64,000 nucleotides of DNA from contig CM037874.1 of the NCBI GenBank assembly GCA_021292105.1, positions 22,627,534-22,691,533 on the forward strand. The letters are read 5' to 3'. Position 1 is the stretch's first letter. Each line of letters opens with the position of its first letter. Positions 1-64,000 of this stretch are shown piece by piece. Position numbers and translations under genes: made by a program. The notes beneath the pieces were generated by a model. That model did not search any database and was not told the origin of the DNA. It worked only from the letters and a program-made list of their open reading frames with translations. This DNA is from Anadara kagoshimensis (lineage: Eukaryota > Mollusca > Bivalvia > Arcoida > Arcidae).

Positions 1-96
1 AGCCACTAGCTATCCATAAGTCGTTCATTCGGAATCTTAGCTTCAACTCCTTTCCGTTACCTCAATGTTAAACTTTCGATATGCCCATACTGTATT
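1..96. repeat. Truncated copy of palindromic element family A
   Basis: Right half of a short inverted-repeat element, cut off by the window edge. It ends with the family terminus around TGTTAAACTTTCGA followed by a degraded CATACTGTA. Fuller copies lie at 6608, 7588, 10232 and 11172. It is non-coding and probably a MITE. Confidence 0.55.
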
Positions 97-1210
97 TGCG
101 TGTAATATACAGATTTGTTGCCTGGGACCTAACCTAGACATCACAGGGGAATTGGATTATTACTGACTATTAGCTGTTTAGCGTTTATATCTTTGAGAGG
201 AATAATTCTTTTTTACACATCAACAATACCGAACAAGCCTTTTCATTAATGATTTATCATATACGCCGACGCGGCTCTAAAATACGCTGAGTTACTGCAT
301 TTATATGAGATAACAAATGATAAAAAGAGGGTGATTAGCAGTTTTATGTAACGTATTAAGAACGTAGTGCAACCGTAAAAAACAGGCGAATCGTTTTTAT
401 ACTGCAACAGAACCTTGATTTTCCTTTCATTTAGAAAACATCAATGCAAGGCTAACCATATTATGTAAAAAAAAACATTAATGACATTATCAATCGCGTT
501 TTCTGTACAAGGTCATTTGTTTTGAATAATTTGGAAACATATTAAAGATGAAGCTATTAATCTTGCGTAATATTCAATTTGAAGGTTTGTTGGTGCCATG
601 AATTCATTTCCTTAATCAATTGTTAATTGACCAACGTTGAAAACTGTAAATTTGGTTTCTGTATGTTTTCGAGTTCAATGTGAAATACAAATTTTGCTTT
701 GCTACAACAACATTTTTATTTAATAGTAAGATCACTCACTTTATCGTGACAAATGAGGTAATTAGAGTTGCATACTGAATTAGTTTTTATGGAGCACTGT
801 TTGTTTTATAAGTAAGCACGATGGATATGGTCCCCAATAGTAAATAAAACCACACTACAAGCCATTTGTTCTAGCGTTTGTCCGAGATCGTAGATTTTCA
901 TAAAAAGTATTCGAATATCCGCTTCTCTGTTATTGTATTGTTTGCTTGTTAATCAATTATTTTAATTACTTTAACATGTTGCTTCTAGAACTAATTTTCA
1001 GTGTTAAAGGTATAACAACTTTTGATTTTTCTATACTTTACATCACTATTTTACATTCAAAAGTAAAAAAAAGTCTAAAACAAACTATTCACATGTTATT
1101 CCTCTAAACTTTTACACAAATGGTAAGCCAAGACACAAATATCTAGTTCTTAATAGGGGGTCTGGTTATTTTGTTAAGCATCATATCGATTCCAAACAAA
1201 AACATACTGA
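97..1210. other. AT-rich intergenic stretch
   Basis: No open frame with protein-like composition and no recognised repeat is visible in either direction. Confidence 0.5.
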
Positions 1211-1440
1211 AGATACCTACCTACTACCTAGTCCTTGTTACGCTCGGGGGCACACAGGGCAAGGACTAGAGTTTTCCACTTTTCTCTATCTTGTGCCGTC
1301 GTCTCCAGTTCTCCCAAAATTAGTCTATGTTCTTTCATTTTCTTTTCCATAGTTCTCCTCCAGGTGTTTTTTGGTCTGCCTTGCTTCCTTTTTCTTCAGG
1401 CGTCCATCTGAGAGCAACTCTTGTGATGTTATTCATAGGC
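1211..1440 (-). mobile_element. 3' end of a non-LTR (LINE) reverse-transcriptase ORF
   Basis: On the minus strand the last ~65 codons of a LINE polyprotein can be read. RWTPEEKG in one frame is followed, after a frameshift near 1380, by NTWRRTMEKKMKEH in another. The second frame continues through TTAQDREKWKTLVLALC to a stop at 1228-1230. The pattern W-x-P-x-(G)K...(R)PK-x-TWRR-T-E...AQDR-x-KW-x-x-LV-x-ALC is typical of the C-terminus of animal endonuclease/reverse-transcriptase LINEs of RTE-like type (established knowledge). Beyond the stop, a short TAGG-rich tail on the minus strand (1211-1230) resembles the simple-repeat 3' ends of such elements. Endonuclease and RT domains are missing, so this is a 5'-truncated, dead copy. 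Confidence 0.75.
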
Positions 1441-1734
1441 TTTCTGAGCACACTGAAGATAGCATCAATAACATGTTTGGTTTTTGGTATTATTTGGTAG
1501 CGTAATTTTCCAACAAACAATCGGTATACCAATTGGCACAAACTATGCACAAGATTCATTTCTATACTTGTTTTTGGTATGAAGCAGAATTTATACAGAA
1601 GCTTGTCAAATCGGATGTCAAATCATTTAACTTAACATTCAGATATAAGATGACGTTCTATCTATTAATAATCCAAAATTTGGAGTGAGATTGAAATTAA
1701 AGAACACGGTCGATTCATGAAGTTCTGTCCCATG

Positions 1735-2492
1735 TTTAGATGTATATCTCAATTATGACACTAAGAACGGAAAGCTACATTTGAAGCTGTATGACAAACA
1801 TGATTACTTCAACTTTTCTATTGCCAATTTTCCGTCGCAGCAATATTTAAGACGTCAAGTTTGACCGGCCGTTCGACCTTAGAATTATTAGAATATTCAA
1901 ATAAATATATGCCTTGTGCAATGTAGGGCTATAGACTTGTCATAGTAACATGATCAAACGTTGATATATAACGATAACAATACTGGGTATATCATATCGG
2001 ATGTTTATTGTAATGAAACATGCTTTCATTCTTAAATCAGACAGTCGTTCAGACCAAATGAATACTTACAATATTAAAGTTCAAACAACCAGGTCAATCT
2101 TGTCGCACTTGATCTGCTTCTCCAGCTTATGGTGTATTTGTTTCATAATTAGTACGCCATAGTACAGTTTGTTCCACCACGGGAAATTTATAGAACGAAG
2201 CCAGCGGCTTAGAAATATATTTTTGACACACAAAACCGTCAGCACAATATTGTTGATAAGTATGATGCCTCTGTACCCAATATTTGACGTCCCATAGTTT
2301 AAAGTGACTTAAATTTTCAACTTTGGGTACAGGTGGGTATGCATAGCTGAACAGGCGGTGCTAAGCCATCTGGAGCACCTGGCCTTAGTTAGAAGTTCAC
2401 GTGTTTTACTTAATTTACCAGTTTCAAAGTACTTACTTTGTTTTGGATTGTAGTTTGGATATGGATTGATATGTGCTTTCTTTGATTTAAAT
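1735..2492 (+). mobile_element. Penelope-like element, 3' fragment
   Basis: The first part (about 1740-1865) encodes residues like LKLYDKHDYFNFSIANFP, matching the C-terminal region of the reverse transcriptase seen better at 44909-45223. A stretch without similarity follows, then the rest of the C-terminus and the ~270-bp 3' tail (about 2095-2492), ending near the family terminus TTTGATT. It is decayed, with several breaks. Confidence 0.7.
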
Positions 2493-3715
2493 CAGGAATT
2501 CTCCGACTGTCGCAAGAAAGTGCGCCTAAGCCTCTTAACATATTTTCGTTACTTGTTGAATATATAAGTTTCTAACCTCCGTAACGTAGTTTAAATCGCT
2601 TCATTTTGTAGACGTGAGCATTTTCTTCGGATATATTACCAATCCAGTCGGCAATTCGAACAGACAGCAAAGATATTTTCTCCATTTTATGTCAACATTC
2701 GCAGACAAAAATTGGACCAAATAAAACATTTTACATAGCTTGACAGTATCGTTTCAAGAGCGAAAATTGCTATCAATGTCTTATAGAAATTGCAAAACCT
2801 GTTTCTGTAAAACATGAATTTCAAAACCTTGTGCCACATTTCACATTCTGTCAATTTGCTTGCATGGTGTTTGTAACCCACGTAATACACAACTGCAGAA
2901 ACCAAACTGGCTGAGTGTTTTGTTTTTGCCCTTGAAAGATTAAAAAATATATTCAAATCGAGACATTGTTTACATTGCTGTCTGTTACATTCAGGGATAC
3001 CTTAACGCTTATATAATAGAGGCCCAAAATGGATTTTATATATACATTCATTTAGCGCATAAAACACTTTGTTCTGTCCCAAAACAGTTCATGAACTGTT
3101 TTATGTTTGTTTAGAGGAATTGGAAAATCCGCGAAAACAGTTAAAATATTTCTGAACCATATATATAGGAGATTAGGTAACAAAACTACATGTTTATAGG
3201 TGGGGTTTTCTGTAGTGTCAGATTTAGCTGCTTGTCTTTAAATGCAAGCATTAACCTTAGGCCATGATGATAAACACCGTACAAAATAAAGCCCTGTAAC
3301 ACAATTCCATGTAGGTGAGGTGGAGTATAAATGGAATCCGATTATATTAATTTAGCGTTTAAAAGCAATATATCAACATGAAACATTTAAATACTCTTGT
3401 TTCAAATTTCTGGTACCATTCAAGGTACAGAAAAACAACATTTCCCTGTCCGCTTGAGCATTAATTAGTTTCCACATAAGGACTTTATCAATCCTTATTC
3501 CCAGGAATTTTTTTTAAAATCACCAAATAAAGCATCTATCTTGCAATGAACTCATTTTTTTGCAAATGATGTAATGAATATATGAAATACAGAAAATAAG
3601 AATTGATTTTTCATTTATCGCAACAATTTAACGCCATTTCACCATGGATTCAAAATCGCAAAAAAAAACATTTTCTGCAGTCCCATCATAAATCGGGAGT
3701 TTGGTAGATTGCATA
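2493..3715. other. AT-rich intergenic stretch
   Basis: No gene seen. It holds a 22-bp perfect palindrome (3081-3102). It also has 12-bp inverted repeats (AACAGACAGCAA near 2658, its complement near 2975) that could be the ends of a decayed 330-bp MITE. Confidence 0.45.
3081..3102. repeat. 22-bp perfect palindrome
   Basis: AAAACAGTTC followed by its exact reverse complement, with no spacer. No neighbouring gene suggests a function. Confidence 0.6.
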
Positions 3716-3996
3716 TTATACCACTTTTAATTTTTTAGCACTAGACGGTCGTTTCGGAATACAATTCCTCATCAGTAATGCTTGGATCAAAATGTCAAAC
3801 CAAAAATTAATCTCAACATACCCAAAAGGACCAAAATACATTTTACCTAAACTAACTAAGGAATACTTTGCACAAAGGAGTAAATCTTAGTTTTTGATGA
3901 ACTTATGATTTTAGCTAGCAGTAAATGTAGACAATAGTATATTCTGGTAATAATACACAATTATTGCCCACGCCTACTGAGTTTGTGATATGCAAT
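3716..3996 (-). mobile_element. Hammerhead-ribozyme repeat, near full length
   Basis: One of the longest copies of a dispersed ~280-bp family. Read on the minus strand it begins near TATCACAAACTCA and runs through a conserved AAGTATTCCTTAG segment and a GGTCC segment. It then reaches the ribozyme about 35-45 bp before the end (TGGTATAATATG). No coding capacity. Related copies: 20345, 25180, 25502, 26082, 28640, 47443, 52165, 57508 and 59622. Confidence 0.75.
3737..3782 (-). ncRNA. Type I hammerhead ribozyme, core intact
   Basis: On the minus strand the order is stem I 5' arm AGCATTA, core CTGATGA, stem II GGAA-loop-TTCC, core GAAA, a minimal stem III (CG/CG with a 2-nt loop, closed by A-U), the cleavage triplet GTC, and stem I 3' arm TAGTGCT. 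Stem I pairs over 7 bp with one G-U wobble. All catalytic-core positions match the hammerhead consensus. The very short stem III resembles hammerheads of Penelope-like elements and metazoan retrozymes, which are thought to work as dimers (established knowledge). Activity here is inferred. Confidence 0.8.
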
Positions 3997-4346
3997 AATG
4001 TTAAGTATCTGTCCCTTCTTGTCTTGTGAATCATATTATCAACGAGAATTGTGATGTTTTCAAAGTTGGTTGCTCTAGCGACTGTCAAGTACATGTTTTA
4101 ATTATAGGTTAAAAATTTATAAAAATTGTGTCCTTAAAAATCCCTTGTAATCCAGGATCTTTAAGAGACATATATTATTTACAGAGGGCAATAACCCTTT
4201 ATTAACAATTATATCAATTATCCCGAGGACACTGTTAATAAATTATTTGAAGTGATAAGTATCTAGTTATTCTAATATCATAGTTGATAAAATTAATGAT
4301 TTATGATATAGTGTTAGTGACCAGTCATTAACCAAGTTAGATATAT

Positions 4347-4920
4347 TGAAAATAAACACACCAATACCTGTCTAAATCATAATCCCAAAGCAATGTAAAA
4401 ACAAATATACCACTCCATGTCCAAATTACAATCCCGAGCAAAGTAAAAACCTTGAAAACTAAGTAACACAGATGAACTTCCACCAGGGAAGTGTAAGCAC
4501 CTCATATTTAGCTGACAACAAAGATGCCGGTCGATATTAAAATTACAATTTCATAAGCTTGGGAAAAAACTTTTAAAACTGGTAAACAAAGTTAAACATG
4601 AATGTTCACCAGGAAAGTGAGGGCGGGTGCTCCGGTAGGGTAAACACTACCTGTTTAGCTAGCTTAATCGATAGCTCGATAGCTGTATCAAACACAACAT
4701 ACCAAATCATGTCCGAATCGCAAGCCCAGAATAAAGAACAAACTTTGAAGACTATCATTATAAGTTTTACACGTGAATTGCCACCAGAGAAGTGAAGCTG
4801 GGTGTACCGGAAAAGCTTCTGTATAGCAATCTGCCCCGTCACATGTAAAATCAAAATTGAAAATGAAAGGAATACGGAACGTCAAATATACCTAGGATAA
4901 TTTTGGATACAGAGACATTT
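4347..4920 (-). repeat. Cluster of four retroelement 3' tails in one orientation
   Basis: Four partial copies of the Penelope-like 3' tail follow one another (about 4347-4400, 4403-4530, 4540-4680, 4687-4920). All are minus sense, each restarting near the same 3' terminus (AAACA-A/C-ACATACCA-like on the plus strand). The last copy reaches back to the TTTGACGTT region. Open frames here are accidental. Confidence 0.65.
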
Positions 4921-5686
4921 AAATATGGTTATGACTGCTCTATAATACTTCTGTGCCTCTATTGTAGAATTAAAGTTGTTCAGCATTCTGATCTCTCTTT
5001 TTCATCCAAACAGTGAATGGAGTAAAGCCGTTGTATATTAAATGCCACGCAAGGTTTTTTTATCTTATATACTGACGGGTCAGAAAGGTACGTGGAAGGT
5101 GGAGACATCGGAGTTCTTAGTGAAGACTTACCTTGGGTTCTCTAAATCTGACTGATTGAGTTTCGAACCAAGGCAGTAGGAAGTGCTATTATCCTTAAGC
5201 AGGTCCGTTAGCAAACACGGCAATTGAGGTCTTAACCCCAGATTTTTAATTTTATAATGAAGTTCCACCCACTAGATTCCAACTTAAAACCAAAAGTCTT
5301 TCAGATTAGACTTTGGAACATTGGATGTGTCAATCGTGCAGCTTAGACAAAGAACACATCAACCTTCCTGAAATCATTTTATATATCTGCGTCGCTGTAA
5401 ATTTGACAAAGTTGTTTGTTTTTTCTTTTAAACGCTTAGTATCTAATATCATGTTTTTTCTGCATTTCTAGTAATTGCAAGATATAAATTGAAACAAAAT
5501 AATATAAGTAAAAAACTGAATGCTTTTGCCCAGAATACTTTCTTTTAAAAGTCTTCATGTCATCGTAGTACCTCCTACATTTTTTCATTTGCAATTTCAA
5601 ATGACTTAAACGCCCGTCGATTTTTACCCCGAAACATGTCAACAATGTTGTAAGGTTGGCCAAAATATGAAATAGTTTGCTTTCAA
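4921..5686. other. Intergenic, nothing recognised
   Basis: No supported gene. Around 5080-5150 the composition is less AT-rich, but I see no frame with a family match. Confidence 0.4.
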
Positions 5687-5800
5687 TATAATTACAAGAG
5701 TGAGAGTTGAGTTGAGTAATGGTGTTTAACGTCCCAGTCAAGAATAATAAAGGGACGTTAAACACCATTACTCAACTCAACTCTCACTCTTGTAATTATA
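5687..5800. repeat. Perfect 49-bp inverted repeat (foldback)
   Basis: Arms 5687-5735 and 5752-5800 are exact reverse complements separated by 16 nt, so the transcript or single strand would form a 49-bp hairpin. The inner part contains GTGTTTAACGTCCC, a motif I associate with molluscan repeat tails (from memory). Perfect arms imply recent formation or gene conversion. A second short palindrome (5788-5812) overlaps its right edge. Confidence 0.9.
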
Positions 5801-5812
5801 ATATAATTACAA

Positions 5813-6386
5813 GTAGGAACGAGAACATACAACTGATAAAGAATAGTAGTACTTGAAACATTCAACGTGTCTTTAAATAGGTATGTCTTGCCTGATTACA
5901 CTGGTTGAAATCCACGTGTTTATCTGCATGTTAGTTTCATTTTTATGTTATACCAAAGAGAGTGTTATTTGAACATGGACAGGAATTGTTGTGTTTGATT
6001 TTAAGATTTTTATGTTTGTTGACATTTGGCCTGTGTTTGATAAGGTTTTTGTGTTTGTTGGCATTCGGTCTGAGTCAGTTTTTATCTTATTTAGTCAATT
6101 TGTAAGAATACAGGCTTCCAAAAGTTTTAAAATCAACAAACTTCTGATTATTAAGGCCGAGCAACTTTGATTTTGTGCTTCAATTACAAATCAATTTTCA
6201 ATAAATAATTATATATAATTTTCATTTCGTGACATATAGAATTCTCACATGCCATTGACTTTGGTTTGATACGTTATGAAATGTTACGTAACACTGTTGA
6301 GATTGTTTAGACGGTAATAAGCTTGATTTTTCGTGTTTTAATTGAAATTTATACGTGCTGTTTAGTGCAAGTTTAATGATTAAATA
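5813..6386. other. AT-rich intergenic stretch
   Basis: Contains GTTTGTTG-rich imprecise repeats (about 5990-6065) but no gene. Confidence 0.4.
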
Positions 6387-6565
6387 CCGTAAACTCGAAT
6401 ATATTAAACACGCTTAAGACGAATACATGGATAGTACAAAGTCAAATACTGGGTCAAACCGCTCCTCTATATAAATCTATAACAAAATAACAAAGTCTCT
6501 TTATACCAAAGTGAAAAAAGAGTCCCAAAGGCTTCGTTATAAACGTGTTTAACTTTATACTGTAT
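6387..6565. repeat. Palindromic element family B, copy 1
   Basis: About 180 bp, similar to 7321-7510. Both share a CTCTATATAA core, a GGCTTCGTT-TAAACGT segment and complementary ends around TTTACxGTAA. Probably a non-autonomous DNA transposon. Confidence 0.5.
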
Positions 6566-6607
6566 GTTTTCTGGGATTAATTTCTGTAGAATGTTTTCGG
6601 AAACAGA

Positions 6608-6837
6608 TACGGTGCAGACTTGTTGAAAACATGTGACTTAGCTACCGAGTTAGTGCCGAGTCAACCGTTATCTTGGCCTCATGTTAGACTATCTCGACAG
6701 TTAATCTACCTCTTGGTAGCTTTTCTGTTACTAGCTATCAATTTCCAATGACCAGTTACCAGCTGGAGAATTGACAACTAAGCTTTCACCTCTTTTCTTT
6801 AGGTCAGTGTTTAACGTTCGTCAGGCCTGTACTGTAA
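6608..6837. repeat. Palindromic element family A, copy 2
   Basis: Its ends resemble GTGCAGACTTGTTGAAAAC and GTTCGTCAGGCCTGTACTG, diverged versions of the family A inverted termini. The interior is rich in GAGTTAGTGCCGA-like words shared with other copies. Confidence 0.5.
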
Positions 6838-7320
6838 GCAATTTAAATAAGCTTTAAGGTTTTTAGCAAGAAAGATTTAATTTAATTGATTACTCCCCTT
6901 TGGCACCAGAGAACAAACATGTAGGTCTTCGTCCTTTCGTGGTAATGTTATTACATAGTAAAATTATGTTTACAGCACTAGGTTGTCTCAAATCCAATTG
7001 AATAATTCATGTTTAACAACTCAATGTCATGTTTGGTTAATTTGGAAAACGTGACCTCATGTTGTTTCAAGGGAATTCTGAAGGTGTGTTTCCTAATAAT
7101 ACATATGTTACATTATATGTTGTGTGTTGTATATATTTTATGAATGGACTGAAGAACTAGTCGTTTATTCTATGTTTTCGCAGAGTCACAGACCTTCCGC
7201 ATTATAGGTTTTGGTGAAATATTAAGAGAGGGTACTGGTTATGGCGAAAAACACAACAGATATATTTTGGATTTTAAATACTTTGCGAAAAACAAGGTGG
7301 TATAGTTATTGGGGTACATT

Positions 7321-7510
7321 ATTTACAGTAAAACACGAATATATAGCGACCACGCTTAAACCGAATAAATGGATAGTAAGACGTCAAATAATGAGTCAAT
7401 CCGCACCTCTATATAAGTGTATTTATAACAATATAACGAAGTCGCTTTATAACGTAGTAAAGAATAGAGCCCCTAGGGCTTCGTTGTAAACGTATTTACG
7501 GTAATAGAGA
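7321..7510. repeat. Palindromic element family B, copy 2
   Basis: Second copy of the 6387 element, ending CGTATTTACGGTAA against TTTACAGTAAAACACG at the other end. The open frame across it is not a gene. Confidence 0.5.
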
Positions 7511-7587
7511 TTTACATCCATTCTTGATACCATTTGTCATTATGACCAATACTGTCCAAAAGTTGTATAGTTACTGGTCTCTATATA

Positions 7588-7797
7588 CAGTACAGGCCAG
7601 TCAAAAGTTTAACACTAAGCTTACGAATTAGTATCAAATCGGTAACTCAGATCGGCCCCTGATTCCTATTATATATATATCCTCAAATGGTCAAAATTTA
7701 TCTCCATCATGTATATCTTGGCCTCTCGATGACCGAGTTGACCTTCCTCTCCGTTAGCTCAGTGTTAAACTTTCGAAAGGTCTATACTTGTATATTT
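7588..7797. repeat. Palindromic element family A, copy 3
   Basis: Starts CAGTACAGGCCAGTCAAAAG and ends AAACTTTCGAAAGGTCTATA. These ends are largely reverse complementary over about 30 bp. It encloses a short TATATA run. Confidence 0.6.
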
Positions 7798-9059
7798 CTA
7801 AGACTTATGTTCTTACTACATTGGTTGTTTTTGTTCTTGATTGTTATAGCTATAGCCAAGAACTATAAATGTATTAATTTTAGCGTGTACAGTGTTTAGC
7901 ACAAGATGAAATTTGCGTAAATATAATAGATCACCTTGTGCACTATGGTGGTGTTTATATCGGCGGAGAATTCAAATAAACGGTACTAAATCGCTAAAGT
8001 TAGTACGCTGCTAAACATTGAAACACCAACAGTGTTTTACAGTGTGTCTTTATCCTCTATTTTCATGTTCGCACTTTTTACCGTTTTACTTGCATTGTGT
8101 CGTGTTCTTTTTTGCGTTGGTTGTTCGCAAGTACGTGTGGTTTACAAATCAGCTAAATATTTTATAAAAGACCAATGTTATTACCACGTCTTTTTTCCAT
8201 ACCTGTATAACCGTATGTACCTTTACATACATTGATTGAACAGTATTAAATCCAAATTTTATTGATATTCTTCCCAGAAAAAGCTGCTGTCTAAATGATG
8301 AATGGCCGATCCTGGATCGTGTTGAACTGCAAAAAACTTATGGCGAAAACAAAATGGCGGATCTAAAAACGTATTTAAGTTTTTATTGGAGAAAATCTAT
8401 TATTTGACCAAATATGACAAATAACTTTTATTTATAATTTAATTATCACTAAAGTGGTGTATTTTTTGGCATTATTAAAATTTATAATCCATATACATGT
8501 ATCATTATAAAATATGGGTATTAAAAACTACGTGGTAATACCCCATTCGTTATTGCCACATACGAGGCAATAACCACTTCTTTCATAAAAACTTAGGGTG
8601 TCCCCATGATTTATAACAACACAGTATTTTATAAGTAGATTTAGCAAGAATATAGTTTACTATGTGATATCCAGCATACTGTCATCGAAGATTCAATAAA
8701 GTGTCTTGAATGAACAGATGCCGTCTACAAAAAACTTAATCTAATATTAACAAGAGGTCAGTTGTCAATAGTTACGGAAATGAAAGTGTATCTAGATATG
8801 TTTTTCCTATTTATTTGTATAACAGACTTAATTCTGATAGCATACATTCCAAGGCTCTCCAAAAACTACTTTTATTAATTGTATCTTCGATGTCCTGTGC
8901 GGCTAAAAATTTATAGAAAGTTTGTATAGACCACTTGTAAAATAAGTTTGGACCAAAACAGTACTTTACTTTTCCTACTAGGCATCGTGTAGCTATTGCA
9001 TTAAAATATTTGACTGTTTAAAATTATGTTATCAGTAATTTCTACATGTCTTAATTATA
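7798..9059. other. Intergenic, nothing recognised
   Basis: No gene or clear repeat. The short hydrophobic frames here look like AT-rich chance translations. Confidence 0.4.
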
Positions 9060-9212
9060 GTCAAAAACAAACATACTAATCCATGTCCGAAACACAATCC
9101 AGAAGCAAACTAAAAACTTTAGAACTGACAAGTTAGGTTACACACGTGAACTTCCACCAGGGAAGTGAGGCCGGTGCTTCGGAAGGGTAAGCACCTCTTG
9201 TTTAGCCTAAGA
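9060..9212 (-). mobile_element. Penelope-like 3' tail, well conserved
   Basis: Minus-sense, 5'-truncated copy ending at the family 3' terminus (TTTGTTTTTGA on the minus strand). It is among the best preserved copies, close to those at 52346 and 44704. Confidence 0.75.
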
Positions 9213-9787
9213 TCGAATCCCACGCATTCCCTAACATGAGAAAGTCAGTTAGCTAACAGATGGTCGATGATTTTAATCCGGCTTGCTCTACGATCTTAGA
9301 AGTGATGTTATTTGACTGGGGCGTACATTGACATCATGAGCTTGATTTTCTAATTGGAATTCAGACGCGCACTTCGTATGAAAACTATCATCGACATTTT
9401 TTTATGCATTGAAACTTTTTTGTCACGTGATTTTTGTTCAAATAGTTTTAAAAGGGCTTTACATATCAATTGGTTTTAGCGTAGTTTTGCAACCAGCTTT
9501 CTAATTTTTAAACAACCAGTGGCACCAACAAAACCAAAGGAACGATACAATACAAGTAAAGGATAGTCAAACGCACTTTACGGTACACATGCTGTGATAA
9601 ATGACAAAGAATACATATAATGAAGAATTTTAGCATTTTACTACAGTCGCATCATAAGTTGTATTACATTCTTCAAGCTATACAAATACTCTAAATAAAA
9701 CACTCGTTTTCGGACAGGTGGACCTTGCCCTTAAACATTCCAGATTGAATAAGATTTAAATTGTACTAAAAGGTAAATTTTGAAAAA
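9213..9787. other. Intergenic, nothing recognised
   Basis: No supported feature. Confidence 0.4.
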
Positions 9788-9975
9788 ATACAGTCAAACA
9801 TTAAATAAAGGCCATTCATCTGAACCAGTAAAAGTGGCCTTCATAGGCAGCTGGTTCTTATATACAGATTCCAATAACAAGAATAAAGAACGATTTGAAT
9901 AAAAAATTCTGATCTTTATAAACAGGTGGTGGTACTTATACAAAGGTGGACTTTAACATAGGTTTGACTGCATAT
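9788..9975. repeat. Palindromic element family C, copy 1
   Basis: Ends ATACAGTCAAAC and GGTTTGACTGCAT are inverted repeats. The interior has AAAGGCCA and CTTTATAAACAGGTG words shared with 50957 and 56005. A 67-codon frame beginning inside it is not a gene. Confidence 0.6.
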
Positions 9976-10231
9976 GTTAAGGATGTCATAGGGACACAAA
10001 GAAATTTTAGTGTTTCAGTAATAGTGCAAGAGATTACCTTTGCCAGTATTCAGCTGCAATGTGCTACATTAACCATTTCAAAATACCCCGCACAAATGCC
10101 AACGAGTATTAAATCAATAGCATACTCCCTACCCCATTGTAAACTTTAAAGAAATGGCTATTAAAAATACATTTTTCAATTTTGAAATATGCTTTTGATC
10201 AACGATATTATGCTAGAGCTTAAAGTCAGTA

Positions 10232-10430
10232 AAGACCTGTCGAAAGTTTTAACAGGTAAGCTAACGAAAAGGTGTCAAAATTCGGCTGTTGAGTTGGAGG
10301 AAAAATACAACATGTGTAAGTATAACTGCCCAGAAAAAGATAGAAGCTGGCGTGGACATATAGCCAGCGGAGAGCCGAGATCGACACTTATTCGTTAGCT
10401 TATTGTTAACATTCCGACAGGACTGTACCA
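10232..10430. repeat. Palindromic element family A, copy 4
   Basis: Left end GACCTGTCGAAAGTTTTAAC and right end GTTAACATTCCGACAGGA are inverted, each next to TAGCTAACGAA-like words or their complement. Confidence 0.6.
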
Positions 10431-11171
10431 TCTTGTGTACTGTATATGTATAGGCAAAACAATATTGACCTGTCCGCTTTACTTTTTCCTAAAATGCTTA
10501 TTATAGACCAGTGCATTTATGTTCAAGAAAACAGGTGTTTATTTCGTTTACAATATGAGGGTACGCAGTATACCCTGTATTTGACATTATAAATACAACA
10601 GAAAAACACAAATCTATTTACCGACAGTCCGTCGTTGATATACGGAATGTGACAACTCATATATGTGGTGGATCATTTTTGATTGTTTCCTAATGACAGG
10701 TTAAGCGGACAGGTTAATGTTGTTTGCCGTTTAAGGTCAATGTGAGTTTAATTTTCGTAAGTAACATATAGTCAGAATCTTACCTTGGATTGTTCTAATC
10801 AAGCCTATTATTAGTAAATTAATAATATTACTTGTGCTTTGTAGAAATTAATCTGCTTTTATCACATGTGTCACACACGAAAGTTAAATAAAATATTACT
10901 GATGAGAAGCGCATTAGGCAAACAAGTTTGACCTGTGTGCATTACCTTCTATTCGTAATATCCGTACACCTTGATCCATCTAGTACCTGTGTAGTATTAC
11001 GATTCGTATAATTCATACACAACAATGCATATTTCCATGATGTTACCATAACAACCGTGTATCCTATACATATATACACTGGTCTACAATAAATATTTAA
11101 ATTAAAGGTCAAGCGGACATGTCAAAGTTGTTTGCTCTAGAACCATGACGAATGTGATCTGTCAGATAAGG
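10431..11171. other. Intergenic, nothing recognised
   Basis: No gene seen. AAGCGGACAGGTTAA and AAGCGGACATGTCAA (near 10700 and 11110) are near-identical words of unknown meaning. Confidence 0.4.
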
Positions 11172-11395
11172 AATTCCAGTACAGACATGTCGAAAGTTTA
11201 ACACTGACCAAATGAAAAAAAAAAGTTTTTCAAAGCTCGGCTGACGAGTGACTGAGATATGGATAGCTAGTGGCCGAATAACAAGCAATAGATATATAGC
11301 AGCTGTCCAGATATAGCTAACGAGGGGTCGGAATGAGATACTAATTCGGCACTTATTCGTTAGCTCAGTGTTAAACTTTCGACAGGTCTGTACTG
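11172..11395. repeat. Palindromic element family A, best copy
   Basis: About 224 bp with inverted termini of ~30 bp: CAGTACAGACATGTCGAAAG at the left, and CTTTCGACAGGTCTGTACTG, its near-exact complement, at the right. The inner flank TTCGTTAGCTCAGTGTTAAA is also shared. No coding capacity; a MITE by structure. The 119-codon minus frame across it is an artefact of the palindrome. Confidence 0.75.
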
Positions 11396-11714
11396 CATTA
11401 TTCATTTTTAATACACACCAGGGGCTTGTTGATGCTTTTATGATATAAGGCGATTTTTTCTTTATCAATATTGTAAAAATTCAGATATAAGCTTTTCATT
11501 TTCCTTCTGTTGCTTTTGCACGGGAATTGCCTTGATTATAATTACCAAATAAGAATGTCCTAAAGCTGAACTCCGAACAACATGCAAGTAATAGCTTTCT
11601 GATGATATTATTAGAAATTAAAGCGTTGAAGGAAGAAAGTATTGTTATTGAAATAATGATCTCATTCGGAATCCAATCTAGATGAGCTGAGTAAAAATTT
11701 AGAAAACTTACCTG

Positions 11715-13060
11715 GGATTGAGTAGGTGATATTTGCTAGGCTGACTTGGCACTTAACGCGTTCAAAGTGCAAGTATAGAGTTTCATGTATTGCATTCGGT
11801 ATGTAAGAAGTTTGAAGTTTATTTAGCACTAAACACCTTCAAAATGTTGGTCAAGTCAAGACTGCGTATTTTACATGCAATTAATTTTTGTAGGTTCACT
11901 TGGCTCTAATCAAGTTCAAACTGCTATCAAAGTCAGTGTTGCATTGTTATATTCAGTAAATCAAATTATTTAGATTGACCTAGCATTAAAATGTCAAAGT
12001 ACTAGACAAGTAAAGGCTGCGTATATCACATTCAATAGATGGTATGCTTATGGTTCAATTAGCGCTTTATACATTCAAACTGCAAGCCAAGTCAAGGTTG
12101 CATATATAAAATTCAGTGGATATGATTTGTTATATTGACATTGTACTCACCACGTTCAAAGTTAAGATTGTGTGTATTAAATTAAGTAAATAGGATGTAT
12201 TAAGTTGACCTAGCATGAAAGACGGTAAAAGTGCAAAAAAGTCCAAATTGCATGTATTACATTTAGCAGGTGAGTTTTATTAGGTTCACTTATTAGCACT
12301 AAATGCGTTCAAAACGCTAGCTAAGTGAAGGTTGCGTATATCATATTCAAACATGAGATGTGTTAGGTCGGCTTAACAATAACCACGTTCAAACTGCTAC
12401 CAAAGTCAGGGTTGCAGCATTTAACAAATTCACTAAAACATTCAACAATCTAGCAAAGTTGCTTATATCTCATACAGTAGATGAGATGTGTGTGGTTCAC
12501 CTAGCAACATGCTAGCAAAATAAAGGTCGCTTATATCACAAACAGTAGATAAGATGTCTGTAGCTCACCTAGCAATACGCGCAATTTAAACTACTTGCCA
12601 AGTGAATACTGCTTATACAGTGTTACATTCAGTGAATATTTTTTTAAAGCTTGACTTAGCACTAGTTTCAAACTGCTATCAGAGTAAAAGGTGTATATAA
12701 TGCATTCACCAAATAAGATTCGTTAGGTTTACATAGCACTAATCACGTTCATAGAGATTATCAAGGTTTAAGTTACCGCGTTTAGTTGTTTGAGATTCAA
12801 ATACCACTTAACACGTTGGAAATGCTAGCCAAGTGAATGCTGTGTATATTATAATTTGTTAGAATGACGTTGAAAGTGCTAGACATTGCCGTAAGTAGAA
12901 AATATTTGTAAGGTTTATTAATTAACACTAAAACAGTCGAAGCGCTCGACAAGTAGAGATTGCGCAAATTAGATTTGTCAGGTTGATCTTTCACTTCACA
13001 AGTTCAAATGCTAGTCAAGTCAATGTTGCGTAAAATAAATTCAATAGATAAAAGGGCTAG
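11715..13060. repeat. Decayed tandem satellite, about 18 units
   Basis: A unit of roughly 60-90 bp (mean about 73) repeats head to tail. Its consensus contains CTAGCACTAAACACGTTCAA, then ACTGCTAGCAAAGTCAAG, then GTTGCGTATATCACATTCAG and AGATGTGTTAGGTTGACC. The GCACTAA-type box recurs near 11747, 11826, 11901, 11980, 12060, 12146, 12212, 12296, 12378, 12430, 12506, 12571, 12659, 12737, 12803, 12864, 12926 and 12992. Units are strongly diverged, so the array is old. Confidence 0.85.
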
Positions 13061-13140
13061 GCAACTAAATATAATTGTCCTAACCATCAGAAGTGAAGCA
13101 ATAATTTTAAATGCAGAACAAATTTAAATATTAGCACACG

Positions 13141-13168
13141 TGTGCGCATGTGTGTGTGTGTGTGTGTT
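13141..13168. repeat. (TG)n microsatellite
   Basis: Short TG run with interruptions. Confidence 0.8.
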
Positions 13169-13224
13169 TTGGTTTTTTTAGAGAGGGGGAAGTGTGTGGA
13201 ACAGTAAAGGTTTTGTGTGTGCTC

Positions 13225-13435
13225 AATTAAACTGAACAGTAAGCGTTTCCTAAGTGCTAGGTAGTTGAAATAAAATATTTCAGATAACCCTACTTTTAAT
13301 AAAATACAAAATTTTGATGCAACTTTGACATAGCATTTAGCGTTTCTAAAGCGCTAGGTAACTGAAATAACATATTGCAGATACACCCACTTGTTGATTA
13401 AAAAATAACAAATTACGATTCAACCTCTGATATTT
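13225..13435. repeat. Two diverged units related to the satellite
   Basis: AAGCGTTTCCTAAGTGCTAG (near 13240) recurs as TAGCGTTTCTAAAGCGCTAG (near 13338). Each is followed by a TTGAAATAA-like and ATATTTCAGATA-like segment. The period is about 105 bp, so these may be outlying units of the neighbouring array. Confidence 0.55.
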
Positions 13436-14076
13436 TGGTATATTTTTGCGATTTATGATCTATTTAAAAAAACTCAAACATCACCATATGGCCTGCCATA
13501 TGATACTCGCTATACATAATGAAAAATATCGTGTTTTAATTGATTTTTTTCTTCTTTTTGAAAATTATTCAGCATTTACAATCAATACATGGTACATATT
13601 TAATTGCAATAGTATATATTTATTTCATTGTAATGACCTTTGAAATCATATAATTGGAAAGAAATACAGCAATATCCACTGGAATATTGTGACCATTGAA
13701 CACACCTTTTGCATAAAATATAGAAATAACAATGTTTTTGCATCGGCATTTGAAATATCGCTGAACCTTTAGAGATGAACTATGTTACAAAAAATAAAAG
13801 TGTAGAATATATTAAAAAATAATTATTTCAAAATATTTTTTAATTTTAAAAATGATAAAAAAAATTATATTTGATGTGAAGAATTTTTACTTTAACAATG
13901 GAAGTTTTTTTTCAAAAAAAATGCACGTTTCATTTCTATTTCAATTTAGTCAATATATATTATCATTTGACATGGTTTTTAATACATTAATTTATAACCG
14001 TCAAAAACATAAAACGATACATAAACCATGATTGTTTAAGAAAATTGTAATTTTACAGGACGTCTAGACTGACAGG
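13436..14076. other. 3' flank of the SLC46-type gene
   Basis: Very AT-rich. On the minus strand an ATTAAA word lies about 95 bp past the stop codon and could serve as a polyadenylation signal. No other feature. Confidence 0.4.
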
Positions 14077-15600
14077 TCAGTCAAGATTACTTTCTTTTTG
14101 ATTTTCAACATCGCCATTTTGAATTATTTTATCACCCGTGTTATAGTCTTTTGGTTTTGCATTATCATGATTAATATGATTCATCTCAAGTTTCCCGTCG
14201 TTCTCAGAAATCTCCTGGTCTTTCTTGATGTAAAACTGTATCACTAACGTAATTACAATCATAATGAAATATAACACAGCTGCTATTATAAAAGTAAAAC
14301 CTGGGAAAAGGTCCAAGGTAGTTCCGTACAGATAGGTAAAAATGACAGCAAAAAACTTGGCAATGGTCTCGCCACTTCCCAGAAGTGAAAACATTTTGCC
14401 GACTTCGTCTTCGTGTACAAGTTTACTAAGAAGAGATCTCATTGGAGAGTTGATTATCCCGCCAAAACTTCCTACTATCACGGCGAACCACACCATCCAT
14501 GACTTATTACTCCAAGCTAATATGGCAAAACGTATACAAGCGCATGCTAGACCAAGAATGCTGATAACAACGTCAGAGAGTTTTAAAACGCTAGAGAGAA
14601 TTGGTAACAAAAATAGAAGTACTAACCCCATAGCCGCATTATCTAATGCTGATAGATACCCGAACCAGGAGGTGGGCCAGCTTAGGGGTGACATTTCTGT
14701 AAAAAGTAAAGTAACGTCAGTTAAGCCCGTTCTACATGTCTGATGTAAAATTAAAACAAGAAAAAGACCTAATATATTCTTCCGTGTGTTACCTGTTCGT
14801 TTTTTATGAAGCACCAGTAATGAATCTGTCACGTTTTTTCCTTGGCATAGATATCTACATGGAAATAAATCCGTCTTATGATCAACCGGTATAGATTCCT
14901 TTAATATGCCAAGAGCCAATATCACAACCAAAGCATTCATAATAGATACGCAACAATAAGTCGTTAAAATATTCGTTTTCTCAATTAGAATACCTCCAAA
15001 TAAAGATCCTACAAACATCCCCAAAAACTGCATGGCAGCTAGCGTTCCTAATTTCTTAGTTCTTTTATCAGTTTCCGTTATATCGACAACAAAACTGTTA
15101 ACAGCCATACTAATCATAGCGGTTTTTCCGAAGCACCCATGTAGAAAGGATCCTACTAAGAAATAGGCTACTGAAGCTTCTTTAGACATATTTGCCCCCA
15201 TATAAAGTAAAACAGCAAACGTAGTTCCTAAACTTGGCATTATCATCGGGAGTTTTCGTCCGTGTCTGTCGCTCCAGGCTCCACAAAACATACCAAGCAC
15301 CAACGCAGGTGCGTTTGTCAATATTTTATGAAGTATTAAATATGTCGTCGCTTCTTTCTGGACATCATCTTCTATGTCCATATGAAGTTCCAGATGACGG
15401 CAATGCGATAGTCGTTTTGGATATAACGAATAACAAACTATTTGTGGAACATTCGGTCGCAACGTCGCATCTAACAGCGCGTCGCCAATGCTGTATATCA
15501 GAAACACTAAATTGATCCTACAGCCTCTGAAACAATCACAAAAACTGTTACATAACACTGTGGCTATTTCTAGAATTTTTGATACACGTAACGTCCCCAT
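14077..15600 (-). CDS. SLC46-type major facilitator transporter, single exon
   Basis: Encodes 507 residues in one uninterrupted frame. The first hydrophobic helix (about 29-45) runs into GDALLDATLRPNVPQ (39-53), the hallmark of the SLC46 family (proton-coupled folate transporter and relatives). A charged, Cys-containing loop follows (about 61-85). The MFS signature loop GAWSDRHGRKLP lies at 107-118, after helix 2. Roughly twelve hydrophobic segments continue to about residue 470, then a polar cytoplasmic tail rich in Asp, Asn and Lys. Length fits the family (about 450-500). In animals SLC46A1 carries folates with protons, and SLC46A2/A3 relatives move muropeptides, cyclic dinucleotides or lysosomal catabolites (established knowledge). 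The substrate here cannot be told from sequence. The Met at 15600 is the first in frame and leaves a plausible short N-terminus. There are no introns, unlike the neighbouring SLC43 gene, so a retroposed origin is possible. No internal damage is visible. Confidence 0.92.
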   Translation of the reverse strand: MGTLRVSKILEIATVLCNSFCDCFRGCRINLVFLIYSIGDALLDATLRPNVPQIVCYSLYPKRLSHCRHLELHMDIEDDVQKEATTYLILHKILTNAPALVLGMFCGAWSDRHGRKLPMIMPSLGTTFAVLLYMGANMSKEASVAYFLVGSFLHGCFGKTAMISMAVNSFVVDITETDKRTKKLGTLAAMQFLGMFVGSLFGGILIEKTNILTTYCCVSIMNALVVILALGILKESIPVDHKTDLFPCRYLCQGKNVTDSLLVLHKKRTGNTRKNILGLFLVLILHQTCRTGLTDVTLLFTEMSPLSWPTSWFGYLSALDNAAMGLVLLFLLPILSSVLKLSDVVISILGLACACIRFAILAWSNKSWMVWFAVIVGSFGGIINSPMRSLLSKLVHEDEVGKMFSLLGSGETIAKFFAVIFTYLYGTTLDLFPGFTFIIAAVLYFIMIVITLVIQFYIKKDQEISENDGKLEMNHINHDNAKPKDYNTGDKIIQNGDVENQKESNLD

Positions 15601-17604
15601 ATTTAAAACTACAGCAACAATTTTTAACTTTTCAGTCCGACTGTTATTTGTCTTTTAAATCCTCAAAAACGCCATTTTCATTTTTGATTTCAAATTTATC
15701 ACTTTTATTTTTTCTATAAATTTTAATTTATTTTAAAAACATGTATATATTTTACCAGTTAACTTTGTTTGAATCACGATATCATCTTCCACAATGAATC
15801 GGAAATCCCTCTGGTGTCTGTACCAATATATTATAGAATGAAGGCACGTTTAAATAGTCTTCCAGAAAAAAATCATCCATTTAATTAATCCAGAATCGTA
15901 ATAAGTTAAAACAAAGTCTGAAGTTTTCCATCAGTCTTATAAGTATAAGGCGTGTTCTAATGTTCCGCCCATCGGATGCGTTCTTGGTTTACACAGGTCA
16001 TACCATTTTTCTAATTGATAACATTTTATCTATTTTAAGGGGGAGAAACGATGATGAGAAATCGATTAACCAAGTTTTCACCTTACTGGTCGTGGTTTCT
16101 ACCAGAGAGCAACTCAGGATTGGCTCGGATCTCTCTGTTACAGGTAACATCATCACTAGTTATATAGCCAGCATGTGTATTAGACATATCGTGTGAATGA
16201 TATAAAATAAAGTACTGCCTCCCGTAGTAAAACGTCAAACCATCATTGATTTTTTTTCTCCTGAAATAAATAATCCCATTCATAAAATTCCTAAATTATT
16301 CTTTATATATTTAGAATTGCAATAAAATATGTGGTATTAGATACAGGTGTGCGTTTATTTTGATAACACGTAAGGAATTAAAAATGGGAAAAATGTTAAA
16401 AATGAACACGGAATGTAACCGAAAAAACAAATGTTTTAATTTTTATGCCAAACATTTCAAATAGAAGCTAAAAACATTAAATAAATATATTTTAATGACA
16501 TTCAAGAAATTGCAATTGAAAACTGGAATATATAATTAAAATGTTATCATATAACGACACATGATGGAATTCAGCAAATATGGTCTGATTATATAATACA
16601 AACCAATAAAAGAAACGATAAAACAAGTAATAATAGTAAGATAATTTATTTTAATTACCATGTAAGAAATTGAAATTTGGTAAAATAATTAAGTATAACG
16701 GCACTATGATCCCTTGTGTATGCGACAAAAAAAAATTTAAATGAAATTTTCCTTGAATCAAGATTACACCGTTTGATTTTTTATGATGTCACAGTTACCG
16801 CTGTTACATTTTGCAGGTTTTCTATGATTCGAAAAATATTCTTGGGGAAAAATTGAAAATTATAAACATTCAAAGTACTGAATATGCGTAAAATTAAATA
16901 ATGCCACAGAATACTAATAATAGAAACAACGGTTTCATCTTGATGACATTTTATAAATTTCACAGTAGTATGCTATGTTGAAATCGAATCTATATGCTTA
17001 ACATATTTACCTGCCATATATCTTCAGGTATGTACACTTTGGGACTTTTTTCTTAGAGCAAAGCTTTCATTAGATAATTAAATTCGACTTATTGTGACCT
17101 TGGTCGTTTTACTAACTGATTATTATTTCATGTTGCTATTTAATCAATTTAGTATATTATTTCCTGTCCTTAATAAAAATCACCAAAGCAGTCTCCGTAT
17201 TATTACCCCCTACCTTAATACTATGTAATAAATTATGTATTCTGATTGTAACCAGGTCAGTGGTTCAAACTATAGTACGGGTCATAAAATAATACAAGAC
17301 ATAATATATAAAAATTATATGATTTACGTTTTGCTATGGAAGATTTGCTCTAGCTAATGGTTTTACTTGGGTGATTCTTAACTAGAAAGTTTTTATATAT
17401 AAATTCAAGTCGATTTTTCATGTATTTTATTGTGTAGCATCAGAAAATGTATTCTCGTATATTTTTATTGTTTCGAATCAGAAAATCCGAACTTTAATTT
17501 GGAATGTTTCTTACCGTTATAATATAACAGGTCTTTATTTTATATTTAATTCTTTTATCCCATTGCTTATATGCAGAACTTGGCACATTATGCTATATCC
17601 CATT
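15601..17604. other. Upstream of SLC46 and AT-rich intergenic stretch
   Basis: No gene or recognised repeat. Frames at 15960-16283 and 16781-16963 lack protein-like features. No clear TATA or initiator could be assigned for SLC46. Confidence 0.4.
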
Positions 17605-17668
17605 TGTCATATACCATTTTTTGAATGTATTTTGTGATTAAATTCAAAAATGGTATATGACAAATTTA
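17605..17668. repeat. Foldback hairpin, copy 1
   Basis: TTTGTCATATACCATTTTT and its complement AAAAATGGTATATGACAAA flank a ~22-nt loop with GTATTTTGTGAT. The same hairpin recurs at 59094-59158. Confidence 0.75.
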
Positions 17669-17697
17669 GCAAAGTTGTTCAATTTTGTATAGAGTCA

Positions 17698-17850
17698 AAT
17701 TAAAAACAAACATACCGGTCAATGTCGAAATCACAATGCCCTTACGCAAGTTAAACAACTTCTATGAAAACTGACTAAACAAAAGCAACGTGCTCGTGAA
17801 TTTTCGACAGGTAAGTAATGCTGATATTAAACTGAGCTAGATTGTAAGCA
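17698..17850 (-). mobile_element. Penelope-like 3' tail, diverged
   Basis: The minus-sense tail is recognised by AAAAACAAACATACC, a following CAAT-GTC-AAATCACAAT segment and CTCGTGAATTTTCGACAGG. Confidence 0.55.
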
Positions 17851-18065
17851 TGCTATTGCTAAATAAAACTAAAAAACATTTTCAATGCAAAAGCTAAAAA
17901 AAACTTGACACAGTCTTCCTTTCGAAAAGAAAAAATATCGTAATTCAAAACAATTAATGTAGCTTTTTAACACATCTATAAATTAATGATAAGGCAGGGT
18001 AACTTTTATTTGTGATATGATAGACAGAGAAACTTAATTTCTGCTTTCAATGCTTTACAAGGGAC

Positions 18066-18180
18066 AAAATCAAACACAAACATACCGTCTATGTCCAAAT
18101 CACAATCCCACAAGTTAAAATTTGAAAAGTGGCAAATTACATTAAGTTAAACACGTGGAATTACACCAGGGAAGTCATAA
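18066..18180 (-). mobile_element. Penelope-like 3' tail, diverged
   Basis: Minus-sense fragment with CACAAACATACC, ATGTCCAAATCACAATCCCA and ACACCAGGGAAGT. Confidence 0.6.
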
Positions 18181-18605
18181 ACAGTATTGCTTTTTCTAAG
18201 ATATCTGCATACGGATACCGTGATATATCTTCTATATATAGATAATAGAATTTGTTTTCGGATGACAACTTATATTACTTATTTATCGCGTCATATTCTC
18301 ATGGGTATTAAAGATTTATCAATAACCGCGGTGATCGGCCAACTTTATAGTTTCCATATTGTCGCCAGCTAATTAGCCTATTTTAAAGTTAATTGTATTT
18401 TGTCTGTTCCCATAGACCGTATTTAAATTTCAAAGTATTTGCGCATTTAGTGATAAACGAATAGGATTTCAAATGTAAGAGATAGAATGTTACTTAAAAT
18501 GGGCTTGACAGAACGTGCAAAAATATCATTTAGAATCTTTATCGTCTGCTTTGACTTTACAAAAATAAAAGGATTAAGTATTTTATAAACTGCTTACAAA
18601 TAAAT

Positions 18606-18928
18606 TGACCCAGGGATATTGCAAGTCCAGGCTTATCATTGCCCTCAAAAAGTTGTAAGGACTTCATCACAGTATTATTAATAATTGTCAAAGATTGCCC
18701 TGTTTATATTTGACGTCCCATAGTTCAACGTTCCTTTCACTCAGGTGACGGGTGTTGCTAGCTGAACAGGAAGTGATTACTTTCCTGAGCACCCGGTCTC
18801 ACTTCCCTGGTGAAACTTTACGTCATTAACCTAGCTTGTCAGTTTCAACAGTTTTAAAGTTTTTACTTTGCCTCTGGATTCTGATTTGGACATGAATCAG
18901 TATGTTTGTTTTTGATTATTTCCCATAA
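18606..18928 (+). mobile_element. Penelope-like 3' end with a trace of the ORF
   Basis: The start (to about 18700) matches the end of the reverse-transcriptase ORF region. Then come the TTTGACGTCCCATAGTTC block, the GCTAGCTGAACAGG block and the terminus TATGTTTGTTTTTGATTA. Well conserved. Confidence 0.7.
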
Positions 18929-19496
18929 AACGATAAGATGACAAAGTATATGGTACTCTATTTTATCCGCCAACATTTTTCACGAGAGATGATGAAGAGA
19001 TCTTTATAAAACTTAAAAGGGCCGATAGCTGGGTGAAGTTGATGTACAATTTGCTATTCGTATTTTGATCATGCACATGTTAAGGATCCTGTATTTGGGC
19101 AACCTTTTGAAAAGTTATCTGATTTTATTTATATCTTGTTACTTGTGCATTTATTATCCGTCATACATATCCATCACAAATATATCTCAAACTCCGGGAA
19201 TTGAAATTGAAATAAGCAACTCGACGTTAACAGATTACAAAATTTGGGCTTTAAAAAAAATCATTTTAGTTTTAGACACACTTATTGCCAAAGGATTTCT
19301 TTTAGTGCGATAATATTAAACAATACATTTTAAAGACCAAACTCTGTGTCAATACCGTTTTTGTCAATTATATTTAAGAATACACGTTTTATATAAAATA
19401 TATACGACTAAGAAACTATTGACAAGATAAAAAGAGTAACTTCCTCTCTCATAGTAATATAAATCCAATCATGGTTTATGAGAAAGGCATATATAT
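18929..19496. other. AT-rich intergenic stretch
   Basis: An 82-codon frame (19065-19313) has hydrophobic character but no family match and no supporting signals. I do not call it. Confidence 0.4.
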
Positions 19497-19806
19497 ATAT
19501 TTATACCATTGAGGGACGATTTCACCTTTTATTCCTATCAATAGCGGATTTTTTTATCTCTATGAATAAAAGGTTTAAAACATAAGACATGTCAGAATAA
19601 TTGGCCGGTGTTGGAGGCGTAGAAGTCTGTTACCCAGCACTGGAAATATATGTTTTTATTTATATCATTTAGGGACAACCTAACCTTTTATTAGCGATTT
19701 TTTATCTCTATGAATAAAAGATTAAAACATTAGAAATGTCATAATAATTCGCTGGTCTTGGAGGCGTAGAAGTACTTTACCCAGCACAAGAAATACAGGT
19801 TTTTAT
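19497..19806. repeat. Tandem duplication, unit about 150-160 bp
   Basis: Two head-to-tail copies (about 19497-19656 and 19657-19806) share TTTTTTATCTCTATGAATAA, TGTCA-AATAATT and TTGGAGGCGTAGAAGT followed by TACCCAGCAC. Divergence is moderate. Confidence 0.8.
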
Positions 19807-20344
19807 GAAGGGTAATTTGTAGTAATATTGGACACTCATAGGCTTGGTCCTTCTGAAATATACATAGAGTAAATGTCTCATTAGTTTTTGTCTAATCTAA
19901 GATCACCACACATTCATTAAAGCCTTTATCTATCTAAATGACTTGCTAGGAAGATGGAATTAGAATGTAATATTTAATAAACTGCAAGTCGGCTTCTTCA
20001 TGCTCCCACTTTTCAAAACACTTAATTGCTGCTATTCCACTTTGAATAATACAACTTCTTTTCAGAAAGAAGGACACACTGAGCTTTATAGATTCTGGGA
20101 TTAATTTTGGAACACATCCGTAGAATATTTGTTATTTTATGAATTTGGAAATAATTATCTCTGTATCTAGCGCTTTAATATTTTACCCTGGTATCTAGTG
20201 ATTTGACTACCCACTTGAGCTTGTGGAAAACATTGATACATCGATACAGTTGAACTAAATATTTAAATATTTAAGAATATCTACAATTACGGTTATATTT
20301 AGATACGTTCGTATATCTAAACGTTTGGTTTACATAATAACTTC
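19807..20344. other. AT-rich intergenic stretch
   Basis: Nothing recognised. Confidence 0.4.
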
Positions 20345-20612
20345 ATACCAGCTTTTATTTTACAGCACTAGACGGCCGCTTCGGAGTACAATTTCTCATC
20401 AGTAGTGCTTGGACCAAAATTGTGAAACTAATTTTATTTTAACTTATTGAACTGATACCCAAAGGACCAAATGTAGCTTAGGAAATACTTCGCATGAGGG
20501 GCTATACCTATATTTTGTTTTAGGAATTTCTAATTTAAACTAGAAGCAAAATTAGACAATAGTATAGTTCTCAAAATAATACACCATAACTGCCTGTTGA
20601 ATTTGTAACAGA
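20345..20612 (-). mobile_element. Hammerhead-ribozyme repeat, near full length, ribozyme decayed
   Basis: Same layout as 3716-3996. The ribozyme region is 20364-20409 (minus): stem I is perfect (AGCACTA/TAGTGCT) and CTGATGA and GTC are kept. Stem II has lost pairing and GAAA reads GAAG, so it is probably inactive. Confidence 0.7.
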
Positions 20613-21443
20613 TAACTAGTAAAGGAACCCAGTAACGGCAACTTATTTTATATTCAACAGGGGTTTAATAATACCTTAAATACATATATTTACTATTGCA
20701 ATATCTTTCCTTCAATAAAGTGTTTGCCATCGACTATACTTTGCAACTTCATAAAGACATTTCTCCACGCGCTCCATTATGACGTCAGATGTCAAATGCT
20801 CTCGTTGACTGACAGGAGCCGACCCATTGTTATGAGAAGGTGAACCAACATTGTATTTCAAAATTATTTTCAAATTAACATGAAAAATGTAAGGCGGCAA
20901 TAGATAATTTTTAAAAATATTGTAAATATAAGAAATAAGGTAAATTTCCAATGTCCTTATGAAGCTGCAAAGTATAATGGGCTGTCTCAAATTGCATAAA
21001 AGGCGAAGCTGACAGAGACAACGTGTTACAATGATAATAAACAAAACTACCTTAACTGCCTTTAAAGCGACTACTTGAATTAAACATCAAGTAAGATTCA
21101 TTGACTGGCCAGTTGTGTCGGATAATTTCGGGCAATGCAACATATTTTGAGCTACATTAGAGGTATCTCGTGCACCAGGTAATTGTAGTAACTGTTGTAG
21201 CTAATCTGGTGACAGACACAATAACTATCATATCAGTTACAGGCGTTGTTGTTCGAGCAAGGTTGACATCAAGTGAATTATGTTAATTTTCGTACCGAGG
21301 TCTAAAACTGTTTTGCAACTGTTTCGGTAAAACGGAGTGAGCGGTCTCTGCAACATTACATGTACACGAGAATTGTAAAGGTTTCCATACATGTTTTTAG
21401 TACAAACAGATAGGGACAATTGCTCACATTACACCTCCCGTAT
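20613..21443. other. Intergenic stretch with an inverted repeat
   Basis: TTATGAAG-TGCAAAGTATA occurs on the plus strand near 20960 and inverted near 20740, giving ~25-bp arms about 190 bp apart. The minus-strand 110-codon frame across it ends with a hydrophilic helix-like segment but has no clear family match. Confidence 0.4.
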
Positions 21444-21572
21444 AATCAAAAACAAACATACTAATCCATGCCCGAGTCACAATCAAGAAAGAAAACTGGC
21501 AAGTTAAGATTAAACACTTGAACTTTCACCAAAGAAGTGAGACCGGGTGCTCCAAAAGGGTAAGCACCATCT
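21444..21572 (-). mobile_element. Penelope-like 3' tail
   Basis: Minus-sense copy with the intact terminus next to TAATCAAAAACAAACATAC, a short internal deletion and the GGGTGCTCC block. Confidence 0.7.
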
Positions 21573-21768
21573 ACTAATTAAATACATCATATAGATTGAT
21601 AAGGATAATTGTGCCGTGAATAGCTGACAATATGCTATAAAACAATAACACGATCAGGTTAAAAATCACTTTTTAGCTGTAACGGTACATAGTGAAAATA
21701 GAAAATCAATAATTATTATTAATGTTAAATAATGTTTAATACTGGCCACATACATTAGTCTCGTTACA

Positions 21769-22015
21769 CCCCCCCCCCCCGCAATTCAGTTTAAGGGGAT
21801 ATATAGGAATCACCATGTCTGTCTGTCTGTCCGTGTAAAATCGTTTCTGGGCCAAATCTCATGGCTGCTTTGGACGACCTTCATAAAACTTCACATGAAT
21901 AATTTTTATGGTCAAAAGGTATGTCATGACATTGAAATAAGGTCAAGATCGGGGAATACATTAAATGTTTGGCGGGGGTATTTGGCTGCCAAGAAACCGT
22001 TCTAGTTATACCTAA
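21769..22015. repeat. Dispersed repeat with C-run and GTCTGTCTGTC tract
   Basis: A 12-nt C run, then GGGGATATATAGGAATCACC, then a TGTCTGTCTGTCTGTCCG tract, closing with GGTATTTGGCTGCCAAGAAA. I recall this layout from bivalve genomes as a common interspersed repeat, but there is only one copy in this window. Confidence 0.4.
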
Positions 22016-22517
22016 AATCGTAAATTTTGATGAACAAAAATACTTTTGTTAAAAGAAAAATTGTTTTATGTTGCTTTTATACTCTTTTATGGTTTTTTTT
22101 TTACATTTTGGAAATGGCGATGTTTTCCGTCGGATGGAAGCGATAATTTTGATGATGTGAAATTTTGTATGTGTAAGGCTATCGGCAATTTACACGATTT
22201 TTTTCTATTTGTAAATACTCGATCTTAAAATTGTTATAATAACAAGCTAAAGTTCCAAATAGCGAACGTCTTTTTTAACTTTGAGAAGTTGTATTATCTG
22301 GAAGACAGGTAGCTTTTTTCGAAAATATTTTAAGTTTTTTATTTTTGATTCAAATAAAGAGAGCATTTGAAAAGAAAATGTATCTCATCTTCCACTCTGT
22401 CTAATAAAGATTTGCCCTAGATGCATACATAAAAGACGTCGTAAGTTAGTACAATTTTTTAATTTACTCACAGCGTAACACACATTGTATTACCGTCTTT
22501 ATTAACTTATTGTAAGT

Positions 22518-22635
22518 TATCAAAATCAAACACACCGGTACATGATCTAATCACAATCCAAAGAGCAAAGAAAATATTATAAACTGGAAAAATTTGTTAC
22601 AACATGAACTTTCACCATGGAAGTGGGGAAAACTA
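22518..22635 (-). mobile_element. Penelope-like 3' tail, diverged
   Basis: Minus sense; recognised by AATCACAATCCAAAGAGCAA and CATGAACTTTCACCATGGAA. Confidence 0.55.
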
Positions 22636-22827
22636 AAAGTTCAAAGTTTGATTAATATTTTTAATTGTTTTCAATTAAATACAAATTATGCGGGTGCTTA
22701 TGCTATTCCTTCAATCGTTTGTTTTATGATTCTCGTTGTCTTTAAGCAAATTTAATCTGCAAATGGTATTTTTATTATCGTGAAGTTTTTAATACTAAAA
22801 ATTGTAAAAGAGTTGTAACACTCTTGT

Positions 22828-22975
22828 AAAACAACAAACGTACTAATTCATGTCTTAATCATAATCACAAAGGAAAGTTAAACCTTTGAAGCTGACATTA
22901 TAGGTGAAATATGTTCCACCAGTGAAGCGAGGCTGGGTGTTGCAAATGAGCAATTACCTCCTGGGTAGATAGTTA
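22828..22975 (-). mobile_element. Penelope-like 3' tail, diverged
   Basis: Minus sense; AACAAACGTACTAATTCATG through a GAGGCTGGGTG block to ACCTCCTGGGTAGAT. Confidence 0.55.
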
Positions 22976-24154
22976 AACCAGACACGTGATTCTTATTTTT
23001 AAATACACATTATGTACAATTATTGACAAATATATAAAAGCAGCTAATTAAGCGAGGATGTAAAGCTACATTGGTCCGCTATTTGTGATACTATCCTGAC
23101 AGTTGTAACACATACTGCCTATATTGAATAATCTGTAAATTATATGATGTAATATAGGAGTACATATGACACACCTTAGTTTAATGTTCAGCAGACATAA
23201 CCTGCTTGATGTACTCTTTGAAATTCAATTAAGAATTCGCATCCAGCAGATATATTCATGAAAAACATGACAAGTACATAACCATACAACTAAACAAGTA
23301 GAAACAAAAACAAGCGAACGAATAACTATATATTTGTACTAAATTTATGAACATCCTTATTTTATTTAAGTACCATGGTATGGTGTTTGGACAAGCAACG
23401 AAATAAATGTTCAATGTTTTGGTGATAGTTTTATTGGAAGGTCCATACCTATTACATATACGCATGAATAAAAAAGGAAATATTGAATCAACAATCTCAA
23501 ATCCAAAGCAAAATATTTCAAAATCACTATTGCAACGAAGATTAAAAAACTTTTGATAAGCAAGAGACTTGCAATATCCCACTCATGCATGAAATCGATA
23601 AGCCTTATTTCCCCAAAAAAATAATCCAATAATCGCTACTTTAACCTGATTTTAAAAAAAATCAAGATATACAAATTTCTCGCCGACAGATCTATACTTA
23701 CATGGTTTGACAAGTCTTTGTGGCTGATTTTTTTAAGCGTGCTTACGATTCACAGCGCCAACTCTCGACTAGATTCCAATCTTACTCTAACAGATCATAG
23801 TATGAAACACGCTGTCAGTTCGGTTGGTTTTCTGTTTTTACTTTGATTTCCTACACGAACCTAGAACTGACTACTTAGACATAAGAGTAGTGTTTTCAAA
23901 ATTGTATATGAAATTAGATAAAATAAACATCAGTAACCATAGGTGATAACAGGTACTCGGAATAGGGCCATATCACATACATATCACAAAACTACAGTGT
24001 TAAAAAATCGACCGTTCACATATAGCAGTTCAAAGTTTCTTTTTTTAAATACATTCTTGTCTTCTAAGTTTGAGTTGCATCTTTTATACAACTCACTCGT
24101 CATCTCAAATTTATTTTCTCTCCCAAACTACATTTTACCTACTTCATTTTTTAA

Positions 24155-24156
<2 letters not shown>
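22976..24156. other. AT-rich intergenic stretch
   Basis: Nothing supported. The 108-codon minus frame at 23256-23582 is Phe/Tyr/Cys-rich, as expected from chance AT-rich translation. Confidence 0.4.

Positions 24157-24203
<47 letters not shown>
24157..24203. repeat. (CT)n microsatellite
   Basis: About 23 uninterrupted CT units. Ser-Leu repeats in frames across it are artefacts. Confidence 0.9.
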
Positions 24204-24206
<3 letters not shown>

Positions 24207-24784
24207 ATTGTATATTGATTTTAACTTTCAAAAGCAGACTTTCATCTTATTTGTTGTATCAGTTCTACGCATTTTATTCGTTGGCAAACATGTGAAAGGA
24301 CAATATCCTTTATGTAAAAAATAAAGTTCCGTCATACATTTTGGAGTTTCTATATGCCAATGTAGCATTAAGCATTTTAGTTATCTAAATATACATATGT
24401 ACATTTGTGAAGTCACCCCAAACATTAGTTGTTAAGATTTTAATTTTGGTCGTTGTAATCAAAGCGCGTTTTCTGTTATAAAGTTCATATTCGCTTTAGA
24501 ATACGTTCACTGTAAAGAAAGATACACATTCAGAACAAACTTCTTTATTATATTGCTTCCTCTTTTAAAATTTATAGACAGAATGAACGCTAAAATACTT
24601 GTTAACAACGATACCATTTTATAATTATATTATTACAGTTCAAGGTTTCAAAATGCTGTTGTTCGTTTTAAAAGGTCGCAAAAAATTATCCTTCAGAGAT
24701 TAAAATCTAGTCTCCAATGATTTTTTACATCAAAGAAATTTTTTAAAATAAATCGTATGAGTAAGGTAAAAAAAATAGTTTTAT

Positions 24785-25100
24785 AAGAATAATAACCATG
24801 TTCCAGTAGAGTAAAGCATACGAAATCGCATTGAATGTTGGCGTTTGAATAGCGGCAAATTGAACTATGACGTGCACGACGTTACTTGCGTGATGCAGGA
24901 ACTAAAACCTGTAATATTGCTTTATGAAATCAAGAAAGTATTTCCCTATCTATACCATACAAGTCTTTTATTTTACTTACTCACGTTATTTGAAGTACAT
25001 TTGAGTCATGCAATTCATTTTAACGTTTTATTATATACAGAGAAATGTGATACAGTGATATTATACCCCTCGTGTTGTATATTTTAGTCAGTAATGTTAC
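24785..25100. repeat. Old duplication, copy 1
   Basis: Diverged homologue of 27475-27810. Shared landmarks are AATAA-ACCATG...TAGTAAAGCATAC, TTGAATGTTGGCG/TTCCATGTTGCCG, GACGTACATTTG-like and GCAATGTTACT-like words in the same order. No frame is conserved between the copies. Confidence 0.5.
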
Positions 25101-25179
25101 TAGAAATCGAATGTTTTTGTCTAAATAAACATTTTGATCAGTGTTAGATTGTAAAAATATTTTCTTTTTCTAGTTTAAA

Positions 25180-25382
25180 TGTAACATTCTTCAAAAACTA
25201 AGGTTTACTCCCTAATACGAAGTATTTCCTTAGGTAAATTTGGAAAAATATATTTCCGTCCTTTGGGTATTATCTCAACATCTTCAAAAATTTAGTTTCA
25301 CAATATTGGTCTAAGCACTACTGATGAGGAATTGTATTCCGAAACGACCGTCTAGTGCTGTAAAATAAAAACTTGTATCATA
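25180..25382 (+). mobile_element. Hammerhead-ribozyme repeat, first of a direct pair
   Basis: Plus-sense copy, 5' truncated, containing AAGTATTTCCTTAGGTAAAT, the TTTGGGTAT segment and an intact ribozyme, and closing with AAACTTGTATCATACG. A second copy in the same orientation follows at 25502. Confidence 0.8.
25314..25359 (+). ncRNA. Type I hammerhead ribozyme, best copy
   Basis: Stem I arms AGCACTA (25314-25320) and TAGTGCT (25353-25359) pair perfectly over 7 bp. Between them, in order, are CTGATGA, stem II GGAA/TTCC around a TTGTA loop, GAAA, a minimal stem III (CG/CG, 2-nt loop, A-U closing) and the cleavage triplet GTC at 25350-25352. Every conserved core nucleotide is present. Cleavage would fall after C25352. 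The short stem III suggests weak activity as a monomer and better activity as a dimer (from known Penelope-type hammerheads). Confidence 0.88.
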
Positions 25383-25501
25383 CGAAATTGTTTATGATAT
25401 TTTCTAACAGCTCTTTTTTTTTACCTTTTATCAATATATTACGGAAATATCTTTTAAAAAATAAAAAAAATATGCAAACTCCCTTTATATTATTAGATAA
25501 A

Positions 25502-25725
25502 GTTTGAAATATCTTAAAAACTAAGGTATACTCCCTCATGCAAAGTATTTCCTTGGCTAAATTTGCTAAAATATATATTTGATCCCTGGGTATCTTTTCA
25601 ACATCTCAATATCTTGAAAAAAAAGAATGTTGGTTTTATAATTTTGGTCCAAGCACTACTGATGACAAATTGTATTCCGAAACAACCGTCTAGTGCTGAA
25701 AAAATTAAAACTGGTGTAATATGTA
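25502..25725 (+). mobile_element. Hammerhead-ribozyme repeat, second of a direct pair
   Basis: Same orientation as 25180-25382, offset by 338 bp ribozyme to ribozyme. It shows the CTCATGCAAAGTATTTCCTT block and ends AAACTGGTGTAATATGTAAT. Confidence 0.78.
25652..25697 (+). ncRNA. Hammerhead ribozyme, slightly decayed
   Basis: Stem I, CTGATGA, GAAA and GTC are all kept. The first pair of stem II is lost (C opposite C) and one stem III pair is weakened, so folding would be poorer than at 25314. Confidence 0.7.
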
Positions 25726-25879
25726 ATATATTACAACAGACTACAAATTAACTGACGTCCTGGAATCAAACCATGTCATCCTAAAGGACAAAGAAATTTC
25801 AAAAGATTAGGTTGTTTCAATCCCCATTATTATTTGTATGGTAATTTTTTTTAACATTTTCAACCATTTATTAAACAAT

Positions 25880-26050
25880 CAACGTTAGATATACTCGTGC
25901 CTATCCATACGCAAATCACAATTCCAAAAGCAAAGTCAAAACTTGAAAAATTACATTTTAAATACAAGACGTGATTTTAAATTATGAGAGTGAGGTTGAG
26001 TGCTCTGGGTGATGCGCGCAACCGGTTTAACTAGCTACACTCGTCATTTT
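25880..26050 (-). mobile_element. Penelope-like 3' tail, diverged
   Basis: Minus sense; AAATCACAATTCCAAAAGCA, then GAGTGAGGTTGAGTGCTC, then TTAACTAGCTACACTCGTCA. Confidence 0.6.
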
Positions 26051-26081
26051 GTACATCACCTAATTAACACTAATATGGAAT

Positions 26082-26225
26082 ATTATACCAGTGTCGAATT
26101 TACAACACTATACGGCCGTTTTTGGAATGTAATTCCTTATCAGTAGTGCTTGGGTTAAAATTGTGAAACCAAAATATTTTCAAGGGGTTGAAAAAATATC
26201 CAAAGGACCAAAATATATTCAAACA
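26082..26225 (-). mobile_element. Hammerhead-ribozyme repeat, truncated
   Basis: Minus sense. The ribozyme region (26104-26150) has a changed core (CTGATAA) and a lost cleavage triplet, so it is inactive. Confidence 0.65.
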
Positions 26226-26295
26226 TGACATTATGGACGAAATGAAAGATACATGTGCTCTAATTGCGTCCAAACATTGGTTTTACTGGTCATGG

Positions 26296-26297
<2 letters not shown>

Positions 26298-26332
<35 letters not shown>
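26298..26332. repeat. Poly(T) run of about 35
   Basis: Uninterrupted T run, possibly a poly(A) tail read in reverse, but no element is recognised on its right side. Confidence 0.85.
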
Positions 26333-26333
<1 letters not shown>

Positions 26334-26759
26334 TTCTATAAATTTATTTTTATCAGTCTATATAAATCGCAGATTGACATATATTGCGTATTTAGGCTAC
26401 AAATAACTTACTTCTATGCAATTAGGTCTAATCATGCACTTTTAGTTCTATACAATTATGTCTAGTCGTGAACTATTAATGCGAAAATGTAGTTCATTTC
26501 GAAGCATATGTTCACAAGTATTGTTACAATTATAATATACAGGTATGTACTTTTTGTAACACGATTATTTATATTTTGCAATACTGATCTGTACATATAC
26601 AGTATTCGAATGTAACATACATTGTAGAAAAGTTGCATTTCAATTTCATTTTATGGTACAATATGGAAAAACTGTAAAGAATAAAATAAATAAAAGATTT
26701 ACATTTTTGTCTAGATTTTTTCTTGTGTTGTAATTTCTCTCCTACTTACAATCATTAAA
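26333..26759. other. AT-rich intergenic stretch
   Basis: Nothing recognised. Confidence 0.4.
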
Positions 26760-26920
26760 CACAGATAGGTGTAACTAGCTTAACATAGGATGATCACCGT
26801 TCCGGAGCATCCCACTTTTAGTATGGAAGTGTTGTGTTGAACAAATGTGTTTCATTTTGCTTTTTGATCGTGATTTGAACATGAACCATTTTGTTAGTGT
26901 TTAATTACATTTGAATATCG
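26760..26920 (+). mobile_element. Penelope-like 3' tail, diverged
   Basis: Plus sense; GTGTAACTAGCTTAACA, then TTCCGGAGCATCCCACTTTT, then GATTTGAACATGAACCATTT. Confidence 0.55.
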
Positions 26921-27137
26921 ACAAGGTGTATTTTTATATATAATATTGATTATAAAGTTAACAACACAGTATTGTAATACAAAACATCTGTTTTCACTGA
27001 ACTGTAAAAAGCAAGTATTATTGCAAAAAAGATAAGACAGCGGTAAGCTGCATAATCTATCACAGAGTTTAATGTTTAATTGAAAGACGGTAGCATTATG
27101 TATTCAAAAGTTAATAATTCAATATACATATTTTCTC

Positions 27138-27275
27138 ATCAGCTTTGTTACCTGGTTTGCTTCCCTGATGATAGTTCACATGCTTATTCTGGTTAGTCAG
27201 TTTCATAGCTGATACTTTGCTTTTGGATTGTGATTCGAACACAAATAAGTATGCTTATGTTTTATTACAAACAAT
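27138..27275 (+). mobile_element. Penelope-like 3' tail, diverged
   Basis: Plus sense; CTTCCCTGATGATAGTTCAC through TTTGCTTTTGGATTGTGATT to TATGCTTATGTTTTATTA. Confidence 0.6.
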
Positions 27276-27474
27276 ACAAACAAATGTACGTAAAACTTGA
27301 AGTGTTTTGTTTTTAAACGTGATATTTCATGTGATAAATTAAGTTCTTAAATCCTTGAAGCAATAATTCATTGATCGTGCTATACATTTAAATTCAGCTA
27401 TGAACGGGATTTAACACCAACAATTTAAAACTGATTTTAGTATCTGCAGCTGTAGAGTAAACAATTCATTTTCG

Positions 27475-27810
27475 AAAAATAATCACCATGATGCATTATA
27501 GTAAGGCATACATATGAAAGCAAATTCCATGTTGCCGATTGAAAACTAGAATCCACACTATTACGTATACGTATTTGCAAAAGTGACATAAGAGCTCCCA
27601 CATCTATAAAATTGTTTTATAAAACCCAAAGCGTTACATTTTATCCAAAAACCTACAGTTCTAAAATTCCATTTAACTCATTGACGTACATTTGTGTTAT
27701 TATATTATGCGTTTTGTATATATTCATGTATATTATTCGCTAGGAATCTGATACGGCAATATGCTTCTCTTGATATTTGTCAGGCATTGTAGGCAATGTT
27801 ACTATAAAAT
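27475..27810. repeat. Old duplication, copy 2
   Basis: Homologue of 24785-25100 with the same order of landmarks. Confidence 0.5.
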
Positions 27811-28639
27811 GAGTTAAATTAAAACAATCTTGCCATATTAACACGTAATTTTCACGGTAACATTGTATTACATTGTTTTGGCATCAAAGAAGTATAAATA
27901 TATATTTGCGATACGTGTGTTCTGTTTTAGCTATAAACTTTGCCTCACCCAGTTTTATGGCTCACCCAGTTTTACACCATCAGATTATAACGTAGGTCGG
28001 TAATACATAATGCCTTCTATGTCATCCGTGTAAGATTTTGTTTCAAAACAATCCATAATTATAATTAATCATAGCTACGAAAGATAATGATTCAAAGGCA
28101 TTTAATTTTTATGTACTTCTTAGGTCTCGGATCCAATTTTATCACTTAGTAAAAAAAACAATCTGTCATTTGGAATTTTTTTCAAAATGATTGTGCTATG
28201 TTTATCCTATTATAATTGTATGTAAGAAAATCAGAAAATGCTTTCTTATACAACCAAGAAATAAAGGTTTTTCTTTATTGCGTCAGCAAACATTTTTTGT
28301 TACTGGTTCACTTAATCACTTACCATCTCTTTTTTATATCTATAATATAATTTGTTTATATTTGACCAGATAAAACTCCTTTGATACATATGACAAGATT
28401 TTGCGAGATTCTACTGTCATCCAACAAATCCCATTTAAGTGTATTAAAAGGTTTTTTTTCTCTGTAGTATAAGAGAAACGTCTATATGACAGAACATATT
28501 GTCTTCATCCAATATTAAGTGCGTTTTTGTGTCATTCTATGTTTTTATATCATTTTCATTTTAAGACTCCCTTATCCCTAGAGAAAAAAATTATACTATA
28601 AAGATCATATTATTTTTATGTCACATTTAAAAAAATCAA
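27811..28639. other. AT-rich intergenic stretch
   Basis: CTCACCCAGTTTTA occurs twice in a row near 27945-27975. Otherwise nothing. Confidence 0.4.
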
Positions 28640-28828
28640 ATATATCGACATTCTTGGTGTTTTATTTAAAAAGGTATTTTGAATACATTTTGGTACTTAA
28701 GCTATCTTTTGAAAATCTTAAATAAAATTTTGGTTCCACACTTTTGGTCCAAGCATTACTGATGAGAATTGTATTCCGAAACACCGTCAGGTGCATAAAA
28801 TTAGAACTGGTATAGTATGCAATTGAAA
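28640..28828 (+). mobile_element. Hammerhead-ribozyme repeat, decayed
   Basis: Plus sense. The ribozyme region starts at 28752. CTGATGA, GAAA and GTC survive, but the stem I 3' arm is altered and stems II and III are shortened. Confidence 0.7.
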
Positions 28829-29245
28829 TGTGACAAATTGTGTTACTCAATAATTAAATAATTAAAATTGACTATATTATAAAAATTTAAAAAATGTACG
28901 TAAACTCAAGATGCTTCCACTGTCATTTATCTATAATTTGCCAAATAATGCTTTAAAACCAGACACACACATAAAATCACATTCAGCATTGCAATTTGTA
29001 CTTCAAGCATGTCCTACAACGCCAAATGTATACGTACATGTATCATAAAAATCTAACAAACAGATCAATGTTAAAATATATTTTAAAAAAAACAAATTAT
29101 AAACTTTGAAAATGGGCATATTTATTTAAGCACAGCCTTCTGTCAGAGGAGTAAATTCGGGTGCTCGAGAACAATTTGTTGATTGCAGCTTCAGTATATA
29201 TTTGTTGAATATGATTTACCTAAAAGTATTCAGAATATATTTAAC

Positions 29246-29469
29246 GTACCATAGTTCTATGTAATTTTTGCTTTTACACGTGACTCATCTAGTAGTTTAG
29301 CTAAGCAGGAACTGCTTCATCTTTTTAAAAGCACACAGTCGCACTTTCCCTACTGAGGTTCACGTGTTCAAGTTGATTTACCAGTTTTTAATTTTTTACT
29401 TTGCTTTTGGGATTGTGATTTTGATATTAACTGGCATGTTTGTGTTTGATATATATATATATATATATC
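29246..29469 (+). mobile_element. Penelope-like 3' tail ending in an (AT)n run
   Basis: Plus sense from GTACCATAGTTCTATGTAAT to GGCATGTTTGTGTTTGAT (about 29450). It is followed directly by about ten AT units. Confidence 0.65.
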
Positions 29470-30786
29470 AAGCAAATACATGTGCATAAGTACATCTATT
29501 TTCTCGTTGTTTCTACAAAATCCCACGAGAGTTCAGTAATAATGACTTAATGGTTTTATATCTTATTTAATTATGAAGTGTAACACCTTGTTGTACGTGT
29601 ATCTAAACCCAATATTTGTTTTGATTGTTATTTCATCGGAATCAGCTGTCGGAACATCCAAATCAATTTTGTTGGAATGAAATGTCAATAGTCTATTAAC
29701 AGAAGAAACTCTTCAGTTCACATCTGCCTTCTGTGTTTTTCACACTTCTCATAATTAGCTTTCTCAGGAACATATACACATTGTGTAAGCTCATATAGTC
29801 TTTAATTCAATCAAGTAAAATACTTGATGTCGGAAAGAGTTGATTACAGTTCTTTCGAACAATGTAGTCTTTAACTAGTCCCAAAGAAAATAAATGTAAA
29901 CAGTTAAGTTATTTGGATTTTTAATCAAAGCTTTAAAGGTTTTGGGTCCTTGCTATTTGTAGAAATAATTTCATTTAAACAGAAAGATACAACTTTCACA
30001 CTGATAAGAAATGTTGCTTTTTATTCTCCTAATTAAATTCATCTAATCGATAGGAGTAGTGTTAGAAGTCATTACATTACCCGAGGGTATTACTTTGACC
30101 CAACAATTGAAATCGGATCAAATATTTACTTTTGTGGCGCGTTGTATTGCATTGGTAATATAAAAATCTCCTATGTTATCGTTGTATTACAGACATTTGA
30201 AATCGGATTAAGCGATACAGACACATGCTGGGCTTAAATTAACATCATTTCAATTCTGAAATCTCACTTTATACACTCTAAGTTTTAGCACCAAGTTACT
30301 TTTAGCGTTATATCATCGATACGCCTTCAGGTTTTGTCAATATGCATTAGAGCAAATGTGTGCACTTTCTGTAAACATTGGTACATAATGTTAATCTTTA
30401 AATGCTGAAAGAATTCAGATAATAAAAATCAAAATTCTGTTGTTATGGCTTACAGCAGATTAATACAATCACAGCCTTTGGTTTTCAAAGCGGTAGATGA
30501 CAAGTTATTAGGTTCTACAAAATACTTCGATGAAACTCGAACATTTCAGTTCACAAACATATTTGTAATAAGCATATTGCATGTCAAAAGATTGCATTTG
30601 TAATATCACAAGTATCCATTTTAGTTTACCGTGTGTTTATATTGTATGTGATTTGTGTCAATGTGAGCTTAAACACATTTTATTTAGGTTCGACTTTTCA
30701 ATATATCATTGTAAATACAATATGTCAAATACACGGTAATCGAAATCACTTATAACACTATGCTCTGGGCTGTGTATACTTACCAC
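29470..30786. other. Intergenic stretch, nothing recognised
   Basis: No gene with supporting signals on either strand. Confidence 0.4.
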
Positions 30787-30915
30787 ATTAAAAACAAACA
30801 TACTAATCCATGTCCAATTCACAATCCAGAAGCAAACTTTAAAACTGACAAAGTGGTTAAACACGTGGACTTTCACCAGGGGAGCAAGGCCGGGTGAAAG
30901 TAATGGTAAAGTAAC
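30787..30915 (-). mobile_element. Penelope-like 3' tail, well conserved terminus
   Basis: Minus sense; AAAAACAAACATACTAATCC, CACAATCCAGAAGCAAAC, then a GCCGGGTG block. Confidence 0.72.
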
Positions 30916-31224
30916 TGTCTGTTTCAATGTTAAGGCGTAAAACCCTGAAATCACCCCGAGGTATTATGTTGCATGAATTTCTTAGTAATTATATGACAAT
31001 CAAACAAATTATATGCTCAAGTTGATGTTTTTAAGTGAAGAATACAATAGCACACAGGAATACATAATGTGTTTATGAAATGAAAATGTGAATGGAATGA
31101 AATAACAATCTAACCTAAGAAATTCATATAAGCGTAACAAGGTATATTTATAGCACCTGACAATACTTTTGCATAAATGTACGGGGTACTGTTTACACCG
31201 TATACAACAATCTCAATTGCTGAT

Positions 31225-31488
31225 TAAAGTCTCTGTGTCCAGGATTGCCCTGGATATATATTTGACGTCTCATAGTTCCAAGTTCCTTTCACACAATTTT
31301 TATTACACACTTAGCAGGTGTACCTAGCTAAACAGGATGTGCTTATCCTTCCAAAGCACACGGCCTCACTTCCCTGGTGGAAGTTTACGTGTCTAACATA
31401 ACTTCTCAGTTCCAAAGTTTTTACTTTGCTTCTGGATTTTGATTCGGACATGGATTAGTATGTTTGTTTTTGATTAATCATATAAAAT
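31225..31488 (+). mobile_element. Penelope-like 3' tail, nearly complete
   Basis: One of the longest tails. It runs from GTCCAGGATTGCCCTGGATA through TTTGACGTC, GCTAAACAGG, CACTTCCCTGGTGGAAGTTT and TTTACTTTGCTTCTGGATTT to TGTTTGTTTTTGATTAAT. Confidence 0.8.
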
Positions 31489-32231
31489 ATCAACCATACC
31501 TGCCGATGTTCAAATCAAACTAAAGTTCTAATAATTGTTTCTCATTACACTTCTTTCGAATATAATTATAGCTTACATATAATACATAAAACATTGTTGA
31601 TTTTTCTTTACGTTCAATAATATTTTAGTTCTAGTTTATTTTATAAATGTATTGATTAGTTCATAATTGGTCCCAGAAGAATCAAGGTAATTTATTTCAA
31701 AAGACTGTCTTTACTAAACATGCTGCTAAGTTTTACTCAATGTATTTCAGGACTCTTACAGTATCTTTGTTTTGATCTTAAAAATCGGCTTTTTGAAAAG
31801 TAAACTCTCTACATGTGGTATGATTATATACTCATTCGATAAAGTAACTACTGGTTGTGCAATCGTCAAAGTTTCCATTGATTGTTGCTTGAGATTTAAT
31901 ACCACAGTATAGGCTGTAATATATTGATACACTGATGTTGTAAGTGTAATTCTTTTAAAGAAATGATTTGATAATTATATATTTACAAAGCAGATAAGTA
32001 TTAAGTAATATATTATCCAGACATTAAAACATGTTTTATTTTTTTCGCAGAGTCTAGACAATTGGTGATTTATTTAGTGCACGAATACTGAACAGTAAAG
32101 CCAAGAAATCCATGAATATTACTAAATCATCTTTTATGAAGCCGCTCCTGTTCTTAAACAAAAGGACAAAATGTGTTACAGAAAAATATTGAAAAAAATG
32201 TGTGTTATACATCTTCATGATTCATTATCCT
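31489..32231. other. AT-rich intergenic stretch
   Basis: A short minus-sense tail trace may follow directly (ATCAACCATACCTGCCGATG, near 31490). Otherwise nothing. Confidence 0.4.
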
Positions 32232-32445
32232 CGACTAATATTACCCTAGATATATTTGACGTTCCATAGGTCAATGTTCCTTTCATTCCAAACTTTGATT
32301 TTACAAGTGGCGGTTGTAGATAGCTAAACAGGAAGTGCTTAGCACGACTTTCTAAGTTGAAGTGCATGTGTTGTACCGGATTTGCCATATTGAAATTTGC
32401 TTTGGGATTGTGATTGGGACATACCGATATATGTTTAAGTATCAT
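32232..32445 (+). mobile_element. Penelope-like 3' tail, diverged
   Basis: Plus sense; ACCCTAGATATATTTGACG, GCTAAACAGGAAGTGCTTAG and TGGGATTGTGATTGGGACAT. The 125-codon minus frame here is the antisense of this repeat. Confidence 0.65.
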
Positions 32446-33584
32446 GCACTGTTTAAGGTATTTGATATAACAATATGAGAAAATATAACATTTAAATTGT
32501 GCAATGCAATTGACAACAACCAACATAACTAACACGACACCATGCAACTTAATGTCAGAAAACAACCGAACAAAGGCAAGCCAAATAAACACATATTCAG
32601 ACTACTCATTTTGAAAGTTTTGCCGAATACGTGAGTCGATGTTCTTTTGTGTAGTTATGGAAGATTCGAAGGACGACTTTAATAATAATATATTACAAGC
32701 AGCAGTGCATAAATAATAGTATGCGTATTTAGAAATTCAAAAAAGCCTTATTTTACCAAATGACGAACTAGCAATCGCTAAATGTATACATTAACCATAC
32801 AAATGTGAAACGTTTAACTATTTGTTTTAAATGACATATAAGACATATATATATAATAATTAAAATCTAAAACTATAAAAGTCCATCAGTGTCAGTTTCG
32901 TTGCATGTTTCAATGGTTCTAGCGATTATAACACAATGATATATAAATACATGAAATTGTATGACATGGCCAAAATAAAGATAATACAAACATGCATACA
33001 ACTTATCGTACCATGTGCATAAAAAATTACAAGGAAATATGATATGCATCACCGTCATCCATATTAAAATACTTTTATTTTAGTCATATCGTTATGAATA
33101 TGTTCGTGGAAAATGTCACTATAATTATCTATGGGAATGAAATGAAACTAGATCTGCAGAATTTCCAAATAACTATGATGTAGTTTAACAGACAAAACTT
33201 TAATGTTCTCATAAATCTTCCCACTCATCACTTTAGTTATTTCTGCTATTTGTTAAAATTTTAAACCACATCGAGATAAATTACAACCGTTCCGTAGTGA
33301 ATTACTCAATATTATACTAAAATAAGAAATTGACCGTCAATGAAAATCAGATACCAGTAAATGTATTCTCAACACCCACGTTATTATCTGAAATGGGAAG
33401 AAATTTGAAACTGAAAAAAGATGTAATTGACAACAGCCAACGCAAGCAAGAATACAACACCATTAGATCATCAACCACAAACTATAGACTGGCACTGGAA
33501 TCAACGTTTTTATAGGCATTGTTAGAGTACGAATAGAAGGTTATTTAACTGCGATCAGAAAAATTAACATTTGCATTTTAAATA
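32446..33584. other. AT-rich intergenic stretch
   Basis: The 61-codon frame at 33330-33515 is hydrophilic and less AT-biased, but has no splice or family support. Confidence 0.35.
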
Positions 33585-33868
33585 TATCAGTTGTAGCTGG
33601 CTAAACAGTTGGAACATATGTTTCCAAACAACCGTTATCACTTCCATGGAGTAGGTTTAACTGCATTTGCTAGCAATAAAAGATTTAACTTTCCATTTGT
33701 TATTTTTTTATTGCAATGACGTTAACGTTGCAACCAACAACAAAAAAAAACTAAAATAAGAATATTAACAGTTATCACACTTTCCCGAAGGATGTTCAAT
33801 TGCGTTTAACGGCTTTCAAAGTTTTAATTTTGTTTTCATTTTTTTAACATTGATTGGTATATGTTCTT
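33585..33868 (+). mobile_element. Penelope-like 3' tail, split and decayed
   Basis: Two plus-sense pieces (33585-33700 and 33790-33868). The terminal word TTAACATTGATTGGTATATG reappears at 34064, implying a partial local duplication around the simple repeats. Confidence 0.5.
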
Positions 33869-33885
33869 TAATTGCGCTAACGTGT

Positions 33886-33949
33886 ATTTATGTATTTATT
33901 TATTTATTTATATACACATTTCTTACCGCAAAGTATGAGCGTTTATAAA

Positions 33950-33988
<39 letters not shown>

Positions 33989-34062
33989 TTTAGATATCTT
34001 TTAAAGTTATTAACAATAAATATTTATTTATTTATTCATTATTTTGTTTATTATTTTGTGAT
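33886..34062. repeat. (TATT)n and (CT)n simple repeats
   Basis: TATTTATT units at 33886-33910 and 34017-34050, and a CT run at 33952-33985. Confidence 0.8.
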
Positions 34063-34095
34063 TTTAACATTGATTGGTATATGTTCTTTGAATGT

Positions 34096-35051
34096 GCTAT
34101 CATTTTAACCACCAACAACCTAAAATAGAAAATTCACTCCCGTAAACCACCTACGATTTATGCTGACGTTAATGAAACCTAAATATGTAGGACATCTGTA
34201 CTAAAACTAATTACTAAACAATATGGCTCTAAGAAATGTGTGACATACAATTTATGAATGTTATCACTGCTATAAAGTATCTAATAATGGTCAACGCGTT
34301 CTATAAAACAGGTCTCTGATAACTCACACATCAACGATTTTATTTCATCATATAGTTTCATGAACATTATGCCTTGATTACTAGCAATATATGATATATA
34401 TCATTATCAACTTTGCGTTCAGTAAATTAGGGGAGTTAATTCCTGTTCCTGTGTAGGTAAGTCTGGTCTTCGTCTACTGTTAGTAGACTGTCCACTGGTG
34501 GGTGTTATTAGATCTTTCAAGGTGTAACATATAACCTTTGGTCATAATTCCAATAGGTAAAGAATTAAAACATTATTTCACTTTAAAAAATTCCGATCGA
34601 AATAAAAGTTTTTTCTCTTTTTTTAAATTACAACCTAACACAATATGTTTCATTAGAAGCTCGTTTATATTTATGTGGAGTTAATTCCCGTTTATAAAAA
34701 ACATATTGTATCATGTTTCTGCACATGTCACCCAGATGAAAGGTCTTGTTAATAATTCATTTTTTCTTTGTTTCAATCATTTTGATTGGTGAGATCTTTT
34801 CTGTTACGTTTGCATGAATGGATTGGCTCTCAGTTACGTCATCTGATTTTGGACGAAGCACACCTTTGCAATTGTTATGCTGTTCTTTACTTGTTACGAC
34901 TATAGTGTTGTTTAAATTGTTCATTTGTTGTTAAAAACTCATATAAGTTCAATTATAAGAAATGATTTTTTGTGTTATGGAATGATGAAAGAATTGGACA
35001 ATTTGCACACGTAACATAATTCGCTATGCAAATTTATGATAAAATAGACTG
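34096..35051. other. Intergenic stretch, nothing recognised
   Basis: TAGGGGAGTTAATTCC and TGGAGTTAATTCCCG (near 34430 and 34675) are two similar words. No gene. Confidence 0.4.
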
Positions 35052-35421
35052 GTAATTCAGTGGAAAAGTACAAAAAGAGCAAACGGAAATCAAAAGTCCT
35101 TCTATATAACAAATAGTTTGTAATCAAAAACAAACATACTACTCTATGTCCGATTCACAATCCAGAAGCAAAATAAAAACTTTGAAACTAACAATTCAGG
35201 TCAGACACGTGAACTTCCACCAGCGACATTAGGCCGTCTGCTCCGAGAGGGTAAGAACCTCCTTTTTAACTAGCTACACTCAGCACTTGTGCAATCAAAA
35301 TAGTGTAGAAGGAACATGGAACCATGGAAGGTCAAATATATCATGTCATTTTTATAATTAAATAATCTTGTAATTCAGTGGATATGTACAAAAAGAGCAA
35401 ACGGAAATCAAAAACCTCTCT
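35052..35421 (-). mobile_element. Penelope-like 3' tail flanked by ~50-bp direct repeats
   Basis: The minus-sense tail (35121-35342) is well conserved and reaches the TTGACCTTCC block. On both sides lies the same ~52-bp sequence (35052-35103 and 35370-35421) containing GTACAAAAAGAGCAAACGGA with few differences. Confidence 0.75.
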
Positions 35422-36028
35422 GTAAAATCTGGATAAGTATGTGTGTTTTGATATCCAGGTTCATTTACCCGAATAATTATCTTTTCTGAACGACAATGTA
35501 ATTGTCATCATTTATATACGACTAACAAATCAGGCGTTTGACTATGAGTAAGTGTTTAAATACAAATTGAGTTATACAAAAGGGAAATAAATGGTGAATT
35601 GATTTTACACATGACACATGCAGCGGATACCAAAAATAACTTTTTCAGAATTTTGATTTTGAATGACGACCATGTTATCAATATACTACTCCGCAGCTAG
35701 TTATCCAGTTCATGCAATTTAAATAAAAAAAACACGAAACATGTCTGTATTTCTTTAATTGGTGACATTACATGTGATGACAGATGATTGATGTGAAGTC
35801 TTGATGATAAATACATATTATATATACAGTGCTATGAGTAGTGATACAGCTACGAAAAAAGGACGAGACCTGATACGAAGGGTTGTACATACACACTGTG
35901 TATATGATATTTGTATCTAACATTTCCAATGGGTTATTTAAAATAATAAAAACACCAATACTTTATGTGAAAAAATTACATTTTATCACAGAAAACCACT
36001 GAACTATGTTATGACATTTAACATGACG

Positions 36029-36098
36029 TGACGTCACAATGAGAAAGTGCACGTGCACTTTACCGCCAATGTTGTATCACCACAGTGTGGTGATACAA
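36029..36098. promoter_or_regulatory. Cluster of three palindromes (CRE-like, E-box-centred, hairpin)
   Basis: Within 70 bp: TGACGTCA (36029-36036), a cAMP-response-element consensus; an 18-bp perfect palindrome AAAGTGCACGTGCACTTT (36044-36061) centred on CACGTG; and a hairpin with 12-bp perfect arms TTGTATCACCAC and its complement (36072-36098, 3-nt loop). No gene is attached to them, so a regulatory role is speculation. A decayed mobile-element end is the alternative. Confidence 0.4.
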
Positions 36099-36429
36099 GA
36101 TTCTGTATCATGCGTGTTCGATAAAACTTGTATTTGGTCAAATCAGATAGAAAAACTAGTTTAATGTTAGATGAAACGCTATAAATAGAGATAAACAATG
36201 CTTACAAAAAGCGCAGGAATAAATGTCAACAAAGGTGACAAATAAAACAAATTACATAAAAATTACAAGAAATTACAAGTCGCAGATAACACGAACCGCT
36301 AGGAAAACCATAGTAAATCGTATTATTACAAACGGTAACCTAATTATAGATATATTTTCTCCGCAATGTTAGCTTTAAAAAAAGAATAAAACAAAATAAA
36401 AGTTAATCTTAAATAAATACAAATGTCTC

Positions 36430-36585
36430 AGTTCATTACAGACACGTTCAGTGGTTTATTATAGACTAGTACCACTCAGTCACTCAGGAGAAAAAATCAT
36501 AGTTCAATCGGGTATAAAACCCTAGGCCTCTTGCGCTTTACCTTATTGCTCTACCACCTGTGCTGCCCAGACCACTTCACTCGTA
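36430..36585 (-). mobile_element. tRNA-headed SINE, decayed
   Basis: On the minus strand GGCAGCACAGGTGGTAGAGC resembles a tRNA 5' half with box A. A degraded box B (GGGTTTTATACCCG) lies about 40 nt on, then CTCCTGAGTGACTGAGTGG and a tail of unknown origin. Confidence 0.5.
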
Positions 36586-38285
36586 ATACGGCTTTACTGT
36601 TTCTATGCATTTCACAGTTCCACCTAATTTGGTGATGCACTGCTATTATATACTTTTATCCCAGTTACAGAGTCAAAATAAGTGTTCTTATTTGATTAAC
36701 AAATTTTTAAGTTTAGAACAATAATGTTATTCCTTGTAAATGAATAAGTGGTGGATCACATAATATATATTATTTTAGCGGTAAGATTTTGGTTGTCATT
36801 TTAACAATGAAAAATGCCATTGGGTTCCTCTGCAGTGTTTCTAATGTATGTTTGATCATACATCTACTTTGGGATGAAAATGTTGCTGCGGTGAAAGACT
36901 TTCGTTATTGTGCTTGTTATAATTTTAATTCTAGTTATTATTATTAATAGTAGTAGTATTAATTTTAGGAGAATGGAATGTGAATGTATAAAGCATTTTT
37001 TCTATTGTATTTTTATTTTCTCACATCTACTATCCACATACCTTTAGCAGCATATCGGCATATCTATATCATAGGTAACATGTCAAGTACCTATGAAATG
37101 AGTTTTCACGTAAAAAATCTGCCTGTTTTTGAATTAAGTTAAAAAAGTCCAAAAAGTTTATTAAAAGATTTCTCATATTTTTCACCATTCGAACCTGCAC
37201 GATGTCATCTTTTTCGCTATTGAGGGAATTTTTCGAATAAAGTCAACTAATTGCTATCAATTTTTAAAGCAACCACTTCAATGTATTTCCTACTTAATCT
37301 TTATTGAAAAGTTAAAACTTTTCTAAGGGCAAAGCCAAAAAATTTCTGAATATTTTTCTGATTTCAAAATATCATAAAATATTTCTTCATGATTGAGGAA
37401 TAATTTGATATCTTTAATATTTCAATACTTTATTTCAGAAATAAAATTCAATCTTTCATAACTCTTTGTTACCTTCAGGTACAAATCGACACGGTAAATC
37501 CGCGCATGCGCACATACGATCGAACGGAAAAGTTGATAATGTACATTTCATAGCTGAAATATTATGTTCTTTTTTATATATTTTATCGCAAAAATTGAAT
37601 AATTTTGTTAAAGGTATTTATGTAATGACATTTTGTTATGATTGATTCCCTGCTATCTTGCGTTTTATGACAAATATTTCCTCTTTAAATTATCTTTAAT
37701 TACTTTGTATTTTATGAAACAGTTATTTGTTTGGTTTGGATTCCTGCTATGATCTATTATAACGCTAATATTTTATTTTAAAATAGTTTCTCCAATATTT
37801 CTATACTTTGTATCAATTCCTCAACATGATTTTGACCCTTTGTTATTTAACTCTCCCAAATGAAAATGCGTTAAATTACTTTCTTTTTATATGTTATATA
37901 TGGTTATCAATTCAGATTGCATTAATTACTTGTGTTACAATAAAAATGATATAACTATAATGTTTCCTTTGTGACTGTAATAACGTGTGTTTATTGACAA
38001 TGTGTTATTTTGATAATAAATAACGTAATAATAATCAAACTCCAATATATAATTTTACGCATGAAAAAACCGCATCAGAGGATTAAGCTTATCGCCGCAT
38101 ATTGATAAAAATAAACTACTGATATCTTGGAATATAAATGGCTTGGAAGTAATGATTTCTTTATTTTTTTATTTAATTGAGTCTAGACCATCGAGTCATG
38201 TGTGGAATGTATAAACGTAATTACATCATGTTAACTTTGGAATTTCTAAATGATGCTAATAGTAACAGTCCATCCCTTGAATGTG
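36586..38285. other. AT-rich intergenic stretch
   Basis: No gene seen. CGCGCATGCGCA at 37501-37512 matches the NRF-1 binding consensus exactly, but nothing nearby looks transcribed. Confidence 0.4.
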
Positions 38286-38540
38286 AGGCCGCGGTTGTCT
38301 AATGGATAAGACGTCAATCTACAAATCCAGGATCTCTCACCACTACGAATTTTTCTTGCCGTTGGCCTTTACTGGTCTAGCTGGTATCAGTATAATGTGT
38401 TTCGGGGATTGGTATGCTTGTCTGCGGTGTACCGACTCTATGGGCTGGCACGCTAAAGTCGCACGAGTGTACGCTAGTACAAGGCAGACCATAAAACACA
38501 CTTCTTACACTTTACATGCATACACGAATTTGTTCATAGA
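38286..38540 (+). mobile_element. tRNA-Arg-like SINE, decayed
   Basis: GGCCGCGGTTGTCTAATGGA with TAAGACGTC follows the 5' half of a tRNA-Arg closely, including box A. The 3' half and box B are degraded. The body continues about 200 bp to the edge of the adjoining retroelement tail. The 80-codon frame across it is not a gene. Confidence 0.5.
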
Positions 38541-38700
38541 TTAGCTAGCTAATTAGGAGGTGCTTACTTTTCCTGAGCACCCGACCTCACTTCCTTGGTG
38601 GAAGTTCGCGTGTCTCACCTAATTTGTCAGTTCCAACGTATTTACTTTGCTTCTGGATTGTGATTCGGACATGGATTAGTATGTTTGTTTTTGATTAATC
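38541..38700 (+). mobile_element. Penelope-like 3' tail, well conserved
   Basis: Plus sense; GTGCTTACTTTTCCTGAGC, CACTTCCTTGGTGGAAGTTC, then GTGATTCGGACATGGATTAG to TTTGTTTTTGATTAAT. Nearly consensus. Confidence 0.78.
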
Positions 38701-39897
38701 CATAAAGATCAATAAAATTGTTCTCGTCGCGAATAGCTGATGGTATGTGTATGTTTTTACCAAATGTGTCCGAGCTCATTTTAGTTTTTGCATCATCTGG
38801 CACTATGTAGAACAGGAAATTACACATCCTACTTTAATGGTGATCTTTGTTTCAAACTTTGTAAGATTGTCAGTAACGCTAATGTTCACATTTCCTGTAG
38901 AGTCAGGAAACTTAGTATTATGAGAAGACATTATAAGATACATTTATTACAAAACCACAGCTAAAGGTATAAAAAAAATTGCAAATTAATGTGTATTTCC
39001 AAAATTAAAAGAAACCGAGAAAAACCTAGTTGATTGTTTTCATTGATGAGAAGGGTCTACCAATCGATATTTTTCTTGCACCAGCAATTAATGCACTTAA
39101 TGTTTGTCCGGATGTACTTCTTTGGTTTCTTCTTTTATTTAAAAATAACATACTGAATATATGATACTGGTGCTTAAGTGTAACGTGTAATATTATTCTA
39201 GGAAAGAGAACTTATTAAACTCTAAAAGGCATTTATACACCGGCACAAAATGATGCTCGAATCGTATATTTGGTGCCAGTGATCTTGACTTGTCTTTCTA
39301 AAAGATGCAAAATACTTTATATTGGTATTTAATATCGTTAAAGACAGTATAGACTTATGACAAGGTGTTAGAGCATTAAGCATAGCCTATAAAGCATAGG
39401 TTTCATCAAAACATCTTAATAGAGCAATGACATACGTATTGACTTTTATATTAGAGACATCTACGGTAATTTAAACTGATTATTTGTCTGCAAAAATACA
39501 GATGTACATTTAAATCAACATTCTAAAGTATAGTTGAACTAGTACTTTCATCAAATTTGAGCACTACTCACATTTTTGGAAATTATGAAATTAAGTAGAT
39601 TGTAATTCAAAACAGAGTTTAAATATCCACATATTCAAAATATCACGAAAAAATCACGTATTAAAATGGCAATTAATATATTGTATATGATTTGATAGTC
39701 TAGCAATAAATACAATTCTCCAATATTACCGTTATTATTAGATTTGGATTTGAACTGGAGTTTGATATACATTTCCTGGTTTTTGAAGTAGAAGAGTACA
39801 TTGTGAAATAAAACAATACGTACTTTTCCATTGTAAATGTAATTAAGTATATCAAAACGAACAAGTGAACAAAACAACATATGTTAACACATTAATT
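38701..39897. other. AT-rich intergenic stretch
   Basis: Nothing recognised. Confidence 0.4.
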
Positions 39898-40735
39898 ATA
39901 AAACTCCTGATTCTGGTAATATATTAAATGACAGAATTATTACAAGAATAATGTCCAGTGGTGTTGTATTGGTTTCTCTTGCCAAGCCTCTTATTTTACA
40001 TTGATTTATCCATTTGTACAAACATTAAGGACATTTAATTGAGTTTAAAGATAAGAAGAATTGCTAACTTAATTATAAAAGTACGAAAACATTGTACCCT
40101 AAAAAAGCGACTGAAATAACTTATGATTAAAGACATTTGTCGCTCATGTAGTACTATTGTGCATATAACATATTCACTGTATTATGGTTTTATCAATGGC
40201 TCCACCATAGGTTGTTGGTTGTAAATGAATGGAAATTAGTACTCATAAATTTAGTATATCAACAATCTATATTCACAATTAATCTCGTGATCTATATACT
40301 GTGTTCATGTCTTCAAGCAAAATTTTATGTGCAGTTAATTATCTGTTGATGTGTGCTTTATATCTTTAACACACATACATACGCATGCGCGTTTCTGAGA
40401 TTGGTAACTTGGTACTTTTTTAATAACACAACTATATAGCGTATGTAGGCACTAAATATTTATCCTTCCTCGGTCTTAGTTAAAGCGCAATATAGCATTA
40501 ATCGTGCCTGCTTGTTTTTAGTCCGCCCGTCTGTCTATAAAATTTGTATGCTCTTTAACGTTCACGTTATGTAAAGATTTACTAAACTTTTCACCAATGT
40601 ATACTCTAATCATGAAAAACATACATACCAACTCTTACCAAATCAAACTCTCATAGCGAAGTCAAAACATTGGAAACCAGCGATTTCGCGTGACTTCAAC
40701 CCGAAAATTGAGGCTTTTTAGACATTGTGTTGTAT
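39898..40735. repeat. Segmental direct duplication, copy A
   Basis: Matches 40906-42100 in order and orientation. Shared words include ATTATAAAAGTACGAAAACA, AACTTATGATT, GTCGCTCAT-TAGTAC, AATCTCGTGATCTATATACT and GCAAAATTTTATGT, ending in a minus-sense retroelement tail (40612-40720). It lacks the SINE of copy B. Confidence 0.88.
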
Positions 40736-40905
40736 ATCCCTTTTATTGGTGTTAGATTGCAGTATGTCTTGATTTGGTAGGGAATTGTTATTAAGAGTCT
40801 ATTTCATTCACAAGATTAATAATAGTTTATTTCTTTTTTTGTAATTAAAAATGTATTTGAGATTATTTTACCTCTTATCTCCATGAGCATGAGATAGTTG
40901 ATCGA

Positions 40906-42100
40906 AAAACTCCTGTTTTTGACGATTGGATAAATGAGGCAATACTATCGTGTCCAGTGCTATTGTAAGAGCCTTACAGGCCTCTTATGTTACACTTGTT
41001 GGTCGATTTATACACACAATCAAGAACTTAACTTGTTCGAAGATATAAAGAATTGCTAAGTCAATTATAAAAGTACGAAAACATTGTTCGAAAAGAAAAG
41101 AAACTTAAATAACTTATGATTCAAGACATGTGTCGCTCATTTAGTACAAATAATTTCTATTGTGCATACAACATATTCGCTGTATAAGCTGTTTATAGTT
41201 TTATCAATGGCTCGACCATACATTGTTCGTTGTCAATGAATGAAAATTAGCGATGATAAATTGAGTACATCAAAAATCTATATTTGCAGGTAATCTCGTG
41301 ATCTATATACTGTGTTTATGCCTTCACGCAAAATTTTATGTTCCATTAATTATCTGTTAATGTTGATGTATGCTTTATTTGTTTTACGCTGTGGTAGCCT
41401 AATTGGTAGAGTGCTCGCTCCGTAAGCGGGAGGTCGTGAGTTCGAACCCCGATCATGTCTTACCTATGCTTAAAAATGGGTAGTGATTGTTGTTTTGCCA
41501 AGCACTCGGTATTACAAAATGAAGGTCACGGTTCTTTCTGATAGGAACTTAAAATAAACGGTTCCCGTGTCACAGTAGACTTGATACGATAAAGAACCCT
41601 GCTATATCAGCAGTCAGTGCAAAGCACAGGAAAAATTTCTTTACCTTCGCCTATAACTGGCGACGTCTCGATATAATTAAAATATTCTTGACTTAACTCT
41701 TTTACGCACATGCATACATGTGTACGTTTCTGTGATGGGTAATTTTAACAGATAACACAACAATAAAGAGTAAATAGGCGCTAGTATCTGTCCTCCTTCA
41801 AACTAAATTTTAAAAAACTATATAGGGATCATAGAGTCTGTTAGTTTATTTGGCCGCCGGTCTGTTCATTAAAAATTGTCATCTCTATAACGTTTACGTT
41901 TATGTATAGATTCCGATCGAACAGCCCTTGCAAAAATGTATATATCAACCAACAAAAGCATACATACCAGTCAATCTTCAAATTACAATTCTAATCCCAA
42001 AGCAAAGTAAAACATTCAAAATTTGGCAACCAAGTTTAACACGTAAACGTCAACCCGCCGGAATGTGATGCGTGTTGAGACGTTGTTTCGCATACTATAT
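40906..42100. repeat. Segmental direct duplication, copy B with SINE
   Basis: Second copy, about 1 kb downstream of the first, interrupted by a 310-bp SINE (41390-41699). It also ends in the retroelement tail (41948-42095, minus sense), so that tail was in place before the duplication. Confidence 0.88.
41390..41699 (+). mobile_element. tRNA-derived SINE with target-site duplication
   Basis: The head has box A TAGCCTAATTGGTAGAG and box B GTTCGAACC, about 60 nt in tRNA spacing. A ~230-bp body with GGTTCCCGTGTCACAGTAG follows, and the 3' end is AATATTCTTGACTTAACTC. An 8-bp direct repeat TTTTACGC flanks it exactly (41382-41389 and 41700-41707), and the empty site is seen in copy A of the duplication. 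The body recalls the conserved central domains of metazoan SINE superfamilies. I suspect the MetaSINE type but cannot confirm it. Confidence 0.85.
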
Positions 42101-43075
42101 AAATGTGTGTAAAGGTCTAGCTTTCTAAGACAAATTTTAGTTTGGGCGTTAGTATACTTAACTTTACATAAGTTTAGTAGTAATCTATCAAAATAAACAT
42201 ACCAATTGTAACGATATACTTATTCTCGTGTTTAAAATCGGTATTTTAAAGGTAAGCCATCATTTTACAATTAGATAATTGTTGCTAATTTTATAAAGGT
42301 TTAGATAGAATTTGAACCATATTATATAATAATATACCTATACAGTACATTAAACACATGTTGTTATGTGTAGATACAATTTTCATTGCCTTTAAGCAAT
42401 TTCTGATGTGTCATCTTTATCACTATGATGTGTGTAATACGCCATGGATTTTATGGCTATTGGAGAGAAAATAATTAATTGACAAGATGCATGTCAGCGA
42501 CACTGAGAATCACAAACAAATAAAAATATCTCCGATCAATCAATTCATTGATATCGCTGCAAATGAATATTAATCTTGCCTCTTTGTTGCATTCGCTATT
42601 GCGACTATATACATGTAGTGCATTTGACCTTCCGCTAAAATTTCTTCTTAGTTGTATCTTAAATATGTGAAAGTGTTTTATATAACAAATGATAGAGAAA
42701 AATGACAACTGCGGTATGCTACCATTGCACTATGTTAAAGTAAAGTTGAAACAAGAATAAATGTATAAAATCAAAATGATGATGATGGTGGTGTTGATAT
42801 AATTTACGAAAACCTCAAACTTATCAAACTTGAGTCTAACTTTGAACAGCTCAGGATACGTTATATTAAACAAATTCAAAATAAAATTAATCACGTTGCA
42901 ATTGAAATTATTATTTACAATTTTTCTGACTGCATTGCAATTGTAGGGCTAACAATTATTGAGGGAACCCTTTAACACGTGAATCATTTCTATAAATCTT
43001 CAAAAAATGTTATATAATAATTTTTTGCAGGACTCGTCTGAGCTGTGAAGACATGTTAATATAATTGATTCTTCC
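42101..43075. other. AT-rich intergenic stretch
   Basis: A short tail trace (AAATAAACATACCAATTGTA) near 42190. No gene. Confidence 0.4.
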
Positions 43076-43175
43076 TTTTTTTCCTTATGGAAGTTAACGT
43101 TAAAAATTAATTTGCCGGTTTTAAAGTTTTACTTTGATTTGTGACATTAAGTGGTATGTTTGTTTCTGATATGAA
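43076..43175 (+). mobile_element. Penelope-like 3' tail, short
   Basis: Plus sense; CCTTATGGAAGTTAACGT to AGTGGTATGTTTGTTTCTGA. Confidence 0.5.
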
Positions 43176-44094
43176 CATGCTACATATTTTTCCTGGGTAC
43201 AAAATGTAGCAAAGTAATAGTTAAAATTGAATTTCTAATGTAACTATATGCCCTAAACTAACACATGTGCATCCGATCGTTGAATTAATTCATTGAAGTC
43301 AACACTATCTATCAATTAACAACATGCATTGCTCTTACTAAATTAAAAGTTAATATTAATAATCAGTTGCCAGAAAGTAATGAGAATATATAAACACTAC
43401 TGAGCTTGATAAAGTCACAACAATTTGACACACAAATTTCATGTATCGAATATAATGTTTATTTTCCGTTTTACAACAGTACCGGGGGATATAAACTCTC
43501 AGAATTATTTTTTTAATTTCTCGTGAATACATTTTGTTATTGTAATTTAAATGCGATGGCGTATCACTTTTAATAATTCGCATTTTTTCAAAATAAGTAA
43601 AGCGACTATACACCATAATAACATTGCTGATAAACTATACATCACATAAGAAAAATATAGAACAAGTGGCCGATCATTCAGTCCCCAGTGAATTGAATGT
43701 TTCTAATGCTTGAACGCATTTGGCAGAAAAATGTAACATTGTATACGCTTAATTAAATTGTAATGATTTGAAATTTTGAGTCAACTGTGTTTTTTAAATT
43801 TAAATCTCATTAAGAGATAAAGTATTTTATCATTTTTACTAAAACACCGTATGGACAATAGGATTTTACCGAAATCGGTATGTATATAATGTTCAACTGA
43901 AGACATAAATAATAATTAAAGACATATTTGACATATTTACTTGCGATGTGATTACATTAAATAGTAATTAAATAAAAGTGTTTTACGAATAAAACAGTCA
44001 AATAAATCATTGTCATTTGAAAACTTAGCAAGACCTGAACTTTTCCTGTTTCGAAGAGAATTGCAGATCGGTGTTTATAAAATGTTTTTCTATG
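43176..44094. other. AT-rich intergenic stretch
   Basis: Nothing recognised. Confidence 0.4.
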
Positions 44095-44641
44095 ATTGAA
44101 GAATTAGACTTGTACCTCAATTATGATTTCAACAGCTACATTTGAAGCTGCATGACAAACCTGATGATTTCTATTGAGAACTTTCCTTTTCTTTGCAGCA
44201 ATATACCTGCTTCTCCTGTTTATGGTACATTTGTTTCTCCATTGCCACGCTATGGTAGAGCTTATCCCATTATGGGAACTTTATACAACGCTGCAGGCTG
44301 CATCCAAATAACATGTTAGCACAAGGACGTTTTAGGCCTAAGCTTATGAGGCCTCTCAAAAAGTGTTATTCCCGTCATCACAATATTTTTGATAAGTATG
44401 ATACCTCTGTATCCAGAGTTACCCTGGATAAATTTGCCTCTTATAGTTCCATGATCCTTTCATTGCAAATTTTGATTACACGTGACGATTGTAGCTTCCG
44501 TTAAGGTGTTTAGCCTTTTGGAGTACCCTGTATCACCTTCTGAAGTGGTGACAGTTTCAATCTTTATTTGCCAGCGTCAAAGTTTTTACTTTTCTTTTGG
44601 AATTTAGTTTGGACATTGATTGGTATGTTTGTTTTTTATGA
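44095..44641 (+). mobile_element. Penelope-like element, 3' part
   Basis: Plus-sense copy covering the C-terminal reverse-transcriptase region (KCYSRHHNIFDKYDTSVSRV is readable) and the whole 3' tail, ending TATGTTTGTTTTTTATGAG. It is broken in several places and older than its neighbour. It lies tail to tail with the minus-strand copy starting 63 bp further on. Confidence 0.75.
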
Positions 44642-44703
44642 GTATAGGCTTGAAAGTAAGTCATGTAAAACTAATACAAAGAATATGAAACTACATTTTT
44701 ATT

Positions 44704-45955
44704 TAATCAAAAACAAACATACTAATCCATGTCCGAATAACAATCCAGAAGCAAAGTAAAAACTTTGGAACTGACAACCTAGGTTAGATACGTGAACTTC
44801 CACCAGTGAGGGAAGTGAGGCCAGGTGCTCCGGAAGGGTAAGCACCTCCTGTTTAGCTAGCTACACCCGCCACGTGTGTAATCAAAATTGCGTGAAAGGA
44901 ACATGGAACTATGAGACGTCAAATATATCCAGGGCAATCCTGGACACAGAGACATCAAACGTATCAACAATACTGTGATTACGGCCATAAAACTTTTTGA
45001 GGGCCTTGATAAGCCTAGGCTTGCAATACCCCTGAGTCAACAATTTATTTGCAAGCAGCCTACTTCGTTGTACAAAGTCCCCGTAGTGGGAACAAGCTCT
45101 ACCATAGCGTATTAATTTGGAAACAAATACACCATAAGCAGGAGAAGCAGGTATATTGCTGCATAAAAAAGGAAAGTTGATAATAGAAAAATTGAAGTCA
45201 TCACGTTTGTCATAAAGTTTCAAATGTAGCCTTTCGTGTGCGTCATAATTCAGGTATAAGTATAAATATGAAGCAGAACATGAGGAATCAGTCGTGTCTT
45301 TTATTTCAAGCTCACTAGGATAGATGACATTTACATAGTCTCCAAATTTAGGATTGTTAAGAGACAGAACATCATCTATATATCTCTATGTTGAGTTGAA
45401 TGATATGGCGACAGTCATTTCTCCAGATTTAACAAGGTTCTACATAAATTCTGCATCATAATAATAAAGAAACAAATCAGCAAACAATGGTGCACAGTTT
45501 GTACCCATTGGTATACCGATTGTTTGCTGAAAAACTATATTACCAAACACAACAAATATGTTATCTATCAAAAACTCCAACATTTTGTTGATGGTATCTT
45601 CAGTATATTTTTGTTTGGAATCCCTGTTCAGCACCAGATATTTGTATCTTGGCTTACCGTTTTTGTAAAAGAAAGACAAGTGAATAATTTCTTTGAGACG
45701 TTCTTTCAATTTAGAATGAGGGATAGTGGTGTATAGTGTAGAAAAATCAAATGTTTTTATACTTTTCACATGAGATAAAGTATTAGAAGCAAGATGTTCA
45801 AGTAATTCTTTAGAATTTTTTAGTATCAACATTTGGTTGATTCCAGATGTAGAATATACTTTTTCTGAATAAGACTGAAGACCATCTTTGACGATTGTCA
45901 AATTTTGTGTTAGAGTTACCGTACCGATAATGATTTAGTAGTACATTTAGATGAG
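44704..45955 (-). mobile_element. Penelope-like element with reverse-transcriptase remnant
   Basis: The best copy of the element behind the many tails. On the minus strand, FDFSTLYTTIPH (RT motif around the first catalytic Asp) and GIPMGTNCAPLFADLFLYY lie within 45440-45901. The C-terminal region LYDKRDDFNFSIINFPFLCS to VSRIALDIFDV lies within 44909-45223. Below that is the full 3' tail to 44704. These motifs resemble a widespread animal reverse-transcriptase family that I assign, with moderate confidence, to Penelope-like elements. No GIY-YIG domain follows the RT, so any endonuclease would be N-terminal (Naiad/Chlamys-like) or absent. It is 5'-truncated near 45955 and carries several breaks: a fossil. 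Confidence 0.8.
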
Positions 45956-46429
45956 CCTGCTATATATCTTACCTTGTATGGATTTTTATGGAGTTTTTAT
46001 TTAAACTGTTTGAACCATATCTGAATTGAATTATCCATTTACACATATATTTGTTTTATGACAATATCTAAGATTCTTATTTCCCCAACAAAATACATCT
46101 AAAGACAACCAAAATGATGCTATTTAAAAGGGTTAAGAAAAATTGTCTATGCTGTTTTTCGTATTGACACAAAAAACTGAATGTGTAATACAATCAAAAT
46201 TCCAGGTTATATATATATATATATATATATTATATAATTCCAAATATGTCGATAAAGTTTATCCTTTGTGTGAGGTAAATTTATATATTAAAAACTTAAA
46301 AATAAGTTAAAATTCATTTATATGTAACCAGAAGACCCGTACACAACGGTGAAACATGTTTTACAAATAATAAATTCAATTATGTTTTAGAAAACATTTT
46401 AAGTTATTTTTAAGTTTTTATATATATAT

Positions 46430-46478
<49 letters not shown>

Positions 46479-46971
46479 TACTAAACACAATCATATTATA
46501 TTTCTTTAATTCTAAAAAATCATACCACGGTACAGTATGAGGAAAAACCAGATATATAGTCATAATGTCATGTTTTCTCTGTAGACAGTCTATTTCTTCA
46601 TCACTCAAATCATGTATTGCTTTGCAGATTTGTAATAAATTTGTTTCGGGTTTATGTGAAAACGAGTCTTTCGTTCTATACAAAGTATACAGGTACAGAC
46701 ACTGGAATATATCACAAAAGATTTAATGCTGAAAAAGGTTTTGTATATAATAAAACTATAATGTCTCCAAAATATCAAAATATCAAAACATCTAAAAGGT
46801 TTCAACATTCTTAACTAAATTCGGAGCTTGAGACAGCTGTTTAAAATATACAGTGCATGATGCTTAAAAGTACAGAGTTACACAGATGACTAAAAACTAT
46901 GGCACTTGATTCAATATTAGTACTAGCACCACACACTTGATAAAATTTATCCTACCATTAAGTAAAGGATG
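45956..46971. other. 3' flank of the SLC43-type gene
   Basis: Probably includes the 3' UTR, read on the minus strand below 46972. AT runs at 46206-46232 and a TA/(TG)n microsatellite at 46420-46473. A 94-codon minus frame (46399-46683) has protein-like composition up to the TG run but no family match. Confidence 0.45.
46420..46473. repeat. (TA)n(TG)n microsatellite
   Basis: Compound dinucleotide run. The His-Thr repeat on the opposite strand is an artefact. Confidence 0.9.
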
Positions 46972-47076
46972 TTATGAATACTCAGGATCTCTACTGTTAT
47001 GACGTCGTGATTGTATGAAGATATTCAATGGATGGAGAAGTGAAATACATGCCATGCAAAACAGCAAGATATTTAC
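46972..47076 (-). CDS. SLC43-type gene, last coding exon
   Basis: Acceptor TTATTTTACAG, phase 0. Encodes VNILLFCMACISLLHPLNIF and a basic tail ending DPEYS, with the stop at 46972-46974. It fits the final helix and short C-terminus of the family. Confidence 0.88.
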   Translation of the reverse strand, partial: VNILLFCMACISLLHPLNIFIQSRRHNSRDPEYS

Positions 47077-50000
47077 CTGTAAAATAAATAAAAAAGAAAT
47101 CACAAATAAATAAAACCGCGAATAAATGCCATACAAAACAGCAATAGATTTGCCTGTAAAACAGAAAACAAAAACCAGATTAGATCGGTTATCTTCTTTT
47201 CAGAACTGTTGTATAAAAAAACTTAAACTGGCAATATTTTGCCAAAGACTATTGGAGTACAAATAACATTTATTGTTCTATCAAAACAATAACTCAATCA
47301 ATTACTTACATAAGCGGCATCTACTACATTTATATATCTAATAAAAACCCAATCAATTGCATCGACGAATTCTGTTACTAGATGAACATCGTAAATAAAA
47401 CGGACGATGTACCGGTATTTGAATTATATAACACTTACATATTACACCGGTTTTAATTTTACAGCACTAGACGGTCGATTCAAAATACAATTATTTTAAT
47501 ACCCCATCAGTAGCGTTTGGACAAATTTTATGAAACTACTTTTCCAAAGATGTTGAATAGATACCCAAAGGACCAAAATATTTTTTTTCAGATTTAGCTA
47601 AGGAAATACTTTGTTCATCATAAATAACGTCATTAGTTCTTGCCAGTCACATTATTCTTCAGAATTATTAACTTAATGTTTATATCACTGAATTACAAAA
47701 TACGCTTGCTCAACGATAATTTAAGAAACTAAAGGAATGCAATGTATCACACTATGTAATGATATTGGAAGATGCACGGTTTAAAGAAATATCTTCGGCA
47801 AAAGTTTTGAAATTAATTTTGACACATAAAAATAACAGATAACATTACAATAACATTGTATATCAGACAGAATGGCAACTATGATCGTAAAAATTTTTTT
47901 GATTATTTTATCTTGCATATCAGACAGAATGCAAATTATTATCGTAAAATATTTTTGATTACATGAGTTTTTTATCTTGGATATTGTCTATTCTATTGTT
48001 TTAAATAATGTTTTAAAAGTTCAGTATGTCACTTAACTCTTACCAAACACACATAATATGAGTGCAAATTATCGTATGTAAAAAGTACATGTGTTCAGTG
48101 GCTACAATTACACATTTTATGTGATACAACGCACTTTTATTTGTATTTGATTCCTCATAAAAGAAAAAAATCCAAGTTTCACGATAATTCCTTAACCGAG
48201 ATTTTCCTTAATTCATAAAAAACATTAAAAGTTAAAATACGAGTAAGTCGGTTATTTTTCAAAATACTCGGGCGTAAACAGTGTCATCCTGAAGAACTTT
48301 TTAGGTTTATTTAACTATGGTAAAGATAATTTTGTTATAGCACAAGAAGTTACTAAACATACTAAAATCGACTTGAGGGAAATTTTAGGTAAGGTGTGAT
48401 AGCAATGAAAACGATTATTTCACGCAACTGGACTATATGCACTACCTGCATGAATATGGATTTAGATTCAAATACAGATAGTTTAAATATGTCTGTAACT
48501 AATTCAAAAGAAACAGACTAATCCGTGTTCGAATCACAATCTCAAAGAAATTAAAACTTTTAAAACAAATTAGGTAAACACGTGAATTCCCGACAGGGAA
48601 GTGAGGCCCTTGTTCAGGAATGGTAAGAATCTTCTATTTAGCTGTCTACACCGCCATGCGTGTAATCAAAATTGAAGGTGAAAGGAATATGGAACTATGG
48701 GATGTCAATTATATCCATGGTAATCCTGGACACGATGACTTCATACTTAGCAACAATATTGTGACGATGGCAATAAAACTTCTTTGAGGGTTCTGATAAG
48801 CCTCTGCATGCAATAATTTATAACCGAACATGTAGTTGTACTAATCAGAAATTTCATTTTACAAACTTATTTAAACATGGAATCATTTAAATAAACTTAC
48901 GTGATCGATTGCATTAGGGTAAGAATCACCCCAAACAAACAATGCATATTGAATCATACTGAACACACCGGCTATTGACAGTTCGGATCCAAATATAAGT
49001 GTACTGTATTTAGCAGGAAACCTAAAATTAAATACATAAATAAAACGCAAGTAAGCCCATTTAGCAACAGAGAATACAGCGAACTGATAAATCTTACGTC
49101 TTTGTCCCAATAAAAAAATAACCAGAGATAACGATATTTTATTGTTTCTTGTAGGCTTTATTTTTAGTATTTGCAAGTCAACATAGAAGACGTATGTACT
49201 TTTGATTATCATTAGTTTACTGAATTAGAAGTTTTACTTTCCTTTCAATTTCGTTGATCGCTGGAATTACGGGATTGTCAATAGCCACGAACACGAAACA
49301 ACCTTTTGGCAAACTAAAATCCCAATAGAATTCGTTATTTGCATCCCAAACGAAACCAGATGAGTTTCGATAACTGCACCAAGTAATGAGCGTTTATAAA
49401 AGAAATAAATTTTTGAAATTTGAAAATAATTAGTAATTCTAGAACGCAGCTAACATAATGTAAAACTTATGTAGCTGTGCGGTTCAAATGTTTTTGTTAA
49501 ATTCTATACAAATGCTCTTGAAAAAGAGCCACCTTTAACTAAAGTGTGTCATTAACTATATATACTTACGTGCTGACAAAATACTGCATATTTACACAAT
49601 ACATGAAGGATCTTAGAAAGACCATGACTATAAACGTTAGGTACAGCAAAGACGGTACATTACTAAATGCTAGCCCAGATAGAAGTAAGTTCAGACATGA
49701 CGTCAGTACTAAAGGAACTATCAATGGTAGTAATTTGCGTTTCATTTCTGACTTGTTGTCTACAAAAGAAATTAAATATATGTCTGTATCCAGGATTGCC
49801 CTGGATTTATTTGACGTCTTAAAGTTCCATGTTCCTTTCACTTAAATTTGATTACATATATATGGGGTGTAGCTAGCTAAACAGCATGTGTTTACCCTTC
49901 CAGACCACACGATCTCATTTCCCGTTGAAAGTTCATGTGTTTAATCTGACTTTGCTTTTGGATTGTGAATCGGATTAGTACGTTTGTTTTTGATATTAAC

Positions 50001-53000
50001 TAATTGTATGATAGAGTATAAATCTTACAACATTTTTCGACAAAGTTCTTAGACCGTTTTTGTCTACTTGATTAATTTGCCCCGCTCTGCAATACATGAA
50101 CGCAGAGGAAACTGTATGTTTTAAGGTTTTTTTGTGTTTTTTTTTTGTAAACACAAAAAATAAACTGCTATGTTGAAAAATTTTAAAGGTGAACATACTA
50201 CATATTAAGGATCTTGAAAATGGATTTAGGATACTGCTAGTTTTAAACCAAATTATGGAATTCATTAAAAGCAAATTACAACTTAAATAAAAAATTTAAA
50301 ACTAAGCACCAAATGATTATTGATAATATTGATGAAGTATTGGTTAGAGATAAAAGGGAGTGCTGATTTAAGACATTTTATAATATAAACGACAGCATTG
50401 GTTATAAACAAGGGATAGACCATTCTAATACTGATTCACACAACGCACATTTTCTTAGACTTTTCACTGATAGAGAACATAATGAGTCTTCGGCTATTAA
50501 CTAAATAGATAAAAAACAAAGCTTATAGCCGGGATTTATTGACAGGTTAACTTAATTTGTCATAAAATCGAAGCCACAATGACATTGTTTTTCTAGTCTC
50601 AAATAAATAAATTTTTGACACTTTAAACTGACATTGTCAATCTTCAGGATATGAGAAACAAACTTAGCCCATTACCCAAACAAATGAAGACGCTGAATCC
50701 ATTTTCTAAATGAATGAATGTCTATGATAGACGTCGGGCCTAGACAAATAGTTTGGTAAATTAGCTAAAACGGTTATTACGTACCCTTAAATATTCTCTG
50801 CTGCCACTCACAAAATAATCCTGCTATCACTGATGATATTAAACCGCCAAACATAACATAAGCTAATATATTAGTGAAGTAGCCCACTAAAAAATAAAGT
50901 AAATATAGATTGATCATATGTTATCAGAAATAAAGTACATTATATATTTAGAAATACGTACAGTCCAGCCTGCGTTAAGGCCGCCTTTATATAAGGGCCA
51001 CCTGCCTATAAAGGCCATTAGAATTGTAACCCAATTGTTCTTTATTCATTTTATTTGAAAATGTATATAAAGATCACCTGCCCGTAAAGGTAATTTTACT
51101 GGTCCTCTATGGTGACCAATAGAGAAGGTTTGACTGTACCTTGAAAACACATACCTGAAAAATAATTAATGCAGCTTAGAGCAGAACAGACCAAACGAAA
51201 AAAACGAGGATGGGTTTAGTTACAAAAATGTTCGAAGAGCTACAACTTCCCACTTTAAAAAAGTGACGACTTAATACAGATGGTTGAGGCGTTAGTGCCA
51301 ATTAGTGTCTTAATCGTATGGTTCTCGTTCTCAAAAACAATTAATATACGGAATGAATTGCAGATCCAATCAAAATCATTTTAATAAATAACATTCCTTT
51401 GTAAGGTACCAATAAAATGCAATGTAAAAAAAGAGACAAACTTGTGTTCATAAAAGAACCATACACTGATATAATACGAGAACTAAGTGTAAAAACAAAC
51501 TTGTATCTAGTAGTTGGATTCAATTTTAGTTTTTTCCAATTCTGATTAACAAGTATAATTCTATTTCTTAAAAAGATTAAAGTATCTTGATAGTGTTAAT
51601 ACATCTGCGACAGCTTAATTTTCAGGAAATATAATATTTTCATAAAAATGTCATTTTTACAATTGAACATTTTACCACAATAGACAAACGTTTACATCTC
51701 TGTTGCTTTTCCCTCACATGGACTGGCATGTTTATATTTCTTTTAGACTTATACTTTTACTATCGCTGTCTCATCACGGCATCACACCTCATTTATGTAT
51801 TTATCGGGCAAATTTCTAGTTTCAAAAAATAACTTTGAAAAAATATTCTTAATCAAACACATTGGTCAATGTCCAAATCAAATTTCAAAGGCAAAGTAAA
51901 GTGAAAACTGGCAAAAATTTTTAAAAAAAAACGTAACCCTTTACCAGGTAAGTAATAATAATGGCAAATTTAACTACCTGTAAAGAATCAAATCAGAACA
52001 AAATACTATAAAAGTGATGGATTCAACTGTCAAATATATCGATACAAATAGCATCTAATGTTAAACGATTGTCCGGATTATGCTTCAGAATACGCGAATC
52101 TCAAATAACTGTTTATACGTGCAAAACAACACACAAAAATACAACTCAGTTTCAAAAAGAAGAATTATTTTTAAGGTATACTTCCTCATGCAAAGTATTT
52201 CCTTAGCTAAAGTTTGGTCCTTTAGGCATCTTTCTAAAATGTTGAAAACATTTTTGGCTTCATAATTTTTTTCTAAGCCCTACTAGTGACGAATTGTATT
52301 CCAAAAACGACCGTCTAGTGTTGTAAAATTAAAAACTGGTATAATAATCAAAAACAAACATACTAATCCATGTCCGAATCACAATCCAGAAGCAAAATAA
52401 AAACTTTGGAACTGACAAGTTAGGTTAGACACGTTAACTTCCACAGGGAAGTGAAGCCGGGTGCTCCATAGATAATTTTTATTTAAAAAAATAGAAAATT
52501 AGCAATTTATAATATGCATTTACACAGTCGATACAAGAACTTCGTAAAATGCATAAACTAATACACCTATAAGCCTTGCAATTTAAATAGTATTGTGAAC
52601 TAGAAAAAAATAATTAAACGTGTTAAAGCTTCTTTGACGCCTTCGTATAATACACTTTAAACATGACAGAATATAAGAGAACGAGGTTCAATGTACGCCA
52701 ACAATGTTGTCAAACACAGCCCAGTGTAGATAATTGCATTTGCAACACTATAATATTATAGATGAAATGAGGTGTGTGCGAAAATGATTCAAACTTAAAA
52801 ACCACTGGTTCCAAATAAACAGCCAAATGTAAATAATGGAATCTGCACCACAATGAATTTATAAATGAAAGAGATGTGTACTAAATTATTTAAAAGTAAA
52901 AAAAGATAACCAAGGCATACCTTCGCTGGTTGTAGCTAAATTGTTTTCGAGATGAGCATTAATGGATCCAACGAAGTAGTAAAATCGTAACACCAGGGCA

Positions 53001-54509
53001 CTCATCCAGGCAAGATGAAAGATGAATCTTGTAGACAGGAGTACATCTTTTACATTTTCTTCTTTCTCTGTCTTCATAACTGTCATCTCTGTACACAAAA
53101 CACAATACCAGTATAGTTGTCCAAGTTTTGGCCGTTTGACCTTTATTTTGAATATACTCAAAAACAAACATACTAACCCACAATTATTATTTACTATTAG
53201 TATTTTTTTTATTTTTGCTTCTTTTTATGTTCTTTTGAATTTTGAATTACAAAATGTACATGTTATATAACTTCAATAAGGGAATCTTTTGTGATAACTA
53301 AAACATAACGTACATTTTATACAATAATATACATAATGCACAAGTAGTATTAATACAATTTTTACCTCTCGTTTAATTATTTTTTTAATTATTCACTAAA
53401 ACATATTCTTTTTGTATTAATAAATAATCGTAAATTAAGCAACAATTATTTTCTTTAATAATTTTTATCGAAGCAACAATGAAAGAGAGGTAACTCAAAA
53501 TGGTTTTTGAAATAAATAACGCACTTACGAGGTATTTCAATCAAATACATATCTCCGTGATTGTAGTGATCTTACTGTTGTATACATTATATGTTTTTAA
53601 AACTGCCAATTAAATGATGAACTCTTAACAGTCCTATTTTTTTAATTGAAATTGCTTATTTAGACTACGTATTACGACTTTTTTTCACACAAGTTCATTA
53701 TTTTCTGTTATTATTCGGTTTGATTTCTACGCCTTATCTTTTGTCTTATGACGCCTTTCATGTCGCGTTAGATTGAGCTTATTTCGTGTTACAACGCATT
53801 TAACTATATTGCCATGTTGGTTGATAGAGCCTCTAATTTTTTCGTAATAACGTTTGCCATGTCCTTCTGCGTCATCGTACATTTCTGGTTTTATTATGTC
53901 AAATACCAACTGAGCTACGGCAGTGCTCAAGACAAGTTTTGACTAATTGTGTGTGATTAATCTATTTCGAATATTAATATTGCATGATTAGTATTGTTTT
54001 TAATATAAGAACGTCAACTCACCTTCCTTGAATAAATTTTCTTTTTCTGAAATTATTAAAAAATATCAGCTAATTTCTTGTTTTTATGAACAATATACAT
54101 TTAATTAACCATACATGTATATGTTTAAAATTCACATACGTCATCATGAAATGTTTTTATAATAGGTTAATTACAAAATAATATTGCAACAATAAGTTAA
54201 TGGAATTTCATGCAATGAAAAAAGTGGCTTACAAATAGTATGTTGACGTTATTAACATAACCTGGGCTTATTAACGCAACCAAAACATTGTATCGCCGTA
54301 GTTATGATATTGCTGATGTCTCTGTATTAAAACTTGTCCTAGATATATTAAACATTCCTAATGCCGTGTTCCTTTCTAACGTGGCGGTTTTACTTTGCTT
54401 TGGATTGTAATTTGACAGTTTTATTTATACTAAATTGTTGTCGGCAAATGGACGTATCCCGGTATAGGTGGTTACAGATGTAAAGGAAAGATGTTCGGTC
54501 GCATTTGTC

Positions 54510-54544
<35 letters not shown>

Positions 54545-57500
54545 TACCAGCAGATGGAAATTTGTCCTTGTCATTTTCTTTAGTGTCAATTTCCGTAAAC
54601 ACTAGTTTGGTAGGTTCTTTTGTAACAGAGTGTAAAAATGTTATAAACCCCGATATGACAATTTGTAACACTGTTATACCAATGTAAGTGTACTGGCGAC
54701 TTATACCACTCTCAAATAAATACTGGAAAAATACAAATATTCATTATTGAAAGTGTTTATGTTACATACCTAGGTCATGTAATAAAGACATGGCTACGGC
54801 ATGCTTACATTGTGATTGATTGCGAGTTTTTGATTCGCTAAATTTTTTTTGTCAGTTGTATTATTTACATAATTTTTGTACTTGCGTGTATTTAATATGA
54901 ACATTGTGAACGCGCCTAATAGTTCAACAGGATATGCAATTGCTTAAATGATTATGATATTTAAAAGTACCATCTCATAAAAAACATACAATGAATTCAA
55001 CACGTATTAATTTCTTCGTTTAATTTTGTTGGTGTAAATTCCGAATTTCTGATTATTTAAAATATTTATGTTACTATGACAATACAGAAATGACTTAACA
55101 TATTACCTTGACAATAATCTGTACAGAAGCAGAAGAATCATAGCAACCATTTAGAAAGCCGATGTAGATACTGGAACCGTGTGTTAGAAATGTTGTTATC
55201 TGAAACAAAGTTACAGAAGAACCGTTAAGGAAAACAAAAACAGTTAAGTGATTTTTTTAATTGTGTGAATTACAAAACAAACATAAATTCTATACTCGTT
55301 ATAAATATATTGTTTCACTAAATCTAAACAATTAATAGCAAGGTCTATATTCTTAATCTAACTGGACGAAATCAATCACAAACACACCGGACCATAACCA
55401 AACCACATTCCTAATTGTTAAGTAAAAATTTTGTAAACTGGAACACTTTAATTTTCACCAGAGAAGTGAGTCTTAGTGCTCGGGAAGTGTAAGCAAAAGA
55501 CAGATTAAGCGAAATACTAATTGAAATCTCAGCATCACATTTTTGTTCATCATTCTGGTAAGAAATAATATTATCTTAAAGCTCTGCGTTTATATCTTAT
55601 GAGGCTTGACTTACCCAGTATGCATGTAGTGCATTGTATACACGTTTATTGCTAGTACTAATTTGGAGGGGTATTGTGCTTAAGGCTTAAAAATGTTTTC
55701 TTCAAGGTTATCGGTTAATTAAAAAATCGAGCGTAGCTGAAGAAAACATTCCTTCAGCAGGACAATTCTGTCTTATAATCAAAATAAAAGCGTTTATCAG
55801 GTTCTGAGGTTCTGATGGCGACGATTTATCTTATCCGGTCAACTAGATCCAAGTTAATGTTTTGAGACCCGTCGTTATAGCAGCAAAAAAGAAAAACACA
55901 TACTCTAATATTTGTGATCACCAATGCAAATCCTCCAATACCAGTTAAAATTATACCAGGCAATATCAACCAAGGAATGTCTGAAATACAGGTAAAAGGA
56001 ATTCTAGATAAATTGAAACCTCCATATAAGGGACACCTGCTATCAAAGCCAGCAAAAGATTCTAATTTAATTTAAGTAATTTGAACCTGTTTATATGTGG
56101 CACCTGCCCATAACGTCCACTTTGGCGGTTTTCCTTGTATGACCTTTATAAACAGGTTTGATTGTATACAGAAAAGTCAAATGATGAATGTGTTGATATT
56201 TTAAAAGGGCAGTTTTTAACAACATCAAAGGAGAACACCAAGGTTATAGCTCTTTCATATTGTAAATAAAATGATGTTTAAAAAGCCATAAAATATTTCC
56301 AGAAAAAAACAGCGAACAATCAGACAATGCACGAATAGTGCAATACAATAGGTTTAAATTCAATAGGAAATGCAGCAAGTAGAGTTGGTGTTTCTTTCTT
56401 CTCTTCATTATCGCAGGATGTAAACACAGATTACATGGCAACTCAGAAGCTACCTTGGGTTGGGTATAGATATGTGTATTCGCGAGTTGTTAGAAGATTA
56501 ATATTTTGCTTTAATCGTACCTGTAGATGCAAACGCTGTGCACAAGGCTCCGATCGCATACAAAACTCTGAAAATAGAGTATGAAATACATTACTAAATA
56601 ATTTATGACAGATCCTAACAAGAACTTTAAAAATTATTGAGTCAAAGAATTGTTTAAATTTCTGGTTTAAAAATTTAAAAAGCTTAATTTGATGCTAAAA
56701 TCACAATTTACATCACAAACCAAAACTAATATGACAAAAAATCAAATTTAGTTTAACATGTGCACTTTTACCTTGGAAGTGACATTGGCTATTCGAAAGG
56801 GTAAGCACCTATTGTTATCTTACAACAACCCCGCATGTAAAATTAAAATTGGGAATGAAAGAAGCGTGGAATTACAGGACCCCAAATATATCTAGACAAA
56901 CCTACATACATACAGGTCATATCTATAACAACATTTTGATGACTTCCGTAAAACTTGTGGATGGCCTTGGTTGCAATATTAACGAGTAAACAATAAAATG
57001 TGGTGACAGCTTGCTTTGTTGTACAAAGTCTCCATAGTGGGAACAAGCTTCCATAGCGTATTGATTAGGAAACAAATACACCATAAGCAGAAAAAGTAGG
57101 TATATTGCTACATAAAAAAGGAAAGTTGAAGTAGAAAAATAAAGTCATCACGTTTGTCATAAAGTTTCAAATGTAGCCTTTTGTGGGCGTCATTATCAGG
57201 TATAAGTCTAAAAAACAATTTACGTGGTAACAGTTTTCTTTGTTGTATTAAGTTTCCTCTGTGGTAACATGATCTACCACAGCGAATTTGCTTTGAAATG
57301 TATACAGCATTTAATATTTATTAGTAAATGATGCATGCTGTGTTCTAGTGTGTAAAACAATTGCAATAATGTTATTGATCAACCCCTATATTATGGTCAT
57401 ATTACGTATCAGTACATTTTGTTTTATTGATGTACTAGCTTTTGAACAAAGTACACCGTTTGTTTTTTATAGAAAAATAAAAATTGTTTACTAGATTTTT

Positions 57501-58151
57501 CCAATAATTACATATTACACTAGTGTTAATTTTATGGTAATAGATTACTAGTATTTGGTTCAAAATTGTAAAACAAATTTTTTAAGGGGTTGAAAACTAT
57601 CCAAAAAGGACCAAAATATATATCGTTCACTAAATTTAGCTTAGAAAATACTTCGCAAGACGGAGATTTTATAATTATTTATTTGTGTTTACGTGACTTA
57701 TATTATTGTATATACTTACATGAAAAACAACCGTGTTTTAGCATTACCAAATCGCTGGTTTACAAGACCAGCTGAGAAGTCAAACACGGTAAGAACAGCA
57801 ACTCCTATACTGAATAACAAATTCAACCGGTCGTTTTGTTCTGTGCAGGATACTGGACTTCTATTGTCTTTTGATTTTAGTATTTCTGATGATGTATTCA
57901 CGTTGTACTTTTGTGTATTCCATGGAGTGGACTTCACTATATAAAAGGTTTCATTAGGATTATCTGTAGGACTGACTAATAAAATTGACGTATCATTGGT
58001 TCTGTGATGGCACAAGTCTGAATAAACGCCTTCTTCTTTAAGCACAAACACAAGAGAACTCCATCCAAAAGGTAGTCCAGAAAATAATATCACCTCTACT
58101 AATGATAAAACAACCAATAAACCTATTTTTGCGTTCTGTGTGTCATGGTAA
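46972..58151 (-). CDS. SLC43-type transporter, spliced gene (12 coding exons seen)
   Basis: Assembled from exons whose GT/AG boundaries and phases fit together. The predicted product is about 530 residues, lacks only its extreme N-terminus, and resembles the SLC43 family. That family includes LAT3 and LAT4 (facilitated transport of neutral amino acids) and ENBT1 (purine nucleobases), all twelve-helix MFS carriers of the plasma membrane. Order of landmarks: helix 1 with GWSSLVFVLKEEGVYSDLC; a large outside loop with N-glycosylation sequons; NQRFGNAKTR as the MFS-type loop; IGFLNGCYDSSAS; a charged central loop (exons 5-7); LSTRFIFHLAWMSALVLRFY; GYFTNILAYVMFGG; and FPAKYSTLIFGSELSIAGVF before the last helix. 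It ends with a short basic tail. Which SLC43 subtype it is, and hence its substrate, cannot be settled. No damage is evident. Introns are loaded with repeats. Confidence 0.88.
47114..47165 (-). repeat. Partial duplication of the last exon's 5' edge, acceptor included
   Basis: Plus-strand ATGCCATACAAAACAGCAAT and GCCTGTAAAACA mirror ATGCCATGCAAAACAGCAAG and ACCTGTAAAATA at 47050-47083. On the minus strand this recreates a TTTTACAG acceptor followed by about 12 exon-like codons. Confidence 0.75.
47443..47612 (-). mobile_element. Hammerhead-ribozyme repeat in the last intron of SLC43
   Basis: Minus sense, same strand as the gene. The ribozyme region (47463-47517) has CTGATGG for CTGATGA, a longer stem II insert and GAAT for GAAA; it is inactive by inspection. 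Confidence 0.7.
47859..47979. repeat. Two-unit tandem repeat, about 60 bp
   Basis: ATATCAGACAGAATG is followed by ATCGTAAAA and TTTTTGATTA, occurring twice in a row. Confidence 0.75.
48176..48411. mobile_element. Palindromic element family D
   Basis: About 236 bp with ~37-bp inverted ends: GTTTCACGATAATTCCTTAA at the left and its diverged complement (AATTTTAGGTAAGG to ATGAAAAC) at the right. Its ends match those of the element at 61667-62591. In the last intron of SLC43. Confidence 0.7.
48500..48815 (-). mobile_element. Penelope-like 3' end in an SLC43 intron
   Basis: Minus-sense tail plus a short stretch of the ORF end (48720-48815). Diverged. Confidence 0.7.
48901..49021 (-). CDS. SLC43-type gene, exon 11
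   Basis: 121 nt between TTAATTTTAG and GTAAGTTTA. Encodes FPAKYSTLIFGSELSIAGVF and SMIQYALFVWG, the clearest SLC43 block in the C-terminal half. Confidence 0.92.
49570..49751 (-). CDS. SLC43-type gene, exon 10
   Basis: 182 nt, donor GTAAGTATA. Encodes SEMKRKLLPLIVPLVLTSCL and two further hydrophobic stretches ending YCVNMQYFVS. The phase fits exon 9 only if AACAAG is the acceptor. A stronger-looking TTTTGTAG lies 8 nt upstream (intron boundary 49760) but would shift the frame. Confidence 0.8.
49783..49997 (+). mobile_element. Penelope-like 3' tail in SLC43 intron 9
   Basis: Plus sense, opposite to the gene. TATCCAGGATTGCCCTGGAT begins only about 20 bp from the exon 10 acceptor; it ends TACGTTTGTTTTTGATATT 20-odd bp from the exon 9 donor. 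It makes up most of this 277-bp intron. Confidence 0.75.
50029..50084 (-). CDS. SLC43-type gene, exon 9
   Basis: 56 nt, donor GTAAGATT. Encodes GQINQVDKNGLRTLSKNV, a hydrophilic linker. The frame requires the second AG of GCAGAG as the acceptor; using the first AG would introduce a stop. Confidence 0.75.
50785..50886 (-). CDS. SLC43-type gene, exon 8
   Basis: 102 nt between TTATTTTTTAG and GTACGTAA. Encodes GYFTNILAYVMFGGLISSVI and then AGLFCEWQQRIFK. The G+TG junction gives Val in phase with exon 7. Confidence 0.88.
50957..51140. repeat. Palindromic element family C, copy 2
   Basis: GTACAGTCCAGCCTG at one end and AGGTTTGACTGTAC at the other, with GGCCACCTGCCTATAAAGGC and ATCACCTGCCCGTAAAGG inside. 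In SLC43 intron 7. Confidence 0.65.
51852..51985 (-). mobile_element. Penelope-like 3' tail, diverged
   Basis: Minus sense; AATCAAACACATTGGTCAAT to ATTTAACTACCTGTA. In SLC43 intron 7. Confidence 0.55.
52165..52345 (+). mobile_element. Hammerhead-ribozyme repeat, inactive
   Basis: Plus sense, opposite to SLC43, in intron 7. The ribozyme region (52275-52322) has a scrambled CTGATGA core; GTC and most of stem I remain. It ends exactly where the next retroelement tail starts. Confidence 0.7.
52346..52469 (-). mobile_element. Penelope-like 3' tail, nearly consensus
   Basis: Minus sense; ATCAAAAACAAACATACTAA, then CCGAATCACAATCCAGAAGC. Very close to 9060-9212, so it is among the youngest insertions. 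It abuts the ribozyme repeat without spacer. Confidence 0.78.
52921..53088 (-). CDS. SLC43-type gene, exon 7
   Basis: 168 nt between TGTGTACAG and GTATGCC. Encodes KTEKEENVKDVLLSTRFIFH and LAWMSALVLRFYYFVGSINA, the family's helix after the central loop. Confidence 0.9.
54023..54046 (-). CDS. SLC43-type gene, 24-nt micro-exon 6
   Basis: Bounded by AATAATTTCAG and GTGAGTTG. Adds eight charged residues (EKENLFKE across the junctions) to the cytoplasmic loop and preserves phase 1, so skipping it would keep the frame. Confidence 0.8.
54243..54420 (+). mobile_element. Penelope-like 3' end in SLC43 intron 5
   Basis: Plus sense; a trace of the ORF end, GTCCTAGATATATTAAACA, then CTTTGGATTGTAATTTGA. 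Strongly diverged and shortened. Confidence 0.55.
54510..54538. repeat. (GA)n microsatellite beside the exon 5 donor
   Basis: About 14 units; (CT)n in gene sense, starting about 9 nt into intron 5. Confidence 0.9.
54548..54722 (-). CDS. SLC43-type gene, exon 5
   Basis: 175 nt after TATTTTTCCAG, donor GTAACAAAAC. Encodes YLFESGISRQYTYIGITVLQ, a helix, and the start of the charged central loop. A (CT)n tract in sense begins only about 9 nt past the donor site. Confidence 0.88.
55107..55199 (-). CDS. SLC43-type gene, exon 4
   Basis: 93 nt, phase 0 at both ends, between TTTGTTTCAG and GTAATATG. Encodes IYIGFLNGCYDSSASVQIIV, which matches the conserved GxFNGxxDSSS region of SLC43 proteins. Confidence 0.92.
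55370..55500 (-). mobile_element. Penelope-like 3' tail, diverged
   Basis: Minus sense, in SLC43 intron 3; ATCACAAACACACCGGACCA to GTGCTCGGGAAGTGTAAGC. Confidence 0.55.
55904..55980 (-). CDS. SLC43-type gene, exon 3
   Basis: 77 nt between CTGTATTTCAG and GTATGTG. Encodes IPWLILPGIILTGIGGFALV, a transmembrane helix of the family type. Confidence 0.88.
56005..56168. repeat. Palindromic element family C, copy 3
   Basis: AAGGGACACCTGCTATCAAA on one side and GGCACCTGCCCATAACGTCC inside, ending CTTTATAAACAGGTTTGATT. In SLC43 intron 2. Confidence 0.6.
56521..56567 (-). CDS. SLC43-type gene, exon 2
   Basis: 47 nt between CTATTTTCAG and GTACGATT. Encodes VLYAIGALCTAFAST. Phases fit exon 1 (AT+A) and exon 3 (G+AC). 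Confidence 0.88.
56690..57312 (-). mobile_element. Penelope-like 3' end with ORF remnant
   Basis: Minus sense, in SLC43 intron 1. Tail and C-terminal reverse-transcriptase region up to about 57215, parallel to 44909-45240. A second short piece of the same region (57218-57312) follows, so part is repeated. Broken in several places. Confidence 0.7.
57508..57665 (-). mobile_element. Hammerhead-ribozyme repeat, ribozyme lost
   Basis: Recognised by ATTACACTAGTGTTAATTTT and ACCAAAATATATATCGTTCA. The ribozyme segment is deleted. In SLC43 intron 1. Confidence 0.55.
57720..58151 (-). CDS. SLC43-type gene, coding exon 1 of those seen
   Basis: The acceptor GTTGATAG precedes 58151 and the donor GTAAGTATA follows 57720 (phase 2). 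Encodes helix 1 (GLLVVLSLVEVILFSGLPFG), the SLC43 hallmark GWSSLVFVLKEEG and a Cys-containing outer loop with NDT, NET and NTS sequons. It then encodes helix 2 and the loop NQRFGNAKTR. No in-frame Met lies at its start, so an upstream exon should supply the initiator. Confidence 0.9.
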
Positions 58152-58267
58152 CTATCAACAAATAAAAATGAAATATATAAATAAAATTACATTAAGTTTG
58201 AACTTAATTCAATCTAAGAGATTACAAAGTAAAAACGCAAAAGAGATTGAGCAAATATAGAATCAAT

Positions 58268-58535
58268 AATAAAAATGACGTTCCATGTCCAAATCACAAT
58301 CCAAAAGCAAAAGAAAGCTGTCATTTGCGAATTATTTAATATTTATGGAATAAAGTATTTAAAAGATATTTTAATACATCACGTATTTAAAAAAAAAAAA
58401 AGCATCACAGTCCATTAAAACTAGCAAAATACTTCAATTCCCACTAGGGAAGTACAGCCTTGATTTTTTGAAAGGTGAAGCTAGCATTACCCATAACGTG
58501 TGTATTTAAAATTGAGAATAAATGGAATAACATTT
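58268..58535 (-). mobile_element. Penelope-like 3' tail, interrupted
   Basis: Minus sense. CCATGTCCAAATCACAATCC lies near 58280. After about 75 bp of AT-rich sequence it resumes with CACTAGGGAAGTACAGCCTT and ends AACGTGTGTATTTAAAATTG. Confidence 0.6.
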
Positions 58536-59376
58536 ATAGGAGCAAAATCAAACATTAGCCTCCAAATAAAGACTGTTGTTGCTGTTGTTTGTGAACTTTT
58601 GAAACAACGCTCTCGGAATCATTTTGTCAATCTATATTATTTTTTACACTGATACATCTGACAAAGTAATTTAAATAATTTACTAGAGTTTAAACCAAGA
58701 CAAGAATGCAAAAAGTCAAATGCGTTGTATTACAATAAACGTGTAAGTAAAAATATGTTAATCATTGTGCCATAAATAATCTTTTGAATGTATCTTATAA
58801 TTAAATTCAAAAACCTAAACTTAGAAATTTGATTCAAAATTAGAAAACAGAATAAGTATCCCCACACAATAATTTATGTGAATAAGAATTTCTTTATAAT
58901 TTTACTAATTTTAGTTTCAAATTTAAATTTATTCTTATCATGAAAGTTTCCAAAAACTAATCTTAGTTTTTAAAATTTGAATATCATTTAAACATGTTTT
59001 TGCAAAAGTAATTCCAGTTTATCAAACAAACAAATATATTTATCTAGCTTGATGGATTAATTATATATCCTTTTTGCTACATCAAAGAGGATATTGTCAT
59101 ATACCATTTTTATATGTATTTTATGATAAACATTTTTAAAAAATGGTAAATGACAATGGTAATGTAAAATAATTTTAAAAAAAGAAATATAAAAAAATAC
59201 TTGTTCCGTTTTAGCAGTTTTTAATCCATTCGAACACGATGCCAATCTGATTAAGATACAGTACATGCGCTCGTGATCACCTAAATGCACTCTGTCATGC
59301 ATCTCATCTGTGATATAATTTATTCAGTCATCTTGAAAAAAGTGTTAAATGATAATCCTGATGTTGACTTAAGGGA
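58536..59376. other. Upstream of the visible SLC43 exons
   Basis: The missing first exon may lie here or beyond. A minus frame beginning at 59302 (MHDRVHLGDHERM) followed by a possible donor cannot be tied to SLC43. Confidence 0.35.
59094..59158. repeat. Foldback hairpin, copy 2
   Basis: TTGTCATATACCATTTTTAT and AAAAAATGGTAAATGACAA flank GTATTTTATGAT, the same layout as 17605-17668. Confidence 0.7.
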
Positions 59377-59621
59377 TCTTATCTGAATTAACATTTCTGA
59401 AGGAATGCATCAAGTAGAATAAGGGTGTCCTTATCTAGTATATATATGTTATATAATATATAATTTTAGTGCAGTAGCAACAAGCTTAAGTATCTACAAA
59501 AGTACAAGGGCCACATGGCCTTTTCTATATTTGTTTTTTTTTTTTTTTTTAATTTTAGATGTTGCCGTCGTATTAAAGATTAATTTTGGGAAATATATAA
59601 AGAGTATTCAAATACATATTA

Positions 59622-59895
59622 TATCAGTTTTAATTTAACAGCACTAGACGACCGTTTTGGAATACAATTCCTCATCAAATGATGCTTGGACCAAAAGTAT
59701 GAAACCCAAAGGTTTTTAAAGAAACACAAAGAGACCAAAATATATTTTACCAAATATAGCTAAGAAAATACTTTGCATGAGGAATAATACCTTAGTTTTT
59801 TAGGATTTTCAAATTTTAACTTGCAGCAAAATTTAGACCAAAAGTATATTTCTGACAATAATACACAACAATATGGACTTCTGATTTTGTGATAT
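59622..59895 (-). mobile_element. Hammerhead-ribozyme repeat, near full length
   Basis: Minus sense; one of three copies keeping both ends. The ribozyme region (59640-59686) has extra bases before TTGATGA, and AAAA for GAAA; it is inactive by inspection. Confidence 0.72.
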
Positions 59896-60029
59896 CCTGG
59901 GGCAACAGCCACATACAGAGGCACCATCTTAGTAGTTTAAATTAGATAATATACCAGTTTTAACTTAATAATTATTTTTTATTTTACGTGATAAAATCAG
60001 GGTACACATGATAATCCTTAATCTATCAT

Positions 60030-61140
60030 AAATGCATCTTATCTGAATTTGCATCCGTGAGGAAATACGTTAAGTAGTTTAAGAGTTTCTTTATTTAGAA
60101 AACCAAAGTTCCTTAGGGCGTTAGGACCACGATTTTGCAAAACACCAGACCAATGCGACATATAGCGTATTTTCTTCAGGGCAACGAACTGTAATGGTTC
60201 GTCAAAATAGTAAACAAATATGTATCTGTAATTTGGTAATATCGTTTTCCTTATCAACGGATTTTATAACGGTTTGAAAAAGGATCTGCATCTGCCTTAT
60301 ACGCACACGCCTGTGTTGTATTTCCTTTCTGATAGGGAATTGACCTCTGAAGTTATCCACATTTCTTCCTATGTACCACATTCTCTGGTCATACCATGAT
60401 ACCATTTATCTTAATTTACATTCTCGAAGATATGTGGATATATTGAGTGCCATAGTTCCATGTCCCTTTCACTCTCAATTTTAATTATCCACGTGGCGGT
60501 TGTGACTAGCTAAACAGGAGGTGTTTACCCTTCCGGAGCACCCCGGTCTCGTCTTTTAAAGAAGAATAAGAGTTTTCTTATTTAGACAACTAGTTTTTAA
60601 TACCTATACATATACACGTCGGGTATCATAGGATACCTATAGTGTTCTCTATGAATGTTATTGCTCAGTGTGGTGGGACCAAGGGTATGTAAAAGCATCA
60701 GGTCGACGCAACCTATACCGTATTTTTTTAAATAAGGCAAAGGCATTGCCTACAAAGGTATTGGCGCTGCTTCGTTAGAATAAATATTTTATGAAACATT
60801 TAATCTGAAAATAGATGAATAGAAAATAAAACTTAGATTTGTTTTCTTTTTCAATGAATTTTATTACGGTAGGACATGGAACTGCAAACACATCAAATGC
60901 AGACAACTTCTTTAATTTTTTTCTATTATGGCATTGGTCTCTAAAAGCATTTCTTCGTCTATACCACATTGTACTTTGATCGTTTAAATTGATTTAATCT
61001 GGATTGACATTCTTCAAGAAATGTAATAAGAGCATAAGTGTTCCTTATTTAGATTGTTAGTATCTTTGTTTATTCACCTTGGGTATCATCTTAAAATATG
61101 ATATGACCCATAGTGCTATCTATTAATGTTATATAAACTG
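60030..61140 (-). pseudogene. Tandem array of decayed ORF-like units, family unknown
   Basis: Two fuller units and traces of others repeat on the minus strand. Unit 1 (about 60036-60405) reads MWYIGRNVDNFRGQ, then VIKSVDKEN, then FVALKKIRYMSHWSG and GFLNKETLKLLN. Unit 2 (about 60409-60970) reads MWYRRRNAFRDQ, VIKFIEKEN, ALFKKIRYRLRRP and LNKKTLILL. A third (about 60990-61140) and a fragment at 59377-59446 keep only the boundary block around TAAGAGTTTCTTTATTTAG. Spacing is about 0.4 kb once a retroelement tail at 60430-60553 is discounted. I recognise no family. It may be a decayed tandem gene family or an unknown repetitive element. Frames are broken within units. Confidence 0.5.
60430..60553 (+). 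mobile_element. Penelope-like 3' tail fragment inside the decayed array
   Basis: Plus sense; GTGCCATAGTTCCATGTCCC, TGGCGGTTGTGACTAGCTAA, then ACCCTTCCGGAGCACCCC. The 3' terminus is missing. Confidence 0.68.
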
Positions 61141-61666
61141 TTTATTTAAACTTGGCCTTGTTCAAACAGATTTCTCCTGGTAAGGTATATTCGAGTTCAG
61201 CATTTTTGGAGATGTTATGATGCAAAAAATTAGCAAAACCTTGGATACCTAATGTAACTCCCTACATCTACTCGAAATATTACCTTCTTTATCTCCTGAT
61301 GTTTTGAGTTTCAAATGGCTTTTCATATAAAACTGAGTTTAATGCTTCAAACCCGTTTTTGAAGCAGCAAACGTAGGTAAAGCTACCATTATCTCTTTAA
61401 AACCTCTACTATCGAAAGTTGAACTGATGTCTGTTTGAGCCTTAGAACACAGAAATAATGTTTAGATAAAACTCTTTTAGTGTTAGTTGATTACATTAAT
61501 TACGACATTTTTAACGAGACAAGATAACCGCATCCAAAACTATTCTAGATACTTTACGTCCTGTAGAACTTTCCGTGTTCATTTCATTTTCATTTTAAAT
61601 TTTGAACTCGAGGCATGTGTAGCTAGCTGAACGGCAGGTGCTTACCCTTCTGGGGAACTTGGCCCT

Positions 61667-62591
61667 GGTTTCACAATCATCCCTTAACCAAGATTTTCCT
61701 TAAGTTTGGCAAATAATATATTGTAATAATTTTGTTAATTTCTTAAGATATTCTGGAATTTAAGGTGTCATTTTGAAGATCAGTCAAAGCTCATTATAGC
61801 GATATACCACGGTATATAACCCGGAGAACTTTCATTTACGTTTAGTAACTGGTGATGAAACAAGGATTCATCATTGGGACCCGGGAACAAAAAAATAGTC
61901 CATGCAATGGAAGCACCCTAGCCCATCCCCACCAAAAAAATTCAAAACCCAACCATCAGCTGGCAAAGTCATGGCCACTGTGTTTTGGGATTCTAAGGGG
62001 TTCTGTTAATCAATTAAAACCTCCTGGAATTTCTATCACTGGGGCTTACTATGCTGATCTAATGAAGCAATTGAAAGCTGCTATTAAATTAAAAAAGAGG
62101 GAAAAGTTGAGCCGAGGGGTATTGCTTATTCACGACAATGCTCTTGTGCACAAGTCAAGGATTGCACAAGCAGCGATTCGTGAATGCAAGTTCGAACAAC
62201 TTAATCACCCACCCTACAGTCCCGATTTGGCACCCAGTGATTATTTTCTATTTAGAAATTTGAAATCCTATTTACGGGGAATCAGATTTCCTGATGATGG
62301 TGGACTTAATGCTGCCACAGAGGCATGGTTTCAGGACCAAACCGAAGACTTCTATTTCAAAGGTATAGACAGTCTGAAAGAAAAGTGGGCTAAGTGCATA
62401 GGGGTAAATGGGGACTATATTGAAAAATAATAATAAAATGTATGCTTTGTTGCGGCAATATATACCCTGTTCTATGAACTTTTTGACCTCCCCTCGTATA
62501 TATAAATTTTCTCGAATTTTTTTATTTGAAGTATCATAATTATGTTGCCAAAATTGTACCAGATTTAAGAGTTTAGGAATGATTGTGAAAC
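61667..62591. mobile_element. Palindromic element family D carrying a mariner
   Basis: The left end GTTTCACAATCATCCCTTAA and the right end AGGAATGATTGTGAAAC are inverted repeats (13 bp exact). The left end matches the 48176 element for about 37 bp. The mariner remnant sits in its middle. Confidence 0.65.
61830..62496 (+). mobile_element. Mariner transposase remnant (D34D)
   Basis: Encodes the C-terminal catalytic part of a mariner transposase. GDETRIHHWDPGTKK (first catalytic Asp) is near 61855. After a frame change near 62015, PGISITGAYYADLMKQLK follows, then LIHDNALVHKS (second Asp) and HPPYSPDLAPSDYFLF (third Asp, 34 residues further on), with the stop at 62428-62430. The 3' end has the mariner-like terminus TTGACCTCCCCTCG followed by TA. 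The N-terminal DNA-binding half and left terminus are missing. One stop and one frameshift break the rest, so it cannot make an active enzyme, although all three catalytic Asp codons survive. Confidence 0.88.
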
Positions 62592-63002
62592 TGTACCCAT
62601 GCCTTACTTCCTTGTCGGATGTAAACGTATTGAACTTACATGTAATACGCCAGTTTCTAAGTTTTTACTTTGGTTTTAGAATTGTGATTGATCATGTGTG
62701 TGACCACATTTTCGCTCACTCGCTATCATTATTTTGTCTAGATATGTCGAATACTTTAGATCAGAGGAATCGTTATTTAATTTAAATGCAAGAGATTATT
62801 ATATGAAATTAGGTCGTCATTTTCCTGTAACCTGGTTTGCCTTGTATATTTTAAATGACCTTTTAAAAATCTTGATTCACATGACTGCATTGACACTGCA
62901 TGTTAAATTTGTAGGACACAGTTTATTTACCTTTCAATATGGGTACAGAGTAAACGATATGAGAAAATGACATACATGTAGCTATGGTTAACTTGAAATG
63001 CA

Positions 63003-63004
<2 letters not shown>

Positions 63005-63052
<48 letters not shown>

Positions 63053-63060
63053 AAGAGAGG
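63005..63060. repeat. (TG)n(AG)n microsatellite
   Basis: TG run of about 18 units passing into AG units. Confidence 0.9.
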
Positions 63061-63584
63061 GAGCGCATGACATAGCTATGGTCAAATTGAAATGCACAGT
63101 GTGTGTTTGTGTGTGAGTGTGTATGGGGGGGGGAGGGGGGAGAAAATGCCATAATATGTGATGTGTGTGTGTGAGATATTGCAGATATTCGACATTATTA
63201 CATGCATGCATTTAAATCAAAAATAAAATATGTTACCTTGCCCCTTCCTGATCGTTGTATTTCCAATATCACGTGTTCACCTATTTGGAATTTATCACAT
63301 CACAATTGTTGTTAACTTTCCGTGGTAACGCAGGTGTTTTAAACCCCCAAATGTCATCCATTTTACATTATCGCACATAACACTGTCGACACTTTACATG
63401 TTTGAATGTTAAATATTATATTTATAAATAAACGGTATACAGTCCTGTCCTGTGTTTACTAAACCAAAACATCAAGTACAGCTGTTTTAACATGATCTTT
63501 ATGACAAATGATTTAGCTAGCACATAACAATAAATTATTTATAATTTTAAACAGTACAAATAATAATTGAAAATCGGTATCTCC

Positions 63585-63588
63585 GTGT

Positions 63589-63668
<80 letters not shown>
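63585..63668. repeat. (TG)n(GA)n microsatellite
   Basis: Compound run of over 80 bp. Frames across it give Val-Cys and Arg-Glu repeats and are artefacts. Confidence 0.9.
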
Positions 63669-63672
<4 letters not shown>

Positions 63673-64000
63673 CTGTTCTTTGTTGCTATTATAAAGAAAT
63701 TTTTCACTACCGCGTTTTATTGAACTCCGAAGAAATAACAGAGTTATTTCTCTTCTGTCAACAAAATGGTTTACCTTATAATACATGTAACTATGCGCAC
63801 AATTCAAAGCGTATTGTTTAACATTTTAAGATCAGTTTATAAAGTTCATAAATTCAAATTACTCTTGAACATTAATACCAAACTTCAAAATACCATTAAA
63901 AACATGGTATCCAAAAATCTATAGCAATAAAAAAGGGGAATATATATATTTTTCAAGATTATGGAGACAATTTTAACAATATCAAACTAAAGATGAATGT

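Follow-up and report, generated by a model that had tools for sequence, protein, structure and literature searches.

A 339-bp repeat of Anadara kagoshimensis with one type I hammerhead per unit: a probable metazoan-type non-LTR retrozyme with a Penelope-like insertion footprint

Introduction

Metazoan non-LTR retrozymes have been described from coral, mussel, and axolotl on the basis of northern blots, RNA circles, and cleavage assays (Cervera and de la Pena 2020, PMC7229834). Their mobilisation by Penelope-like elements (PLEs) has been proposed earlier (PMC7229834, PMC7761336), and the consulted sections of a 2020 review describe retrozyme repeats as carrying no motif that would reveal an autonomous partner, with PLEs as likely candidates (PMC7761336). 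According to the consulted part of a study of an anole PLE, reverse transcription by the PLE protein begins within the template, at positions that correspond to genomic ends, and both strands of the cut are extended (PMC11167929). Among the open-access titles and abstract openings listed, none reported that animal retrozymes have fixed 3′ ends or head-to-head arrays, and a literature search for hammerheads in bivalves had no hammerhead paper among the matches listed.

Here, we examine a hammerhead motif in a 64,000-nucleotide stretch of the ark clam Anadara kagoshimensis (GenBank assembly GCA_021292105.1, contig CM037874.1, positions 22,627,534 to 22,691,533), which we call the window, and the repeat that carries this motif, which was searched for in 1.115 Gb of genome sequence on 36 contigs.

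A complete type I hammerhead motif

The following elements were read in the window, on the plus strand:

25314..25359, plus strand: type I hammerhead ribozyme, all core nucleotides and three stems
25314-25320 and 25353-25359, plus strand: stem I, AGCACTA/TAGTGCT, 7 bp
25321-25327, plus strand: core CTGATGA
25328-25340, plus strand: stem II, GGAA/TTCC, alternatively GGAAT/ATTCC (5 bp)
25341-25343, plus strand: core GAA
25344-25345 and 25350-25351, plus strand: stem III, AC/GT, with loop GACC
25352, plus strand: C17, with predicted cleavage between 25352 and 25353

The stretch 25314-25359 thus combines the conserved core (CUGANGA ... GAA ... H17) with three stems and is open at stem I. The complete core, the 7-bp stem I, stem II, a minimal stem III, and the cleavage triplet GTC had all been placed correctly in an initial annotation made from the sequence, as can be read directly in the letters, and the cleavage position predicted there is the same as ours. 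That annotation also held a chance origin to be unlikely, a view upheld by two scans. In a strict scan that required the core and stems I, II, and III of 6, 3, and 2 bp, respectively (G-U permitted), two sites came up in the 64-kb window, 25321-25352 on the plus strand and 3744-3775 on the minus strand, and 0 in 60 windows simulated from a first-order Markov model of the window; a looser pattern (up to three mismatches) matched five times in the window, against 0.01 expected.

Scanned alone, the 25314 site aligned over its full length to the Rfam model RF00163 (Hammerhead_1) with 26.1 bits (E 5.4e-5 for 76 bases), below the gathering score of 34, which is a curator's cut-off and no part of the ribozyme. 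A covariance-model score under threshold was one half of the refutation test named in the initial annotation, and that half therefore went against its reading. In the whole window every Rfam family stayed below its gathering score, and a scan of 24.5-26.5 kb with E up to 10 had no hammerhead among its matches. A single unit of locus L003, a near-uniform array, scored 28.1 bits against RF00163, again below 34, and the Rfam gathering score was reached by neither L003 nor L009, both arrays of the same retrozyme family. Published mussel hammerheads likewise do without most of the loop-loop nucleotides, according to the consulted part of PMC7229834. Against a family model built with the 25314 copy included, the 25314 hammerhead scored 117 bits.

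The stems had also been called co-varying, a claim that did not hold: two-sided changes were seen in 0 of 14 pairs among 47 retrozyme copies, a test with little power because the copies are closely related, and RNAalifold predicted no pairs on this alignment, although 93.7% of its cells are paired. The unconstrained minimum-energy fold of a 49-nt piece differs from the hammerhead fold. In circular folding, stems I and II had a probability of 0.70 to 0.98 and stem III of 0.0, in a model that takes no account of tertiary contacts that might hold a 2-bp stem. The palindromic stem III segment in its GGCC form, ACGGCCGU, gave an intermolecular duplex of -15.5 kcal/mol, and the GACC segment of the window copy, ACGACCGU, a weaker one of -5.2 kcal/mol; by this model, a GGCC-form stem III could pair between two ribozymes. 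Such palindromic pairing is not new, since Rfam's own consensus has a similar segment (RF00163 alignment).

Copies of the repeat in the window

A model of the family, built on 47 copies of which the window supplied nine, detected ten window copies at E <1e-5:

25172..25390, plus strand: copy 1, 5′-truncated, from unit position 157 to ~38 past the cut, with the complete hammerhead
25391..25494, plus strand: inter-copy stretch without detectable similarity to the retrozyme unit
25495..25730, plus strand: copy 2, core and stem I intact, two basal pairs of stem II broken (CAAAT/ATTCC)
3705..3991, minus strand: copy with complete core at 3744-3775 and one G-U in stem I
20327..20606, minus strand: copy with G in place of A15.1 and one mismatched pair in stem II
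26080..26219, minus strand: copy with G8 and G12 both changed to A, inactive by the core rule
28618..28828, plus strand: copy in which stem II and loop III each lack one base
47429..47613, minus strand: copy with A9 changed to G and an insertion in stem II
52172..52357, plus strand: copy with altered core CTAGTGA
57502..57665, minus strand: copy with most of the hammerhead deleted
59606..59966, minus strand: copy with C3 changed to T and G12 to A, ~360 bp, the longest single copy of the window

The initial annotation had reported that the layout recurs in other copies. This is right for the repeat itself, of which there are ten copies in the window, and wrong for the complete ribozyme, which only two of the ten have by the strict test. 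The window copies are diverged, mostly 5′-truncated products, and the one at 25314, itself diverged and with the loop GACC unlike the commoner GGCC, happens to retain a complete ribozyme.

The hammerhead of copy 2 lies 338 bp downstream of that of copy 1. A decayed dimer was considered for the two and gained no support: the spacer 25391-25494 aligned to the unit no better than shuffled sequences did (-8.5, with a shuffled mean of -5.2). Nor is the spacer a clear copy of upstream sequence (22.0, with the shuffled 95% point at 23.5). A 157-base query across it was found at two places in the genome, here and in a paralogue on C18, by a search that skips very common words. This segmental paralogue of window 23.7-26.9 kb, at C18:11942707-11945890 on the same contig, is 93% identical over 3.18 kb and has the same retrozyme copies. 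Position 1 of the corresponding locus L001 is window position 23697.

Elsewhere in the window, there are an uninterrupted 507-aa frame of an MFS transporter (14077-15600, minus strand) and a frame of 192 aa that matches the DDE_3 transposase (61852-62430, plus strand). At 45005-45823 (minus strand), weak tblastn similarity to PLE reverse transcriptase (RT) frames was seen (E ~1e-6), with no RT recognised by Pfam in the 153-aa frame; this is perhaps an RT relic.

Genome-wide distribution and array homogeneity

Genome-wide, the exact core CTGATGA-N12-CGAAACNNNNGTC occurs at 7,225 sites (3,630 forward, 3,595 reverse), the reversed-pattern control giving 0. The loop is GGCC at 4,492 of these sites and GACC, as in the 25314 copy, at 749. 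The best-matching copies are tandem arrays with a period of 339 bp and one hammerhead per unit, the unit being AT-rich by its letters. Isolated sites were common: 76 of the 100 sites listed first for contig C1 had no second listed site within 3 kb, and 11 single plus-strand C1 sites belonged to copies of 97 to 363 bp, the longest being cut short by the limits of the stretch examined. A second class of array, with pieces starting at 289 and ending at 50, was suspected and dropped; the fetched loci have the same unit and mostly the usual 3′ end. Five hammerhead-core sites with unusual stem II and loop II letters lie within 160 kb at C2:24841216-25000638, perhaps a local variant family. Some hammerhead sites are inside other repeats, with common flanks in L085/L088 and L090/L092.

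Comparison of 87 units from 39 arrays gave a mean distance of 1.6% within arrays (87 pairs) against 4.5% between them (3,654 pairs). At six variable sites, 20 of the 26 multi-unit arrays had a single haplotype, against 4.6 expected by shuffling. In some arrays (e.g. L035, L028, L032, and L036), the distance between units is about twice that to the nearest unit elsewhere, which fits the expectation for array units identical at birth and later decaying independently.

Selection on the hammerhead core was not detected: the core gave 0.035 and the remainder of the unit 0.047 (p 0.39), and the hammerhead as a whole, at 0.030, ranked 36 of 339 windows along the unit. In 5 of 39 arrays (L005, L016, L036, L047, and L050), one or more full units have A in place of the catalytic G8 (unit position 313), and in three of the five, other units of the array retain G. 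This is the most frequent G-to-A site of the unit, which is not striking over 58 G sites.

The insertion footprint

Copies were mapped on a circular unit in which position 1 is the first base past the cleavage site. The set comprises 58 copies that differ in their 3′ flanks; it favours close matches and includes three copies from the window locus and its paralogue. A common 3′ end was found: 41 of the 58 stop at unit positions 36-45, most often at position 38 (18 copies), and the remaining 17 have their 3′ end outside this cluster. The picture was similar for the 11 single plus-strand C1 sites, which were taken without regard to similarity: 7 of 11 end at 38-42 (6 of 9 when counted by distinct flanks). 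The 5′ ends of the 41 copies are scattered, with all ten bins of the unit occupied. Lengths of the 58 copies range from 0.18 to 7.17 units, and 15 are below one unit. Because copies cross the cut/ligation junction, their template was circular or an uncleaved multimer, and not a linear cleaved monomer.

The mapped copies have no target site duplication (TSD) signal (mean longest flank match 4.52, vs 4.60 permuted) and no LTR-like ends, a poly-A tail is absent from the junctions listed, and the flanks have no clear target motif (54-80% A+T by position vs ~68% in the window). There is no strong PLE frame beside the arrays of L001-L060: a tblastn search with six PLE frames, covering ~1.5 kb of flank in most loci, gave at E <1e-3 only a weak match at L014 (5e-5). 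Apart from that match, this search thus found beside the arrays no sign of the RT and GIY-YIG frame that a PLE carries.

Neighbouring copies tend to face each other in part of the material; orientation was counted for retrozymes and PLEs alone. Among the first 100 C1 sites, retrozyme neighbours within 3 kb were head-to-head in five cases and tail-to-tail in none (one-sided p 0.031). Among the fetched loci, counted by eye with old fragments included and the window locus taken once, the numbers were six and four. Tight head-to-head junctions occur at L042 (16 bp apart) and L015/L017 (overlapping), and no tail-to-tail retrozyme pair was nearer than 300 bp.

Penelope-like elements of the same genome

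A GIY-YIG search gave at least 50 matches, with 150 of 248 candidates scored. Twenty loci were examined, not all of them PLEs: L063, at 103-1947 on the minus strand, has a 614-aa frame matching UvrC (GC 0.29) that is broken under translation table 11 and open if TGA is read as tryptophan, and its contig, C22, looks like a Mollicutes-like bacterial contig within the assembly. Both RVT_1 and GIY-YIG are in the frames of L070 and L081, and GIY-YIG alone in that of L072. Three of the 20 loci (L068-L070) have a match to the strict hammerhead expression downstream of GIY-YIG, and hammerheads of other GIY-YIG loci were read by eye in stretches of their sequence:

L068-L070: PLE family D, stem I GTC/GAC, stem III ACATGT
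L066, L072, L076, L078: PLE family A, stem I GTAAAGCAT/ATGCTTTAC, stem III AGCGCT
L071/L077/L080/L065 and L081/L082: two further PLE groups, stem III AGCGCT

By eye, the stem I sequences vary between families and yet pair. Four PLE loci scanned (L070, L071, L072, and L081) did not reach the Rfam gathering score.

PLE copies, too, have 3′ ends close past the hammerhead. For family D, where 40 of 220 candidates were scored, the 3′ end fell at query positions 242-250 in 39 of 40 places, the fortieth being the query itself, and the mode, 247, is 68 nt past the cut. For family A (40 of 112 candidates scored), the distance from the cut to the 3′ end is 38-42 nt; among the 41 rows counted, 15 end at 251, 24 at 252-283 in the query's AT repeat, and two at the query end. 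In the two further groups the tails, read by eye, extend ~90-100 nt past the cut, except ~33 in L065. Family A copies that were read abut AT repeats, whereas retrozymes do not, and no sequence common to retrozyme and PLE tails was seen. Therefore, no PLE family examined here fits the retrozyme in both tail length and target, because A sits at AT repeats, the D tail is 68 nt long, and the further groups have ~90-100.

Within 5 kb, neighbours of family D were head-to-head 12 times and tail-to-tail 0 times (40 places), and those of family A nine times and twice, respectively (43 of 72 matches, short pieces excluded and two near-identical C3 regions both included). Head-to-head arrays of family D are located at C13:51885119-51894279, C3:3385567-3392653, C16:10339528-10344727, and C4:16808611-16813319, with same-strand spacings of 1.90-1.96 kb and one of 2.58 kb; they look as if they were circle-copied too.

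A proposed cycle and its alternatives

The initial annotation took the site for a complete type I hammerhead carried by a dispersed element of the Penelope/retrozyme sort. This interpretation is supported, its second part by the 339-bp units, the 7,225 exact-core sites, and the hammerhead-bearing PLEs of the genome. We consider it probable, and hold this with good confidence, that we are dealing with a non-LTR retrozyme of the metazoan type: a small non-autonomous retroelement of 339 bp with one type I hammerhead per unit, which would likely spread via a circle and a Penelope-like copying cycle. In this cycle, a genomic array would be transcribed into a multimer, in which each hammerhead, judging by its motif, would cut between GUC and U. 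The monomer would be ligated into a circle, a step that others have demonstrated in mussel and axolotl. A putative Penelope-like RT, primed by nicked DNA, would then start at a fixed internal site ~38 nt past the cut, matching the common 3′ end observed, and would run round the template until stopping, which would leave the scattered 5′ ends and non-integer lengths that are seen. The products would be either truncated single copies or arrays in which near-identical units follow each other in tandem, both present among the mapped copies. The footprint and the PLE parallels support a Penelope-type copying of an RNA circle that the hammerhead would have made, and array homogeneity together with the footprint would fit one circle per array.

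Were the repeat a satellite that carries the ribozyme as a passenger and spreads through unequal crossing-over and segmental duplication, one would look for what is indeed present—tandem arrays of period 339, a segmental paralogue of the window locus (93% over 3.18 kb), and some hammerhead sites within other repeats. However, 58 copies have differing 3′ flanks and thousands of sites are dispersed, 15 of the 58 are shorter than one unit, and crossing-over gives no reason for one fixed end where a common 3′ end is combined with scattered 5′ ends; we regard this origin as highly improbable. LINEs and their SINEs are copied by target priming, typically with fixed 3′ ends and 5′ truncation, so the same two traits would suit mobilisation by a LINE-type enzyme instead of a PLE. 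This we judge improbable, because the junctions listed are without a poly-A tail, a TSD signal is absent, and PLE families A and D share with the retrozyme both a 3′ end close past the hammerhead and head-to-head pairs. That the 339-bp unit is the pseudo-LTR of a PLE and no independent retrozyme would agree with its stem III of just 2 bp and with the minimal hammerheads and tandem occurrence of PLE pseudo-LTRs in the consulted parts of PMC7761336 and PMC11167929. Yet the search near L001-L060 gave only the weak L014 match, the PLEs examined have other hammerheads and tails, and a 7-bp stem I with a stem III tetraloop is unlike minimal PLE motifs, which leaves this reading with very little probability.

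A further alternative keeps the retrozyme and changes its template: copying would proceed from uncleaved multimeric transcripts, with cleavage dispensable. In vitro, the anole PLE accepts for insertion both wild-type RNA and RNA with a dead hammerhead, according to the consulted part of PMC11167929, and the retrozyme core is without clearly stronger constraint, with G8A in 5 of 39 arrays. For these two reasons, the ribozyme may matter less than the proposed cycle suggests. On the other hand, array units are mostly near-identical and of one haplotype, whereas read-through of a mixed, aged array would carry differences, and circles of such elements are reported as abundant in mussel in the consulted part of PMC7229834. 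We therefore think copying from uncleaved transcripts unlikely, while keeping it in view.

Returning to the circle-based cycle, we offer one extension of it tentatively, at somewhat under an even chance, namely that retrozymes parasitise PLEs. The PLE enzyme would bind the RNA circle, start at a fixed site tens of nucleotides past the junction, and roll into one or both strands of a break, which would produce tandem and head-to-head arrays; the ~1.96-kb arrays of family D would likewise come from PLE-derived circles. The behaviour of the anole PLE protein would readily explain why 3′ ends are fixed and products lie head-to-head. The footprint—a 3′ end near the cut in retrozymes and in two PLE families, scattered retrozyme 5′ ends, and head-to-head pairs—bears on the question of the copying enzyme, and makes a direct test feasible with purified PLE protein and a retrozyme RNA circle.

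Comparison with known systems

In the consulted part of PMC7229834, the nearest described elements are the retrozymes of Mytilus galloprovincialis, AT-rich tandem units of ~350-390 bp, compared with 339 bp in Anadara. As in the mussel family described there, each unit has one type I hammerhead, copies range from dimers to multimers, and PLEs are present in the same genome; the copy number is ~5000 in mussel, and 7,225 exact-core sites were counted here (PMC7229834). Transcripts and circles have been shown for the mussel retrozymes and are predicted for that of Anadara. Published metazoan retrozymes are reported to have TSDs, of >4 bp when present, and no TSD signal was seen here. The common 3′ end and the head-to-head pairs recorded here were not found reported in the consulted part of PMC7229834.

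Like hammerhead PLEs (pseudo-LTRs), the retrozyme has a fixed 3′ end close past the hammerhead, 5′ truncation, and head-to-head neighbours, and family D is also tandem. Unlike the retrozyme, PLEs encode RT and GIY-YIG, and the hammerheads of families A and D, read by eye, have no room for a stem III loop (AGCGCT and ACATGT). Units of 330-350 bp and a palindromic stem III segment are common to amphibian satellite 2 and axolotl retrozymes, the stem III being 2 bp here vs 1 bp in axolotl Amex1. Plant LTR retrozymes differ in their type III hammerhead and in a dimeric LTR arrangement with PBS and PPT, whereas the Anadara element has a type I hammerhead and multimeric units.

The traits of the retrozyme class (tandem units of 150-450 bp, low GC, and one type I hammerhead each) are present in the 339-bp unit. 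Members of this class are further described as non-coding, as devoid of LTR, PBS, and PPT, and as expressed in the form of circular RNA. Because the element agrees with them in size, layout, copy number, and coexistence with PLEs, we file it with the metazoan non-LTR retrozymes—a kind already known, of which the member described here is new.
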